Counted from the stretch's first letter, positions 1 to 64,000 are shown. The stretch: DNA of 64,000 nucleotides from Natrinema sp. SYSU A 869 (GCF_019879105.1 NZ_CP082249.1:3720001-3784000), one strand, 5' to 3'. Numbers and translations are program-made. The notes: a model not told the origin generated them from the letters alone.

Positions 1-100
1 CGACGGTGTCACCGGCTGTCGCGGCTGCCACCATCGCCCCGCCAGAGCTGACGACCATCAGCGCGGTAAGTACGACGAGTAACTGATTGCGTGCGTTCAT
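1..100 (-). CDS. N-terminus of a secreted or surface protein (partial)
   Basis: Only the first 33 residues lie in the window; the gene runs off the left edge. The ATG is at 100-98. The protein opens with MNARNQ, then a hydrophobic stretch of about 20 residues (LLVVLTALMVVSSGGAMVAA) followed by Ala-rich AATAGDTV. This has the shape of a Sec-type signal peptide with a cleavage site after an Ala-X-Ala motif, so the product is probably exported. Nothing of the mature domain is visible and no family can be named. Confidence 0.6.
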   Translation of the reverse strand, partial: MNARNQLLVVLTALMVVSSGGAMVAAATAGDTV

Positions 101-415
101 AGTTGCCGTGAAGGCATCCGTCTCGTCGTGCCTTCGGCGGATAAACCAGCAGAACCATTACGCTAAGAAATTGGGTACTACGGCCCAGCAGTGGTGTCCC
201 CGGTCACGGAAAACAACGATTGTTGATAGGAACGACCGGGCGCTGGTATCCGTCTCTCGCCGACCGAAATATCGGAGCCACTGAAGCGAGTGACACGCTG
301 ATCGCACAGCTGTCATGCAATCTGGTGTGCAGTGACTGTCAGTGATTACTAGAAGAGCGGACCACCGCTTTCCGATCTCGATATCACAGCAATCCGGGAC
401 GGAGATGCGTCGACA
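101..415. other. Intergenic region between two minus-strand genes
   Basis: No convincing gene. An open frame at 87-284 on the plus strand overlaps the start of the secreted-protein gene and has no family resemblance. The right part holds a degraded copy of a palindromic repeat (277-352) described separately. Confidence 0.5.
277..352. repeat. Degenerate copy of an 86-bp palindromic MITE-like repeat
   Basis: This stretch matches the intact element at 41431-41516. A core of 26 bases around the GCTGATCGCACAGCTGTCAT motif is identical in both, as is GGTGTGCAGTGACT to its right. The terminal repeats have decayed: the left end keeps AGCCACTGAA and the right end reads TCAGTGATTACTAG instead of TCAGTGGCTACTATAG. 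Decayed ends with a preserved core suggest an old insertion. Confidence 0.75.
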
Positions 416-916
416 CTAATCGTCGTTCGCCTGTTCGGGCGACTTCGACGCCGTCGGTTCATGACCCGGCAGACAGACCAGGTTCTCGCGCCCGAGCCGC
501 AGTTTCGTAATCTGGCCGTCTTCCTCGAGATCGGCGAGCAGTCGGCTGACCTTCGCCTTCGACCAGTCGACCGAGTCGACGATGTTCGACTGCTTCATCC
601 GCCCCCCGTTCTCTCGGAGGAGCTGACGAACCCGCTCCCGGTCGGTCACGAACTTCTCCCGGGCCGGCTCCGGTTCGTTCGCGAGCGAGGCTGGTTCCTC
701 GTATCGGTTGCGAGCGACGAGTATCCCACCGAGCACTGCGAGCGCGACCATTCCGGCGAAGGCCGCGAGATGCGCACTCCCGTCCAGTTGGAGCGGCCGG
801 CTGAATCCCGGGAGGAACCCGGACCACGAACCCGCGGTGACCGTGGACGCGACCGCACCACCGCTCGACGACTCGTACGCGTCGCGAAGAGTGGAACCCC
901 GTCGTCGACTGCTCAT
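416..916 (-). CDS. Membrane-anchored helix-turn-helix protein
   Basis: A 166-residue protein. Residues about 50-68 form one transmembrane helix (HLAAFAGMVALAVLGGILVA). The C-terminal half, from about 85 to 155, is a winged helix: a DRERVRQLL helix, then NGGRMKQSNIVDSVDWSKAKVSRLLADL with the recognition helix, then a wing ending GRENLVCLPG. Haloarchaea have many such one-TM HTH proteins of the MarR/DUF7343-like type; targets are generally unknown. The N-terminus is Arg- and Ser-rich, with no clear signal. A TATA-like TTATAAAA on the minus strand at 980-987 may drive it. Confidence 0.75.
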   Translation of the reverse strand: MSSRRRGSTLRDAYESSSGGAVASTVTAGSWSGFLPGFSRPLQLDGSAHLAAFAGMVALAVLGGILVARNRYEEPASLANEPEPAREKFVTDRERVRQLLRENGGRMKQSNIVDSVDWSKAKVSRLLADLEEDGQITKLRLGRENLVCLPGHEPTASKSPEQANDD

Positions 917-1389
917 GGCTGTGAACGGTTTGTTGTCGCGTGATTCATGTCCTGTACCGTCGTGACCGGTCTACAAATTGTTTTTTATAACACATATTCT
1001 GTTAGTGTTTCACGGGTAAATCACGACAACTGTGAGTTCAACGCGAACGACGGATCGTCCCTCGGAGGCCGGTCTGGAGTAGCGACCTCCTTGGGTGGCG
1101 GGAGTAGTCGGGGGCGACTCGAAGGTACACTGGTGAAACACTCGCTGGTCATGGTATAGGCGGCCTTTGATCGACTGACTGAATAAACTCGACCGGACGT
1201 TCGAGACGGTTAGCGCGGATTCAGTCCAGATTTAGCTGGTAAAAAAACGTTAGCCTGATTCTCTCTCGATCGAACACGACCGACCGTATCGCTGGTCCGA
1301 CGCCGTCTGTATCAGGTTTCACGCTATCTTGCCAGTCCGACACGCCGAGTGAACTCGATCGACGATCGAATCATCCCAGTCGAGTCGCC
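917..1389. other. Intergenic region, no gene seen
   Basis: Lies between two minus-strand genes. Near the left edge, 975-990 is AT-rich (TTTTTTATAACAC read on plus) and could hold the promoter of the HTH protein. The rest shows no open frame with haloarchaeal protein character and no obvious hairpin. Confidence 0.5.
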
Positions 1390-2379
1390 TCAGCTATACG
1401 ACCCACCGCCTCGGTTCGGCTCGAGCGCAGTGTCGGTCTCGGTCTCTGTCAGTTCCGTTCGACTGTCGCCGACCAGCGACCGGATTCCGGACTCGAGGCC
1501 GACGTTGGCGTCGAATCCGAGATCGCGGGTCGCTTTCGACGTGTCTGCGCCACTGTGTCTGATGTCGCCGGAGCGAGGATCGCGGTGGACGATCGTCGAG
1601 GCGGAGTCCACGGCATCGCGGACCGTCTCGGCGAGGTCCAGAATCGTCGTTCGCTGCCCCGTGCCGATGTTATACGCTGCGCCGACCGCGTCGGTCGTCG
1701 CCGCCCGCAGGTTCGCCCGGATGACGTCGCTGACGTGGACGAAATCGCGGCTCTGCTGGCCATCGCCCTCGATCGTGATTGGCTCGTTCGCTCGCGCCTG
1801 CTCGAGGAACGTCGAGATGACGCCGCTGTAGGGCCCTCGCTGGCGCGGCCCGTAGACGTTGAAATAGCGCAGCGCGACGGTCTCGAGCCCGTACAGTTCC
1901 TCGTAGAGGCGGGCGTACTGATCGAGCGCGAGCTTCTGGACGCCGTAGGGCGATGTCGGCTTCGTCGGTGCTGTCTCCGGCACTGGCAGCTCTTCGGGAT
2001 GGCCGTAGACGGCCGCACTCGAGGCGACGACGACCCGCGCGTCCTCCTGGCGAGCCTGCTCGAGGACCAGTAGCCCCGCCTCAAGGTTCGTCCGATTGCT
2101 CTGGCGGGGGTCGTCGACACTCTGGGTGACGCTGACGAGTGCGGCGTGGTGGTGGATCATGTCGACGCCGCGGGCCGCCTTCTGGAGGGCGATCGGATCC
2201 CGAACGTCGCCCTCGATGATCGTCACGTCGTCGGGGAGATAGGCGCGGTTACCAGTCGTGAAGTTGTCGAGCACTCTGACCTCGTTGTGGGGGACGAGGG
2301 CCTCGACGAGATGGCTGCCGATAAAGCCCGCACCGCCGGTCACGAGGATCGTGCTGTCGCGTATCGCTGGCGAGTCCAT
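1390..2379 (-). CDS. NAD-dependent nucleotide-sugar epimerase/dehydratase (GalE-like)
   Basis: A 329-residue extended short-chain dehydrogenase. The NAD-binding Rossmann motif GGAGFIGS is at residues 15-22, an acidic residue ends the second strand (VLDNFTTG), the catalytic Ser sits in ASSAAVYG near 120, and the Tyr-X3-Lys pair is YGVQK at 145-149. RYFNVYGPRQ and DFVHVSDV are typical of UDP-glucose 4-epimerases and relatives. It probably makes an activated sugar for surface glycan or N-glycan synthesis. It stands alone rather than in a glycosylation operon, so the exact substrate cannot be told. Confidence 0.88.
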   Translation of the reverse strand: MDSPAIRDSTILVTGGAGFIGSHLVEALVPHNEVRVLDNFTTGNRAYLPDDVTIIEGDVRDPIALQKAARGVDMIHHHAALVSVTQSVDDPRQSNRTNLEAGLLVLEQARQEDARVVVASSAAVYGHPEELPVPETAPTKPTSPYGVQKLALDQYARLYEELYGLETVALRYFNVYGPRQRGPYSGVISTFLEQARANEPITIEGDGQQSRDFVHVSDVIRANLRAATTDAVGAAYNIGTGQRTTILDLAETVRDAVDSASTIVHRDPRSGDIRHSGADTSKATRDLGFDANVGLESGIRSLVGDSRTELTETETDTALEPNRGGGSYS

Positions 2380-2530
2380 TTCTGGACACGACCAGTTCCT
2401 CGCTGTTTAGTATCACACTCGTACCCTCGTTGATCAGGTGCTCGCTCGAGCGGAAGGCAGCGCTTACAGGCCCGATTGTCGGCATCGATCGCGACAGTGT
2501 CTCAGTCACGCCGCTCGACAGGGACGATAG

Positions 2531-2854
2531 ATGTCGATCGCGATCGGCCATTTCGCGTTCGGGGCGGCGATGACGACGCTGGTCGTCACGTATCTCGTTC
2601 CGGCCGACCGGTATCCGCGGACGGTGATTCTATAGGGGAACGGATGGGCGATGATTCCCGCCTACCATTGGATTAGCCCGATAGCCGCCATGTTGCTCGC
2701 GTTTTTGATCGTCATGACGGCGATCGCGGAACGTCGCGACTATCGCGCCTTGGTGTCAGTCAGAACTGCGTATCAGGACCACCTGAACACTGACTCGGCT
2801 GACTGGTTTCACCTGACTTCCAGTAGATATAAGGCTCAACAGGTCAACGGATAG
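2531..2854 (+). pseudogene. Decayed small membrane protein with in-frame stop and internal deletion
   Basis: One frame opens at ATG 2531 (MSIAIGHFAFGAAMTT, then VTYLVPADRYPRTVIL), meets TAG at 2633-2635, then continues in the same frame as GNGWAMIPAYHWISPI followed by a hydrophobic helix and AERRDYRAL. From memory this resembles a haloarchaeal membrane family, often annotated as metal-dependent hydrolase-like, in which GGGWAMxPDxHW follows RYPRTLVLL and a longer central segment lies before the last helix. Here that central segment appears deleted and a stop interrupts the chain, so it looks like a dead gene. Confidence 0.6.
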
Positions 2855-3064
2855 AACGGAAGCCGGTCTTTCGAACGGACGTTTCGCAAACGTCCCGGGT
2901 GCTAGGGACACCCGAGACTTGGCTTCCAAACACGACCCGTTTGCAAGCCATGATTGCGTACATTCTAGCGGGATATAAACGTCCCGCACGACGGCGGAAT
3001 CGCCCGACACGACCAGTCACGAGTCCGAACTCGAGTCCGACACGGACGACAAGTAGTGATTGCG

Positions 3065-3238
3065 ATGAGTAGTGACCATGAAGAGAGTAATGGCGACGAA
3101 TCGTCCTCACTCCCTGACTGCCCGCGCTGTGGCGACCCGGTCCTGGTCTCCGTCGCCACCGGCCCGCATACCGGATCTGTCAGTCCCTGCGGTTGTTCGG
3201 TTCCGCCCGGCCTGCTCGCAGATCTGCGTGAGGACTAA
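3065..3238 (+). CDS. Small zinc-ribbon protein
   Basis: A 57-residue acidic protein starting MSSDHEESNGDE. It has CPRCG at residues 20-24 and a second cysteine pair in SPCGC, giving four possible zinc ligands, as in the many haloarchaeal CPxCG micro-proteins. I prefer the ATG at 3065 over the in-frame GTG at 3056. It stands alone, with no partner gene on its strand within 600 bases. Its role is unknown; such proteins often act in regulation or as adaptor subunits. Confidence 0.72.
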   Translation: MSSDHEESNGDESSSLPDCPRCGDPVLVSVATGPHTGSVSPCGCSVPPGLLADLRED

Positions 3239-3918
3239 CTGAGGGCTCGCGCTCGAGCCCTCGGCGGCCAACCGGTCGGTCAGCGCTGTCATCGGAATCA
3301 CCACCGCACCACCATCGCCGTCGACAGTGTTCTCGGGCGGCCGGTCCGCAAGCGGGGCTCGAGCATCGATTTCTCGTCATTGCGTGGTCTCCGGATCCGT
3401 GTCGTATTCCCGTGAGGGTAGTCACGAGACCATATAACTGCGACCTCGAGTGAGTGGTGATACGGAAGTCCGAATTTGCGAGGCGGATTGCTTGAGAGGA
3501 TTAGTCGATGTACGTGTGAACTACTGATCCAGTCTCGTCGAAGACGGGAGCAACTGCGAGCGTTCTGCTACCGTGGCAACACGGGATTACCTCATCCTCT
3601 CCAGCCGACTCGCTCGCTGCTCACGGTTCCCGTTGGTCACCGTTCGCTTTCCGAGGTGCTTTCAGTGTTCGCGCCTCGCTACCCGTTCGCTTCCGAGACG
3701 CTCCCGGCGTCTTCGCGCAGTGTTGTCGGGCGAATGGTCTGCGAGACCAGCGGTCTCGCACTAGTCGTGTCTCGCGGACAGCGCGCGCCACCGATGACGG
3801 TTGGACGGGGAGGCGTATTCGTCGGCGACTATAGTCGTTGTTTCAGACCCATTCAAATCAGCGCGGAGACGAGCCAGTTGGGGAAGCTATATGCGCCGTC
3901 CTCGGCAATGCCACGGCA
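3239..3918. other. 680-bp region without a supported gene
   Basis: A 148-codon frame at 3476-3922 overlaps the start of the next gene and reads as Ser/Arg/Leu-rich low-complexity sequence, so I do not accept it. The segment 3580-3780 is rich in CGCTCGCT, CGTTCGCT and GTCTCGC motifs, a texture common in haloarchaeal intergenic repeats and remnants. Two short AT-rich patches (near 3430 and 3835) could be promoters. Confidence 0.5.
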
Positions 3919-5286
3919 ATGACCGTGGATCTCGTCGTGCGCAACTGTACCGTCGTCACGCCCGCGGGGCGGACGCCCGACGCGGGCGTCGCCGTCGAGG
4001 ACGGAACCATCGTCGCCGTCGGCCGGAGCGACCGGCTTCCCGAGGCGGACCGCGTCTTCGACGCCGAGGGGAACGTGCTCGTCCCCGGCATCGTCGACTG
4101 TCACATCCACAATCGTGAACCCGGCCTCGAGTACAAGGAAGACTGGGAGTCCGCGACGCGAGCGGCCGCCGTCGGCGGCGTGACGACCGTCGTCGGGATG
4201 CCCAACACGGATCCAGTTATCGACAGCCCCGAGCACCTCGAGCTCAAGTTCGAACGGGGAGAGGCGTCGGCCCACGTCGATTTCCAGAGCTACGCGGTCG
4301 TCACCTCGGAAAACCTCGACCTGATTCCCGAGATCGATGAGACCGGCGCGCTCGGCTACAAGATCTTCCTCGGGTCAACGGTCGGCGACGTGCCGCCGCC
4401 GAACGACGGCGAGATTCTCGAGGCAATGGAGCGGATCGGCGAGACGGGCAAACGCCTGGGATTCCACGAGGAGAACGGCGAGATCATCGACTACTACACG
4501 GAGCAGTTCAAAGCCGAGGGGAGAAACGAACCCATCGATCACTCCCACTCACGGCCCGTGATCGCCGAGCAGGAGGCCGTCGAGCGGATGATCACGTTCG
4601 CCGAGGAGACGGGCGCAAAGATCCATATGTTCCACGTCTCCTCCGGCTCGGCTGCCGACGCCGTCGCCCGCGGCAAATCTCGCGGCGTCGATGTCACCGC
4701 CGAGACGACGCCTCACTACCTCTGGTTCACCGAGGACGTCATGCGCGAGAAGGGCAACGTCGCGCGCGTCCAGCCACCGATTCGGAACGCCGAGGAACAC
4801 GAGCGACTCTGGGAGACCGGCATCGACGACGGCGCGATCGACTGTATCGCCACCGATCACGCCCCCCATACGCCCGCGGAGAAGATGGTAGACGACCCCT
4901 TCGGCAACACCTGGGACGCGATTTCAGGGTTCGTTGGCCTCGAGACCGAGGTCCCAGCCATGCTCAGCTTCGTCGATCAGGGCCGCTTCACGCTCGAGGA
5001 GTGGGTCCGCCGCCACTCGGCGCGGCCGGCCCAAGTCTGGGGAATGTACCCGCAGAAGGGGTCGCTGCAGGTCGGCACCGACGCCGACTTCACGATCGTC
5101 AACCCCGACCGGGAGTGGACGCTTGAGGACCGAACGGAACTGCATTCGAAGAACTGCGTGACGCCGTTCGAGGGCGAGTCATTTACCGGGAAAGCGGTCG
5201 CAACGGTCGTCCGCGGCGAGGTCGTGGCTGAGGATGGGACAGTCGTCGGCGAGTCGGGACACGGAACGCGCGTCGACGTCGACTGA
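3919..5286 (+). CDS. Dihydroorotase/allantoinase-family cyclic amidohydrolase
   Basis: A 455-residue TIM-barrel amidohydrolase. The binuclear metal site is visible: HIH in CHIHNREPG near residue 60, the bridging Lys in GYKIFLGST near 150, His in FHVSSGSA, and Asp in TDHAPHTPAEK. The HIHNREPG form, the central position of Lys and the length fit both class I dihydroorotase and allantoinase AllB. PyrD lies 3 kb away, but no operon links them, and dihydroorotases I recall carry H(V/I)HxREPG as well, so the substrate stays open. The ATG at 3919 is chosen because the protein begins MTVDLVVRNCTVV, the usual first beta strand; a frame extends upstream without matching the family. Confidence 0.85.
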   Translation: MTVDLVVRNCTVVTPAGRTPDAGVAVEDGTIVAVGRSDRLPEADRVFDAEGNVLVPGIVDCHIHNREPGLEYKEDWESATRAAAVGGVTTVVGMPNTDPVIDSPEHLELKFERGEASAHVDFQSYAVVTSENLDLIPEIDETGALGYKIFLGSTVGDVPPPNDGEILEAMERIGETGKRLGFHEENGEIIDYYTEQFKAEGRNEPIDHSHSRPVIAEQEAVERMITFAEETGAKIHMFHVSSGSAADAVARGKSRGVDVTAETTPHYLWFTEDVMREKGNVARVQPPIRNAEEHERLWETGIDDGAIDCIATDHAPHTPAEKMVDDPFGNTWDAISGFVGLETEVPAMLSFVDQGRFTLEEWVRRHSARPAQVWGMYPQKGSLQVGTDADFTIVNPDREWTLEDRTELHSKNCVTPFEGESFTGKAVATVVRGEVVAEDGTVVGESGHGTRVDVD

Positions 5287-5366
5287 TACGGTCTACTGTA
5301 AGTCATTGCCGGCGCAACCCCGTCCGCTCTGGGGTTGCACCGGTAAATCGTTACAGTAGTCCGTAT
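5286..5366. repeat. 81-bp palindromic repeat element following the amidohydrolase gene
   Basis: The ends are inverted repeats of 16 bases with one mismatch: ATACGGTCTACTGTAA at 5286-5301 and TTACAGTAGTCCGTAT at 5351-5366. Inside is a second hairpin, GCAACCCC at 5314-5321 with GGGGTTGC at 5331-5338, so the whole can fold into one long stem. The left end overlaps the last base of the upstream stop codon. It resembles non-autonomous palindromic repeats scattered in haloarchaeal genomes and may also serve as a transcription stop. Confidence 0.75.
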
Positions 5367-5538
5367 GAGTGCCCGTCCGGGTTCACGCGACTGGCAGCAA
5401 TCTGATCGCGGGGACAGACGTCGTTTCCTGTCACAAATCGCTTCTCTCACCGTTGCTTCGATGGTTTTCAGTTCGTGAAAGTCGCGGTTGGTTTATATTC
5501 GGATGCCATCCGTCTGCTCTCGGTGAGGACCGCTCGCC

Positions 5539-5784
5539 ATGACTGATGCAGCATCCGAACCGAACGAGCGAGACGAACCGGACGAGACGACTGAGACGGA
5601 CAAGACCGAGCAGCTCAGGTCGGTGTTCCTCTCCGTCACCGACGGTGACACCGAACCAGTCGTCGAATCACAGCAGGAAGACTCCCGTACACGAGAAATC
5701 CGTGAGGAGCGAAGCGACGAGGTCGTCGGTCCCGCGGAACACCACGGGCTCGACGACGCGATCGACGATCCGGAGCCCGTCTGA
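5539..5784 (+). CDS. Small acidic protein of unknown function
   Basis: An 81-residue protein, very rich in Asp, Glu, Thr and Arg, starting MTDAASEPNERDEPD. The core TEQLRSVFLSVTDGD...VVESQQEDS is the only part that looks structured. It recalls the start of haloarchaeal conditioned-medium-induced protein 4 (Cmi4)-like proteins (LRDxFxxxTG...VxExQEE), but the match is from memory and weak. It precedes the ABC exporter genes on the same strand by about 150 bases. No membrane helix or signal is seen. It may be a real small gene; base composition agrees with coding. Confidence 0.45.
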   Translation: MTDAASEPNERDEPDETTETDKTEQLRSVFLSVTDGDTEPVVESQQEDSRTREIREERSDEVVGPAEHHGLDDAIDDPEPV

Positions 5785-5894
5785 TCGGGCCCTCCCAAAT
5801 CGTGACGGTCCCCGATGAAACCCATTCTCTCGAGTCCGTCGGTACCAAGCCGACGATCGCGTTCTCCTGTACAAATACGTCTCTCGGTAGTCAA

Positions 5895-5905
5895 AACTTA
5901 AATAC
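5895..5905 (+). promoter_or_regulatory. Candidate TATA box for the ABC exporter operon
   Basis: An AT-rich CTTAAATA at 5898-5905, preceded by CAAAA as a possible BRE, lies 32-39 bases before the ATG at 5937. This predicts a very short leader, as is usual in haloarchaea. A second candidate, TTATAAAT at 5913-5920, lies closer. Confidence 0.45.
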
Positions 5906-5936
5906 AGTACAATTATAAATATAACCAATACATCCG

Positions 5937-6701
5937 ATGTCTGCTGCTCAGTTTGCGATCGACGCGACCGGTCTGCGGAAACGATTCGGGAACACGGTCG
6001 CCGTCGACAGCGTTGACCTCGCCGTTGACCACGGAACGGTCTACGGATTTCTCGGCCCGAACGGGGCAGGAAAGACGACCACGATGCGCATGCTGACGAC
6101 GCTTATTCGGCCGTCAGCAGGCGAAGCGCGGATCGTCGGTGCGCCCGTGACCGACCGCGACGCCGTCCGCGACTCGATCGGCTACCTCCCCGAAGAGCCA
6201 CCGGTCTTCGACGAACTGACCGGCCGAGAACAGCTCACCTACTTCGCGCGCCTCCGTGACATCCCCGCCTCGGAGGCGGACCGACGGATCGACGCCTGGC
6301 TCGAGCGCTTCGACCTGACCGGCGACGCCAACAAACGGATCGAGGAGTACTCGAAGGGGATGCGCCAGAAGATCGGACTCGTTCAGGCGCTGTTGCACGA
6401 ACCCGACGTCTGCTTTCTCGACGAACCAACGAGCGGACTCGACCCGCGGGCCGCCCGGACGGTCATGGACGCCATCGCGGAGATGGCCGATGAGGGCCAC
6501 ACGATCTTTCTCTCGACGCACATCCTCTCCGTCGTCGAGGAACTCGCGGACGTCGTCGGCGTCCTCGCTGACGGCCGAATCGTCGCCGAGGGCTCACCCG
6601 AGACGCTGACCCGACAGATCGAAAGCGAGACCGATTCGACGCTCGAGGACGTGTTCCTCGCAGTCACGACCGATCACGGTCCGGCGGTGCAGCAGCGATG
6701 A
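5937..6701 (+). CDS. ABC transporter ATP-binding protein
   Basis: A 254-residue ATPase with Walker A GPNGAGKTT near residue 40, Q-loop region PEEPPVFDELTG, signature YSKGMRQKIGL near 139, Walker B CFLDEPTSGLD near 157 and the H-loop in LSTHIL. The order and the short C-terminal tail fit the NatA/CcmA-type ATPases of two-gene exporters. The stop overlaps the start of the next gene by four bases (ATGA), so the ATPase and the following membrane protein are translated together and surely form one transporter. The substrate is unknown. Confidence 0.93.
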   Translation: MSAAQFAIDATGLRKRFGNTVAVDSVDLAVDHGTVYGFLGPNGAGKTTTMRMLTTLIRPSAGEARIVGAPVTDRDAVRDSIGYLPEEPPVFDELTGREQLTYFARLRDIPASEADRRIDAWLERFDLTGDANKRIEEYSKGMRQKIGLVQALLHEPDVCFLDEPTSGLDPRAARTVMDAIAEMADEGHTIFLSTHILSVVEELADVVGVLADGRIVAEGSPETLTRQIESETDSTLEDVFLAVTTDHGPAVQQR

Positions 6702-8308
6702 TCGCACGGGACCACGTCATCACGATCGGCCGCCTCGAACTCAGTCGGCGCTGGCGGGTGCTGAAGGAGAACACGGCCCAGATGATTGCGATCGCTATCT
6801 CGGCGCTGTTTCTCGTTCCCGTTGCGCCCGTGGCGGTGGTCGGTGTCTACCTATTCGGTGCGGGGATCGCGTCCGGAGACATCGAAACACCGGTGACGCT
6901 GGCTCGAATGGGCTTCGTCTACGGATGGCTGTTCGTCGCCGTCTTCGGGGGCTATCGAACATACGCGGCGGCGCTCCGTCCGGACCGGCTCGACGGCTAT
7001 CTGACGACCGTTTCCCACCGCGAACTGCTGGCCGGCCTCCTGTTTGCGGAGGTCACCATGTGGGGCGTCCCCGCTGTCGCGTTCGGTGTCTTCGGATCGC
7101 TCGCGTTCGCCGCGGGGACCGGGTCGGTTCTGTCGGCACCGTTCCTCTTTCTCACCGTCTGCACCACGCTGACGACGGCGCTCGCGACGGGATTCATCGT
7201 CGCGTTGCTTGTCAGGAACGCCGGCGTCCGCTCGAAACTGCTCACGCGGCTCCGGTCGGTCCTGTTCGCACTTCTCGGCCTCGCCTACTTCGGCGTGCTC
7301 TTCACACAATCGTTCGCCTCCGTCCTCGAGCCGCTGTATCGGGTTCTCGAGCCGACGCCGATCGGCTGGTACGGCGACCTCGCGCTCGTCGGGTCGATGT
7401 CCGAGGCGTCCCTCGTCCGGGGTGTCGGCACGGTTCTTGTGAGTACTGCGTTCCTCCTTGTGAGCGCCGCGGTCCTTCCCAGGCTCGCGGCTGGCGTCTG
7501 GTACGCCGACGGGGTTCACATCGAACACAAAGCCGAGCCCGCGTCCTCGTCCGCAGGAGCGAATCGTCTCTCGGCGGTCCTTCCGCAGCCGGTCCTCGGC
7601 GTCGTCGCGGCGGACTGGAAGCGGGCACGGCGGGCACCGATCACGCTGACGTTCGCGATCTATCCGCTCTTCCTGTTGATCAGTCCGGTTTCGACTGCCG
7701 TCCAGACCGGGACGATCGGCCGAGGGCTTCCGCTCTGGATCGCGCTCTTCGGACCGTGGATCGCCGGCGCGCTGTTCGCGCTCAACGTCGTTGGGAACGA
7801 GGGGGCTGTCCTCCCGGCGACGCTCCTCGGCGCGTCACCCGGCCGCGCGCTCGTTGGCGGACACATCGCGGCCGGGGCGCTCCTTGTCGGTCCGATAGCC
7901 GTCGCGGCGACCGTCGGCCTCGGACTGGCGAGTTCCCACTCGGCGGGCGCAGTCGCCACGCTCGCGGTGAGCGCGCTTGTACTCGCCGCGTCCGCCGGAC
8001 CGATCGCGACCGGAATCGGCGCGATATTTCCCCGGTTCGAGGCGGTCAGCGTCTCCAGGAGCACCAAGGCTATCGTCCCAAGTACGGTGGCGTTTGCGGT
8101 CTACTCGCTGGTTCTCTTCCTCATTGCCGCGCCGACGGTCGTCGGCCATAGCTCGTTTATCGCCGGCGCGATCGCGTCGGCGGTCAACCCCTCACAGGGA
8201 ACCATTCGTATCGCCGGAACGGTGGCGTCGTGTGCGTTCGCAGTCGTCGTCGGACTCCTTTCAGCATTGTATGCGACCCGCTCCGTCGAGCGGTTCTACT
8301 TCGATTGA
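6698..8308 (+). CDS. ABC transporter membrane permease
   Basis: A 536-residue protein with about 11-12 hydrophobic segments in two sets: roughly residues 30-260 and 330-530. A hydrophilic stretch near 275-300 (HIEHKAEPASSSAGANRLS) lies between them. It overlaps the ATPase gene by four bases and is the partner permease. The two-set layout suggests a fused pair of half-permeases in a single chain. No substrate-binding protein gene is adjacent, which favours export over import. Confidence 0.85.
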   Translation: MIARDHVITIGRLELSRRWRVLKENTAQMIAIAISALFLVPVAPVAVVGVYLFGAGIASGDIETPVTLARMGFVYGWLFVAVFGGYRTYAAALRPDRLDGYLTTVSHRELLAGLLFAEVTMWGVPAVAFGVFGSLAFAAGTGSVLSAPFLFLTVCTTLTTALATGFIVALLVRNAGVRSKLLTRLRSVLFALLGLAYFGVLFTQSFASVLEPLYRVLEPTPIGWYGDLALVGSMSEASLVRGVGTVLVSTAFLLVSAAVLPRLAAGVWYADGVHIEHKAEPASSSAGANRLSAVLPQPVLGVVAADWKRARRAPITLTFAIYPLFLLISPVSTAVQTGTIGRGLPLWIALFGPWIAGALFALNVVGNEGAVLPATLLGASPGRALVGGHIAAGALLVGPIAVAATVGLGLASSHSAGAVATLAVSALVLAASAGPIATGIGAIFPRFEAVSVSRSTKAIVPSTVAFAVYSLVLFLIAAPTVVGHSSFIAGAIASAVNPSQGTIRIAGTVASCAFAVVVGLLSALYATRSVERFYFD

Positions 8309-8352
8309 GAACGAGAATCGCCACTCGCGTCACCGCTGCGGCTGAAACCCAG

Positions 8353-9423
8353 TTACTCGAGGTCCGCACCAACCGCGTCCTCGACCGACGAAAACCCGTC
8401 GCGCTCGAGCAGCGCCGCCAGTCCCCGATTAATCTGTGTCGCGGTCGACGGCCCCTCGTAGACGAACCCGGTGTACAACTGGACGAGTGAGGCACCGGCA
8501 CGGATCTTCGCGTAGGCGTTTTCGGCCGAGTCGACGCCGCCGACGCCGATGATCGGAAGCTCGCCGTCCGTATATTCCGCGAGCGATCGGATGACGGCCG
8601 TCGAGCGATCCGCGAGGGGCTTCCCGCTGAGCCCGCCCCATTCCTCTTGATTGGGAGACGCGAGGCCCTCGCGGCTCGTCGAGGTGTTCGTCGCGACGAT
8701 CCCGTCGAGGTCGAACTCCTGAACGATGTCCACGAGATCGAACACGGATACCTCGGGCTCGTCGGGACCGATCTTCACCAGGATCGGCACGTTCCGGTCG
8801 TTTTCCACCTCGAGCATCTCGAAGATCGCGCGGAGGTGTTCGGACGACCCCTCGTCGAACTCATCGGGCGTATTTGGACAGGAGACGTTCACGACGACGT
8901 AGTCGGCAAACGGTGAGAGCCGATCGAAGACGCGGCGGTAGTCCTCGATTGCCTCTCGTTCGGTCGAGGAGTTCATCTTGCCGATGTTTACGCCGAGCGG
9001 GAAATCGGGAGTCCCGTCGTCTGCGAGCCGCGATTTGACGCGTTCCATCCCCTGGCCATTGAATCCCATTCGGTTGACCATTGCCTCGTCCTCGCGCAGC
9101 CGGAAGAGTCGAGGGCGGTCGTTGCCCGCCTGCGGATAGGGCGTGACGGTTCCAATCTCGACGAAGCCAAAGCCCAGCGCCTCGAGGGCGTGAGTTACTT
9201 CGGCGTTCTTGTCGAAGCCGGCGGCGATACCGACCGGGTTCGGAAACGTGGTGTCGAACAGGTCGACCTCGAGGGCGGGATCTTCGTACCCGTAGGCGTA
9301 GGACAGTGCCGTCCGCGTCGGCCACGTCGACTGAGCCGCCCGGAGCGTCCGTTTACCGAGATCGTGTGCCGTCTCGGCCGGCAGTGTGAACGCGAGGGGG
9401 CGAACCCGCGAATACAGCGTCAT
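8353..9423 (-). CDS. pyrD: Dihydroorotate dehydrogenase (class 2-like, quinone type)
   Basis: A 356-residue FMN enzyme oxidising dihydroorotate to orotate in pyrimidine synthesis. The first 40 residues (LYSRVRPLAFTLPAETAHDLGKR) match the membrane-associating N-terminal extension of class 2 enzymes, followed by NPVGIAAGFDKNAE, EIGTVTPYPQAGNDRPRLFRL, NRMGFN and GVNIGK. The catalytic-base loop reads NVSCPNTP with Cys at about residue 182, where class 2 enzymes of bacteria have Ser. FMN phosphate binding is seen in IIGVGGVDS and QLYTGFVYEGP. The gene is monocistronic. Confidence 0.95.
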   Translation of the reverse strand: MTLYSRVRPLAFTLPAETAHDLGKRTLRAAQSTWPTRTALSYAYGYEDPALEVDLFDTTFPNPVGIAAGFDKNAEVTHALEALGFGFVEIGTVTPYPQAGNDRPRLFRLREDEAMVNRMGFNGQGMERVKSRLADDGTPDFPLGVNIGKMNSSTEREAIEDYRRVFDRLSPFADYVVVNVSCPNTPDEFDEGSSEHLRAIFEMLEVENDRNVPILVKIGPDEPEVSVFDLVDIVQEFDLDGIVATNTSTSREGLASPNQEEWGGLSGKPLADRSTAVIRSLAEYTDGELPIIGVGGVDSAENAYAKIRAGASLVQLYTGFVYEGPSTATQINRGLAALLERDGFSSVEDAVGADLE

Positions 9424-9744
9424 TGCCGGGACGTGGGGGCGGCCGACAGGTAAACGTCTCGAAGCGCTCGGGATCGAACACCATGCAGTCGCGACTCAGA
9501 TCGACTCGAGATCATCGCTCCCGCCCGAGACTGTGCGCAAGTACCGTCCGCGTTTGTTCCGTCGAATGCGACGAAGACGACGACCCGGCGGTCGGGGACA
9601 GCCGTCTCGACTGCCGTGATTCCTCGTACTGGCCTCCTCTGTTCAGGTGAGCCTTCATACCGTGCATGATATCAGAGCCGACCGGTAAAACAGGTATCCG
9701 CCCGCGGGTCGGTAGTCTGTCGGCCTACTGGCCGTCGCACTCGC
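9424..9744. other. Intergenic region upstream of pyrD
   Basis: Separates two minus-strand genes. A TATA-like GTTTACCT on the minus strand at about 9447-9454 lies near 27 bases before the pyrD start. Short plus-strand frames here are shadows with no family features. Nothing else is seen. Confidence 0.45.
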
Positions 9745-10077
9745 TCAGCTCTCGTCGCTGATCTGCTCTGCGTCCGGACCGAACGCTGACTCGAGCAGCT
9801 CGGGGACGGTCTCGGGTGTTACGTCCGAGTACCAGGTGTTTCGCGGCTGGATCGAAATCGCGGTACCACCCTCACTGCACAGCCCGAGACACGAGGTCTC
9901 GCTGACCGAAACAGCCGTCCAGAAGGCGTCGCGCTCCCGCAACCAGTCTTTGACCGCTGTGACCGTCTCCTCGGCACCGACCGCACCACAGCTCGCGTGC
10001 TCGCCGTCGCGGTCGTTGGTACAGACGAAAACGTGCGCGTCGAGGCGCTCACGATGCTCTTCGGTCCGATCTTTCAT
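9745..10077 (-). CDS. Thioredoxin-fold 2Fe-2S ferredoxin-like protein of the cobalt cluster
   Basis: A 110-residue acidic protein. Four cysteines stand in the thioredoxin-like ferredoxin arrangement: FVCTNDRDGEHASC near residues 19-29 and SCLGLCSEGG near 63-68. It is the third gene of an operon: its ATG overlaps the end of cbtA by four bases. In haloarchaea this ferredoxin commonly follows CbtA and lies in cobalamin-synthesis clusters; it may deliver electrons for cobalt reduction or corrin chemistry, which is inference. Confidence 0.85.
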   Translation of the reverse strand: MKDRTEEHRERLDAHVFVCTNDRDGEHASCGAVGAEETVTAVKDWLRERDAFWTAVSVSETSCLGLCSEGGTAISIQPRNTWYSDVTPETVPELLESAFGPDAEQISDES

Positions 10078-10856
10078 GGATTAGTCAAGAGGTCGTCGCG
10101 TCGGTCGGCGACCGAGCGCACGCCGGCTCGCGTCTGAAGCCAGCCGAAACAGCCGGCGACGAGCGTCCAGAGCGCGGCCTGACTCAGCACGGTCAGTCCG
10201 CGGAACGCGGCCACGAGATCGGCCGGCATTCCGTCGATCTCGACGATCGTCGGCGCCGCAATCGCCGTGATCGCGACGAGGACGACAATCGGGACCGCTG
10301 CTGTGGCTACCCCGAACGGACGGCTTCGAGCCGAGACGCGCCCGTAGCCGTAGACCGACGCGCCGGCGACGACCGCGCCGACAGCCATCATACCTGCGTA
10401 GATCGCGCTTCGGAGCGTGGGATCGAACGCCTGTTCGGCACCTGGCGTCGTCGGCGGAAGCACCAGCCAGGGCGCAACTGAGACTGTGAGGAAGCCAGCG
10501 CCGGCCAGCACGTAGGTCTTGACCCGCCCCCGACCGGGCAACGCCGGCTCGAGGAAGTAGAACGCGAGCGCGAAGACGCCGCCGAGTAGGATCCCCCAGA
10601 GGACGCCGCTGCCGACGCTCACGGCGGCGGTCGTCGCCTCGCTGACCGCATGGGCGTGTTCGCCGGCAGCGTGTGCATGCTCACCGGCCTCGTGGGCGTG
10701 TTCGCCGGCGTGAGAGTGGTCGCCGTGCTCGCCGCCCTCGGCGAGCGTCTCCATGTATCCGATTAGCGGGTTCGCGACGAGCGCCATATAGACGCCGTAT
10801 GCGATTCCCGCAATCGCCCCGGCGAGCACGCCCCGCTCGAGGTAGTCAACGAGCAT
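10074..10856 (-). CDS. cbtA: CbtA family cobalt transporter subunit
   Basis: A 260-residue membrane protein with about six helices. It starts MLVDYLERGVLAGAIAGIAYG, the usual CbtA opening. The loop at about residues 38-72 holds repeated HAHEAGEHAHAAGEH units, with around ten histidines, expected to bind cobalt or nickel outside the membrane. The start codon overlaps the cbtB stop (ATGA). Together with CbtB it is a predicted cobalt uptake system for B12 synthesis. Confidence 0.9.
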   Translation of the reverse strand: MLVDYLERGVLAGAIAGIAYGVYMALVANPLIGYMETLAEGGEHGDHSHAGEHAHEAGEHAHAAGEHAHAVSEATTAAVSVGSGVLWGILLGGVFALAFYFLEPALPGRGRVKTYVLAGAGFLTVSVAPWLVLPPTTPGAEQAFDPTLRSAIYAGMMAVGAVVAGASVYGYGRVSARSRPFGVATAAVPIVVLVAITAIAAPTIVEIDGMPADLVAAFRGLTVLSQAALWTLVAGCFGWLQTRAGVRSVADRRDDLLTNP

Positions 10857-11041
10857 CAGTGACAGATGACGCCGGCAGCGTGCCGGAAGTTATGCATCGA
10901 GTCGTGTGCCAGGGGCTCCTGGAGGAACAGCAGCGCGAACGTCAGCGCCGCGACGAACGCGAAGACGGCCAGCAGCTGGCCAGTTGTGAGGTCGTCGCGT
11001 GCGGTCCCGATTCGATCGTGAACGGTTTCAGTCGTCGTCAT
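10856..11041 (-). CDS. cbtB: CbtB family cobalt transporter subunit
   Basis: A 61-residue protein with one membrane helix (LLAVFAFVAALTFALLFL) and a conserved metal-binding C-terminus, HDSMHNFRHAAGVICH, with four His and one Cys. This ending is diagnostic of CbtB. It is the first gene of the cbtB-cbtA-ferredoxin operon. CbtB genes are often controlled by B12 riboswitches in bacteria, but the 5' region here is too short to hold one. Confidence 0.92.
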   Translation of the reverse strand: MTTTETVHDRIGTARDDLTTGQLLAVFAFVAALTFALLFLQEPLAHDSMHNFRHAAGVICH

Positions 11042-11047
11042 GCAAGT

Positions 11048-11068
11048 CAGTTTTCTCTACTGAAACTG
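11048..11068. promoter_or_regulatory. Candidate operator between TATA box and cbtB start
   Basis: An imperfect inverted repeat, CAGTTTT then seven bases then GAAACTG, lies 7-27 bases upstream of the cbtB ATG. On the minus strand a TATA-like GTTTTACAA at about 11072-11080 lies just upstream, so a protein bound here would block initiation. Only one site is seen and the arms are short. Confidence 0.3.
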
Positions 11069-11287
11069 CGATTGTAAAACTACCGATCGGCCAGCGGCGG
11101 CTGCGGGTTTTCATTCGCTCGACCGTTCGCCGAGAACACGGCCCGTCTGTCACGAACGACCGGACCGAACCCGTCGGAACGGGTGACTGCTGGCGAATAA
11201 CGAAATCGTTTTCCTACGGCTACCGCTTGGTTCGACTAACAACCAGAGTCATGAGTGTCCAACGACGGTCGCCAGGAGGGAGACGCC

Positions 11288-12322
11288 GTGGCGGTTGAAC
11301 GCCTGCTCGTCCCGCTATCGGACACAGTGACTGTCCGGCAAACGGTCGGCTACGCCGTCCAATCCGGCCTCGAGGCAGCCGATCCCCTCGAATTACATCT
11401 CGTCGTTGCGATGCCCTACGACGCCGACGTGCCCGAGAGCAGCCAGTACAGCGAGGACGCCGAGGGGCTGCTCTCGCGGGCGCGAAACTGGGTCGAGGAG
11501 GATGCCAACGGGGTTGACGTGACGATCGAGACGACGACGCTTGGTGCCGACGAGTACCTCTTCGGTCCCCGTGACTACGCCGAGATTTTCGACGTCTACG
11601 CCGAGGCACACGGGATCGACCGTATCGTCCTCGATCCGGAGTACCAGCCCGGCGTCACCGCACAGATGCTCCAACCACTCGAGCGCGAACTCGAGCACGT
11701 CGGGCTGGCCTACGATGAGGCACCCGTCGAGCGGCCGGCCCGACGCGGCCGTCTCGCCGGCGGTTCCGAAGACTTTGACCGCCTGTTCGCAACCTTCCTG
11801 ATCTCCTACGGCTTCTATCTCGTCCTCGGGGATCCGACCTACTGGTTCGATCTCGTTACCGGCGCGGCGGTCGCCGGCATCGTCGCCGTCTCGCTCGCAC
11901 AGGTGACGTTTACCGTGCCACTCGACCGCGTTCAGTCGCCGCTCCGAGTCGTTCGGTTCGTCATCTACATCCCGTATCTGCTCTGGGAGATCGTCAAGGC
12001 CAACATCGCGGTTTCGGCCGTGATCCTTCGGCCGTCGATGCCGATCGAGCCCACGCTGACGCGGGTCAACTCTCGCGTGCGAAGCGGCCTGCCGCTGACC
12101 GCACTGGCGAACAGCATCACGCTCACGCCGGGGACACTGACGGTTCGGGCTAACAACCAGCAACTGCTCGTCCACACGTTGATCCCGGGGGCCCGCGACG
12201 ACCTCTTCGATGGCGGCTTAGAGCGGGGAATCCGCTTCGTCTTCTACGGCCGCGACTCGGCGGAGATCGCCTCGCCGCGCGAGCGCGACGACGCCGAAAT
12301 CATCGGGGGTGAGGAGCTATGA
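11288..12322 (+). CDS. mnhE: Na+/H+ antiporter subunit E with N-terminal UspA-like domain
   Basis: A 344-residue protein. The first 140 residues (VERLLVPLSDTVTVRQTVGYAV, LELHLVVAMPYD) form a universal-stress-like alpha/beta domain. From about 165 on comes the MnhE domain with two or three helices and the conserved tail SITLTPGTLTVRANNQQLLVHTL. I choose the GTG at 11288 because GGAGGG ends seven bases before it; an in-frame GTG at 11255 is the alternative. It is the first gene of a tightly overlapped nine-gene operon. Confidence 0.85.
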   Translation: MAVERLLVPLSDTVTVRQTVGYAVQSGLEAADPLELHLVVAMPYDADVPESSQYSEDAEGLLSRARNWVEEDANGVDVTIETTTLGADEYLFGPRDYAEIFDVYAEAHGIDRIVLDPEYQPGVTAQMLQPLERELEHVGLAYDEAPVERPARRGRLAGGSEDFDRLFATFLISYGFYLVLGDPTYWFDLVTGAAVAGIVAVSLAQVTFTVPLDRVQSPLRVVRFVIYIPYLLWEIVKANIAVSAVILRPSMPIEPTLTRVNSRVRSGLPLTALANSITLTPGTLTVRANNQQLLVHTLIPGARDDLFDGGLERGIRFVFYGRDSAEIASPRERDDAEIIGGEEL

Positions 12323-12600
12323 CGCCGGCTTCGCTCGAGGATGTGTTCCTCGTCGCAGCCGCGCTGTTTGTCATCCTCGCGATCGCGATGTTCTATCGCG
12401 CCGTCGTCGGCCCGACGACGCAGGACCGGCTGCTGGCGGTCAACGTCCTCGGGACGAACACAGTCGTCATCCTCGCCCTGTTAGCTGCGGGGCTCGATCA
12501 GGCGTGGTTCCTCGACGTGGCGCTGATCTACGCCCTGCTGAACTTCCTGATGTCGATCGCCATCTCGAAGTTCACCGTCGAGCGGGGTGGTGTGCTGTGA
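12319..12600 (+). CDS. mnhF: Na+/H+ antiporter subunit F
   Basis: A 93-residue protein with three membrane helices. The motif RAVVGPTTQDRLLAVNVLGTN between helices 1 and 2 is typical of MnhF/MrpF. It overlaps mnhE by four bases (ATGA) and mnhG by four bases. It is a small structural subunit of the Mrp antiporter that exchanges internal Na+ for external H+. Confidence 0.92.
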   Translation: MTPASLEDVFLVAAALFVILAIAMFYRAVVGPTTQDRLLAVNVLGTNTVVILALLAAGLDQAWFLDVALIYALLNFLMSIAISKFTVERGGVL

Positions 12601-12989
12601 TCGAACCGATCCCGCTGCAGGCGACGCTCGAGACGGTCCGGTTCTGGGCGATTGTCGTCCTGCTCGGACTAGGTGTGCTCTTTACGTTCGTCTCGGCAAT
12701 CGGCGTCATCCGGCTGCCGGACGTCTACTCGCGGGCCCACACCGCTTCCCAGACAGATACGCTCGGAGCTGGGTTTGCCCTCGCCGGCGTCGCAGTAGCC
12801 TTCGGCTGGCGGCACGCGGCGGTCTATACCATCCTCCTGCTGTTCTTCGTGTTCATCACGAACCCGACGGCGGCCCACGCAATCACCCGATCGGCTGCGG
12901 AGACGGGCGTCGAGCCCGTCCTCGCCGAGGAGGGCGGAGACACGGATGAACCCGAGGTAGCCGCCGAAACGGATGGTGAATCGCGATGA
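12597..12989 (+). CDS. mnhG: Na+/H+ antiporter subunit G
   Basis: A 130-residue protein with three helices and the MnhG motif GVIRLPDVYSRAHTASQTDTLG. The start is the GTG at 12597, which overlaps the mnhF stop; a longer upstream frame does not match the family. The last 30 residues are an acidic tail (EEGGDTDEPEVAAETDGE), a salt-adapted extension. The stop overlaps the next start by four bases. Confidence 0.9.
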   Translation: MIEPIPLQATLETVRFWAIVVLLGLGVLFTFVSAIGVIRLPDVYSRAHTASQTDTLGAGFALAGVAVAFGWRHAAVYTILLLFFVFITNPTAAHAITRSAAETGVEPVLAEEGGDTDEPEVAAETDGESR

Positions 12990-13525
12990 GTCTGTTCGCG
13001 TACTCCCTCGTGGCCTTTATCCTTGCGACGGCCGTCGCGACGGCGCTGTTCCGGGACATCCTGTCGGTGATCATCGTCTTCGGAGCCTACAGCCTCGGGA
13101 TGGCGATCCTCTACACGTTCCTGCTGGCACCCGACGTGGCGATGACCGAGGCCGCGATCGGTGCCGGCGTCACGACGCTGCTGCTGTTGCTGACGATCGC
13201 GCGCACGACGCGGCCCTCGACTGACCGGCTCAGAGAGCGAATCCACCTCCCGGCGGTCGTCGTCGTCGGTGCGTTCGTACTCCTGCTCTGTACTGCCGTC
13301 CTGCCCGAAATGTACGCGGTCGGTGGCACGAAGACACCGGTCTGGTCGAACCCTGACGTGACCCAACACTACATCACGGAGACGTATCACGAGACCGGCG
13401 TCGAGAACGCGGTCACGTCCGTACTCGCTGCCTACCGTGGGTTCGACACCTTCGGCGAGGCGGTCGTCGTCTTCGCCGCCGGCGTCTCGACCCTGCTCGT
13501 CCTGAAACGCGAGGTGTTCGCCTAA
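12986..13525 (+). CDS. DUF4040/MrpA C-terminal-like antiporter subunit
   Basis: A 179-residue membrane protein with about six helices. The first 80 residues (LFRDILSVIIVFGAYSLGMAILY, LLAPDVAMTEAAIGAGVTT) match the DUF4040/MbhD domain that forms the C-terminal part of bacterial MrpA. The second part (ITETYHETGVENAVTSVLAAYRGFDTFGEAVVVFAA) matches MbhE. Haloarchaea carry this as a separate gene rather than fused to the large A subunit. It starts on the mnhG stop and ends one base into mnhB. Confidence 0.88.
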   Translation: MSLFAYSLVAFILATAVATALFRDILSVIIVFGAYSLGMAILYTFLLAPDVAMTEAAIGAGVTTLLLLLTIARTTRPSTDRLRERIHLPAVVVVGAFVLLLCTAVLPEMYAVGGTKTPVWSNPDVTQHYITETYHETGVENAVTSVLAAYRGFDTFGEAVVVFAAGVSTLLVLKREVFA

Positions 13526-14058
13526 TGTCTGGATCCGTCGACGATACCTACACCGAGAGTCAGGTGATCATGACCGCCGTCAAGATCATCGCACCGTTTA
13601 CGCTCACCTACGGGCTGTTTATGACCTTCCACGGGGGCGACGCCCCCGGTGGCGGCTTCCAAGGCGGGACCATCGTCGGCGTCACCGTCCTCATGATCGC
13701 CTTCGCGTTCGGCATCGAACCGACCCGGCAGTGGCTCAGAAACTCCTTTATCACCGGTATCGTCACTGGTGGCGTCGTCATCTTCGGGGCCATTGGCCTC
13801 GCGATGGTCGCCCTCGGTGGAAGATTCCTCGAGTTTACCATGCTCAAAGAGGTCTTCCACATCAAACCGAAGTGGGGGCTCGAGGCCGTCGAGATCGGCG
13901 GCATCTCGCTGATCGTCTCGGGAGTCATCATTAGCCTCTTCTTTACGATGGCCGCGGGCTTTACGCCCGAGCGGCCGAGCGGGACCGGCGGTATCGGCGG
14001 CGGAAACGCCGACGAGGGTCCCGACTCGCCCAACGCGGAGGTGAGCGACGATGATTGA
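13525..14058 (+). CDS. mnhB: Na+/H+ antiporter subunit B
   Basis: A 177-residue protein with four helices and the MnhB motif FHGGDAPGGGFQGGTIVG. It ends in a Gly- and Asp-rich soluble tail. The start ATG shares its A with the last base of the upstream stop codon, and the end overlaps mnhC by eight bases. Confidence 0.92.
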   Translation: MSGSVDDTYTESQVIMTAVKIIAPFTLTYGLFMTFHGGDAPGGGFQGGTIVGVTVLMIAFAFGIEPTRQWLRNSFITGIVTGGVVIFGAIGLAMVALGGRFLEFTMLKEVFHIKPKWGLEAVEIGGISLIVSGVIISLFFTMAAGFTPERPSGTGGIGGGNADEGPDSPNAEVSDDD

Positions 14059-14422
14059 TCTCCTAACGAGTCACTACACGTACGTGCTCACTTTCGTCCT
14101 GCTGGGCCTTGGGATCTACATGGTGATCGCCAGTGAAAATCTCGTGAAGAAGCTGATCGGGGTGAACCTCTTCCAGACGGCGATCTTCCTGTTTTTCATC
14201 TCGATGGCATACATTGAGGGCGGATCGGCACCGATCGTCCCCCATGAGGGGACGCCTGGGGAGGTCATGGTTGCGAGCCCCCTTCCCCAGGTCATCGTGC
14301 TGACCGCCATCGTCGTCGGCATCGCGCTGACGGCGGTCGGGCTGGCGCTGATTATCCGCATCTACGCGGAGTACGGGACGCTCCGCGAGGACACCCTTCG
14401 GGAGGTGCGTGCCGATGAGTAG
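14051..14422 (+). CDS. mnhC: Na+/H+ antiporter subunit C (NuoK-like)
   Basis: A 123-residue protein with three helices, homologous to NuoK. IASENLVKKLIGVNLFQTAIFLFFISMAYIEGG and ASPLPQVIVLTAIVVGIALTAVGLAL are the usual MnhC helices; the Glu in ASENL and the PLPQ turn are conserved. It overlaps its neighbours on both sides. Confidence 0.93.
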   Translation: MIDLLTSHYTYVLTFVLLGLGIYMVIASENLVKKLIGVNLFQTAIFLFFISMAYIEGGSAPIVPHEGTPGEVMVASPLPQVIVLTAIVVGIALTAVGLALIIRIYAEYGTLREDTLREVRADE

Positions 14423-16010
14423 CGTCGACCTGCTCCCGCCGCTGCTGATCGTCGTTCCGATCCTCGCGGCGACGCTCCCGATCGCGCTGGGTCTCTGGTT
14501 CGACCGGACGGGCTGGTCCGTCGCCGCACTCACGACGAGCGGCCTTTTCGCTGGGGCAATCACCCTCGCGAGCGTCGTCTACACTGACGACACGGTGACG
14601 CACGCGCTCGGTGGCTACTCCCCCAAGTACGGGATCGAACTCGTTGCCGACGAGTTCTCGATGCTGATCGTCCTGGTCGTGACCGCAGTCGCCACCGGCG
14701 TCCTCGCGTACACACGCCAGGGCGGGCCGCGCGGGAACACGTTCTACACCGCCTACCTGCTGCTGGTCGGCGGCCTGCTCGGCATCTCGCTGACCGGCGA
14801 CGTGTTCAACCTGTTCGTCTTCCTCGAGATCACGAGCCTCGCGACCTACGCACTGGTCGCCAGCGGCGACGGCCCCGAGGCAGCGGTCGCCTCCCTGAAG
14901 TACCTGATCCTGGGGACCGTCGCCGCGTCGATGTACCTGATCGGCGTCGCGTTCGTCTTCATGGCGACGGGAACGCTCAACATGGTCGAGCTCTCGACGG
15001 CGATTCCGGCGGCGGAAGCCCAGACGCTGATCCACGCCGGCTTCGCGTTCATCGTCGTCGGCTTCGCCGTCAAGGTCGCCCAGTGGCCCCTGCACACCTG
15101 GCAGCCGAGCGCCTACCAGCAGGCCCCCGACGGCGTGACGCCGCTGATCGCGGCGCTGGTCTCGACCGCCTCGGCGTACGCCTTCGGCCGACTGATCGTC
15201 ACCGTCTTCGAGGTCGAGTATCTCGCCACCATGCCGAACGCAGCCCCCGTCGTCCTCACCGTCGGCTGCGTGAGCGTCCTCGCCGGCACGGTACTCGCCG
15301 TGATTCAAACCGAGGTCAAACGCATGCTCGCGTACTCGTCGGTCTCGCAGTTCGGGCTGGTCATCGCCGCCTACGGGGTCGTCATCGCCGACGGCTCGCG
15401 GACGGCGCTGACCGGAGCCGCGATCCACCTCGTCGGCCACGGCCTGTTGAAAGCCGGCCTCTTCCTCGGCGTCGCGCTCGTCGCAGCGAGCTACGGCGCT
15501 CGCACCGTCGACGAGTACGCCGGGCTCGCTACGGAGCGGCCGGTCGTCGCCGGCTCCATGGCCGTCCTCCTGCTCTCGCTGGTCGGCGTCCCGCCCGGAG
15601 TCGGCTTCGTCGGCAAGTGGTACATCGGTCTCGGAGCCGTCCAGGCCCAACTCTGGCCCGTCGCCGCCGTGATCTTCCTCAGTACCATGCTCACCCTCGC
15701 CTACGCCGCCCGCCTGCTCGAGAAGATGTACTTCACACCGTCCGCGTCGGCCGAACGGCCATATGCGCCGGGCCCGGTCGCGGCGGACGGCGGCGACGCC
15801 GGACGCGACGAGTCTGAAGACACCGAACCCGCGTACGACGAGCCTGGTGCCGCTATCGCTGCCATCCGCGACAAGGGTTCCCAGGACCCCGTCTCGACCG
15901 GTATGATCGCGATCGTCGTCGTCGCCGCGCTCGGCGCTGTTGCCCTCGGCTTCGCGGGGGGAACGATCGCCGAACTGCTCGATCCGTTCCTCACTGAGGT
16001 GATCAACTAA
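14415..16010 (+). CDS. mnhD: Na+/H+ antiporter subunit D (first proton-conducting subunit)
   Basis: A 531-residue protein with about 14 helices, of the NuoN/NuoM/MrpD family. LTGDVFNLFVFLEITSLATYAL holds the conserved Glu of helix 5; VKVAQWPLHTWQPSAYQQAPDGVTPLIAALVSTASAY holds the Lys and His of the proton path; and QTEVKRMLAYSSVSQFG follows. A hydrophilic acidic loop near residues 440-480 is probably a halophilic insertion. The ATG at 14415 is chosen over a GTG six bases earlier. Confidence 0.93.
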   Translation: MSSVDLLPPLLIVVPILAATLPIALGLWFDRTGWSVAALTTSGLFAGAITLASVVYTDDTVTHALGGYSPKYGIELVADEFSMLIVLVVTAVATGVLAYTRQGGPRGNTFYTAYLLLVGGLLGISLTGDVFNLFVFLEITSLATYALVASGDGPEAAVASLKYLILGTVAASMYLIGVAFVFMATGTLNMVELSTAIPAAEAQTLIHAGFAFIVVGFAVKVAQWPLHTWQPSAYQQAPDGVTPLIAALVSTASAYAFGRLIVTVFEVEYLATMPNAAPVVLTVGCVSVLAGTVLAVIQTEVKRMLAYSSVSQFGLVIAAYGVVIADGSRTALTGAAIHLVGHGLLKAGLFLGVALVAASYGARTVDEYAGLATERPVVAGSMAVLLLSLVGVPPGVGFVGKWYIGLGAVQAQLWPVAAVIFLSTMLTLAYAARLLEKMYFTPSASAERPYAPGPVAADGGDAGRDESEDTEPAYDEPGAAIAAIRDKGSQDPVSTGMIAIVVVAALGAVALGFAGGTIAELLDPFLTEVIN

Positions 16011-17914
16011 TGGTTGCAGATCTCCGACCGCTCGCCGCCGTGTTGGTGTCGGCGGTCGCCATCGTCCTGATCGTCGCGTCGCATCGCCGACCGAACCTTC
16101 GGGAGGGCTGGTCTGTGGTGGCCGCCCTCGCGAAGTTCGGAATCATCGTTAGCATGCTCCCCGCGGTCATGGACGGCACTGTCTTCCGGTGGAGTCTCTA
16201 CGACAGTACGGGCATCCAGTTCCTCGAGCACATCGACTTCGCCCTGCGAGCGGATCCACTGGGGATCTTCTTCGCCCTCCTTGCGAGTTTCCTCTGGATC
16301 TTCACGTCGTTTTACGCGACGGGGTACATGCGTGGACTCGACGAGCACTCCCAGACCCGCTTCTTCGCCTCCTTCGCGGCCAGCCTCTCGACGGCTGTCG
16401 GGATCGCGTTCGCGGCGAATCTGGTGACGATTTTCGTCTTCTACGAACTCCTCTCGCTGGTGACGTATCCGTTAGTCGCCCATAATGAGGACAACGAAGC
16501 ACGGATCGCCGGCCGGAAGTACCTCACGTACACGTTCTTCGGCGGCGGCGTCTTCCTGCTCGCCGGGACGGCCATTGTCTACTGGCTGACAAGTCTGGTC
16601 AGCCAAGGGCCGACCCTCGCCTTCGAAGCGGGCGGTATGGAGGCGCTGGCCGCGGCCGCACAGGTCGAACCGGTCTACGCACAGGCCGCCTTCTTCCTAC
16701 TCATCGCCGGTTTCGGCGTCAAGGCCGCGCTGATGCCGCTTCACTCCTGGCTCGCCGACGCGATGGTCGCGCCGACCCCCGTCTCCGGGCTGCTCCACGC
16801 GGTCGCGGTCGTCAAATCCGGCGCGTTCGGCATCGCTCGTGTCATCCTCGAAGTCTACGGCCCCGGGCTCATTCACGATCTTCCACTTGATGTGCCCGGC
16901 ATCGGCGACGTCGGATTGAACATCCCCGTTGCCATCGTCGCCGCGTTCACCCTGACCGCGGCGAGCATCATCGCGATGCGGAAGGATCATCTCAAGCGCC
17001 GGCTCGCGTACTCGACGACGGCCCAACTCTCCTACATCGTACTCGGGCTGTCGATGTTGCACCCCTACGCAATGGTCGGTGCGCTGTTTCACATCCCCGC
17101 CCACGCGTTCGCGAAACTCACGCTGTTCTTCTGTGCCGGCACGATCCACGTCGAGACCCACACCGACTACATCAGCGAGATGGCCGGTATCGGCAAGCGG
17201 ATGCCGCTAACGATGACCGCCTTTACCGTCGGTGCCGCAGGCATGGCCGGTCTCCCCCCGATCGCCGGCTTCGTCAGCAAGTTCTACATGCTGATCGGCG
17301 CTGGCTCCATGAGCGGCGAATACTGGCTCTTCGCCGGCGCTCTGTTGCTCTCAGCCGTTCTCAACGTCGCGTACTTCTGGCCGATCGTCTACACCGCCTT
17401 CTTCGAGAGCGAGGACCGACACGACGCGAAACCCCTGCTCGAGTTCCCGCGGGGCGGACTGGTCGAATCCTACACCGCTGGGACGGACGAGGACGTCGCC
17501 GCCGACGGTGGGCAGCCGACTGATGGCGAAGCCGATCGGGCCGATGCGGAGCGACCCGCCGCGGACGAGGACGAGAACTACGAGTACGCCGTCGACGAGT
17601 ACCCCAGCGACGCCGAAATTTCCGAAGGGGAGCAGGTCAGTACTGTCGACCACCACGGCGACCACGACGACCACCTGACCGGCGGGCCGCCGGCCGGTGG
17701 CTGGCCGCGTCACTCGCTGTTTACCGAGAGTACATGGCTCATGCTCGCGCCCATTGCCGTGATCGCGACCGGCGCGGTCGTTCTCGGGATCGGCCCCGAC
17801 TACGCCGTCTTCCTCGAGTTAGCCATGCGGATCGTCGAGGGCGTCTTCGGGATGCGCTTCGAGGACCTGACCGACGTTCCGTTCGAACAGCTCATTTCGG
17901 AGGTGAATAACTGA
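16010..17914 (+). CDS. Second proton-conducting antiporter subunit (MrpD/NuoL-like)
   Basis: A 634-residue protein with about 14 helices. It carries FVFYELLSLVTYPLVAHN, VKAALMPLHSWLADAMVAPTPVSGLLHAVAVVKSG and MRKDHLKRRLAYSTTAQL. A long acidic loop at about 485-565 includes HHGDHDDH, a His cluster of unknown use, just before the last helix. It begins on the last base of mnhD and ends one base into the third paralogue. Three D-like subunits in one operon are usual for haloarchaeal Mnh clusters. Confidence 0.9.
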   Translation: MVADLRPLAAVLVSAVAIVLIVASHRRPNLREGWSVVAALAKFGIIVSMLPAVMDGTVFRWSLYDSTGIQFLEHIDFALRADPLGIFFALLASFLWIFTSFYATGYMRGLDEHSQTRFFASFAASLSTAVGIAFAANLVTIFVFYELLSLVTYPLVAHNEDNEARIAGRKYLTYTFFGGGVFLLAGTAIVYWLTSLVSQGPTLAFEAGGMEALAAAAQVEPVYAQAAFFLLIAGFGVKAALMPLHSWLADAMVAPTPVSGLLHAVAVVKSGAFGIARVILEVYGPGLIHDLPLDVPGIGDVGLNIPVAIVAAFTLTAASIIAMRKDHLKRRLAYSTTAQLSYIVLGLSMLHPYAMVGALFHIPAHAFAKLTLFFCAGTIHVETHTDYISEMAGIGKRMPLTMTAFTVGAAGMAGLPPIAGFVSKFYMLIGAGSMSGEYWLFAGALLLSAVLNVAYFWPIVYTAFFESEDRHDAKPLLEFPRGGLVESYTAGTDEDVAADGGQPTDGEADRADAERPAADEDENYEYAVDEYPSDAEISEGEQVSTVDHHGDHDDHLTGGPPAGGWPRHSLFTESTWLMLAPIAVIATGAVVLGIGPDYAVFLELAMRIVEGVFGMRFEDLTDVPFEQLISEVNN

Positions 17915-19751
17915 TGGCAGTCGAACTCCTGTCGATGGCCTACCCGCCGCTCATCGTCTTCGCGGCGGCGCTGCTCGTGCTCGTCCTGCCCCGAATCGCC
18001 GGCTTCGCCGTCGGTGCGCTCAGCCTCGCGGCCGTGCTGGCGATTTCGCTGGTCGCGCCCGGCGGTGAGCATCTGGGCGGGACCTTCCTCGGCTTCAAGG
18101 TCGTCCCGTTCTACGTCGACGACTTCTCCCGAATGGTCGGGCTCGGCCTCGGCTTTTTGGGTATCTGTAGCGTTATCTACGCCTACTCGAGCGAGGCCAG
18201 TAAGACGCTAGTCGCATTCGCGCTGGTCTACGTCTCCTCGTCGATCGGCGCGGCATTCGCCGGCGACTGGCTCGTCCTCCTGTTTATGTGGGAGCTGATG
18301 GCAGTGACGAGCACGCTGGTGGTCTGGCACTACGGCAGCGAGGCGGTCCGGGCGGGCTTCCGGTACGCGTTGTTCCACGGCACCGGCGGCGTGCTCGTGA
18401 TGATGGCGGTCGCCGTCCACTACGTCGAGGTTGGTACGTTCGTCTACAGTGACGCCGGTATCGCCAACGGGATTCCGGCGCTGCTCGCGGTGCTCGGGAT
18501 GGGCGTCAACGTCGCCTTCATCGGCTTCCACACCTGGCTGCCCGACACCTACCCGCGACCGCACTTCGCGGCCTCGGTGTTCCTCTCCGTCTACACGACG
18601 AAGACGAGCGCATTCGTGCTCTACCGCGCGTTCCCCGTCGACGCCGGGAGCGATCTGGGTATTTACATCGCGTACATGGGCGGGCTGATGGCCGTCTACG
18701 GCGCGACCTTCGCCCTGCTGCAACACGACATGCGGGCGCTGCTGTCCTACCATATCCAGGCGCAGCTGGGCTACATCGTCGCCGGAATTGGCATGGCCAC
18801 GATGGGATCGGATCTCGCCGCCGCCGGCGCGATGAGTCACCTGTTCAACAACGTGCTGTTCAAGAGCCTGCTGTTCATGGCCGTCGGCGTCGTCATCTAT
18901 CGCACTGGCGAAGAGGATCTATACAAGCTGGGCGGCCTCTGGCGCGAAATGCCTCTGACCGCGATTGGGTTCGGGTTTGGTGCGCTCTCGATCACCGCGA
19001 TTCCGGGCTTCAACGGCTACGTCAGCAAGGGGATGCTCTTCGACGCCGCCAATCCCCACTACTACGGTCAGCCCGAGTATCAGGCGCTGTACTGGCTGCT
19101 CTGGATCGGCGCAATCGGGACCCTGCTGTCCTTCATCAAGCTCGGCTACTACGTCTTCTTCCACGGCAAGAGCGACCGCGAGGTCGCCGACGCGAAGCCC
19201 GGTCAGACCGTCGCGATGCTCGGCCTGGGCGGTGCCTGTCTCCTCTTCGGCGTCTGGTGGCAGGGGCTGGCCGATCTCGCGCCGACGATCCACGGTCTCG
19301 AGTTCGAGTACTACGGCGGCCACAGCCACCTCCACCCCTACAGTTCGGGCCACCTGCAGACCGCGGGTATCCTGACGGGGTCGCGGCCGTCACCTTCGTC
19401 CTCGTCCGGAAGCCGCTCTCGAAGCTCGATCTCGGTGATCCGGCGATGTTCGTCTATCCCGCAACCTACGCCGTCAGTCGCTGGACGATGCTGGGCGTCA
19501 CCGAGACCTACGCCGCCGTCGACCGGGCCGTCGTCGGCGCGGTCAAACGCTGTTACTGGATCGGGAACAACCCCGTTCTCGCCGTCGACGCGGCAGCGGG
19601 TCAGTTGCCCGACTGGCTGGTTGACGTCGACGAGCGCCAGCCGACCGACGGCGGTCGCCCGTCGACGATTCATCTCCGGACCAGTATCGGGACGACCGTC
19701 CTGCTGTTGACGCTCGTCCTGACGGTGATCCTGTGGCTTCTCGTCGTCTGA
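17914..19751 (+). CDS. Third proton-conducting antiporter subunit, with apparent frameshift
   Basis: Two frames join to one protein of about 612 residues. The first frame starts at 17914 and is family-like to HLQTAGILTG; the second carries on as VAAVTFVLVRKPLSKLDLG to the stop at 19751. The junction is a run of four G at 19377-19380; five would keep the frame (ACG GGG GTC). The first part has the usual motifs LFMWELMAVTSTLVVW, GFHTWLPDTYP and QHDMRALLSYH. I judge this a sequencing or assembly error, or a very recent mutation, as both halves look intact. Confidence 0.85.
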
Positions 19752-19812
19752 GGACGCTGTCGAAGAATCAGTGCGTCACCGTTCTGCCTGTTCTGCCCGT
19801 TCTGCCGCCCCG

Positions 19813-20931
19813 TCAGTCCGTGTCCGGCTGCTCGTCGCGCTGACTCGCGTTCGTATCGATCGGCGGCTGCGTTTCCTGTACGACGATCGACTGCTCGAGG
19901 ACCGACGCACGCAGGGTCGGTTTCGACGCCGTCGCCTCGCGCCGGTACACCTCGTCTTGGTCTCGGCGGACGCCCCGCGGCGTCAGGTAGTTCCCGTCGA
20001 CGTCGACGACGGCCGCCTCGCAGAGTCGCTTCAGGATCGATCGTGCTCCCTCGGTGGTAATCGCCGGCGGGGCGATCGACCGCTCTCGTGCGAGTTCCAT
20101 CGCCGTCGCGTCCTCGAGCAGCGTCTCAATCTCGCTCTCGTCGTGGCCGCGGTCGCCCAGAACCGACCGGACCCGCGCGGCGATCGAGGGCGCGTGGCCC
20201 GTCGGAAACAGCGGCCAATCGTTCGCGGGCGGATCGAGCACGACCCGATAGCGCCGCAACGGCGTCCGCGCACGGGCGGGAAGCGGCACGTCCTCGAGGC
20301 GTTGGGACTTCCCCAACACGCGGATCGTTCCCGTATAGAAGTCGACATCGTCCCAGGTCGCGCCCGTGCGCCGGTCGTCTTCCGATACCCGGAACAGCTC
20401 CGCCCCGCGGACCGTCGAGTGAGCGAGAACGGCCACCATTGCGTATTCGCGAAGTCGGGTGCGTCGATCGCTCGTCGACTGGGAGTCGGCCTCGAGCACC
20501 CGTTCGCGGACGTAGCGCTCGAGTTCGCGGCGCTGATCGACCGTCCAGGAGTCGTCGGACGGCCGCGTGTCGGCGGTCGGCAGTGCAGCCTCGGCTCGGT
20601 CGGTTGCGGCAGGATTGGTTTCGAGGACGCTGCCGCGAACGCACCACGAGAGGAACGCGCGGACCACCGCGTAGTAGGTGCCGGCGGTCGAGGCGGTGTA
20701 CTCCCCGCGCTCCGTCCGTCGACGGAGTTCCTCGACATACGCACACATGTGGTCGATATCGAGCCTGAACAGCGACGTGAGGTCGTGTTCCCGCTCGAGC
20801 CAAGTTGCCCACCGCCGGAGAATCGATTCCGCGTTGGACGCGTAGGTTCCCGCGCCTGATCCGTCGGGATCCCCGACGGCCTTTCGCTGGAGATAGGCGT
20901 CGACCGCGTCGGCGATCGCCACTTCGGTCAC
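19813..20931 (-). CDS. Tyrosine-recombinase-like (integrase-like) protein with a doubtful active site
   Basis: A 372-residue protein. Residues 1-100 form a core-binding helical domain (AYVEELRRRTERGEYTAS, TYYAVVRAFLSWCVR). The catalytic domain shows Arg in AHSTVRGAEL near 175 and Lys in VLGKSQR near 212. The second box, normally HxxR, reads LTPRGVRRDQ, and the region that should hold the nucleophile Tyr reads VLEQSIVVQETQPPID with none. It stands between the antiporter operon and a phosphodiesterase, with no other mobile genes and no attachment site seen. It may be a domesticated, non-cutting relative. Confidence 0.75.
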   Translation of the reverse strand: MTEVAIADAVDAYLQRKAVGDPDGSGAGTYASNAESILRRWATWLEREHDLTSLFRLDIDHMCAYVEELRRRTERGEYTASTAGTYYAVVRAFLSWCVRGSVLETNPAATDRAEAALPTADTRPSDDSWTVDQRRELERYVRERVLEADSQSTSDRRTRLREYAMVAVLAHSTVRGAELFRVSEDDRRTGATWDDVDFYTGTIRVLGKSQRLEDVPLPARARTPLRRYRVVLDPPANDWPLFPTGHAPSIAARVRSVLGDRGHDESEIETLLEDATAMELARERSIAPPAITTEGARSILKRLCEAAVVDVDGNYLTPRGVRRDQDEVYRREATASKPTLRASVLEQSIVVQETQPPIDTNASQRDEQPDTD

Positions 20932-21174
20932 GACACGATCACCCGTCCAGGTCTCGGACGGAGACGTGCCGGCGGCCGCGGGTCCCCGTTTTGGCCGCTG
21001 CTTCGCCCCTCGAGGTGGGTATCACCGCGGCAAGAACGAATCGTGCGGGTAACGCCACGGGTCATTACTCGTTGAATACTGTTCCACGATCCTAAATCCG
21101 TGTTTCGGTCTCACGGATGGGAAAAACATGGCCCGGCCACGACCGGACGCGAGGCGTCTCCGAGTGCCGCGGAC

Positions 21175-22242
21175 TCAGTTCGTCGCGCCGAACCGGAGCA
21201 CGTCCGCGTGGTCGCTGATGAGCCCGTCGACGCCGGCCGCTGCGAGCTGTTCTCCCTGATACCACGTCGCAAGGGTGAAGACGTTCACATCTCGGCCCTC
21301 CTCGTGTGCGACCTCGAGGAGATCGATGTCCGCCCAGCCGGCACCTTCCTCGTAGCGCTGGTCGCCGTAGAACGGCGTGCCCCGAATCATGTGGTAGGGC
21401 GGGTGAATCGCTTCGGACTCGTATCGTCGAGCGATTTCGACACCGTCCCGGACGGAGTTCCAGAGCAACGGCGCGACGGCGTAGTCGGACGCGTCGCGGG
21501 TCGTCGCCAGCGCCGCCTCGTAGAACGACGAGAAGAGATACTCGTGGTGGAAATCGTCGACGATGTCGAGCACTCGCGCGACGAAGGGCTGCCAGTGTTC
21601 TTTCTGCTTCTCGAGTTCCCCTTGTGGCAGCGATTCCGCGAAGGCCACGTCGAACGATCCCGGGTTCTTCAGTTCGACGTTGATGCCGACGTGTGGCGGA
21701 ATCGCCTCGAGGACCGAGCGCAATCGGGGGACGGTTTCGCCGCTTGCGAGGACCTCGGCGTTCGTGACGGTCGCCGTGTCCGTCTCCCAGACGACGCCCT
21801 CGGTGTCGGTAAGGCCGCGCTCGCCGCCGTCGCGATTGGCGAGTCGGTCGTCGTGGAAGACGACGACATCGTTTTCGGCTGTCGGCACGACATCGATCTC
21901 GATCATGTCGGCGCCGCGCGAGGGTGCGACGGCGGACTGCCCGCCGCGGGCCGCAGCTTCAACCGCGCCGACGGTGTTTTCGGGATAGAGGCCGGCGAAG
22001 CCGCGGTGAGCAATCAGGTCCGGATTGCCGCCGTGACCGCCGGAACGGCTCGGCTTCGATTCGTCGCGTCGCCGTTTACCAGGCGTATCGTCTCTGTTCC
22101 CGCGACCGGGCGTTGCCCCCGCAGCGCCGACCATGCCGGTCGCCGCTGCGCCCGTCGCAACGATGAACGATCGGCGGCGAAGCGCGGAACTGGACGTATC
22201 CGGGTGGTCGGTTCGTCGCTCGTCGTCGTGTGTCTCGGACAT
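21175..22242 (-). CDS. Tat-exported glycerophosphodiester phosphodiesterase
   Basis: A 355-residue secreted enzyme. Residues 22-47 hold a twin-arginine signal: LRRRSFIVATGAAATGMVGAAGA. The catalytic motifs follow: HRGFAGLYPENT (His and Glu-Asn), EIDVVPT, FHDDRL and VELKNP. The fold continues to DGLISDHADVL at the C-terminus. It should release glycerol phosphate from glycerophosphodiesters outside the cell, here of ether lipid head groups. A charged, Arg/Lys/Gly-rich linker (residues 45-70) separates signal and enzyme. Confidence 0.92.
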   Translation of the reverse strand: MSETHDDERRTDHPDTSSSALRRRSFIVATGAAATGMVGAAGATPGRGNRDDTPGKRRRDESKPSRSGGHGGNPDLIAHRGFAGLYPENTVGAVEAAARGGQSAVAPSRGADMIEIDVVPTAENDVVVFHDDRLANRDGGERGLTDTEGVVWETDTATVTNAEVLASGETVPRLRSVLEAIPPHVGINVELKNPGSFDVAFAESLPQGELEKQKEHWQPFVARVLDIVDDFHHEYLFSSFYEAALATTRDASDYAVAPLLWNSVRDGVEIARRYESEAIHPPYHMIRGTPFYGDQRYEEGAGWADIDLLEVAHEEGRDVNVFTLATWYQGEQLAAAGVDGLISDHADVLRFGATN

Positions 22243-22270
22243 CAGCAGATCGGCAGACCGGAGCCACTGA

Positions 22271-22281
22271 TAAAATAAATT
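22271..22281 (-). promoter_or_regulatory. Candidate promoter of the phosphodiesterase gene
   Basis: On the minus strand an AT-rich ATTTATTTTAT lies about 29-39 bases before the ATG at 22242. It is the only long AT stretch nearby, and the distance fits a haloarchaeal TATA box with a very short leader. Confidence 0.45.
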
Positions 22282-22500
22282 ATAATTCCCCCGTATAGCA
22301 AGATGATCGACTGTCCGTGCGAATAGATTTCAGTATACATCTCCGCACGGCTGGTAACCGGCTAGTAGCCTGGCGACGGCGGGCCCTCGAGTTCGACGTG
22401 TGCCTCGGGATCGATCGTTCTGCGCGAAGATAGGGTTTAATATACCGACATTTGATTTATGAACTGCCAGCAGCGTCGCTCGTGATTTCAATCCAGCGAT

Positions 22501-22665
22501 TTAGGAGGGGTGCTGATGTCTGATCTTCTCGGCCGTCATCCCCGGGACTAGCGTCCCGCAGTCCTTGCATTTCCAGTCCGGGGTCGGGATGCCGAATTCC
22601 TTCTCGAGGTCCTGCTTGAACTCGATGTGTGCGCCACACGGACATTGGTAGGTCGTGCGGGTCAT
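22501..22665 (-). CDS. Small two-CxxC zinc-ribbon protein
   Basis: A 54-residue protein starting MTRTTYQCPCGAHIEF. The CPCG pair at residues 8-11 and CKDCG near 33-37 make a complete zinc ribbon. The upstream frame extends to 22845 but reads as low-complexity sequence, so I place the start at the ATG 22665. Function unknown; similar micro-proteins are common in haloarchaea. Confidence 0.75.
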   Translation of the reverse strand: MTRTTYQCPCGAHIEFKQDLEKEFGIPTPDWKCKDCGTLVPGMTAEKIRHQHPS

Positions 22666-23113
22666 GAACGAACCAACCCGCCGGGGAGCGATAAACGGTT
22701 CGCCGGAGTTCACCGGTCGCGGATCGGAGCGGTCGCTCGAGACGGGCTCGACGCGCAACGGAATCGGACCGGATGCCGTCGACTCGCTCCCGATTCGTTC
22801 GTATACCGGCGGCAGGAGAATCCCATCGAACGATCTCGTCTGCAATCACGGACATCAGTGGTCCATTCCCGGGCTAACGTTCCTGCGTTTGGCCACCTCG
22901 AACCCGGGGGTTGTCTGTTCACAAGTTCCCTCTCGGCTCGCTTCGGACCCACTGCCCGCTATTTCAGCGTTCGGCGTTGGAACGTCCTTGAGCGACCGGG
23001 GCTCAGGTCGCGAGGCGAGTCGGCTCGAGACGGAAGCGACACGGAGGGAAACACCCAACGCTCTGCGTAAACGCCGATATCAAGATCCCAGCAGTCATCT
23101 ATCGAGATACGAG
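22666..23113. other. Intergenic region between divergent genes
   Basis: Lies between the minus-strand zinc ribbon and the plus-strand hydrolase. Open frames across it on both strands do not look like proteins. An AT-poor composition and no strong hairpin; nothing further is seen. Confidence 0.45.
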
Positions 23114-23857
23114 ATGCCCGAGACACACCGCATTCCGGTCGCGAACGCGACGACGGACGCCGCTCCGGACGTCGCCGCCGTCCATCATGAGGTCGACTCT
23201 GACGACTGGCTCGTTTTCTGTCACGGCCTTCGAAGCGACAAATCCGGCAGTTACGAGTACCGGTGTCAGCAGGCCCGCGAGGCGGGCTACAATGCCGTCC
23301 GATTCGACGCCAGGGGCTGTGGCGAGTCCGACGGCGAGTTCGTCGACTCGACACTCGCAACACGACTCACCGACCTCAGCCACGTCGTCGATTACTTCGA
23401 TCCGGGCTCCTACGCGCTGTTCGGCTCGAGTTTCGGCGGGAAAGTCGCCTTCCACGCCGCGGCCGAGGACGAGCGGGTTGAGGCGGTCGCCACGCGTGCA
23501 CCCGTGACGACCAACGGGACGTTCGACGAGTACCGGAGCGCCGTCGAGCGCGAGGGGGAGTGGACGTTCGATACCGGCGAGCGAATCGATGAGCGGTTTT
23601 TCGACGCTCTCGATCGGTATCCGTTCGACGATGTCGTCGGGTCGATCGAGATTCCGGTCGCGATGTTCCACGGCGGCAGCGACGATGTCGTCGATCCGGG
23701 CGATAGCTTCGCCGCTGCCCAGCGACTCGAGTCCGACGTGCTGGTAGAGCGATTTGCGGGCGAAGGCCACCGGTTTTCGACGGCCGGCGAAGAGCGGTTG
23801 CTCGAGCGACTGTTCGATTGGCTCGAGTGGCTAACCGATCGAAACGGTGAGGTATGA
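23114..23857 (+). CDS. Alpha/beta hydrolase
   Basis: A 247-residue hydrolase. The oxyanion strand is FCHGLRSDKSGSY; the nucleophile elbow is GSSFGGK near residue 102; the acid is in FHGGSDDVVDP near 190; and the His in GEGHRFSTAGEERL near 219. This layout is that of serine peptidases/lysophospholipase-like esterases of the DUF-type 'alpha/beta fold'. The start at 23114 (MPETHRIPV) follows an AT-rich stretch; a longer upstream frame is not protein-like. Confidence 0.88.
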   Translation: MPETHRIPVANATTDAAPDVAAVHHEVDSDDWLVFCHGLRSDKSGSYEYRCQQAREAGYNAVRFDARGCGESDGEFVDSTLATRLTDLSHVVDYFDPGSYALFGSSFGGKVAFHAAAEDERVEAVATRAPVTTNGTFDEYRSAVEREGEWTFDTGERIDERFFDALDRYPFDDVVGSIEIPVAMFHGGSDDVVDPGDSFAAAQRLESDVLVERFAGEGHRFSTAGEERLLERLFDWLEWLTDRNGEV

Positions 23858-23978
23858 ATCATATACCGATATATCGAACCTGTCTCGGTTTGAGCGCTCT
23901 CCACGATCAAGTAGCCATTAGAGTACGGTGTTGTCCTAGATGGAGTTTGTAATTGGAAGTGAGTATATCATATCTATA

Positions 23979-23986
23979 TTTATAAC
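23979..23986 (+). promoter_or_regulatory. Candidate TATA box for the Tat-exported protein gene
   Basis: TTTATAAC lies 30-37 bases before the ATG at 24016, inside a stretch of about 60 bases that is unusually AT-rich for this genome. The leader would be only a few bases long. Confidence 0.5.
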
Positions 23987-24015
23987 TAATATAAGGGTAC
24001 TTGCTGGAGAATAAT

Positions 24016-24987
24016 ATGGGGTATACTATGCAAGAGACGAACTCTTGTGAGAGACGATCCGTCTTGAAACGCGTCGGTGGCCTTGCCACGTGTATCACTG
24101 CGGCTGGAACCCTCACCGGAATGGCAGCGGCGTCGGCCCCTGAAAACTACTTCAGTAGCCAGTCAACTGACAACCTCGAGGACAGGCACCGTTATCTCGC
24201 GGGAATCAACAAGGAAGGCACGTGGCCGAATTCGGATTACACGACCTGGTACGACTCTACGCACAAACTCAGCGTCGGTCAGTACCGCCCGTTCACTCGC
24301 GGGAACGACGACGAGATCGTCCCATTCCGAATCTCTTCTCAGGCGTTCGCGGAGGGAAGCGAACAGTGGGGCGACGGCGAACGGACGACGGACCTTTCCG
24401 AAACGATCGCTGCAGATGGCCTCGCTGTCAACGTCCGAAACGTCGACGGTGCGTCGAAAAGCGATCTCAGCCAGTGGATCGGTAACCCCACAGAGAGCGA
24501 CTACGTCGCAGTCCGAAACGCGAGCGGGCCGATGGAGGACGTCGACGAAGATACGTCAGAAGCCAGTGACGTGCTAGGCTGGGGCCTGAGCACGATGATG
24601 AGCTTTTCCAGCGTTCCCCTCTCTGTAACGAGTGCGGCTTCGCTCGTGACCGCACTCGGTACGACCCCGCCGACGCCGCAGAAGCCCTACACCGAATGGG
24701 ATCCGTGGCCCCACTGGGTCGACGACCCGATGTTCCAGTCGTTTGTTCGACATGACGACGGGCGAACAAACGGCGGCACGTCGGAGATCAGCCAGTATCT
24801 CCATTGGGGGCTCCAGAAGCCACAGGACGCTACCGTGGAACTGGAGATTTTCGCGTCGACCTACCAGATAGCGTGTCCGGTCGGATCCGGTGAAACGACA
24901 CCCGGCTACGAGTGTGCCGACGGATCCGGTGATTACGAGACTGGCGGCGTCGATACGTTCAGTCGCGTCTACAATATCGAGGTCTGA
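24016..24987 (+). CDS. Tat-exported protein of unknown function
   Basis: A 323-residue protein. A twin-arginine signal, ERRSVLKRVGGLATCITAAG with a following hydrophobic run, ends near AAASA at residue 44. The mature part has no catalytic motif that I recognise. It holds a Trp/Pro-rich segment (EWDPWPHWVDDPMF), a hydrophobic Ser-rich patch (MMSFSSVPLSVTSAASLVTAL) and two late cysteines (ACPVG...YECADG) that could form a disulfide. The ATG at 24028 is an alternative start. Its lone position and AT-rich promoter hint at an accessory gene. Confidence 0.72.
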   Translation: MGYTMQETNSCERRSVLKRVGGLATCITAAGTLTGMAAASAPENYFSSQSTDNLEDRHRYLAGINKEGTWPNSDYTTWYDSTHKLSVGQYRPFTRGNDDEIVPFRISSQAFAEGSEQWGDGERTTDLSETIAADGLAVNVRNVDGASKSDLSQWIGNPTESDYVAVRNASGPMEDVDEDTSEASDVLGWGLSTMMSFSSVPLSVTSAASLVTALGTTPPTPQKPYTEWDPWPHWVDDPMFQSFVRHDDGRTNGGTSEISQYLHWGLQKPQDATVELEIFASTYQIACPVGSGETTPGYECADGSGDYETGGVDTFSRVYNIEV

Positions 24988-25147
24988 GCCCTCGCTGCAT
25001 CTCTTGAGGTGACTCGCAGTCAGTGGCCATTCGTCGTGATTCGCTGGAGAACGTCGGCTACCGATGGATCTCCACTTCCTGAAGTGATTCTCTCGGCGGC
25101 ACGATCGTATTTTCTCATTCAGAAAAACCGGACCGCTTTTCATAGCC

Positions 25148-25519
25148 ATGCCGAAACGAACAGCTATACCAGTGAGTGAGGAAACAGACCTGTCGACATT
25201 GCTCGCGGTTCTCGACGATGAGTACGCACGGGATATCCTCACTCACACGAGCGTCGAACCCATGTCTGCCAGTACATTGAGCGAACGGTGTGACGCGTCT
25301 CTCCCAACGATCTATCGGCGGCTCGATCGGCTCGAGGAGTGTGACCTCGTCACTGAAGAGACGGAACTCGCCTCCGACGGCAATCACTACAGCGTCTACA
25401 GTGCGAACCTCGACCGACTAGAGCTGTCGCTGGAGGATGGCTCGTTCACTCTCGAGTTGACGTATCGCGAGGAAGACGTCGCCGACAAATTCACTCGTAT
25501 GTGGGAGGGGATGCGATGA
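25148..25519 (+). CDS. Winged-helix transcription regulator (ArsR-like)
   Basis: A 123-residue protein. The sequence VLDDEYARDILTHTSVEPMSASTLSERCDASLPTIYRRLDRLEECDLV is a winged HTH with recognition helix SLPTIYRRLDRL near 50-62. The C-terminus (ELTYREEDVADKFTRMWEGM) is typical of haloarchaeal regulators paired with a DUF7521-like membrane protein, which overlaps this gene by four bases here. It probably senses or controls through that membrane partner. Confidence 0.85.
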   Translation: MPKRTAIPVSEETDLSTLLAVLDDEYARDILTHTSVEPMSASTLSERCDASLPTIYRRLDRLEECDLVTEETELASDGNHYSVYSANLDRLELSLEDGSFTLELTYREEDVADKFTRMWEGMR

Positions 25520-25827
25520 GTCGGAAGATCGTCCGGATCGACGAGGCGACGTTGTTCGAGTTGTTGACAGTTGCCAGTCTCTTCCTCGTCGCACTCTTCG
25601 GAACCATTATCGCGTACCAGGCTTACCGGGGCTACCGACGGAACGACGCGTCGTCGATGTTCTATCTCGCCGTCGGACTCCTCTTGCTGACGCTGTGTCC
25701 CTTCCTGGTCAACGTCGCGATGACGACGTTCATCAGCCCGGATCGGATCGTCATCGCACTGCTCGAGAATGTGAGCCGACTGTTCGGACTGGTTGCGATT
25801 ACCTACTCGCTGTACGGACACCACTGA
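25516..25827 (+). CDS. Three-helix membrane protein paired with the regulator (DUF7521-like)
   Basis: A 103-residue protein with three hydrophobic helices: LLTVASLFLVALFGTIIAYQA, MFYLAVGLLLLTLCPFLV and IVIALLENVSRLFGLVAITYS. The motif YQAYRGYRRNDASSMFYLAVG between helices 1 and 2 is characteristic of DUF7521. Its ATG overlaps the regulator's TGA, so the two are one transcription unit. Together they may form a membrane-coupled switch. Confidence 0.8.
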   Translation: MSRKIVRIDEATLFELLTVASLFLVALFGTIIAYQAYRGYRRNDASSMFYLAVGLLLLTLCPFLVNVAMTTFISPDRIVIALLENVSRLFGLVAITYSLYGHH

Positions 25828-26176
25828 CTGACGCGTCACAATCGGCAAACGTGTAGGGCCGAAGCCATCCCGATATCACCGGTTCTGCTGGCAGTGAGGA
25901 AGGGGTCGAACGACGCATCACGCCCCCGCGCGAGGGGGAATCGCGGGGGCGTAGGGGGCAGCAGGCGTCGTGACCCTGGGATGATCGGATGCGGGGAAGC
26001 TCGGGGGACCACCAAGGCGTGCGGGGCTGGCCTCTCTCGTCCCCCGTGCGTACCGTACCCGGCCGTCGTATTAGTACTGCGAGCGCGTTTTCTGGGTCGG
26101 AAAATACGACAGTCGTCGCCGACTAGCAGTCGCCGCGTTCCACAGGGTTCTTCGAGATCGTCGCCATAGCGTCGCT
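25828..26176. other. Intergenic region holding the structured element
   Basis: Outside the folded part (25901-26046) I see no gene. The right end, 26047-26176, leads into the universal stress protein gene without a strong TATA box. Confidence 0.5.
25901..26046 (+). ncRNA. Candidate structured RNA, strand uncertain
   Basis: The stretch lies in a 349-base gap with no gene. GGGTC at 25903-25907 and ACGACGC at 25910-25916 pair with GCGTCGT at 25965-25971 and GACCC at 25972-25976. Inside, ACGCCCCCGCG at 25920-25930 pairs perfectly with CGCGGGGGCGT at 25942-25952. A second domain is closed by CGGGGGAC at 26002-26009 and GTCCCCCG at 26039-26046. Three long exact helices in 150 bases are unlikely by chance even at this GC level. 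It matches no RNA family I can name; I do not see the RNase P or SRP conserved boxes. It could also be a terminator-like or repeat structure. Confidence 0.4.
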
Positions 26177-26560
26177 ATGCACTACCTCGTGGGAACCGAC
26201 TCCATCCACACGACAGCGGCGATCTGTGACTATCTCGGCGATCGGGTGACCCCCGGCGACACCGTGACCACTGTCGCCGTCGCGCCGCCTGACGACCCGA
26301 CGGCGCGTCGAGACGCCGACGAAGCGCTGAACGTCGCTCCCGTCCGACTCGCGGCCGCGGGTGACGTCGAGACGGAGCGTCGATCGGGGTCCCCGGCAAC
26401 GGTGCTCCTTGAGACGGCGGGGGAGTTCGATGTCGACGAGATCGTTATCGGTGTACACAGTGGTGATCCCGATGCGACGCGGGAACTCGGCTCGAGCGCG
26501 CAGCAGGTCCTCACTGACGCGAGCCGGCCGGTCGTCGTCGTTCCGATTCCGGACTTGTAG
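26177..26560 (+). CDS. Universal stress protein (UspA family)
   Basis: A 127-residue alpha/beta protein. It opens MHYLVGTDSIHTTAAI and ends LGSSAQQVLTDASRPVVVVPIPDL, the C-terminal strand and the GS(S/T) turn of the Usp fold. The full nucleotide-binding motif GxxGx9GS is only partly kept (EIVIGVHSGDPDATRELGSS), so ATP binding is uncertain. It stands alone on its strand. Confidence 0.8.
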   Translation: MHYLVGTDSIHTTAAICDYLGDRVTPGDTVTTVAVAPPDDPTARRDADEALNVAPVRLAAAGDVETERRSGSPATVLLETAGEFDVDEIVIGVHSGDPDATRELGSSAQQVLTDASRPVVVVPIPDL

Positions 26561-26587
26561 GAGTCGAACGTCGACTCCGGAGCCGAC

Positions 26588-28612
26588 TCACAGCTCTCCG
26601 TTGTATGCGTCTTCGATGTACTCATCGCCGTACCTAACCCGAACCTTCAGTGGCGGGTCGGATCGTTCGAGTTCGTCGACGACCGTTACGGTATCGTCCA
26701 CGGCGAACGTCCCGTCCAGTCGTTCGTCAAGCGGGACATCGGTTTCCTCGTCGTCAACGTGGACTTCCGCGACGAGTTCGGACGCGGGAAGCGACGGGCC
26801 GCCGTTATGGACGAGCGTTACCGTTCCGTTCTCGACCGTGAGATCGAACGTGACCGACGGTCGTGCGACGCCGCTGCCAACGTGGTGGCCGTCCTCGCCC
26901 CAGACGACTTCGATGGTCGTTCCGACGGCCACTCCCTCGAGTTCGACCGTGTCACCGTCGGAGACCGTCTCATCCGCATCGCGCCACTGCGCGGCCGCCG
27001 GATCACCGTCGCGCAGGACCGTATACTCCGCGGCCGGTCTGGTCCGGTCGTCCGCGAGGGTGAGTTCGATGGTCGCCGTCTTCGTTTCGTACTCGTAGTC
27101 GACCGCGACGTCTCCCGGCGGTCGGATCCGTTCGTTGGCGAGCGATCCCTGAAGCGTGTCGCTGTCCCAGCCCACGATAACGAACGTCCCGGGGTCGACG
27201 TGCTCTACGGTCGCCTCGTCTCCGGCCGAGAGTTCGGAGCCGGTCCACGGCGTGGTCGTCCGGAGCGGTTCCGCGTCCGGGTCGGCCACGCGGTCACTGT
27301 CGCGAAGCGCGAGCGTGACGTGATCGCCGTCGAGCGGGAACTCATCCTCGTAGCGGACCGACACCGCCTTGGCGTCCGGATCGTAGTCGAACGTGAACTC
27401 GAAGTGGCTGTACAGTTTCGTCTCGGCAGTGCCGCCGTGTTCGGTCTCGTGACGGAGGGTGATCGGCATGTTCGGTTCGGCGTCCTCGGTCGCCACCTGT
27501 ATCGTATCGCCGCCTTCGATCTCCGCCTGCCCATCGGCCCAGATCGCCTCGTCGTAGGGTTCACCGTCGAGTTCGAGCGTGAGTTCATCGACCGGCGTCG
27601 GATCGCCCTCCAGGACGTCGATCTCGACGTACTTCGCGTCGCTATCCAATTCGCCGGGGCTGAGCCCGCTCGGACTCTCGTGTGCCCCAGCGCGTCGCTC
27701 GGCTTCGAGGTCGCGAGGGACCGTGGCCGTCAGGAGGGAGCCGTTGACCTCGGTGGAGCCGTCGACGTCCCGATTCCCCATGACGGTCTCCTCGAACTGA
27801 TCGACCAGCGCGTCCGTGACGAGCGACTCGTCGACGAGCGAGAGACCGTGATGGATCTCGAGCGTGTCCGGCCCGGCTACTGTCGCCGCCAGGATCATGT
27901 ACTCGCCGTCTTCGGACTCGAGCTCGTCGTAGGTCCGCGACCACTCGTCGGCCGTTATCACGGACCGTACGTCGGCGTCCGGAAAGGCTGCGAGCGCGTC
28001 ATCGAAGCGGGGAGCTGCTTCCCGAACCGCGTCCCCGTCGCCGTCGTGTGCCTCGAGCGCGGCATCGATCGTCGATTCCGAGTCAGCGAGGAAGACGATG
28101 TTGTCGGTGATCGCGACCACGGCCTCGGCCGCGAGCGGCGCGAACTCGTAGTCGGTCCCGGTATCGTGTTCGCGCGTGGCGAGTGCGCTCTCGAGGGCAA
28201 CGTCGAGGTCTCGTTCCGGGTCGAAGTCACCGCCTTCGGGTTCGAAAACCGAAAGAAACGGTGACTCGGGTTCGTAGCCCATGACGGTGACGTGTTTCGA
28301 AACAACCACGGCGTCGTCGGCGAACAGGTCCGCGATCCTCGTTTTATGGGTGATGTCGAATCCGCCCACGAGGTCCCGGATGCCGGCGTCCCGGAAACGC
28401 GACTCGTTTACTGCCGCGAGCGATGTGCGCTCTCCGACGGTGTCGCCGGGCACGGCAGCGAGCAGGTCGGCGAACGAGCCATCGAAGTCGGGACTGTTCA
28501 TATCGACGGACGATTCGTCGGTATCGTCTCCAAACGAGAGACAGCCGGCGGTTGTGACGACGAACGCCGAACCAATGCCGTTGAGGAGGGTTCTGCGGGG
28601 ACGATCTCGCAT
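26588..28612 (-). CDS. Large exported lipoprotein of unknown function
   Basis: A 674-residue acidic protein. It begins with a Tat-like signal MRDRPRRTLLNGIGSAFVV and a lipobox TTAGC with Cys near residue 24, so it should be lipid-anchored on the outer face of the membrane. Residues 40-310 form a soluble domain without motifs I know; 320-674 are rich in beta strands and look like several Ig-like domains, each with a recurring pattern of a GD turn and a following T-I/V-x-V strand (for example EIEGGDTIQVATED, VSDGDTVELEGVAVGTTIEV). Adhesion or surface sensing is a guess. Gene is monocistronic. Confidence 0.75.
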   Translation of the reverse strand: MRDRPRRTLLNGIGSAFVVTTAGCLSFGDDTDESSVDMNSPDFDGSFADLLAAVPGDTVGERTSLAAVNESRFRDAGIRDLVGGFDITHKTRIADLFADDAVVVSKHVTVMGYEPESPFLSVFEPEGGDFDPERDLDVALESALATREHDTGTDYEFAPLAAEAVVAITDNIVFLADSESTIDAALEAHDGDGDAVREAAPRFDDALAAFPDADVRSVITADEWSRTYDELESEDGEYMILAATVAGPDTLEIHHGLSLVDESLVTDALVDQFEETVMGNRDVDGSTEVNGSLLTATVPRDLEAERRAGAHESPSGLSPGELDSDAKYVEIDVLEGDPTPVDELTLELDGEPYDEAIWADGQAEIEGGDTIQVATEDAEPNMPITLRHETEHGGTAETKLYSHFEFTFDYDPDAKAVSVRYEDEFPLDGDHVTLALRDSDRVADPDAEPLRTTTPWTGSELSAGDEATVEHVDPGTFVIVGWDSDTLQGSLANERIRPPGDVAVDYEYETKTATIELTLADDRTRPAAEYTVLRDGDPAAAQWRDADETVSDGDTVELEGVAVGTTIEVVWGEDGHHVGSGVARPSVTFDLTVENGTVTLVHNGGPSLPASELVAEVHVDDEETDVPLDERLDGTFAVDDTVTVVDELERSDPPLKVRVRYGDEYIEDAYNGEL

Positions 28613-28882
28613 GTGAATAGGTTTTAACAGGGTGGCACAAGTACGTTATTATAACTCCTTGTATTAGTAACTAGTATTTGCTCCTTCGCCCCGTTCGCTG
28701 TCGATCGGTTTCCACATGATTCCGGACGGAACTCGCGGTGTGGGGACGCTCCAGTGTCCTCTCAGTCTCGCTTCGCGAGCGGTCAGGTCGCTCACGGACT
28801 CCAATCGGACGTCAGCCACTCGTACCCATTTCGGGGGTAACGAGCTGCTACTTAATTCACGTGTGCACGAACAACATAGTTG

Positions 28883-30064
28883 ATGAGTGACTCGATACCG
28901 TTGTTCGAAATCCCATGGGACCAGCGGGACGTGGCCAACGCCGTCGACTCGATCACACGGGGCAGTTACTGGGCGAACGGTCCCTACGTCGAGGCGTTCG
29001 AAGACGGCCTCGAGGAGTACTTAGGCGTCAACCACGCGGTGACGGTCAACTCGGGAACGACGGCGGTGGTTGCAGCGCTGACGGCCTACGGCGTCGGCGA
29101 GGGGGACGAGGTGATCGTCCCGTCCTTTACGTTCATCGCGACAGCCAACGCCGTTCGGCTCGTCGGCGCGACGCCGGTGTTCGCCGATATTCAGCGCGAG
29201 GCATACGGGCTCGATCCGGCGGCCGTCGCCGATGCCATCTCCACGGAGACGGCGGCAATCCTCCCGGTCCATCCCTACGGTGCGCCCTGCGAAATCGATG
29301 CACTCGCGGACCTTGCCACTGACGCGGGGATTCCGCTGATCGAGGACGCGGCCGAAGCGTTCGGAGCCGAGTATCGAGGCCAAACGGTGGGAACGATCGG
29401 CGACGCCGCCGCGTTGAGTTTCTGTCAGAACAAGATTCTCCCGACGGGCGAGGGCGGTGCCGTCGTGACGGACGACGACGATATCGCCCGGCGGGTCGAA
29501 CGGTACCGATCGCACGGGCGCGCGTCCAACGAGTACTTCAATTCGGCAGATAGCGGTGAGTACGTTGGTCTCGGGACGAACATCCGAATGTCCGATCTCG
29601 TCGCCAGTATCGGCTGTTCCCAACTCGAGAAGGTCGATGACCTCATCGCGGGTCGGCGATACGCGGCCGAGCAGCTGTCGACTGCGCTGGCCGATGTTCG
29701 CGGCGTCGAACCGCATACGGCTGCTGGCCGCGGCCGCCACGTATATCAACTGTACACCGTCACCCTCGAACCGGACGTCGACCGAGCGGCCGTTATCGAT
29801 GCGCTGGCCGAGCGAGATATCGCGTCGAAGATCTATTGGGAGCCCGGCGTCCATCGCACGCGAGCGTACCGCGACCGGGATGGTCCCCAGCCGGACCCGC
29901 TTCCCGTCACTGAAGACGTGACCGGTCGCGTGCTTTCGTTGCCGATGCATCCCGAACTGCGGCCCCACGAGATCGAGCGCATTGCAGCCGGCGTCAGAGC
30001 CGGGATCGAACGCGGTCGATCGACCGTCTCGCGGATCGGGCCTCGAGGGATGCCATCCAACTGA
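28883..30064 (+). CDS. PLP-dependent sugar aminotransferase (DegT/DnrJ/EryC1/StrS family)
   Basis: A 393-residue enzyme. The PLP Lys is in SFCQNKILPTGEGGAVVT near residue 183. GSYWANGPYVEAFE, VTVNSGTTAVVAAL, IVPSFTFIATANAV and IEDAAEAFGAEY are the usual family motifs. It transfers an amino group to a keto-sugar nucleotide for surface glycan or antibiotic-like sugars. The next gene on the strand, 200 bases on, is a sugar-nucleotide epimerase fusion. A TACTTAATTC element about 30 bases upstream may be the promoter. The ATG at 28883 is preferred over the TTG directly before it. Confidence 0.92.
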   Translation: MSDSIPLFEIPWDQRDVANAVDSITRGSYWANGPYVEAFEDGLEEYLGVNHAVTVNSGTTAVVAALTAYGVGEGDEVIVPSFTFIATANAVRLVGATPVFADIQREAYGLDPAAVADAISTETAAILPVHPYGAPCEIDALADLATDAGIPLIEDAAEAFGAEYRGQTVGTIGDAAALSFCQNKILPTGEGGAVVTDDDDIARRVERYRSHGRASNEYFNSADSGEYVGLGTNIRMSDLVASIGCSQLEKVDDLIAGRRYAAEQLSTALADVRGVEPHTAAGRGRHVYQLYTVTLEPDVDRAAVIDALAERDIASKIYWEPGVHRTRAYRDRDGPQPDPLPVTEDVTGRVLSLPMHPELRPHEIERIAAGVRAGIERGRSTVSRIGPRGMPSN

Positions 30065-30270
30065 GCGACGGGACGTACGCATGGCCGTCGGTCCGGTCGC
30101 TCCGTATCGACTGTCACTTCTTTTCAGATTAACCGAACTGCCCGCTTCAGACCCTCTCTCGCCGTCCAAATCGACTCATAACAAAGGGGGACCGTCCGGT
30201 TGCAGTGACCACGCCGCGTCGGCGTCAGTACGGGGCCGACCCCTGCGGCAGTCGAAGTCGATACGTACCC

Positions 30271-31716
30271 ATGAGATGGCCAGTCACAGCAGACGACGGG
30301 ACGTCGATTCGCGAGGCAATGGCCCGGATCGATCGCGCCGGCTCCGGCGGGATCGTCCGCATCGACGGCAAGAATCGGGTTGTCGGTACCGCGACGGCCG
30401 AACGGCTGCGACGACAACTGCGGGCGGGCATCGCAGTTGACGCGCCGCTGTCGGCCGTCATCGACGAGGAACCGTCCACCCGCGAGGTGGACGAGACGGA
30501 CCGATCGAGCGACGCTCTCGAGACCGAGACGGATCGAATCGATCCCGTGGTCACACCGGTCGTCGATGTGGACGGGATTCCTGCCGATGGATCGACGGTA
30601 GCCGACGGGGTTGAACGGATCTGCGAGACGGACCGCGAGTCGACTGCCGTCGAGACAGTCCTCGTCGTTGGCGGCGCGGGGTATCTGGGATCAGTCCTCT
30701 GTCGACGACTCCTCGAGGACGGATTTACCGTCCGCGTGCTCGATCCGGTGTTGTACGGCGAGGGCGGAGTTGCAGCCCTGCTCGATCGGGATCGGTTTTC
30801 GCTCGTCCGCGGTGACGCTCGGTCTGTGGCGACCGTCGTCGACGCGATCGAAGGCGTCGATGCCGTCGTTCATCTCGGCGGCATTGTCGGCGATCCGGCC
30901 TCCGAACTCGATCCGCGGAAGACCCTCGAGTACAACTATCACTCGACACAGCTGCTGGCGTCGATCTGCAAGTATTACCAGCTTAATCGGTTCCTGTTCG
31001 CCTCGACCTGCAGCGTCTACGGACGGGCGGCGACCGAGAGCGGGCGCTGTGACGAGACGTCGCCACTCAACCCGGTCTCGCTGTACGCCCGGATGAAGAT
31101 TCAGTCCGAACAAGCGCTTCGCGATCTCGCGGATGGAAACTTCTCGCCGACGATCCTCCGGATGGCGACGATTTACGGCCGGTCGCCCCGAATGCGATTC
31201 GATCTCGTCGGTAACGTTCTGCCCGCGAAGGCGTACAACGAGGGCGTCATTCCGGTGTTCGGGGGCGACCAGTACCGGCCGAACGTCCACGTCGCCGACG
31301 TCGCACGTGCGTACGTCGAATGTTTGACTGCCCCCATCGATGACGTGGGTGACACCGTCCTCAACGTCGGTTCCGACCGGCAAAACTACCGGATCGACGA
31401 ACTCGCGACGATCGTCTCCGACTGCGTCCCCGAGTCCGCCATCGAGTACCACGACGACCGGACGGACGACCGAAGTTATCGGGTGTCTTTCGACAGAATC
31501 GGCGACGTGCTCGGATTCGAGCCCGAACTGACCGTTCGCGACCACTGTCGGGAGCTCACGGCCGCGTTCGAGGCCGGCGAGTTCGACGACTACACCGCCG
31601 ATCGGTACAACAACCGCGCGACCCTCGAGGGGCTCAACGAGTTCGAGGACGCGGCAGCGGTGCCCGACCACCACGAGCCCCCGCCGCGCGAGACGCCTCC
31701 CTCGAAGCGCACGTGA
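30271..31716 (+). CDS. CBS-like domain fused to NAD-dependent sugar epimerase
   Basis: A 481-residue protein. The first 110 residues read SIREAMARIDRAGSGGIVRIDGKNRVVGTATAERLRRQL, the pattern of a CBS pair of the kind found at the N-terminus of nucleotidyltransferases. From about residue 130 comes an extended SDR epimerase with GGAGYLGS, ASTCSVYG and YARMK near 271. This joins a putative ligand-sensing module to a sugar-modifying enzyme. The in-frame GTG at 30205 gives 22 more residues without known motif, so I take the ATG at 30271. Substrate unknown. Confidence 0.82.
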   Translation: MRWPVTADDGTSIREAMARIDRAGSGGIVRIDGKNRVVGTATAERLRRQLRAGIAVDAPLSAVIDEEPSTREVDETDRSSDALETETDRIDPVVTPVVDVDGIPADGSTVADGVERICETDRESTAVETVLVVGGAGYLGSVLCRRLLEDGFTVRVLDPVLYGEGGVAALLDRDRFSLVRGDARSVATVVDAIEGVDAVVHLGGIVGDPASELDPRKTLEYNYHSTQLLASICKYYQLNRFLFASTCSVYGRAATESGRCDETSPLNPVSLYARMKIQSEQALRDLADGNFSPTILRMATIYGRSPRMRFDLVGNVLPAKAYNEGVIPVFGGDQYRPNVHVADVARAYVECLTAPIDDVGDTVLNVGSDRQNYRIDELATIVSDCVPESAIEYHDDRTDDRSYRVSFDRIGDVLGFEPELTVRDHCRELTAAFEAGEFDDYTADRYNNRATLEGLNEFEDAAAVPDHHEPPPRETPPSKRT

Positions 31717-31752
31717 TCGGGCGACCGGTATCGAACCGACGCTGCCACGGCT

Positions 31753-32541
31753 TTAGAACGGGAACAACGTGTCGGCCTCGAGATCGCGCTCGATGAGTTC
31801 GATTTCGTGGCCGTCCTGGTCTTTAGTGAAGGCGTACATATTGTCGCAGCTCTCGGGATCACGGTAGTCGGCGGCTTCTCGTTCCATGAGCTGGTCCCAG
31901 TCATCCTCGAGGTCGTCGATGCGGATACAGAGGTGGCCCCAAGCGTCGCCCATCTCGTACGTGCGGCCGTCGTAGTTGTAGGTGAGTTCGACGGACATCG
32001 CTTCGTCGGCGGCGTCTGCGGGTTCGACGAAGTAGTTCGCGAAGGAGTCGGCCTCCCAGCGGCCGACCTCGTCGTACTCGAATTTACGGGTCCAGAAGCC
32101 CAGCGCCTCGTCGGCGTCCTCGACACGGATCATCGTGTGGTCGAGCGACCAGAGCGCACCGGTCTCGCGCTGGACGATCTCGATCTCGTGGCCGTCGGGA
32201 TCCTTCACGAAGGCGTAATTCCCGCCACAGGACTCGGGGTCGCGGTAGTCCTCGACGCCCTCGTCCATGAGCTGCTGGTAGCAGTCCTCGAGTTCGCCCT
32301 CGGGGACGCGGACTGCAATGTGGCCCCACGAATCGCCTACTTCGGGCTCCTCGCCCTCGTTGTGGGTAATCTCGAGCATCGCTCCGTCCTCGTGCATCTC
32401 CTCGGGCCCGAGATAGACGATGGTGAAGCCGTCGCCCTCGTAGCGATCTTTCTCCTCGTACTCGAGGTGCGTCTGGTACCAGTCGAGCGATTCCTCGAGG
32501 TCAGCGACGCGGATCATCGTGTGATCGAGCGTTCCGTCCAT
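31753..32541 (-). CDS. Two-domain VOC (glyoxalase I-like) protein
   Basis: A 262-residue protein that is an internal duplication. Residues 1-130 (LDHTMIRVADLEESLDWYQ ... AFVKDPDGHEIEIVQRE) and 133-257 (LDHTMIRVEDADEALGFWT ... AFTKDQDGHEIELIERD) each form a vicinal-oxygen-chelate domain, with His in the first strand and Glu at the end of each unit as likely metal ligands. Lactoylglutathione lyases have the same two-unit plan, so methylglyoxal detoxification is a fair guess. The ATG at 32541 is chosen as the family starts at the first strand. Confidence 0.85.
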   Translation of the reverse strand: MDGTLDHTMIRVADLEESLDWYQTHLEYEEKDRYEGDGFTIVYLGPEEMHEDGAMLEITHNEGEEPEVGDSWGHIAVRVPEGELEDCYQQLMDEGVEDYRDPESCGGNYAFVKDPDGHEIEIVQRETGALWSLDHTMIRVEDADEALGFWTRKFEYDEVGRWEADSFANYFVEPADAADEAMSVELTYNYDGRTYEMGDAWGHLCIRIDDLEDDWDQLMEREAADYRDPESCDNMYAFTKDQDGHEIELIERDLEADTLFPF

Positions 32542-32589
32542 ACGCGAACGGACACCTGCATGCTCCAAAAAATTGGCGAAGGCGGCGGT

Positions 32590-34287
32590 CTACTCGGACC
32601 TGTCCGGCGAATCCGCGTCGAGTTCGGCCTCGGGGCCGGGGGTCTCGGTGGCCGGGGTCGTCGCGACCGGCTCGAGCCCCTTTCGGTCGGCGTCGAGTTT
32701 CGAGAGGCCGACGACGAGACCGACGAGAGCGAGGACGCCCAGCGGCAGGAAGACGATCGGCGGGATGCCGAGATAGCCGTTGAGCAGATAGCAGCCGACG
32801 ACCACGAGGAAGACGGTCAGTGCGTAGGGCAGTTGCGTGCGCACGTGGTCGATCAGATCTGCACCCGAAAACGTCGCGGAGAGCACCGTGGTATCGGAGA
32901 TCGGCGAAGCGTGGTCGCCGAAGATCGCCCCGGAGAAGACGGCACCGACGGCGACCGGCACGAGTTCGAATCCGGTCCCGAACTCGTAGGCGACCTGAAT
33001 GGCGATGGGGGTCACGAGCCCCATCGTTGCCCACGACGATCCCATGGTGAACGCGACGAACGCGGCGACGAACAGGATGAGAACAGGGAGCAACTCCGTC
33101 GTGAGGTACGGCTCAGCCACGTTGGCGACGTATTGGCCGGTGCCGAGCGTCTCCGCGACGCTGCTGATCGTCCACGCGAGCACGAGGATCGTCACCGCCG
33201 TCAGCATGATGCCGAAGCCGTCGATGACGGTATCGACGCCGTCGCCGATATCGAACAGGCCATAGGCGAGTCCGATCGCAATCGCGGTCGCGACCATGGC
33301 GAACGAGCCCCAGATCAGCGCCGTCGCGAAGTCGCCCGCGCCGACGATGTCGATCAGTACCTGCGTGAACCCTACCTCGTCCACGGCGGCACCGAACGCT
33401 GTCGGCGCTCCCGACTCGGCCTGGCTCGAGAGCCAGGACTGATAGCCCGTCCAGAACGCGCCCGCGAGCGTCACCCCGATCAGGACGACGACGGGCGCGA
33501 AGAACGTCCGAAGCATCGGTCGTTTGTCGATCGGTTCGCCCAGGTCCTCCTCGACCTTCTGGAGCGGCTGTGCACCCTCGCGGTTGACCGCCCCCGTCGT
33601 CCGCGCGCGATGTTCGGCGTCGAGCATCTCGCCGTAGTCCCGGCCGGTGTAGACGACGATGCCGACCATGACGATCGCCAGCAGCGCGTAAGTGTTGTAC
33701 GGAATCGATCTCACGAACGTCGCGAACGCTGTCGGTGCCTCGCCCGCGACGCCCATATCGTCGTAGGCGGTACTGATCAGTGACAGCTGAAACGCGACCC
33801 AACTCGAGATGCCCAGCGTTGCGACGGGTGCCGCCGTCGAGTCGACGATGTAGGCGAGTTTCTCGCGGGAGATGCGCAGCTCATCGGAGAGCTCACGCAT
33901 CGTGCTCCCGACGATGGCCGTGTTGGCGTAGTCGTCGAAGAACATGACGAGTCCCAGTCCCCACGTGGTCAGCCCGACGGTCCGCTGGCTCTCGAGGTGA
34001 TCCGTTGCCCAGCGGCGGACGGCGATCGCGCCGCCGAGCCGCCAGATGAGCGCGACGCCCGACCCCAACAACAACGTGAAGACGAGGATTTGGACGTGAA
34101 ACCCCTCGTCGACGATGATCGCGCTAACGATCCAGTCGAATGTCTGTGCGATGCCGAGACTCTCGGTGTAGACGACCGCGCCTGACCAGATGCCAAGAAA
34201 CAGTGCCAGCATCGGCCGGCGGGTCACGATCGCGAGGACGATCGCGAGCAGCGGCGGCAACACCGAGAGCGCCCCGTACGTAGCCAT
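32590..34287 (-). CDS. NhaC-type Na+/H+ antiporter family protein
   Basis: A 565-residue membrane protein with about 12-14 helices. LVMFFDDYANTAIVGSTMRELSDELRISREKLAYIVDSTAAPVATL and FVAFTMGSSWATMGLVTPIAIQ are diagnostic of the NhaC/YvsH-like group of Na+/H+ exchangers; GDHASPISDTTVLSATFSG is the second repeat signature. The last 30 residues form a soluble acidic tail. It stands alone, next to nothing functionally related. It should help keep internal sodium low, alongside the Mnh complex. Confidence 0.85.
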   Translation of the reverse strand: MATYGALSVLPPLLAIVLAIVTRRPMLALFLGIWSGAVVYTESLGIAQTFDWIVSAIIVDEGFHVQILVFTLLLGSGVALIWRLGGAIAVRRWATDHLESQRTVGLTTWGLGLVMFFDDYANTAIVGSTMRELSDELRISREKLAYIVDSTAAPVATLGISSWVAFQLSLISTAYDDMGVAGEAPTAFATFVRSIPYNTYALLAIVMVGIVVYTGRDYGEMLDAEHRARTTGAVNREGAQPLQKVEEDLGEPIDKRPMLRTFFAPVVVLIGVTLAGAFWTGYQSWLSSQAESGAPTAFGAAVDEVGFTQVLIDIVGAGDFATALIWGSFAMVATAIAIGLAYGLFDIGDGVDTVIDGFGIMLTAVTILVLAWTISSVAETLGTGQYVANVAEPYLTTELLPVLILFVAAFVAFTMGSSWATMGLVTPIAIQVAYEFGTGFELVPVAVGAVFSGAIFGDHASPISDTTVLSATFSGADLIDHVRTQLPYALTVFLVVVGCYLLNGYLGIPPIVFLPLGVLALVGLVVGLSKLDADRKGLEPVATTPATETPGPEAELDADSPDRSE

Positions 34288-34439
34288 AACTATCTAGTCT
34301 TCGGGCCGCCGGATATTATTGATCGTTCCGATCCGGGTAGTGTCGATCCAATGATTATTCTGCATCGAATACCGACGGCACGGCTGATCGAGTTGTCGGC
34401 CAAGAGGCCTCGAGAGCGGGGCGACGAACCCGACCGGTA

Positions 34440-35552
34440 CTACCGCCGCAGAATCAGCTTCAACACGTCCTCGTCCTCGAGGACGTGGTCCTTTCCGACT
34501 TGCTGTTGATCGTGGGCCGCACTAGGGCCGGTTACACGGGCGAAGCGGAACCGCTCTTCCATCTCGCCGCCGAGTTTCTCGATGGCCTCGCCGACGGTGG
34601 TCCCCTTCGGAATGACGAGGGGTTCCTCCCAGTCGATGCCGCGGCCGGGTTTCTCCATGTAGACCCGGATCAGCCCGAGTCGCTCCCAGATGCGGTCTTT
34701 GAACACGTCGAGGCCCTTCTCCTCCTCGGCGCTGATGAAGGTGACCTCCTCGGGGTCTAAGTCGCGCTGGCGCAACTGCTCGTCGACCGTCTCCTTGTAG
34801 TCGGGATCGATCAGGTCGACCTTGTTAACGCAGGTGATCGAGGGGATGTACTCCCGGTTGTCCATCAGGCCGTCGACCAGCCGATCGATGGAGACGTTCT
34901 CCTGGAGGTTGACGACGGCGTTGACGTAGCCGTGCTCGCGGATGACCTGCTTGATCGTCTCCTCGTCTAAGTCCTGGTCGGTGCTCGAGGTGATCTTGAT
35001 GCCGTCTTTGATTTTCGGGCGGACCGTGACCTTCGGGGGCTCCTGATCGACGCGGATGTTGATGTCGTATAGTTCTTCCTGGAGCCGGTCGTACTGCTCG
35101 AGTTCGAACACCGACAGCATGTAGATGATCAGGTCGGCGTTGCGGACGACCGCCAGCACCTGCTGGCCGCCGCCTTTGCCCGCCGCCGCGCCCTCGATGA
35201 GTCCGGGGACGTCCAGCATCTGGATGTTCGCGCCACGGTGGTTGAGCATCCCCGGGTTGACGTCCAGCGTCGTGAACTCATAGGAGCCCGTCTCGCTCTC
35301 GGCGTTGGTCAGCGAATTCAGCAGCGACGACTTGCCGACGCTCGGAAACCCGACTAAGGCGACGGTCGCGTCGCCGTGTTTCTCGACGGAATAGCCGCCA
35401 CCGCCGCCCGACCCGGACTGCTGGGTCTCGAGTTTCTCCTTTTTCTCCGCGAGCTTGGACTTCAGCCGGCCGATATGGGCCTCAGTCGACTTGTTGTAGG
35501 GCGTATTGGCTATTTCGTCTTCGATTTCCTCGATTTCATCCTCGAGCCCCAT
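34440..35552 (-). CDS. DRG/Obg-family GTPase
   Basis: A 370-residue translational GTPase. An N-terminal coiled coil (EDEIANTPYNKSTEAHIGRLKSKLAEKKEKLE) is followed by G1 GFPSVGKSSLL, the G2/G3 region FTTLDVNPG with DVPGLIEGA, G4 NKVD and G5 SAEEEKGLD. The C-terminus is a TGS domain (YMEKPGRGIDWEEPLVIPKGTTVGEAIEKL). This is the archaeal orthologue of eukaryotic DRG1/DRG2, thought to work with the ribosome. It lies alone; the window gives no partner. Confidence 0.95.
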   Translation of the reverse strand: MGLEDEIEEIEDEIANTPYNKSTEAHIGRLKSKLAEKKEKLETQQSGSGGGGGYSVEKHGDATVALVGFPSVGKSSLLNSLTNAESETGSYEFTTLDVNPGMLNHRGANIQMLDVPGLIEGAAAGKGGGQQVLAVVRNADLIIYMLSVFELEQYDRLQEELYDINIRVDQEPPKVTVRPKIKDGIKITSSTDQDLDEETIKQVIREHGYVNAVVNLQENVSIDRLVDGLMDNREYIPSITCVNKVDLIDPDYKETVDEQLRQRDLDPEEVTFISAEEEKGLDVFKDRIWERLGLIRVYMEKPGRGIDWEEPLVIPKGTTVGEAIEKLGGEMEERFRFARVTGPSAAHDQQQVGKDHVLEDEDVLKLILRR

Positions 35553-35780
35553 TTGTCAGTATGCAACCGGTCGGGCCGAAAAACCCTTTCGAGACACACG
35601 TTGGCGACGCCGCGATTAGCCCGAACGACCGCGCTTCCCTCGCCGTCGACGCGCGGCCACGCGATCGTGGTATCGGATCTGCCACCGTCTTGCAGTCGAA
35701 CTGGATACTCGTTTCCTCGACTATGTTCGTATCGCCAAGGTTGTGTTAGCTATACCGTCCCATACTACGTATGACATCAC

Positions 35781-37418
35781 ATGCGACGACGCGAGTACGT
35801 TACGGCAGTGGGGAGTAGCGTGGGTGTCCTCGCGACGACGGGGGTGGGAACCGCACAGACGGCTTCTCTCGAGCGCGTCTACCCGGCGGATAGCGAGACG
35901 GCCGTTCGACCCGGCGATCGAATCGGCTTCGAAGTGGTGGCGACGCCGGGCGTCGACTCTCCGGCGGCTGACTGGCGGGTCGACGGGTCGGACAGGGGTG
36001 CGATCGCACCGAACGCTCCGTTCTGGAGTTACACCTCTATTACGGGGAATCCGGCCGCGTACGGCCGATTCGACGAGTCGGGAACCCACGACGTGAGCGT
36101 CACGGTCGGCGGGACAACCGTCTCTTGGACGGTCGAGGTTACGCCGCACGCACCGGCAGCCCCGAACGCCGACGTGACGTGCGACCCCGGACCGGACGCC
36201 ACGATCACGGTCCGCGACGAGGTCGACGTGACCGCATCGGCGGCCGACGGTTCCGGGAGGCTCAATCGACTCTTCTGGCAGGAGGGACGCAACGCCACGT
36301 ACGTCGACCGGACTGACCTGTCGGGGTCGACGGCGACGACGACATACACGACGACCGGGGGCAACGCCATCTGGTTCATCGGCGGCTATCCGATGATCGC
36401 GTGGGTCGCCTGCCGCGACGGCCGACTGACGGCCGCACGGACCGATGGACCGGCGGTCGATGCGTTCCGAAACGTCGCGATCACCGGGACGAACGCGCCG
36501 GTTCGGGCGGGCGAGGACCTCCTCGTCGAGGCCGAAGTTGATCCCGAGGGAAGTTCCACGTATCACGGATTCGTCAACGTGGAGACCGACCTGATCGTCG
36601 GCCACAACCCCACGCACGTCGACAGCAAGACGGTCGAGGTGTTTACGGGAGACACCGAGACCGTGCAACTCGAGTTCACGACGGCGACCGTCCGCAACAC
36701 GCAGACCTTCCCCGTCCGCGCCGAAACGCGAGACGACGTTTCGGAGACCGACGTCACCGTCATTGGGACCGAAGACGACGGGTCGCAGGGTCACCTCGAG
36801 GTGACCGGTCTCGAGACGGACGCGCCCGTGACGGGTGGGGAACGGCTCGAGGTGACGGCGACGCTGTCGAACACGGGTGACGGGCCGGCCGACCGCGAGG
36901 TCGAACTCGTCGTGGGTCACGATCCGACGACCGTCGACACGCAGGCGGTGATCGTCGATGCGGGCGAGACGACGACCGTGTCGCTGGGATATGAGACCTA
37001 CCCGGTCGAGAACGACGACGAGTTCCCCGTCTACGTGCAGACGGGCGACGATACCGCGTCCCAGACGGTGCTCGTCCACGGACGGAGCGGCGACGGGAAC
37101 GGCGGAAGCGGCCAGGCGACGTTCGCGGTCTCGATCACCGGGACGACCGCGCCCGTCAACGGTGGCCAGTGGCTCTCGGTCTCCGCCGCCGTCGAGAACG
37201 TGGGTGACGGTGACGGGACGCATGACATCGAACTCGTGGTCGGCCGGACGCCCGAGGTCGTTGACGGAACGAGCGTGAGTCTTTCTCCCGGCGAGACGCA
37301 AACGGTGTCGCTCGGCTACGAGACCTATCCCGTGAACAACGACGACGTGTTCCCGGTGGTAGTGCGGTCGCCACACGCCAGCGACACGCGGACGGTGACG
37401 GTCTACGGAACAGGCTGA
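35781..37418 (+). CDS. Tat-exported protein with CARDB-like repeats
   Basis: A 545-residue secreted protein. The Tat signal is MRRREYVTAVGSSVGVLATTGVGTAQT. After a middle domain holding two cysteines (ADVTCDPGPDAT, WVACRDGR) come three tandem beta repeats, each about 95 residues and each starting V(A/E)ITGTxAPVxxGxxL and ending VELVVGHxPxxVDxxxVxVxxGETxTVxLxYETYPVxN. This is the CARDB fold of archaeal cell-surface adhesins. It is the only gene on this strand nearby. Confidence 0.8.
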   Translation: MRRREYVTAVGSSVGVLATTGVGTAQTASLERVYPADSETAVRPGDRIGFEVVATPGVDSPAADWRVDGSDRGAIAPNAPFWSYTSITGNPAAYGRFDESGTHDVSVTVGGTTVSWTVEVTPHAPAAPNADVTCDPGPDATITVRDEVDVTASAADGSGRLNRLFWQEGRNATYVDRTDLSGSTATTTYTTTGGNAIWFIGGYPMIAWVACRDGRLTAARTDGPAVDAFRNVAITGTNAPVRAGEDLLVEAEVDPEGSSTYHGFVNVETDLIVGHNPTHVDSKTVEVFTGDTETVQLEFTTATVRNTQTFPVRAETRDDVSETDVTVIGTEDDGSQGHLEVTGLETDAPVTGGERLEVTATLSNTGDGPADREVELVVGHDPTTVDTQAVIVDAGETTTVSLGYETYPVENDDEFPVYVQTGDDTASQTVLVHGRSGDGNGGSGQATFAVSITGTTAPVNGGQWLSVSAAVENVGDGDGTHDIELVVGRTPEVVDGTSVSLSPGETQTVSLGYETYPVNNDDVFPVVVRSPHASDTRTVTVYGTG

Positions 37419-37508
37419 TCACGTTCCCGAACCGATCGATACCGGCTCTCGACGGTACGCTTTCAGGCCGAAGATTCACGGATGAGAGTCCACTTTCGGT
37501 CCGTGGGA

Positions 37509-37742
37509 ATGCGCCACGATGAATGGATGAATCTCCACGCGTTGCTACGGGAGATTCGGACGTATATAGAGCACCGAGGGGACGCCTCCCCTGACGCGTT
37601 CGCCGCGTATGACTATCAAGACACTCGACCGATGCATCTCCACCGGCAGAAAACCGAGCATAAGCGGGCGGCTCGCCTCCTCCTCTGGGGGATCGTCCAG
37701 TCAATCGAGACAGAGAGCAACTTCGCCGTGGCCCACCGTTGA
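37509..37742 (+). CDS. UPF0058 family protein
   Basis: A 77-residue protein reading MNLHALLREIRTYIEHRGDA near its start, then DTRPMHLHRQKTEHKRAARLLLWGIVQSIE. This is the UPF0058 pattern of haloarchaea (LHxLLxEVRxY...PxxIHRSKxxHxxAV). Helical and soluble, function unknown. The ATG at 37509 is preferred over the ATG at 37482, which adds a short Val/Phe/Arg run not typical of the family. It lies alone on its strand. Confidence 0.7.
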   Translation: MRHDEWMNLHALLREIRTYIEHRGDASPDAFAAYDYQDTRPMHLHRQKTEHKRAARLLLWGIVQSIETESNFAVAHR

Positions 37743-38226
37743 GTTCGTTACGGTCCGCTCGCTTCTCTCATCGTCGACCCGTTTTCGCAACAGAAAAGGT
37801 ATTGTCGGTCAGCGATCCCCTCGGAATGGGTGACGCTCGCCGAACGCACCCGGTAGCGCGGTCAGTTCGTCAACGGATTCGGTTCGGTGATCGCTCGCGG
37901 TAGCACGATCCGACGCCGGGCCTGCCCCATCGAACTGGGATTTCGTCTGTCGCTGCCGCCAGTTACCCGGGAGTTCGGGGGCAGACCATATTGGTGTATG
38001 TCACCAACAACCATAGCTGGGCTGCATGCCAACGCCAGCATCGTTCGGATCGGCGGCGATATCTACTGGAACCGTGTAATCCTCACCCCGACAGTGTTTG
38101 ACTGTCGAACTATACTGCGATCGCTATGGCCATAGTGCGCTATTCCCGGACACTACCACCCAATTAAATTACCGATACCAACAGGACTTCGATACACATA
38201 AACGACCAGCGGAGGATATTCTACGT
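37743..38226. other. Intergenic region, no gene accepted
   Basis: A plus-strand frame at 37887-38135 has no family features. A 12-base palindrome, CTATGGCCATAG, is at 38124-38135, about 90 bases before the next gene's ATG. The right end turns AT-rich (38155-38175) and may hold the promoter of that gene. Confidence 0.4.
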
Positions 38227-38430
38227 ATGTCAAACGCGTCGCAGCTGCGTGACAGCACCCAGATCGTCCTGCCGCGGGAGACGCTCAAGGGGCTTGAGTC
38301 GCAGCTCGACGACGAGTTCACGGTCACCGTCTTCCCGGAGGGAGACGATTACTGCCGGATCATCGGCAGCCCTGTCGAAATCAAGGAAGCGAGCGAGTTC
38401 CTCGCTCGCCACGGCGTCAGCGTCCGCTGA
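38227..38430 (+). CDS. VNG_1110C family small protein
   Basis: A 67-residue protein starting MSNASQLRDSTQIVLPRETLKGL. From memory, the core DSTQIVLPRE...EFTVTVFPEGDDYCRIIGSPVEIKEASEFLARHGVSV matches the haloarchaeal VNG_1110C family almost word for word. The frame runs on to 38098 upstream, but that part is not family-like, so I place the start at the ATG 38227. The role is unknown; it is widely conserved in the class. Confidence 0.8.
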   Translation: MSNASQLRDSTQIVLPRETLKGLESQLDDEFTVTVFPEGDDYCRIIGSPVEIKEASEFLARHGVSVR

Positions 38431-38701
38431 TCGCCGGCGTCCATATGATAGCGGGCCGATCGGTTTTCCAGCATCCATTCTCTGAAATCTGATCGAACGC
38501 GAGGAGTCTCGAGAATCCGTATCCGTCTCGGACGAAATACGCGATACCTGTGGCACTGTGAACAACCTCGGCTACGAGTACTGTGTCGGCTGTATCGATG
38601 AGTTCCGAGGGGCCGTCCGGCGGACGACCCAGAGTGTGTTCCCCGGTCAACGCGGTATCTTCTAAGTCGAGTTACCACGACAGCCGCCCGGCCGTTCGGT
38701 A

Positions 38702-40027
38702 TTACCGCTCCGGATGCGTCGGCGCGTCGAACCCGCCCCGGACGAGCGGCGTCGCGATGTGGCGACGCGCACACGGAGGTACCTCGTACCAGCCCATCTC
38801 GAGGTCGCGCTCGAGTGGCCGCTCGTCTTTCTCCGCCGCGCTGGTCCCGCAATCCCGACAGCGATAGCCCTGATTCCGGCCGGCGCTCTCCATCGTCCGC
38901 TCGCAGCCGGGACAGATCGGCGTGACTCGCTCGGTTCGGACGAGGTCGCGGACGGCAACCTTCTCGAGTTTGAGCGTGCCGCTGGCGACCTCGCCACAGG
39001 CAGTGATCAGATCCCCGACGCGGAGCGCTCGCACGCGATCGCGGAACCGCTTCGTCGGTTCGAATGCCGCACAGGTGAGTCGCTCGGCTGACCGGTCGCC
39101 GTCCTCCTCATCGCCGTCTTCCCCGTCGGCGGCGGCCGGCGGTTCGATATCGACGAAAACGTGGCCGCCGCGGCGCGTTTCGGGGTCGCTCGCCACTCGT
39201 CCCTCGACTCGATAGGCCCGGTCGTTCTCGACGGTGCCGATCGATCCGTCCTGGAGATGAACGTCTGTCCCCTGATTGGTCACGAACAGCCGGCTCGCGG
39301 TGACGGATTCGCTCTCGATTCGGTCGGCGACCGCTTGAACCGCATCGGGATCATCGCCGCGGATTCCGTACAGGATAGGCCCGGGCGTGTGGGGCACGCA
39401 GACGGTCTCATCCTCGCCGCGGTCGACCGTGTCCCACACCGCGGGATAGCCCCAGTCAGACGCGGCGAAGACGCTCTCGTGGTCCACCTCACGGGGCATT
39501 CCCCAGCGGTCGGGCTCGCGGTACGAAATGTACTCATGGGTCCACTCCTCGAGCGCTGCCCAGGCCCCGATGGCGGCTAGCGCACCGATTCGGCCGCGGC
39601 CGTTGCCGGCGTGCCACGACCGATAGTCGCGGCGCTCGATCAGTGTCACGGCATCGGCCGGCTCGAGGTGGTCGCGGATCGCCGCGCGCGCGAATCGACT
39701 CATGTCAGCGGGGATCGCACCCTCCTCGGGGGCATGGTCCGCCACGACCAGTCCCGGATTCGTCCGCTCGTCGTCGGTTTCGGCGAGCGACTCGAGCCGG
39801 TCACGGGCAATCGCGAACGCGCGGTCAGGATCGCAGTCGGTGTGGATCGCTAGCGAGGCGTTGCCCCGCGTCTTGTACTCGACAGCGGGATTGAGCCGAA
39901 CGAGGAGCACTCGAGCGACGGACGCGTCGCTCTCCCGGCACAGCTGTTCGGCGATCGTCGCGGCGACGTAGGTCGTGCACATCCCCCGCTCGCGCGAATC
40001 GGTATCGTCGATCCCGACGATGGTCAT
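38702..40027 (-). CDS. tiaS: tRNA(Ile2) 2-agmatinylcytidine synthetase (TiaS)
   Basis: A 441-residue RNA-modifying enzyme that attaches agmatine to C34 of the CAU-anticodon tRNA-Ile so it reads AUA. The start MTIVGIDDTDSRERGMCTTYVAA is the conserved TiaS N-terminus with the ATP/kinase-like site; GNGRGRIGALAAIGA and the following FVTNQGTDVHL are in the central domain. An OB-like segment and a C-terminal zinc ribbon (CPGCE...CRDCG) near 375-400 complete the family plan. Start ATG 40027; a frame upstream reads as non-coding. Confidence 0.93.
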   Translation of the reverse strand: MTIVGIDDTDSRERGMCTTYVAATIAEQLCRESDASVARVLLVRLNPAVEYKTRGNASLAIHTDCDPDRAFAIARDRLESLAETDDERTNPGLVVADHAPEEGAIPADMSRFARAAIRDHLEPADAVTLIERRDYRSWHAGNGRGRIGALAAIGAWAALEEWTHEYISYREPDRWGMPREVDHESVFAASDWGYPAVWDTVDRGEDETVCVPHTPGPILYGIRGDDPDAVQAVADRIESESVTASRLFVTNQGTDVHLQDGSIGTVENDRAYRVEGRVASDPETRRGGHVFVDIEPPAAADGEDGDEEDGDRSAERLTCAAFEPTKRFRDRVRALRVGDLITACGEVASGTLKLEKVAVRDLVRTERVTPICPGCERTMESAGRNQGYRCRDCGTSAAEKDERPLERDLEMGWYEVPPCARRHIATPLVRGGFDAPTHPER

Positions 40028-40194
40028 CGGCGGATCTTGGCAGGGGATCGGGGAATCCCTTTCGGGATTCGCTTTCGCCGCCTCACTGCGAAAACTAGTA
40101 TATAAGTATACTCCCGATACAGGTCCGAATCGCGACACGGCACACGGGCATCCCGGGGAAAACGTCTTATACGAGGAATCGCTTACAACCCCGT

Positions 40195-41159
40195 ATGTCC
40201 CGCTCCGCGCTAGTCGGTAATGTAACCGCGATGTTAGAGGACGCGGGATTCATGGTGAGTGATCGGTGTGCGATTCGGCCGAAGAGCTTCGATATCGTTG
40301 CCCGACGAGGCGAGGACCTGACTCTCGTCAAGATTCTCGCGAACATCGATGCGTTCAACGAGGCGACTGGCCACGAGATGCGACGCTTGGGGACCTATCT
40401 CAACGCGACGCCGCTGGTTATCGGCCTTCGCAGTCGCGACGAGGACCTAAAACCCGATGTCGTCTACTTCCGACACGGCGTCCCGGTTTCAGCCCCGACA
40501 CAGCATACAACCTGCTCATCGAGGAGGTCCCGCCGCTGATCTACGCGGCCCCCGGTGGCCTCTACGTCAACATCGACGGCGACCTGCTGGCCGACGAGCG
40601 CGAGGACCGCGACTGGAGTCTCGGTCAACTCGCCAGCGAACTCGGCGTCTCCCGGCGAACTGTCTCGAAGTACGAAGACGGGATGAACGCTTCTGTCGAA
40701 ATCGCGATGGCTTTAGAGGAGATGTTCGAGGCACCCCTGACGAGCCCCGTCGACGTGCTCGAGGGGGCTGACGACGTCCACGAGAGCGAGGCGACGCCGG
40801 ACGATCCCAAAGCGGATCCGGACGATGAACAGGTCGTCGCCGTGCTCACGCGGGCCGGCTACAGCGTCCACCCGACGGCTCGGTCGCCGTTCACGGCGAT
40901 CAGCGAGGACGAAGACGACAGCGAAATCGTCCTGACTGGCCACTCGGAGTTTACGAAGGCCGCGGAGAAACGCGCCCGGATCATGAGTTCGATCGGGCAG
41001 GTCACGCGGACGCGATCCGTCTACGTCGTCGACCGGGCGAAACAGGAGTCCGTCGACGGCACTGCGCTAATCGAGCGCGACGAACTCGCGACGTTCCGGA
41101 ACGCCGACGACCTCCGAGACGTCATCCGGGAGCGCTCCGAGCACGAAGAAGCGGCCTGA
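40195..41159 (+). CDS. HTH-type archaeal transcription regulator, with apparent frameshift
   Basis: Two frames join to a protein of about 321 residues of the archaeal HTH-type regulator family (MF_00584-like). The first frame, from ATG 40195, gives the N-terminal restriction-fold-like domain to VYFRHGVPV; the second continues [27 protein letters not shown]. The HTH is [27 protein letters not shown] near residue 140. The junction is a T3 run at 40487-40489 where T4 would keep the frame. Both halves look intact, so I treat it as a one-base loss in sequencing or a very young mutation. Confidence 0.85.
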
Positions 41160-41217
41160 GAGGGGCGATCCGGCCGCATGTACTGACCGCGGAGACGAAA
41201 GATCGAGACAGTCACCA

Positions 41218-41427
41218 ATGGAAACGAATTCTTCCATCGACATTGTCAACAAACACCGTGCACTCCTCGCTGGGTTCATCGCAGTACTCGGAATCGGGGT
41301 TAACTACGGAACGAACGTCACGACTGCGGCCGATGCAGCGCTATTCTTTGTTGTCTCCGTCGTGATCGGCTATCTCGTGTTCACGCTGTTCAGCCTGCTT
41401 TCTCATCGATTCTGGTGGGACCACTAA
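41218..41427 (+). CDS. Small two-helix membrane protein
   Basis: A 69-residue protein starting METNSSIDIVNKHRALLAG. It has two hydrophobic helices (LLAGFIAVLGIGVNYG and AALFFVVSVVIGYLVFTLFSLL) and ends LSHRFWWDH. It recalls haloarchaeal small membrane proteins of unknown role. The MITE-like palindrome starts four bases after its stop. Confidence 0.55.
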   Translation: METNSSIDIVNKHRALLAGFIAVLGIGVNYGTNVTTAADAALFFVVSVVIGYLVFTLFSLLSHRFWWDH

Positions 41428-41430
41428 TCG

Positions 41431-41516
41431 CTATAGTAGCCACTGAAACGATTTACACGCTGATCGCACAGCTGTCATGCGATCAGGTGTGCAGTGACTT
41501 TCAGTGGCTACTATAG
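41431..41516. repeat. Intact 86-bp palindromic MITE-like repeat
   Basis: The ends are perfect 18-base inverted repeats: CTATAGTAGCCACTGAAA at 41431-41448 and its complement at 41499-41516. Inside, CTGATCGCA at 41460-41468 pairs with TGCGATCAG at 41478-41486 around a CAGCTG centre. No protein is encoded. Short inverted-repeat elements without a transposase gene fit a non-autonomous MITE. A decayed copy is at 277-352. No target duplication is obvious. Confidence 0.85.
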
Positions 41517-41567
41517 TTCGCTGTCGAACTGACTACCGAAGACCGAACTGCGACCGATTTCTAGGAC

Positions 41568-41825
41568 TCAAGCCGCGCCGCTGCCGTACGTTTCCTCGAG
41601 ATACTCGACGATGTCGTCGCTCTCGTTCATGCCCTCGACGCCGTTGGCCTCGTCGGTGATGACCGGGACGCCGGTCTGGCCGCTGACCGTCTCGACTTCC
41701 GTCCGCTCGCCGTGCGAGCGGGGGACCTCGATGACGTTGTACTCGAGCTCGAGTTCGTCGAGTTTCGAGCGGACCTTCGCGCAGTACGGACAGCCGGGAA
41801 GCTCGTACATCGTGATGTCTGCCAT
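41568..41825 (-). CDS. Glutaredoxin-like protein
   Basis: An 85-residue thioredoxin-fold protein starting MADITMYELPGCPYCAKVR. The active site is CPYC at residues 12-15 (glutaredoxin type), followed by the cis-Pro in GVPVI and the C-terminal helix NESDDIVEYLEETYG. Haloarchaea use gamma-glutamylcysteine rather than glutathione, so the partner thiol may differ. ATG 41825 fits the family; the frame upstream is not protein-like. Confidence 0.93.
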   Translation of the reverse strand: MADITMYELPGCPYCAKVRSKLDELELEYNVIEVPRSHGERTEVETVSGQTGVPVITDEANGVEGMNESDDIVEYLEETYGSGAA

Positions 41826-41948
41826 ATGAGGATAGTGCCGCGGAAGACGTATCAGGTCACCGGTCGACCGGACGGTTGCCGGGATCGTGCGCCCGGCCGT
41901 GCGGACAGTTCGAGAACGTGTGACTGCCACGGAATCCCGTGGCCGCTA

Positions 41949-43385
41949 TCAGAACGCGAACATCTCGGCATCGACTGCGAAGAAGACGGCGAAGTACACG
42001 ACGAACGCGGCGGCGAGGACCCACTGGCCGAGCGGGACGTCGTCGGCTTCGCCCATGGCGGCCTTGACGATTGGGTAACTCATGATCCCAGCGGCGAGCC
42101 CGTTCGAGATCGACGCGGTCATCGGCATGACCGTGATCGTCAGTCCGCCGGCGATCGCCCAGGCTGGATGCTGCCAGTCGATGTCGGTGACGCCCTGTAG
42201 CATGATGATGCCGACGACGACCAGCGCGAGGTAGGACGCATACTGCGGGATGGCGCTGATCACCGGAACGAGGAGCAAGGAGAGCAAGAAGAGGAGGCCG
42301 ACGACCAGCGCCGTGAAGCCGGTCCGTCCCCCTTCCTCGACACCGGTCGAGGATTCGATGTACGTCGTCACCGTCGATGTTCCGATCATCGCACCGATGC
42401 TGGTTCCGATCGCGTCGGCCATCAGCGGCTTTTCGATTTCGGGGAGATTCCCGTCCTCGTCGAGGAAACCGCCGATCTGTGAGACGCCGATGAGCGTTCC
42501 GGCGGTGTCGAAGAAGTCGACGAAGAAGAACGTGAAGACGACCAGTACGAAGACGATCGGATCGTCGGTAATCATCCCGAGGCCGTCGACGAAGCCGGCG
42601 ACCAATGGTGTGAAGTCGTACTGAACGTTGGCGAGCAGGCCCATGACCCCCTCGTTGCTGAACTGCTCGTATCTCCCGGGCGGCGTCAGCGTGCCCGGGG
42701 AGACGACGCCAACAGCCGTTAGCAACCACCCGGCGACGGCGGTGGCGATGATCCCGATGACGATCGAACCCCGAATCCCGCGGGCGTGCAAGATGAGCAT
42801 CAACGCGAGTCCTGCCACCGAGAGCGCGGCGACCGCGCTCGTCGCGACGTTCCCAAGGGTAACGAGCGTATCCGGATGGGCGACGACGAGCTGCATCTCC
42901 TGTAACCCCAGGAAGAGCAGGTAGACGCCGATACCGGCCCCGACGGCGAACTTGACGGGCTCGGGAAACAGCTCGATGATGTACCGTCGTGCGCCGACCG
43001 CAGTCAACGCGATGAAGATAATGCCTTCGACGAAGACGGCTGCGAGCGCGACCTGCCACGGGACCCCGAGGCCGAGAACAACTGTGTACGCGAAAAAGGC
43101 GTTCAGTCCCATTCCAGGTGCGAGACCGAACGGCCTGTTCGCCCAAAACGCCATCACCAGGATGGCGACCACCGACGCGAGGATCGTTGCGACGGTGATC
43201 ATCTGTGTGATATCGCCGGAGTCGTAGCCCTCGATCGTGATCGCATCACCGAGAATGATCGGATTGACGACGATGATGTACGACATTGCCAGGAACGTCG
43301 TCAGCCCCGCGATCGTTTCCGTCTCGAGGTCGGTATCGTGTTCATCGAATCCGAAGAACGCTGCAAGTGACTCGAGTACCCCCAT
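41949..43385 (-). CDS. Purine (AzgA/NCS2-type) permease
   Basis: A 478-residue protein with about 13-14 helices. It starts MGVLESLAAFFGFDEHDTDLETETIAGLTTFLAMSYIIVVNP, the usual AzgA opening. PGMGLNAFFAYTVV in helix 3 and FFFVDFFDTAGTLIGV in helix 8 are substrate-site motifs of the azg-like adenine/hypoxanthine/guanine family. It imports purine bases with protons. The gene stands divergent from the TrkA-like gene. Confidence 0.92.
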   Translation of the reverse strand: MGVLESLAAFFGFDEHDTDLETETIAGLTTFLAMSYIIVVNPIILGDAITIEGYDSGDITQMITVATILASVVAILVMAFWANRPFGLAPGMGLNAFFAYTVVLGLGVPWQVALAAVFVEGIIFIALTAVGARRYIIELFPEPVKFAVGAGIGVYLLFLGLQEMQLVVAHPDTLVTLGNVATSAVAALSVAGLALMLILHARGIRGSIVIGIIATAVAGWLLTAVGVVSPGTLTPPGRYEQFSNEGVMGLLANVQYDFTPLVAGFVDGLGMITDDPIVFVLVVFTFFFVDFFDTAGTLIGVSQIGGFLDEDGNLPEIEKPLMADAIGTSIGAMIGTSTVTTYIESSTGVEEGGRTGFTALVVGLLFLLSLLLVPVISAIPQYASYLALVVVGIIMLQGVTDIDWQHPAWAIAGGLTITVMPMTASISNGLAAGIMSYPIVKAAMGEADDVPLGQWVLAAAFVVYFAVFFAVDAEMFAF

Positions 43386-43590
43386 ATTGGATGCTCGAGC
43401 ATAACAACACCGGTCAGTTAAGCGTTTTTGTCCGTATCGGCGGTAAATGTATCCACGTCTGTGTATAGGTGGCGGACAAGGAATCGGACACGCTCCCTTG
43501 AGATCCCGTCCTACTCTGACGGGTCCACAGGGGTGCGACGAGTGATGGCCGGACCAACGTATTTCACCTCGGAGCGCGTACCACGGTAGC

Positions 43591-44253
43591 ATGAGGTTTG
43601 TTATCGTGGGATACGGCCGAGTCGGCTCGCGGACGGCAACGGTTCTCGCCGAGGAGGGCCACGAGGTCGTCATCGTCGACAACGACATGGACCGCGTCGA
43701 GCGCGCCAGCGATGACGGACTCGAGACGGTCCAGGGCGACGGTGCTGACGAGGACGTCCTCGTCGACGCCGGCATCGAGAGCGCCGACGCGATCGGCGCG
43801 TTCACGCCCGATCTCAACGCCAACTTCGCGGCCTGTATGGTCGGTACTCACCACGGCTGCCGGACTGTCCTGCGGATCGACGAGGACTACCGCGAGGAGA
43901 TCTACAAGAAGTACGCTGAGGAAGTCGACGAGATCATTTATCCCGAACGGCTCGGTGCTGCGGGCGCGAAGACAGCCCTGCTCGGCGGCGACTTCAACGT
44001 CGTCGCCGATCTCGCCGCGAATCTCCAGTTGACCGTCCTCGAGATTCGCGAGGGGTCGCCAGCGGTCGGCAAGCGGATGAGCGAACTCGAACTGCCCCAA
44101 TCCGCGCGGATTTACGCTCACGGCCGCGCTCGCGAACCGCTGACGATCCCGCTGCCGGGCACCGAACTCGAAGTCGGCGACGAGGTCGCGGTTATCACTG
44201 AGAGCGACCGTGCGGAGGCGGTTCGGTCAACGCTGTTGCCCGCGAACGCGTGA
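43591..44253 (+). CDS. TrkA-type NAD-binding potassium channel/transport regulator
   Basis: A 220-residue protein. Residues 1-130 form the RCK_N Rossmann domain (MRFVIVGYGRVGSRTATVLAEEGHEVVIVDND). From about 140 on a TrkA_C domain follows (LQLTVLEIREGSPAVGKRMSEL ... PGTELEVGDEVAVITES). It would gate a potassium channel or transporter whose gene is not in the window. Monocistronic. Confidence 0.93.
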   Translation: MRFVIVGYGRVGSRTATVLAEEGHEVVIVDNDMDRVERASDDGLETVQGDGADEDVLVDAGIESADAIGAFTPDLNANFAACMVGTHHGCRTVLRIDEDYREEIYKKYAEEVDEIIYPERLGAAGAKTALLGGDFNVVADLAANLQLTVLEIREGSPAVGKRMSELELPQSARIYAHGRAREPLTIPLPGTELEVGDEVAVITESDRAEAVRSTLLPANA

Positions 44254-44548
44254 TCGGCCGAGCGACGGCTCGAGAGCGGTTGCTCAGTCGTCGATGCATC
44301 GCTTCGCTACTCGTCAAAAGGGAGGAGTGGAACGGGAGCAGGCGCGCAGACGGGTGGATGGGGGAGGGGTGGGGAGACCGCCGCGCGCCTATTCCTTTCG
44401 TCACGCCGGGGCCCAATAAAACCGCGTCAGACGATCGACCGACGGGAGTCTGACGGTGACTTTCGCCGCCACTATCCGATGGGTTCATCGCACCCGCTCA
44501 TCGAACGGACGTACTGGCCGACGCCGACGGGAGCGACTGGATTGAGGC

Positions 44549-53298: not shown

Positions 53299-53955
53299 TC
53301 AGACCAACTCTGTCAGCGCAGTGAGCGACTCGATTTCGTGTGCTGGCTCGCTTGAGAGCTCGTAGTCCGTGCGGTGATCACGACGGATAAACGCGGCGTC
53401 GACCCCGGCCGCATCGGCCGCACCGATGTCGACGCGGCTATCACCCACGAACAGCGGGTTCTCGACCGCGAGGTCCGCGAGGGCCTGCTCGAGGTAGTAC
53501 GGCGTCGGCTTCTTACGTTCGATCCCCTCGAGCGTCGGTTCGCGGCCGTACCAGACGTCGACTGCGAGTTCGCAGTGCTCGAGGACGTTGCCGATCGTCT
53601 CGTGTTGGTTGTTGCTGACGATTGCAGTCGGGACGGCCAGTGACTCGAGTGTTGTGACGTCGTCATAGTGTCGTTTCCGGCCGGTCCGAAGCTCGGCGAG
53701 TTGGGCCGCGATCGCGGCGTCTTCGCGGGCGGCCCAGAGGTCATCGGGATCGACGCCGTGATCGGCCGCGACGCGACGTAGCGAGGAGACGTCCGGGCTG
53801 AGTAGCGTCTCGATGTGATCGGCAGATGGGTCGGTGATGCCGACGGTCTCGAAGGCGTCGTCCATCGCCTCAACTAGCACGTCTCGATCCGTCGGTATCG
53901 TCAAAACGCCGTCGTTGTCGAAGATGACCGCGTCGTACGCCGTGTGAGTTGCCAT
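53299..53955 (-). CDS. HAD-family phosphatase/hydrolase
   Basis: A 218-residue HAD protein. Motif I is IFDNDGVLT at residues 10-18 (nucleophile Asp and acid Asp), motif II lies in AIVSNNQHE, motif III Lys in RKKPTPYYLEQAL and motif IV in VFVGDSRVDIGAA-like GDSRVD. The cap is of the C1 type between residues 25 and 90. It likely removes phosphate from a small metabolite. ATG 53955. Confidence 0.88.
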   Translation of the reverse strand: MATHTAYDAVIFDNDGVLTIPTDRDVLVEAMDDAFETVGITDPSADHIETLLSPDVSSLRRVAADHGVDPDDLWAAREDAAIAAQLAELRTGRKRHYDDVTTLESLAVPTAIVSNNQHETIGNVLEHCELAVDVWYGREPTLEGIERKKPTPYYLEQALADLAVENPLFVGDSRVDIGAADAAGVDAAFIRRDHRTDYELSSEPAHEIESLTALTELV

Positions 53956-54135
53956 GTGGGTCTCCGTAAAACGTGCAGGGATTTCGGCGTTATGCCGCAT
54001 CGAACTCGGTACCGCGAGAACGGAGTAGGATTTCTCGAGCGGTCTCACAATGATATCGACTGTCCGTTTCCGGCGACACTCATGAGAAAACACATATATA
54101 TCGGCTCATAACTCGGGACCGACTCGTTGGTCCCC

Positions 54136-55713
54136 ATGACAGGACCCTCACCCAAATCCGAGACCGTGACTGCGACCGGCAACGAGGTGGCAACGCTCGC
54201 CGCGGTTCAGGCGCTCGTTCGATCGCGTCTCGGAATCGATCCTCGAGCGCTGGGTGCGTTCCGGATCGGGCTGGGGCTCGTCATCTTGTTCGATTTGCTC
54301 GCCCTCCGGGGCCCGGGGCTGGTTACGTTCTATACGGACGCGGGCATCCTCCCGCGGTCCGCCCTCGAGGAGCTCTCACCGACGCTCGCACGCTGGTCGC
54401 TACACGCTCTGTCGGGCTCGGTATGGGTGCAAGCCCTCTTGTTCGCGATCACCGGCGCTTTCGCGGCGTGCTTGCTGGTCGGCTACAGACACCGTCTCGC
54501 GGCCATCGGTTCGGCACTCCTCCTCACATCGCTGTACGCTCGCAACCCGTATCTGGTCAACGGCGGCGATACGATCCTCATCTCGTTGCTTATTTTCGCG
54601 ACGTTGCTCCCGCTCGACGCTCGGTGGGCGATCCGCCCTCGCCGCCGCGAAAACCACTCTATTCGTAAGTCTCGAGACGATCCACGCGTGGTTTCGACGG
54701 CGACCGTGATACTTCTCTCGCATGTGGTCGTCATCTACGCAATCAACGCGGTTCTCAAGTTCCGGAGCGACGAGTGGCTGTCCGGCATCGCAGTCCAGCG
54801 GATCTTCCGACTCAAGAGCTTTACCGACTATTTGGGGCCGACGGTCGCAGAGTATCCCACCCTCTTAACCGCGATTAACTGGCTTTGGATCGCCGTCCTC
54901 TCTTCGGCCGTGCTACTCGTGCTCGCGACGGGCCGGCTCCGAACCGCGACCGTCGCCGCCTACGTCGGTGCACATCTCAGTATGGCGGTGACGATGCGCC
55001 TGGGTATCTTTCCGTTCGTCATGGTCACCGCCGTACTGGTCTTTCTTCCACCGCCGGTCTGGGACCGTCTCGAGCACCTCGCCTCGGCGACCGGGCTCGC
55101 GCACCGCCTCGGTGCGCTCGCAACGAGCGGCGGGGTGGATAGAACGGATGGGACCGAACGACCGTCAGCACCGTCACGCGGCGAGCGAACCGAGGCGGGA
55201 CCGGCGTCGTCCACATCCGTGATTTCACCCCGCGTTCGACGCGGGACGCGACTCACCGCGTCGGTGCTCCTTGTCTGTGTGTTTCTCGCTGCAGCGAGCT
55301 GGCAGGTCACGGCGGCGGGCCTGGTCGATACCCCGGGTGCGGGAGACGACAGCGTTCTGGAGAGCGCGAGCTGGGCCTTTTTCGCGCCGAATCCGCCCGA
55401 TACCGACAGCTGGTACGTCGTCGAAGCCACCGACGCGTCCGGGGAATCGACCGATCTGATTCATGGGGGATCGGCGACATTCGACGGACCGCCCGACGCC
55501 GCGGACCGGTATTCGTCGACGCTCTGGGACCGATATGGACGCAAGGGACAGGGCGCGGGCGATCCCGCGCTCGAGTCGGCGGGGGCGTACTTCTGCGAGC
55601 AGGCCCCCGACGGCGTCGAGTCGGTGACCATCTATCGCGTCGACCAGTCGGTCGATGCGGACGGACCGGTCGGTGAACCCACTCCTCATGAGCTGATTGT
55701 CAGTCAGTGTTGA
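54136..55713 (+). CDS. HTTM-domain membrane protein (gamma-carboxylase-like)
   Basis: A 525-residue protein. Residues 40-315 hold about eight helices with LGAFRIGLGLVILFDLLALRGPGLVTFYTDAGILPRS, FRLKSFTDYLGPTVAEYP and the family pattern of HTTM, the transmembrane domain related to vitamin-K-dependent gamma-carboxylase. A soluble, Ser/Arg-rich loop follows, then one more helix and an extracellular tail with SWAFFAPNPPDTDSWYVVEATDASG. The product of the haloarchaeal members is unknown. A short AT-rich patch at 54087-54100 may be its promoter. Confidence 0.8.
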   Translation: MTGPSPKSETVTATGNEVATLAAVQALVRSRLGIDPRALGAFRIGLGLVILFDLLALRGPGLVTFYTDAGILPRSALEELSPTLARWSLHALSGSVWVQALLFAITGAFAACLLVGYRHRLAAIGSALLLTSLYARNPYLVNGGDTILISLLIFATLLPLDARWAIRPRRRENHSIRKSRDDPRVVSTATVILLSHVVVIYAINAVLKFRSDEWLSGIAVQRIFRLKSFTDYLGPTVAEYPTLLTAINWLWIAVLSSAVLLVLATGRLRTATVAAYVGAHLSMAVTMRLGIFPFVMVTAVLVFLPPPVWDRLEHLASATGLAHRLGALATSGGVDRTDGTERPSAPSRGERTEAGPASSTSVISPRVRRGTRLTASVLLVCVFLAAASWQVTAAGLVDTPGAGDDSVLESASWAFFAPNPPDTDSWYVVEATDASGESTDLIHGGSATFDGPPDAADRYSSTLWDRYGRKGQGAGDPALESAGAYFCEQAPDGVESVTIYRVDQSVDADGPVGEPTPHELIVSQC

Positions 55714-55918
55714 CGTCCATCCCGTCGACGTACCGAGAGAATTGAGATCTACCGGTCCCCGTCGCTCGCTCGACGCACCGAGCGGTGCGATCGCTGCCGG
55801 AACGCCGAACCCGTCCGCAGGTTCAAGTACGGACGGGCGGCCAGACCCGTCGTGAGCCACGAGACGATTTCTCATTCGCGCGTCGAACAGATCGATTCGC
55901 GTCGTTCCAGTTGGGTGG

Positions 55919-56515
55919 ATGATGGGTCATAGGGCGCTCGTCGCCTATCAACGGCCGGATCGCCTCTACGACCTGCGATACAGTCATTGGGGCGGCGAGA
56001 CGCTGTCGCTCGCCGACGAGATTACGGCGACGACCCCCCTCGCCGACGGCGCAGTCGAGGGGCCGCTGCTGGCAGACTCGATCTCTCGCGATCGAATCCT
56101 GCGGGACCATCTTGACCCCTGCGTTCACGAGGCGCTCTATCTCGTTGCTCCGGCCGACGACTACGGCGTTGAACCCTACCGGGTCTGCTGGCTCGAGTGG
56201 GGCGACGGCCGCGACGGCGGCCGGGGAGCGATCGTCGCGTCCCGTCCCAACGACGGCAGTACGATCAGGGTCTGGTTTCGCGCAACCAAGACCGCCCTAG
56301 CCGACATCATCGAGATGGGGGCGCTCTCGCGACGGGCCGCACAGGCGTATCTCGAGGCCCGCATCTGCGAGGAGCGAGACGGCATCCCCTACACGTACGG
56401 CGAATCGCTCGATGACGCCGAATCGACGTATACGCCCACGCCGGACCGCTGGCTCGGGGACGAGCGCCGAGGGAGCAACGAAACGACGAGTAATAGAGAC
56501 GAATCCGAGGAGTGA
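55919..56515 (+). CDS. DUF6735-like protein of unknown function
   Basis: A 198-residue soluble acidic protein that opens MMGHRALVAYQRPDRLYDLRYSHWGG. This opening recalls the haloarchaeal DUF6735 family (MGHRALVAYERPDGxYDxHYSHWG). It ends with an acidic, Thr-rich tail. No motif suggests a reaction. It precedes the MutS5-like gene, which is on the other strand and points toward it. Confidence 0.72.
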   Translation: MMGHRALVAYQRPDRLYDLRYSHWGGETLSLADEITATTPLADGAVEGPLLADSISRDRILRDHLDPCVHEALYLVAPADDYGVEPYRVCWLEWGDGRDGGRGAIVASRPNDGSTIRVWFRATKTALADIIEMGALSRRAAQAYLEARICEERDGIPYTYGESLDDAESTYTPTPDRWLGDERRGSNETTSNRDESEE

Positions 56516-56563
56516 ACGGAACGCGGGGGAGACGAACGAGAGGGACGGCCTCGGAGCCCCGAC

Positions 56564-58390
56564 TCACTCACCGGTCGTCCAGCGAGCGTCCGCGAGCGTT
56601 CGCTGGACGACTTCGTTGCCGACTGCTTCCGCCAGCGTCTCGAACCCCGTCCGCTCGCTCCGGTCGCTCGCGTTCGCGACGAGTCGAGAGACGATGAACT
56701 CCGGCGTCGACCGGCCCACAGTGTCGAACCGGGGCTGATAGTCGACGAGTAACTCGAGGTCGGGGTTCAGTCCCTCCGCGAAGATGCCGTCGACCCGCGC
56801 TTCGGGCGGGAGGGGCTCTAAGTCATCCGCGAGGTGTGTGACGAACACGCCGAGCGCCTCGCGGTCAACCGAGAGCGTGACGAGCCCGTGGAGCAGGTCC
56901 GCCGCGCTGCCGGGTTCCGTGATCGCCTCGAACTCGTCGACCAGCATTAGGGTGCGACCGCCCGTCGAGAGTGGCGGCACGATCGAGCGCAGCGTGGATT
57001 CGAGGACGCCGGCGTTGAAACTCGCGTGGCGGCGATGGAAGACCAGCGAGTCGACGGGTGTCACCTCGGCCCGGTCTGCTGGAACCGGCAGTCCCATCGT
57101 CGCCAGCAGGACGACCTGACACAGCGTCTCGAGCAGGGTCGTCTTCCCGCCACTGTTGGCACCCGTCAGAACGGCGACGCGCTCTTCATCAGGAACCGCG
57201 TTGACGCCGGCCGGAACACTCGTCACGCCGTGCTCGCCGAGCGCGTAGGTGACCGGCTGGACTGACTCGTCATCGCGCGAAGCGAGCGTGATATTGCGCG
57301 CGTTGACGACGGAGACGGCGGCTTCGTCGCTCCCTCGCTCATTTCGTTCGTTCGTGTCTTCCGAGGTACTCCGCGCCTCGCCCTCGATGAAAATCGGACG
57401 GGTGCAGTCGTATTCGAGCGCGAAGCGCGCCAGCGAGAGGTGCAAGGCGATGTCGTCGACCGCCTCGACGGTCCGATCGATCGCATCGCGTGCATCCGCG
57501 AGCCGTTCCTCGAGATCGCTCGCGACGGCCTGCTCGCGCTCGTCGACCGCGTCGGTGAGGTCGCTCCGGAGCGTCCGCAGCGTGTCGCCGACGAAGTCGG
57601 TCGCGTCCGTCGCGTCGGTGGGCATCGCGTCCCGAACCCGGTCGATCGTCACGTCCGTCTCGGTCAGCAGGTGGTCTTCGAACGACTGTCGGAACCCTTC
57701 AGCGTCGTGGACGCCCTCGGCGCGCAGGTCCTCGATCAACGCGAGCGCGTTCGCATCCATGTCCTCAACGGCACCGAGTGCGTCCCGGAGGCGGTCGAGT
57801 TCCTCGTCAGCACCCTCCCGGACCCGGCCGCCGTCGAGCGCTGCCAGTGCCTCGGCGGCGTCTGCGAGCCGCTCGCGCTCGAGATCCGCGATCGCGGCGA
57901 AGGGTCCGGAATCGACGCCGGCTGCCAGCAATGCGAGCCCGGCCTCGACGGCGGCGTGCTCGCTCCCGCCGCGGTCGTCGTAGCGCTCGTAGGCCTCGAG
58001 CACGGCAGTGCGGTCATCGTCCGCGAGTTCGGCCCAAGCGTCTCGAGCCGCGAGCACGTCGTCGAGGCGCTCGTCCATCGCCTCACGGCTCTCTAGCGGT
58101 GTGAGCACCCGAATACGGTCTGCCGCGCGCTGGGTAACGGCATGTTCGACCGCGAGATCTAGTAACTCCTTGTACGCCGATCGGGCGTCGCTGGTCGCGA
58201 GAATAGCCATGCCAGCGCCGCCGGTCGCCCGACGAAGGATTCGCGTCGCTCGCCCGCGAGCGAGTCCAGCGTCCGCGAGCGTCCGCACGTCTCCACCCTC
58301 AATCGCCCGGATCGCCCGTTCCCGACCCAGTTCCTCGACCAGCGTTTCCCGCGTCTTCGGGCCGACCCCCCAGTACTCCTCGAGTCGCAT
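56564..58390 (-). CDS. Archaeal MutS5-like ATPase with N-terminal HhH
   Basis: A 608-residue protein. The N-terminus (EYWGVGPKTRETLVEELGRERAI) is a helix-hairpin-helix pair. Residues 65-400 are helical with a coiled coil. The ABC-type ATPase follows: Walker A GANSGGKTTLL near 409, FHRRHASFNAGVLESTL as Q-loop region, and Walker B LMLVDEFEAI near 480. There is no mismatch-recognition domain, so it belongs to the MutS2/MutS5 branch with roles in recombination rather than base mismatch repair. A low-complexity stretch (TNERNERGSDE) near 345 is probably a disordered loop. Confidence 0.88.
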   Translation of the reverse strand: MRLEEYWGVGPKTRETLVEELGRERAIRAIEGGDVRTLADAGLARGRATRILRRATGGAGMAILATSDARSAYKELLDLAVEHAVTQRAADRIRVLTPLESREAMDERLDDVLAARDAWAELADDDRTAVLEAYERYDDRGGSEHAAVEAGLALLAAGVDSGPFAAIADLERERLADAAEALAALDGGRVREGADEELDRLRDALGAVEDMDANALALIEDLRAEGVHDAEGFRQSFEDHLLTETDVTIDRVRDAMPTDATDATDFVGDTLRTLRSDLTDAVDEREQAVASDLEERLADARDAIDRTVEAVDDIALHLSLARFALEYDCTRPIFIEGEARSTSEDTNERNERGSDEAAVSVVNARNITLASRDDESVQPVTYALGEHGVTSVPAGVNAVPDEERVAVLTGANSGGKTTLLETLCQVVLLATMGLPVPADRAEVTPVDSLVFHRRHASFNAGVLESTLRSIVPPLSTGGRTLMLVDEFEAITEPGSAADLLHGLVTLSVDREALGVFVTHLADDLEPLPPEARVDGIFAEGLNPDLELLVDYQPRFDTVGRSTPEFIVSRLVANASDRSERTGFETLAEAVGNEVVQRTLADARWTTGE

Positions 58391-58508
58391 ACGTGATGAC
58401 TCGCGGCAACCGTCTTGAACACTGTGTCATCCGTCCGCGTAGTCGGATCGATTCCGATGGCGCGACCGGTCTCTGAGGGAGAAACTTCGATGTTCGCCGT
58501 CTCGACGG

Positions 58509-59666
58509 TTACCGGAGATAGCGGCGGAGCTGGACGCTAAGAGGGACGTTACGGGACTGGTCTCGGACGCGAATCTGCTTGAACCCGAGGAGGCCACCGA
58601 CGAACCCGAGGACGCTCGCGCCCAATAGACCGTTGATCGTCCCCCACGCGACCAGTGGATCGATCGCATGGAATCGCAGGAGTAGCGATGTCGGCAGTAC
58701 CCGGAGGTATCGATACTCCGACACCGCGACCGACCGTTCCTCGCCCGACGGGGGTGCCGTCGTCCGCAGCGACGCCGCGGACTCGCTCCCCGGCGCGAGC
58801 GGCACGGACCCAGGCTCGATCGACGCGTCGTTGGTTGCCGTCTCGAGGACGACCACCGTCGTGATAAGTCCGCCGTTGCGCATCGGGATCTCTGCCGTGA
58901 TCGACTCACCGGGTTCGATATCCTCGCTGCCGTCAGCGTCGACCGACATCGTATAGCCGCCGCTGGGTACGATCATCGCGGCGTTGGCCGGCACCAGCAC
59001 GAGCGTGAGGACTATCAGTGCGACGATGCGGGGATCGATACTATCGGCGTCGGTCGACCTGCGACGAGGGGGCCGACCCGGAGCCCGTCGTCTGGTCCCG
59101 ACAGTGAGTGTAACGACGAACAGTATCAGACCGACCCCGAACAGGACGAGGCCGGCGCTGCCGATTCCGGCACCGGCCTCGAGGCCGAGAGCGGCCAGTA
59201 TCGGGGCGAGAACCCAGCCGACGCCCCCACGGACGGTCTTGACGGCCGTTCCGAACTTCGGCAGGACGACGACACTACCGCCGACCTGAAGCGCGGTCGC
59301 GGCGATTCGGTCGTCGGTCACCGGCGGCTCGCCGGCGTCCTGATCGGCGAACGGATTGGCGTCGCCCTGCGTTCGATAACCGTCCGCCGTCTCGGCGACG
59401 ACCCGATGGGTCGTCAGCTGCCCGTCATTGACCTCGACCGACTCGAAGACCACGACATCGCCGGGCTCCGGATCACCGGTCACCTGGGACGGAATAGCGA
59501 CGAAGCCGTCCCCGGGCTCAAGGGTCGGCTCCATGCTGCCAGTCTCGACGAACACCAGAAAAACCGGCTGTCCAAGCAGTTGGCCGGCGATCAGGGCTAG
59601 CGTCGCCGCGATCACCACGACGGTGAGGCTGAGTTCGGCCCATCGGCGAACCCGTGACGATGTCAC
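58509..59666 (-). CDS. Signal peptidase I, archaeal His-type (SipW/Sec11-like)
   Basis: A 385-residue serine peptidase. The nucleophile is in ETGSMEPTLEPGD, Ser near residue 44; the general base is His in LTTHRVVAE near 87, not Lys, as in SipW and Sec11. GDANPFAD holds the next conserved Asp. One helix precedes the site; from residue 155 to the end there are two or three more helices and an extra extracellular beta domain absent from housekeeping enzymes. It is the first gene of a surface-protein locus and may process the two SipW-cognate-like proteins nearby. Confidence 0.9.
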   Translation of the reverse strand: MTSSRVRRWAELSLTVVVIAATLALIAGQLLGQPVFLVFVETGSMEPTLEPGDGFVAIPSQVTGDPEPGDVVVFESVEVNDGQLTTHRVVAETADGYRTQGDANPFADQDAGEPPVTDDRIAATALQVGGSVVVLPKFGTAVKTVRGGVGWVLAPILAALGLEAGAGIGSAGLVLFGVGLILFVVTLTVGTRRRAPGRPPRRRSTDADSIDPRIVALIVLTLVLVPANAAMIVPSGGYTMSVDADGSEDIEPGESITAEIPMRNGGLITTVVVLETATNDASIEPGSVPLAPGSESAASLRTTAPPSGEERSVAVSEYRYLRVLPTSLLLRFHAIDPLVAWGTINGLLGASVLGFVGGLLGFKQIRVRDQSRNVPLSVQLRRYLR

Positions 59667-59837
59667 GTCTCGAGTGAGTGTCGAGTCGGATATAATGATT
59701 CGGGCCGAAAGGATCGCTGCTATTGCGAGGGTTGTCTCATTCGGTAATTGTCCATCTGTCGATATACAAAAACGTGTTCAAAACAGTCGTAGATTGGTAT
59801 CAGTTCAGATACTGATTGCCGTGCTACCGAAACCGAG

Positions 59838-60562
59838 TTACATGGTAACTCTCTCGGCGGTGACTGTCGCAGTCAGATTGAGGCTGTGTGTTCCACTAGC
59901 ACTTCCCGTATCAACGGTAATCACTCCAGCTGCAACGCCAGAGTGGCTGTCGGAAAGCGAAGCACTACCGGGACTGTTAGCGTTGAGGACGAATTCAGCG
60001 ACTTGATCCCCCGCTGTGCTTCCGCTGCTCGCCGTCGATCCCGTTAATGTACTGAAGTCGGTACCACCATCGCCCGTTCCCGACGCCGTCTGATCAAGCG
60101 CACTATTATCGCTGTCACCGCTAAAGTCGAACGCGACCTTATTCAGCGTTGTGTCCGTCTGAATGTCAACGGTCACACCGAGCGCATTAGTGCTAGTGTC
60201 AGTGAACCCAGAATTGTCCTGAATGACAAATGCAATCGCTTCGGCCGTGGGACTGCTGTCCAAAGCAGTTGCGCTTACGGTGCTGTCTCCGACTGTCAGG
60301 ACTGCATCGGTGTTGAGCGTTTCGTTCGAGAAGTTGATTACGACTGCCCCGTTGGCGTCCTCTGAGATGTCGGCAAAAGCACCGTCAGGCGATGCACCGG
60401 GTGCGATTCCGGCTGCTGAAGCCGAGTCGTTGTCGACGTTAATCGAAAGATCCCTGTTTGCCTCTACTTGTGTGAACGCGCCCGAACCGAAAACCGCGCC
60501 GCTAGCTGCTGCTGTTCCGCCGATTCCGAGTAATACGTGTCGTCGATTGATGTTTTCTTCAT
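59838..60562 (-). CDS. SipW-cognate-type surface protein, frame broken near the start
   Basis: A protein of about 241 residues. The body is clear: after NINRRHVLLGIGGTAAASGA and GSGAFTQVEANRDLSINV, a Ser/Thr/Asp/Gly-rich beta-sandwich follows to the end. The signal motif fits haloarchaeal SipW-cognate/DUF1102-like proteins. The expected ATG at 60562 is in another frame: an A4 run (plus-strand T4 at 60553-60556) would have to be A5 to join ATG AAG AAA AAC ATC AAT. So either one A is missing in the assembly or the gene is off. This is a fibre-subunit candidate. Confidence 0.72.
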
Positions 60563-60902
60563 GATTGGGTCTCTGTCCTCTCTTGCGGGAGAGACGGACC
60601 CCCCTTTCCCATTTCCCACGCCCTCTCCCCTCGAGACCCCACCCATATCATATTAGGCTGCGTGAAGATCCTCACGAGGTGCCATATAGCGATTCCCACC
60701 GCGTTGGAACCGGGATCACGGGGACCCATACGCCACTTCGGACCGTTTTCGGCATTGGTGGGATCGCTCTGATCCCGCCCGGATTGCTGTCCGAAGATGT
60801 GAAATACGTGACTATAAAATCATATAGTCTGTCATATCTGACAAAACTACTATAATACTGGTGTCTGAAGAGTACTAAACCGGCCGTAGACCGCAATCAA
60901 AC
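60563..60902. other. Divergent promoter region of the surface-protein locus
   Basis: Separates the minus-strand surface protein from the plus-strand regulator. It holds AT-rich patches at 60811-60858 (ACTATAAAAT, then ACTATAATAC) that could serve the regulator, and CTATA-6-TATAG is an inverted repeat at about 60812-60827. A possible minus-strand promoter is at 60655-60665. The DUF7344 protein could bind here to control both directions. Confidence 0.45.
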
Positions 60903-61436
60903 GTGAATACAGGAACATCACTCACAGAAGACGAAGTGTACACACTTCTGAGTAGTTGTCGGCGTCGGTACGCGCTGCATGCGTGTCTGCAGACCGAGTC
61001 AACGATCACTCTCTCGGATCTCGCCGAACAGGTGGCCGCCTGGGAGTACGAGAAATCTCTCGAGGCGGTGAGTTCCGAGGAACGGCGGCGAGTGTACACG
61101 TCGCTCCAACAGACCCACCTCCCGAAGATGGACCGGTGGGGCGTGGTCGAGTTCGAGCGTGGCGTAATCGAACCGACGGAGCAGGCCTCCGAGATCGGGG
61201 TGTATATGGACGTGGTCCCCGCGAACTCCATCCCGTGGGCGCATTACTACCTTGGCGTGGCGGCCATCGCCGCAGCGGTCACCGGGGGCGTCTGGTTGGG
61301 GATCTATCCCGAGACGATCCCCGACCTGCTGTGGGCGACCCTCATCTCCGGTGTCTTCCTACTCTCGGCCGCGGCTCACGTCTGGCAGACCACCCGCACC
61401 GAGCTCGGACGCGACGGTCCGCACCCGGAACTCTAA
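60903..61436 (+). CDS. Membrane-anchored DUF7344 helix-turn-helix regulator
   Basis: A 177-residue protein. Residues 10-95 hold the DUF7344 winged helix: LTEDEVYTLLSSCRRRYALHACLQTESTITLSDLAEQVAAWE and RVYTSLQQTHLPKMDRWGVVEFERG. Two C-terminal helices (YLGVAAIAAAVTGGVWLG and WATLISGVFLLSAAAHVW) anchor it to the membrane. The start is GTG at 60903; no ATG suits. It likely controls this locus. The gene is followed by the next after two bases. Confidence 0.82.
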   Translation: MNTGTSLTEDEVYTLLSSCRRRYALHACLQTESTITLSDLAEQVAAWEYEKSLEAVSSEERRRVYTSLQQTHLPKMDRWGVVEFERGVIEPTEQASEIGVYMDVVPANSIPWAHYYLGVAAIAAAVTGGVWLGIYPETIPDLLWATLISGVFLLSAAAHVWQTTRTELGRDGPHPEL

Positions 61437-61438
61437 TC

Positions 61439-61975
61439 GTGACCAAACCTGACCCCTGGCGTCGTCGGCGGTATACCCGCCGAACAGCCCTCGGGCTGAT
61501 GCTCGCCGGCGGGTCCGTGACCGCGCTCGGAACGGCCGGGTTCGCGAATCTGACTGCCGGCCGAGACGTAGCACTCAGCATCTCGACGGACGACCAGGCG
61601 TCGCTGACCATCGTCGACGACGCGACCGGAGAGCCGATCGAAAATAATTCGCCGTACACCGGCGACCTCGACGTCCAGTTCGACACGACCACCGGGGGTA
61701 TGATCGACGTGACGGGGGCGATCACTGGCGATACAGAACTGATATCGCTCTCCAAAGCGGTCGATAACGGCACCTACACGTTCACGATCGACGGAACTGA
61801 TTTTAATATCACCGACCTGACGGCGGGCGAGTCCGATCCGCCGGTCCTCCGGGTCACGAACACCGAGGATCCCGGCGGAGCCGACGCGGCAATCAGTCTC
61901 GACGTTACGGCCGACATCGACGGCGTTTCGCTCGAGCTAACGCGCGCGGTAACCGTTACCGCCCCAGAATCATGA
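61439..61975 (+). CDS. Second SipW-cognate-type surface protein
   Basis: A 178-residue protein starting with GTG at 61439 (MTKPDPWRRRRYTRRT). The signal helix ALGLMLAGGSVTALGTAGFA is followed by NLTAGRDVALSIS, matching the GTAxFAxxTAxRDVxxxI pattern of haloarchaeal SipW-cognate signals. The mature part is about 140 residues of beta-rich, Asp/Thr-rich sequence. It ends four bases into the DUF5305 gene. It is a possible minor pilin or fibre anchor. Confidence 0.75.
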   Translation: MTKPDPWRRRRYTRRTALGLMLAGGSVTALGTAGFANLTAGRDVALSISTDDQASLTIVDDATGEPIENNSPYTGDLDVQFDTTTGGMIDVTGAITGDTELISLSKAVDNGTYTFTIDGTDFNITDLTAGESDPPVLRVTNTEDPGGADAAISLDVTADIDGVSLELTRAVTVTAPES

Positions 61976-63347
61976 TCGACGATCTCGACCCGGGGACCGT
62001 ACTCCTCCTCCGGCGGTACTTCACTGTCATGGTGCTCCTCTCTGTAGTCCTGGTAGCGACCGGTGGATACGCCGCATATGGAGCGTACGCGGACGACGGG
62101 TATCGGACCGAACGCGAGGTGACCGCGACATGGACGCCCGAGACCGGCTTCGATCACAGCGCGACCGTCCAGAACGAGTCGTCCGTCTTCGAGACCGGCG
62201 ACGTACTCACGAACCGACCGATATACTTCAGCCGCGTCGCGCCCGAACTGGACGGGACCTACGTCGTGAGCCACGCCGGCGATGTCGAGGCGGCGACCGT
62301 CACCGTCGACCTCGCGCTCGAACTTCGGGCGGTCGAGGATCGAGGTGGTGAGTCGACGGTCCACTGGCGGGAGACCGAACCGCTTGCGTCGACGAGAATT
62401 GCCAGCCTCGAGCCGGGCGAGCGGCAGGAGATCCCGTTTTCGGTATCCGTCGCAACCCTCGAGCGGCGTCTCGACGCTATTGAGGGCGAGCTTGGAGCTT
62501 CACCGGGAACGACCGAGGTCGTAATCACTGCCGAGACGGAGATCGAGACCGCGACGGGTGACGAGTCCTTCGTTGATACCCGGACCGATACCCTCGAACT
62601 CGAGCCGGGCGGGAATACGTATCGAGTGACTGCCAACCTCGCGGATGATCGCCAGTACGAGGCGACGAACCGCGTCCGGACCCCGGTTGAGTCGTCGCCG
62701 CTCGCGAGCTATGGGGGGGGGGGGTGGTGCTGGCCCTCGGCGGGATCGCCAGTCTGGCGGTCTTGGGATGGGGGCGACATCGCTGCCTGTTCGCGGTCAC
62801 GGCAGCAGACCGTGCTCGAGTCGAGTATCGACGAGCCCGCGCGGACTTCGACGACTGGATCTCCGCCGGGACCGTCCCCGAAGACGACGACCGGACCAGA
62901 GTGACGGTCGAATCGCTCGCCGCGATCGCGGACGTAGCAATCGATACGGACCGGCGGGTAATCCAGATCGACGGGCCAACGTACGTCGTCCTCGTTGAGG
63001 ACGTCCGCTACGTCTACGAACCGCCGGCCGACGTGGCAGTGGCCAGCAGTGAGGATACAAGCGATCCGACCATTGGAACGGCATCGGCGACCGAAGTCGT
63101 CGCGGACGATCCGATCGACGCGACAGACCGGCACGCCGCGGATACGCAATCCGATGCGATCGACCAAGGCGTGACTGACGAGGCGAGCGAGCGGGACGTC
63201 CCCGACGAGTGGGAGTTTGGCGAACCGGCCGGAGATGCTGACCCCAGCGACGAATCGGATGACGATCCCGACGACTGGATATTCGACGATTCCTCGACCA
63301 TCGAGGAGGAGCGCGAGCAGTCTCCTCGTGAGCGAGAAGCGGACTGA
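61972..63347 (+). CDS. DUF5305 membrane protein, frame broken at a 12-G tract
   Basis: The first frame starts at 61972 (MIDDLDPGTVLLLRRYFTV, one helix near 17-37) and gives a DUF5305-type extracellular domain to about residue 247 (PLASY). A G12 tract at 62713-62724 breaks it; the second frame starts VVLALGGIASLAVLGWGR, the second helix, and carries a cytoplasmic domain (WISAGTVPEDDDRTRVTVESLAAIADVAID) with an acidic tail to 63347. G10 or G13 would join them. In SipW-like archaeal loci DUF5305 proteins lie next to the signal peptidase; the fixed protein has about 457 residues. Confidence 0.8.
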
Positions 63348-63451
63348 CACCATCGAAGATACCCACAAACGTGTATAATGTCGTGTGTCAGTGACGGAAT
63401 TCGACGCACAAACACGAGGATTTTTATCGGCTCGGTGCCCTACTGACTTCC

Positions 63452-64000
63452 ATGACTGATGGGCGGGGCGAAACTCCCCGGCGAACAGGAATGACCGAAA
63501 AGTGCGGCGTCGTCGGCGTCTCACTGGACGGTCGAGACGCGGCACGACCGTTGTACTACGCGCTCTACGCACTCCAGCACCGCGGCCAGGAGTCAGCCGG
63601 GATCGTCACGCACGACGGCTTCCAGCAACACAGCCATGTCGAGATGGGCCTAGTGGGCGACGTCTTCGACGAGGACGACCTCGATATGCTCAACGGCTCG
63701 GCGGGGGTGGGTCACGTCCGGTATCCGACGGCCGGCTCGGTCGACTCCTGCTGTGCACAGCCGTTCTCCGTCTCGTTCAAGAGCGGCTCGCTGGGTCTTT
63801 CGCACAACGGCAACCTCGTCAACGCTGACGAGATCCGCGACGAACTCGCCGCTGTGGGCCACGCTTTCACCAGCGACGGCGACACCGAGGTCATCGCCCA
63901 CGACCTCGCGCGCAACCTCTTAGAGGAGGACCTCGTTCGGGCCGTCAAACGGACGATGGGGCGAATTCACGGCTCGTACTCGCTGACGATCAGCCACGAC
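63452..64000 (+). CDS. purF: Amidophosphoribosyltransferase, N-terminal part (partial)
   Basis: The first 183 codons of PurF, running off the right edge. After a short propeptide (MTDGRGETPRRTGMTEK) comes the catalytic Cys in CGVVGVSLDG, then the glutaminase motifs ALYALQHRGQESAGI, GHVRYPTAGSV and LSHNGNLVN. It makes phosphoribosylamine from PRPP and glutamine, the first step of purine synthesis. The ATG at 63452 fits; 63491 would give a start just before the Cys. A TTTTTA element about 28 bases upstream may be the TATA box. Confidence 0.93.
   Translation, partial: MTDGRGETPRRTGMTEKCGVVGVSLDGRDAARPLYYALYALQHRGQESAGIVTHDGFQQHSHVEMGLVGDVFDEDDLDMLNGSAGVGHVRYPTAGSVDSCCAQPFSVSFKSGSLGLSHNGNLVNADEIRDELAAVGHAFTSDGDTEVIAHDLARNLLEEDLVRAVKRTMGRIHGSYSLTISHD

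Follow-up and report, generated by a model that had tools for sequence, protein, structure and literature searches.

A divergent, probably horizontally acquired cassette of the Tat-fimbriae type in a haloarchaeal chromosome

Does a compact group of five genes, in which a signal peptidase, two small secreted proteins, a presumed regulator and a membrane protein lie side by side, constitute a system for building surface fibres? The group is found in the window, the stretch of 64,000 nucleotides analysed here (G000:C3:3720001-3784000), which is part of a 5.67-Mb haloarchaeal genome of the genus Natrinema. The first-pass annotation had proposed that the group is a fibre system of haloarchaea, served by a dedicated peptidase and under local control. 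That proposal is supported by four NCBIfam fimbrial families, by co-occurrence and by a relative deposited as a pilin, but the system had already been described: haloarchaeal Tat-fimbriae (tafi) were reported by Galeva et al. (2025, iScience 28:111793), as cited in PMC12687288, and TafE and TafC are families of these fimbriae. The locus is real and recurring and belongs to an already known type of system, and the copy in the window is a divergent variant of it. We consider it likely that the segment from 58467 to 63363 is a horizontally acquired, divergent tafi-type cassette, working in the manner proposed below.

The five genes listed by the first-pass annotation are all present (Table 1), the divergent layout of the fibre gene and the regulator gene is confirmed from the sequence, and the span given there, 58509-63347, is almost identical to the insert mapped by blastn. 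Three further points had escaped it, namely the lack of TafA, the origin of the cassette outside the genus and the frameshifts in two genes.

Table 1. Coordinates of the features of the locus, counted from the first base of the window.
Feature	Coordinates	Strand	Remarks
Signal peptidase I, ER/archaeal-type	58509..59666	-	385 aa; TIGR02228 above cut-off
TafE-type fimbrial subunit	59838..60557	-	239 codons in frame; NCBIfam TafE below cut-off
Divergent intergenic promoter region	60563..60902	.	52.6% GC; inverted repeat
DUF7344 protein, presumed local regulator	60903..61436	+	Pfam PF24035, 2e-26
TafC-like secreted protein	61439..61975	+	178 aa; NCBIfam TafC below cut-off
DUF5305 membrane protein, interrupted	61972..63347	+	Pfam PF17231 in two frames
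12-G homopolymer at the DUF5305 frameshift	62713..62724	+	Sequence, genome G-tract comparison, alignment to relatives
Inserted segment, mutS-family gene to purF	58467..63363	.	Approximate limits; blastn to eight relatives and flank searches

The peptidase matches TIGR02228 with 53.5 bits and does have an extra extracellular part, as annotated earlier, in the form of a long C-terminal extracytoplasmic region. Residues S44, H87, D102 and D108 are invariant among 13 homologues; from knowledge of the family, we take Ser44, His87 and the two Asp residues to be the site of an ER-type peptidase. Identity to any match found is at most about 50%, and the genome's own second copy (locus L008) is 37-39% identical. 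In a tree of 85 peptidases, the window copy sits on a long branch within a clade of 25 rows (support 100/100) that includes the tafi loci of Haloarcula, Haloferax and Halorubrum, and the second copy clusters with Natrinema altunense and N. pallidum. With the SipW equivalog model the window peptidase scores 30.9 bits, far below the cut-off of 190.

The homology of the two small proteins to fimbrial subunits is clear and divergent, neither reaching the curated cut-off of its family. The TafE-type protein matches NCBIfam TafE (7.6e-18) with 64.8 bits against a cut-off of 155, and it also matches NCBIfam TafA (1.1e-8). The TafC-like protein matches NCBIfam TafC (3.8e-7) with 29.6 bits against a cut-off of 410, and a local TafC profile gave 1e-13, covering positions 3-143 of 377; canonical TafC has a LamG/concanavalin-like domain, and the window protein is without it. 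The TafC and TafE profiles are themselves homologous (profile comparison, 99.8% probability). Both proteins are secreted and rich in Ser, Thr, Gly and Asp. The first-pass annotation was right that their signals are like those of SipW cognates, but it overlooked that the signals, NRRHVLL in the one and TRRTALG in the other, are also of the twin-arginine type that marks tafi subunits. The arrangement RR-x19-GAF-x6-R recurs in 81 of 100 related subunits, and the window fibre protein is an exact fit. TasA, which is processed by SipW, has a Phe at P2' (PMC10269814); GAF would have the same layout if it were cut before the A, which is the cutting point that we infer.

In the PDB, the subunit family has a single significant match, 9p0a, an entry deposited under the name "Pilin" and found at 2e-6 with the window protein alone (residues 3-208) and at 5e-46 with the family profile, the homology spanning the whole subunit. 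Entry 9p0a is 92% identical to a TafE-type protein of Natrinema altunense, whose gene sits in a peptidase-CARDB-DUF5305 locus. The AlphaFold models of the fibre protein (43 sequences, pLDDT 57.8) and of the TafC-like protein (22 sequences, pLDDT 52.4) consist mostly of strands and are of low confidence. With the former model Foldseek gave no matches, TasA and AbpA included, and with the latter it gave weak immunoglobulin-like matches from which TasA and AbpA were absent. We make no fold claim for either protein, because the models are of low confidence and the searches were empty or weak. Matches to VCBS, Cep192 and DUF2398 at the locus were set aside for their weak scores.

The DUF7344 protein is judged, from its sequence and from knowledge of the family, to be of the winged-helix type with C-terminal membrane segments, and it is presumed to be a local regulator. 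The inverted repeat GACTATA-N6-TATAGTC lies upstream of its gene in the divergent promoter region. A search for a conserved operator before DUF7344 genes found the window's TGTCA-N4-TGACA type in one of 104 distinct upstream regions.

A scan for this peptidase gave 80 named loci, of which the 53 with enough flank were used for counts. A TafA/E-type subunit is present in 51 of these, DUF5305 and DUF7344 in 47 each and a TafC-type protein in 46, and all five components stand together in 39, counts that are conditional on the peptidase because the loci were selected by it. The co-occurrence of the five-gene set is far above chance, and the check across haloarchaea bears out the earlier view of the genes as a unit. 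DUF5305 occurs in two places only in the window's genome, both adjoining such a peptidase.

The reference for comparison is a Haloarcula-type locus (L070, genome G084) with a peptidase nearly identical to the Haloarcula amylolytica one; it has TafA, TafC, TafE and TafF above cut-off together with DUF7344 and DUF5305, and its peptidase is of the same kind as in the window. In another locus (L073) the genes run peptidase-TafF-TafE / TafA-DUF7344-TafC-DUF5305; with TafF and TafA taken away, this is the gene order of the window. A tafi-clade ER-type peptidase linked to DUF7344 and DUF5305, as expected of a tafi locus, is found in the window. No TafA above cut-off was found in the genome, where the best scores were 54.5 and 30.9 bits against 190, and a TafF-type profile had no match among the ORFs of the insert. 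With TafA and TafF missing and every subunit short of its curated cut-off, we do not claim strict tafi membership. Compact loci without TafA, TafF and CARDB are also found in Natronococcus (L159, L168, L212). In many Natrialbaceae loci, a CARDB-domain protein (L008:12077-13249, minus strand, and relatives) replaces TafF between the peptidase and the subunit.

In 23 of 28 other Natrinema genomes, flank searches find less than 1 kb between the mutS-family gene and purF. The GC content of the insert, 61.9%, is slightly below that of the rest (63.8%). Since the peptidase falls inside the tafi clade, apart from the Natrinema copies, and the site is empty in those 23 genomes, the cassette was probably acquired horizontally and is foreign to the genus, an origin that these sequence comparisons strongly support. 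The ends of the insert carry no repeats that form a clear target duplication, and no integrase was found among its genes. Loci of the tafi type are also carried on megaplasmids, such as pHl5678-1 of Haloferax larsenii, and megaplasmids are a plausible route of transfer.

The site itself has a varied content. The mutS-family gene at 56564-58390 (minus strand) encodes a conserved 608-aa MutS-family ATPase found in all 29 Natrinema genomes searched. Four other Natrinema genomes (G025, G091, G107, G193) have a gap of about 3.6 kb from it to purF, and in the two such gaps that were read (L224, L228) lies a gene for a 1025-aa FAD-linked oxidase-like protein; since these Natrinema have a different gene in the gap, the site has the look of an insertion hot spot. 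The same site in the closest relative, G144, is occupied by a one-strand cassette (L223:4524-7774) of a fibre-like protein, a 318-aa peptidase, a TafC-like protein and DUF5305, the fibre-like protein having a Sec-like signal without twin arginine. Peptidases similar to that of G144 are found in 10 of 194 haloarchaeal genomes, several of them adjoining the same Sec-type fibre gene, and the operon is possibly a Sec-dependent sister of tafi.

As assembled, two genes of the cassette are out of frame. The fibre gene had been annotated as a single ORF from 59838 to 60562, which does not hold: the coding frame has no ATG, GTG or TTG start upstream, and the ATG at 60560-60562 is shifted against it by one base. 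One extra A in the A4 run between this ATG and the coding frame would restore the start MKKNINRR. The family assignment of DUF5305 stands, with PF17231 positions 1-117 matched at 6e-24 in the part 61972-62712 and positions 119-217 at 1.5e-21 in the part 62724-63347, but this gene is not a single ORF either, its reading frame breaking at the 12-G run. In an alignment to intact relatives, 10 G instead of 12 would restore YGGxV gap-free. Sequencing or assembly error is the simplest and most likely cause of both frameshifts; otherwise the cassette would be decaying. Assembly error is the first suspect because indels are common enough in the assembly: when 524 kb of this genome was scanned with a codon model, other conserved genes also showed frame breaks (among the 33 filtered calls are antisense false positives, and the number does not give a rate). 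An M20 peptidase gene (L008:373-1832, minus strand) is split by a frameshift into Pfam halves 1-49 and 57-205. An Mrp/Nuo-type antiporter gene (window ORFs 17911-19707 and 18453-19748, plus strand) switches frame at a GGGG run at 19374, which, from a reading of the translations, is probably an assembly indel.

If the frameshifts in the fibre gene and DUF5305 were real, this would be a dead, decaying tafi locus that has lost TafA and TafF and makes no product, a reading that we regard as unlikely. Two separate frameshifts inside 2.2 kb, the missing TafA and TafF and the intact vertical copy elsewhere in the genome (L008) would all fit decay. Yet each break is a one- or two-base homopolymer indel, and there are otherwise no internal stops; the M20 peptidase, the antiporter and others show that indels affect conserved genes elsewhere in the assembly, and the peptidase, DUF7344 and TafC-like genes are intact, with the conserved residues of the peptidase kept. 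On another reading, this might be a general secretion locus, its peptidase and small proteins serving a non-fibrous surface or signalling function. The broad TafA/E-type family signal is widespread, with 219 of 292 genomes having it, and members with low scores do not necessarily polymerise; however, the reference locus is fimbrial by four named families and a member of the family has been deposited as a pilin (9p0a), and we hold a non-fibrous role to be improbable.

The 12-G run raises a further possibility, that of a slippage switch by which DUF5305, and hence fimbria assembly, would be turned on and off through phase variation. Surface structures are classic targets of such homopolymer switches. 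No longer G tract was found in the genome, which has just three G/C tracts of at least 10, and the run is the sole intragenic one; the G runs in the other DUF5305 genes of the set do not exceed 7. The other two tracts (L122:5443-5452 and 5803-5812) are 360 bases apart in similar intergenic repeats, GGCGATCTAAGAC..CTGTCGCCACCCCCCCCC; being intergenic, they do nothing to strengthen the idea of a gene switch. Moreover, the tract is known from one genome, in which a second length variant was not seen, homopolymers are also prone to assembly failure, and the second break, in the fibre gene, falls at an A-run shorter than a typical switch would need. We regard such a switch as very improbable. More doubtful still is the boldest combination, an acquired minimal cassette in which the TafE-type protein replaces TafA as the main subunit and DUF5305 is switched by 12-G slippage, which would amount to phase variation of an archaeal pilus.

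With an acquired tafi-type cassette as the preferred explanation, a mechanism can be outlined. The TafE-type and TafC-type subunits would fold in the cytoplasm and be exported by Tat, as their twin-arginine motif suggests. The linked ER-type peptidase would cut next to GAF and free the N-terminus, by analogy with SipW and TasA, and the freed N-terminal strand could then link neighbouring subunits into a thin fibre, in keeping with the deposition of a relative as a pilin. The strict linkage of DUF5305 suggests a membrane protein without which assembly or anchoring would fail, and DUF7344 may be a winged-helix regulator, tethered to the membrane, that acts on the divergent promoter. Since TafA is absent, the part of main subunit would fall to the TafE-type protein, which may also be the case at other loci of Natrialbaceae. 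More broadly, DUF5305 and DUF7344, both unnamed families, are tied together with a dedicated peptidase to fimbria loci across many haloarchaea, and their roles become testable. The locus also suggests that cassettes of this type pass from genus to genus and enter a recurrent chromosomal site, and that a tafi-type cluster can exist without TafA.

Among known systems, the archaeal bundling pili of Pyrobaculum (AbpA), described in PMC9674648 as a donor-strand fibre related to TasA, gave no sequence match to the window subunits and no Foldseek match with the weak models. The Bacillus tapA-sipW-tasA operon likewise has a dedicated ER-type peptidase beside fibre subunits, with a Phe just after the predicted cleavage point. 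It differs in that the window signals are Tat and the Bacillus signals Sec, in the low SipW score of the window peptidase, and in that the weak models yielded no structural match. The N. altunense-type locus, with the 9p0a pilin and its peptidase-CARDB-DUF5305 order, shares subunit family, peptidase family and genus with the window; it has come down by vertical descent in Natrinema and includes a CARDB protein, whereas the window copy is of a different, foreign lineage. In comparison with the Haloarcula tafi, the window is without TafA and TafF, its subunits score below the cut-offs, its TafC-like protein is without LamG and two of its genes are out of frame, but the two have in common TafE- and TafC-type subunits with twin-arginine signals, a linked peptidase of the same clade, DUF7344 and DUF5305.
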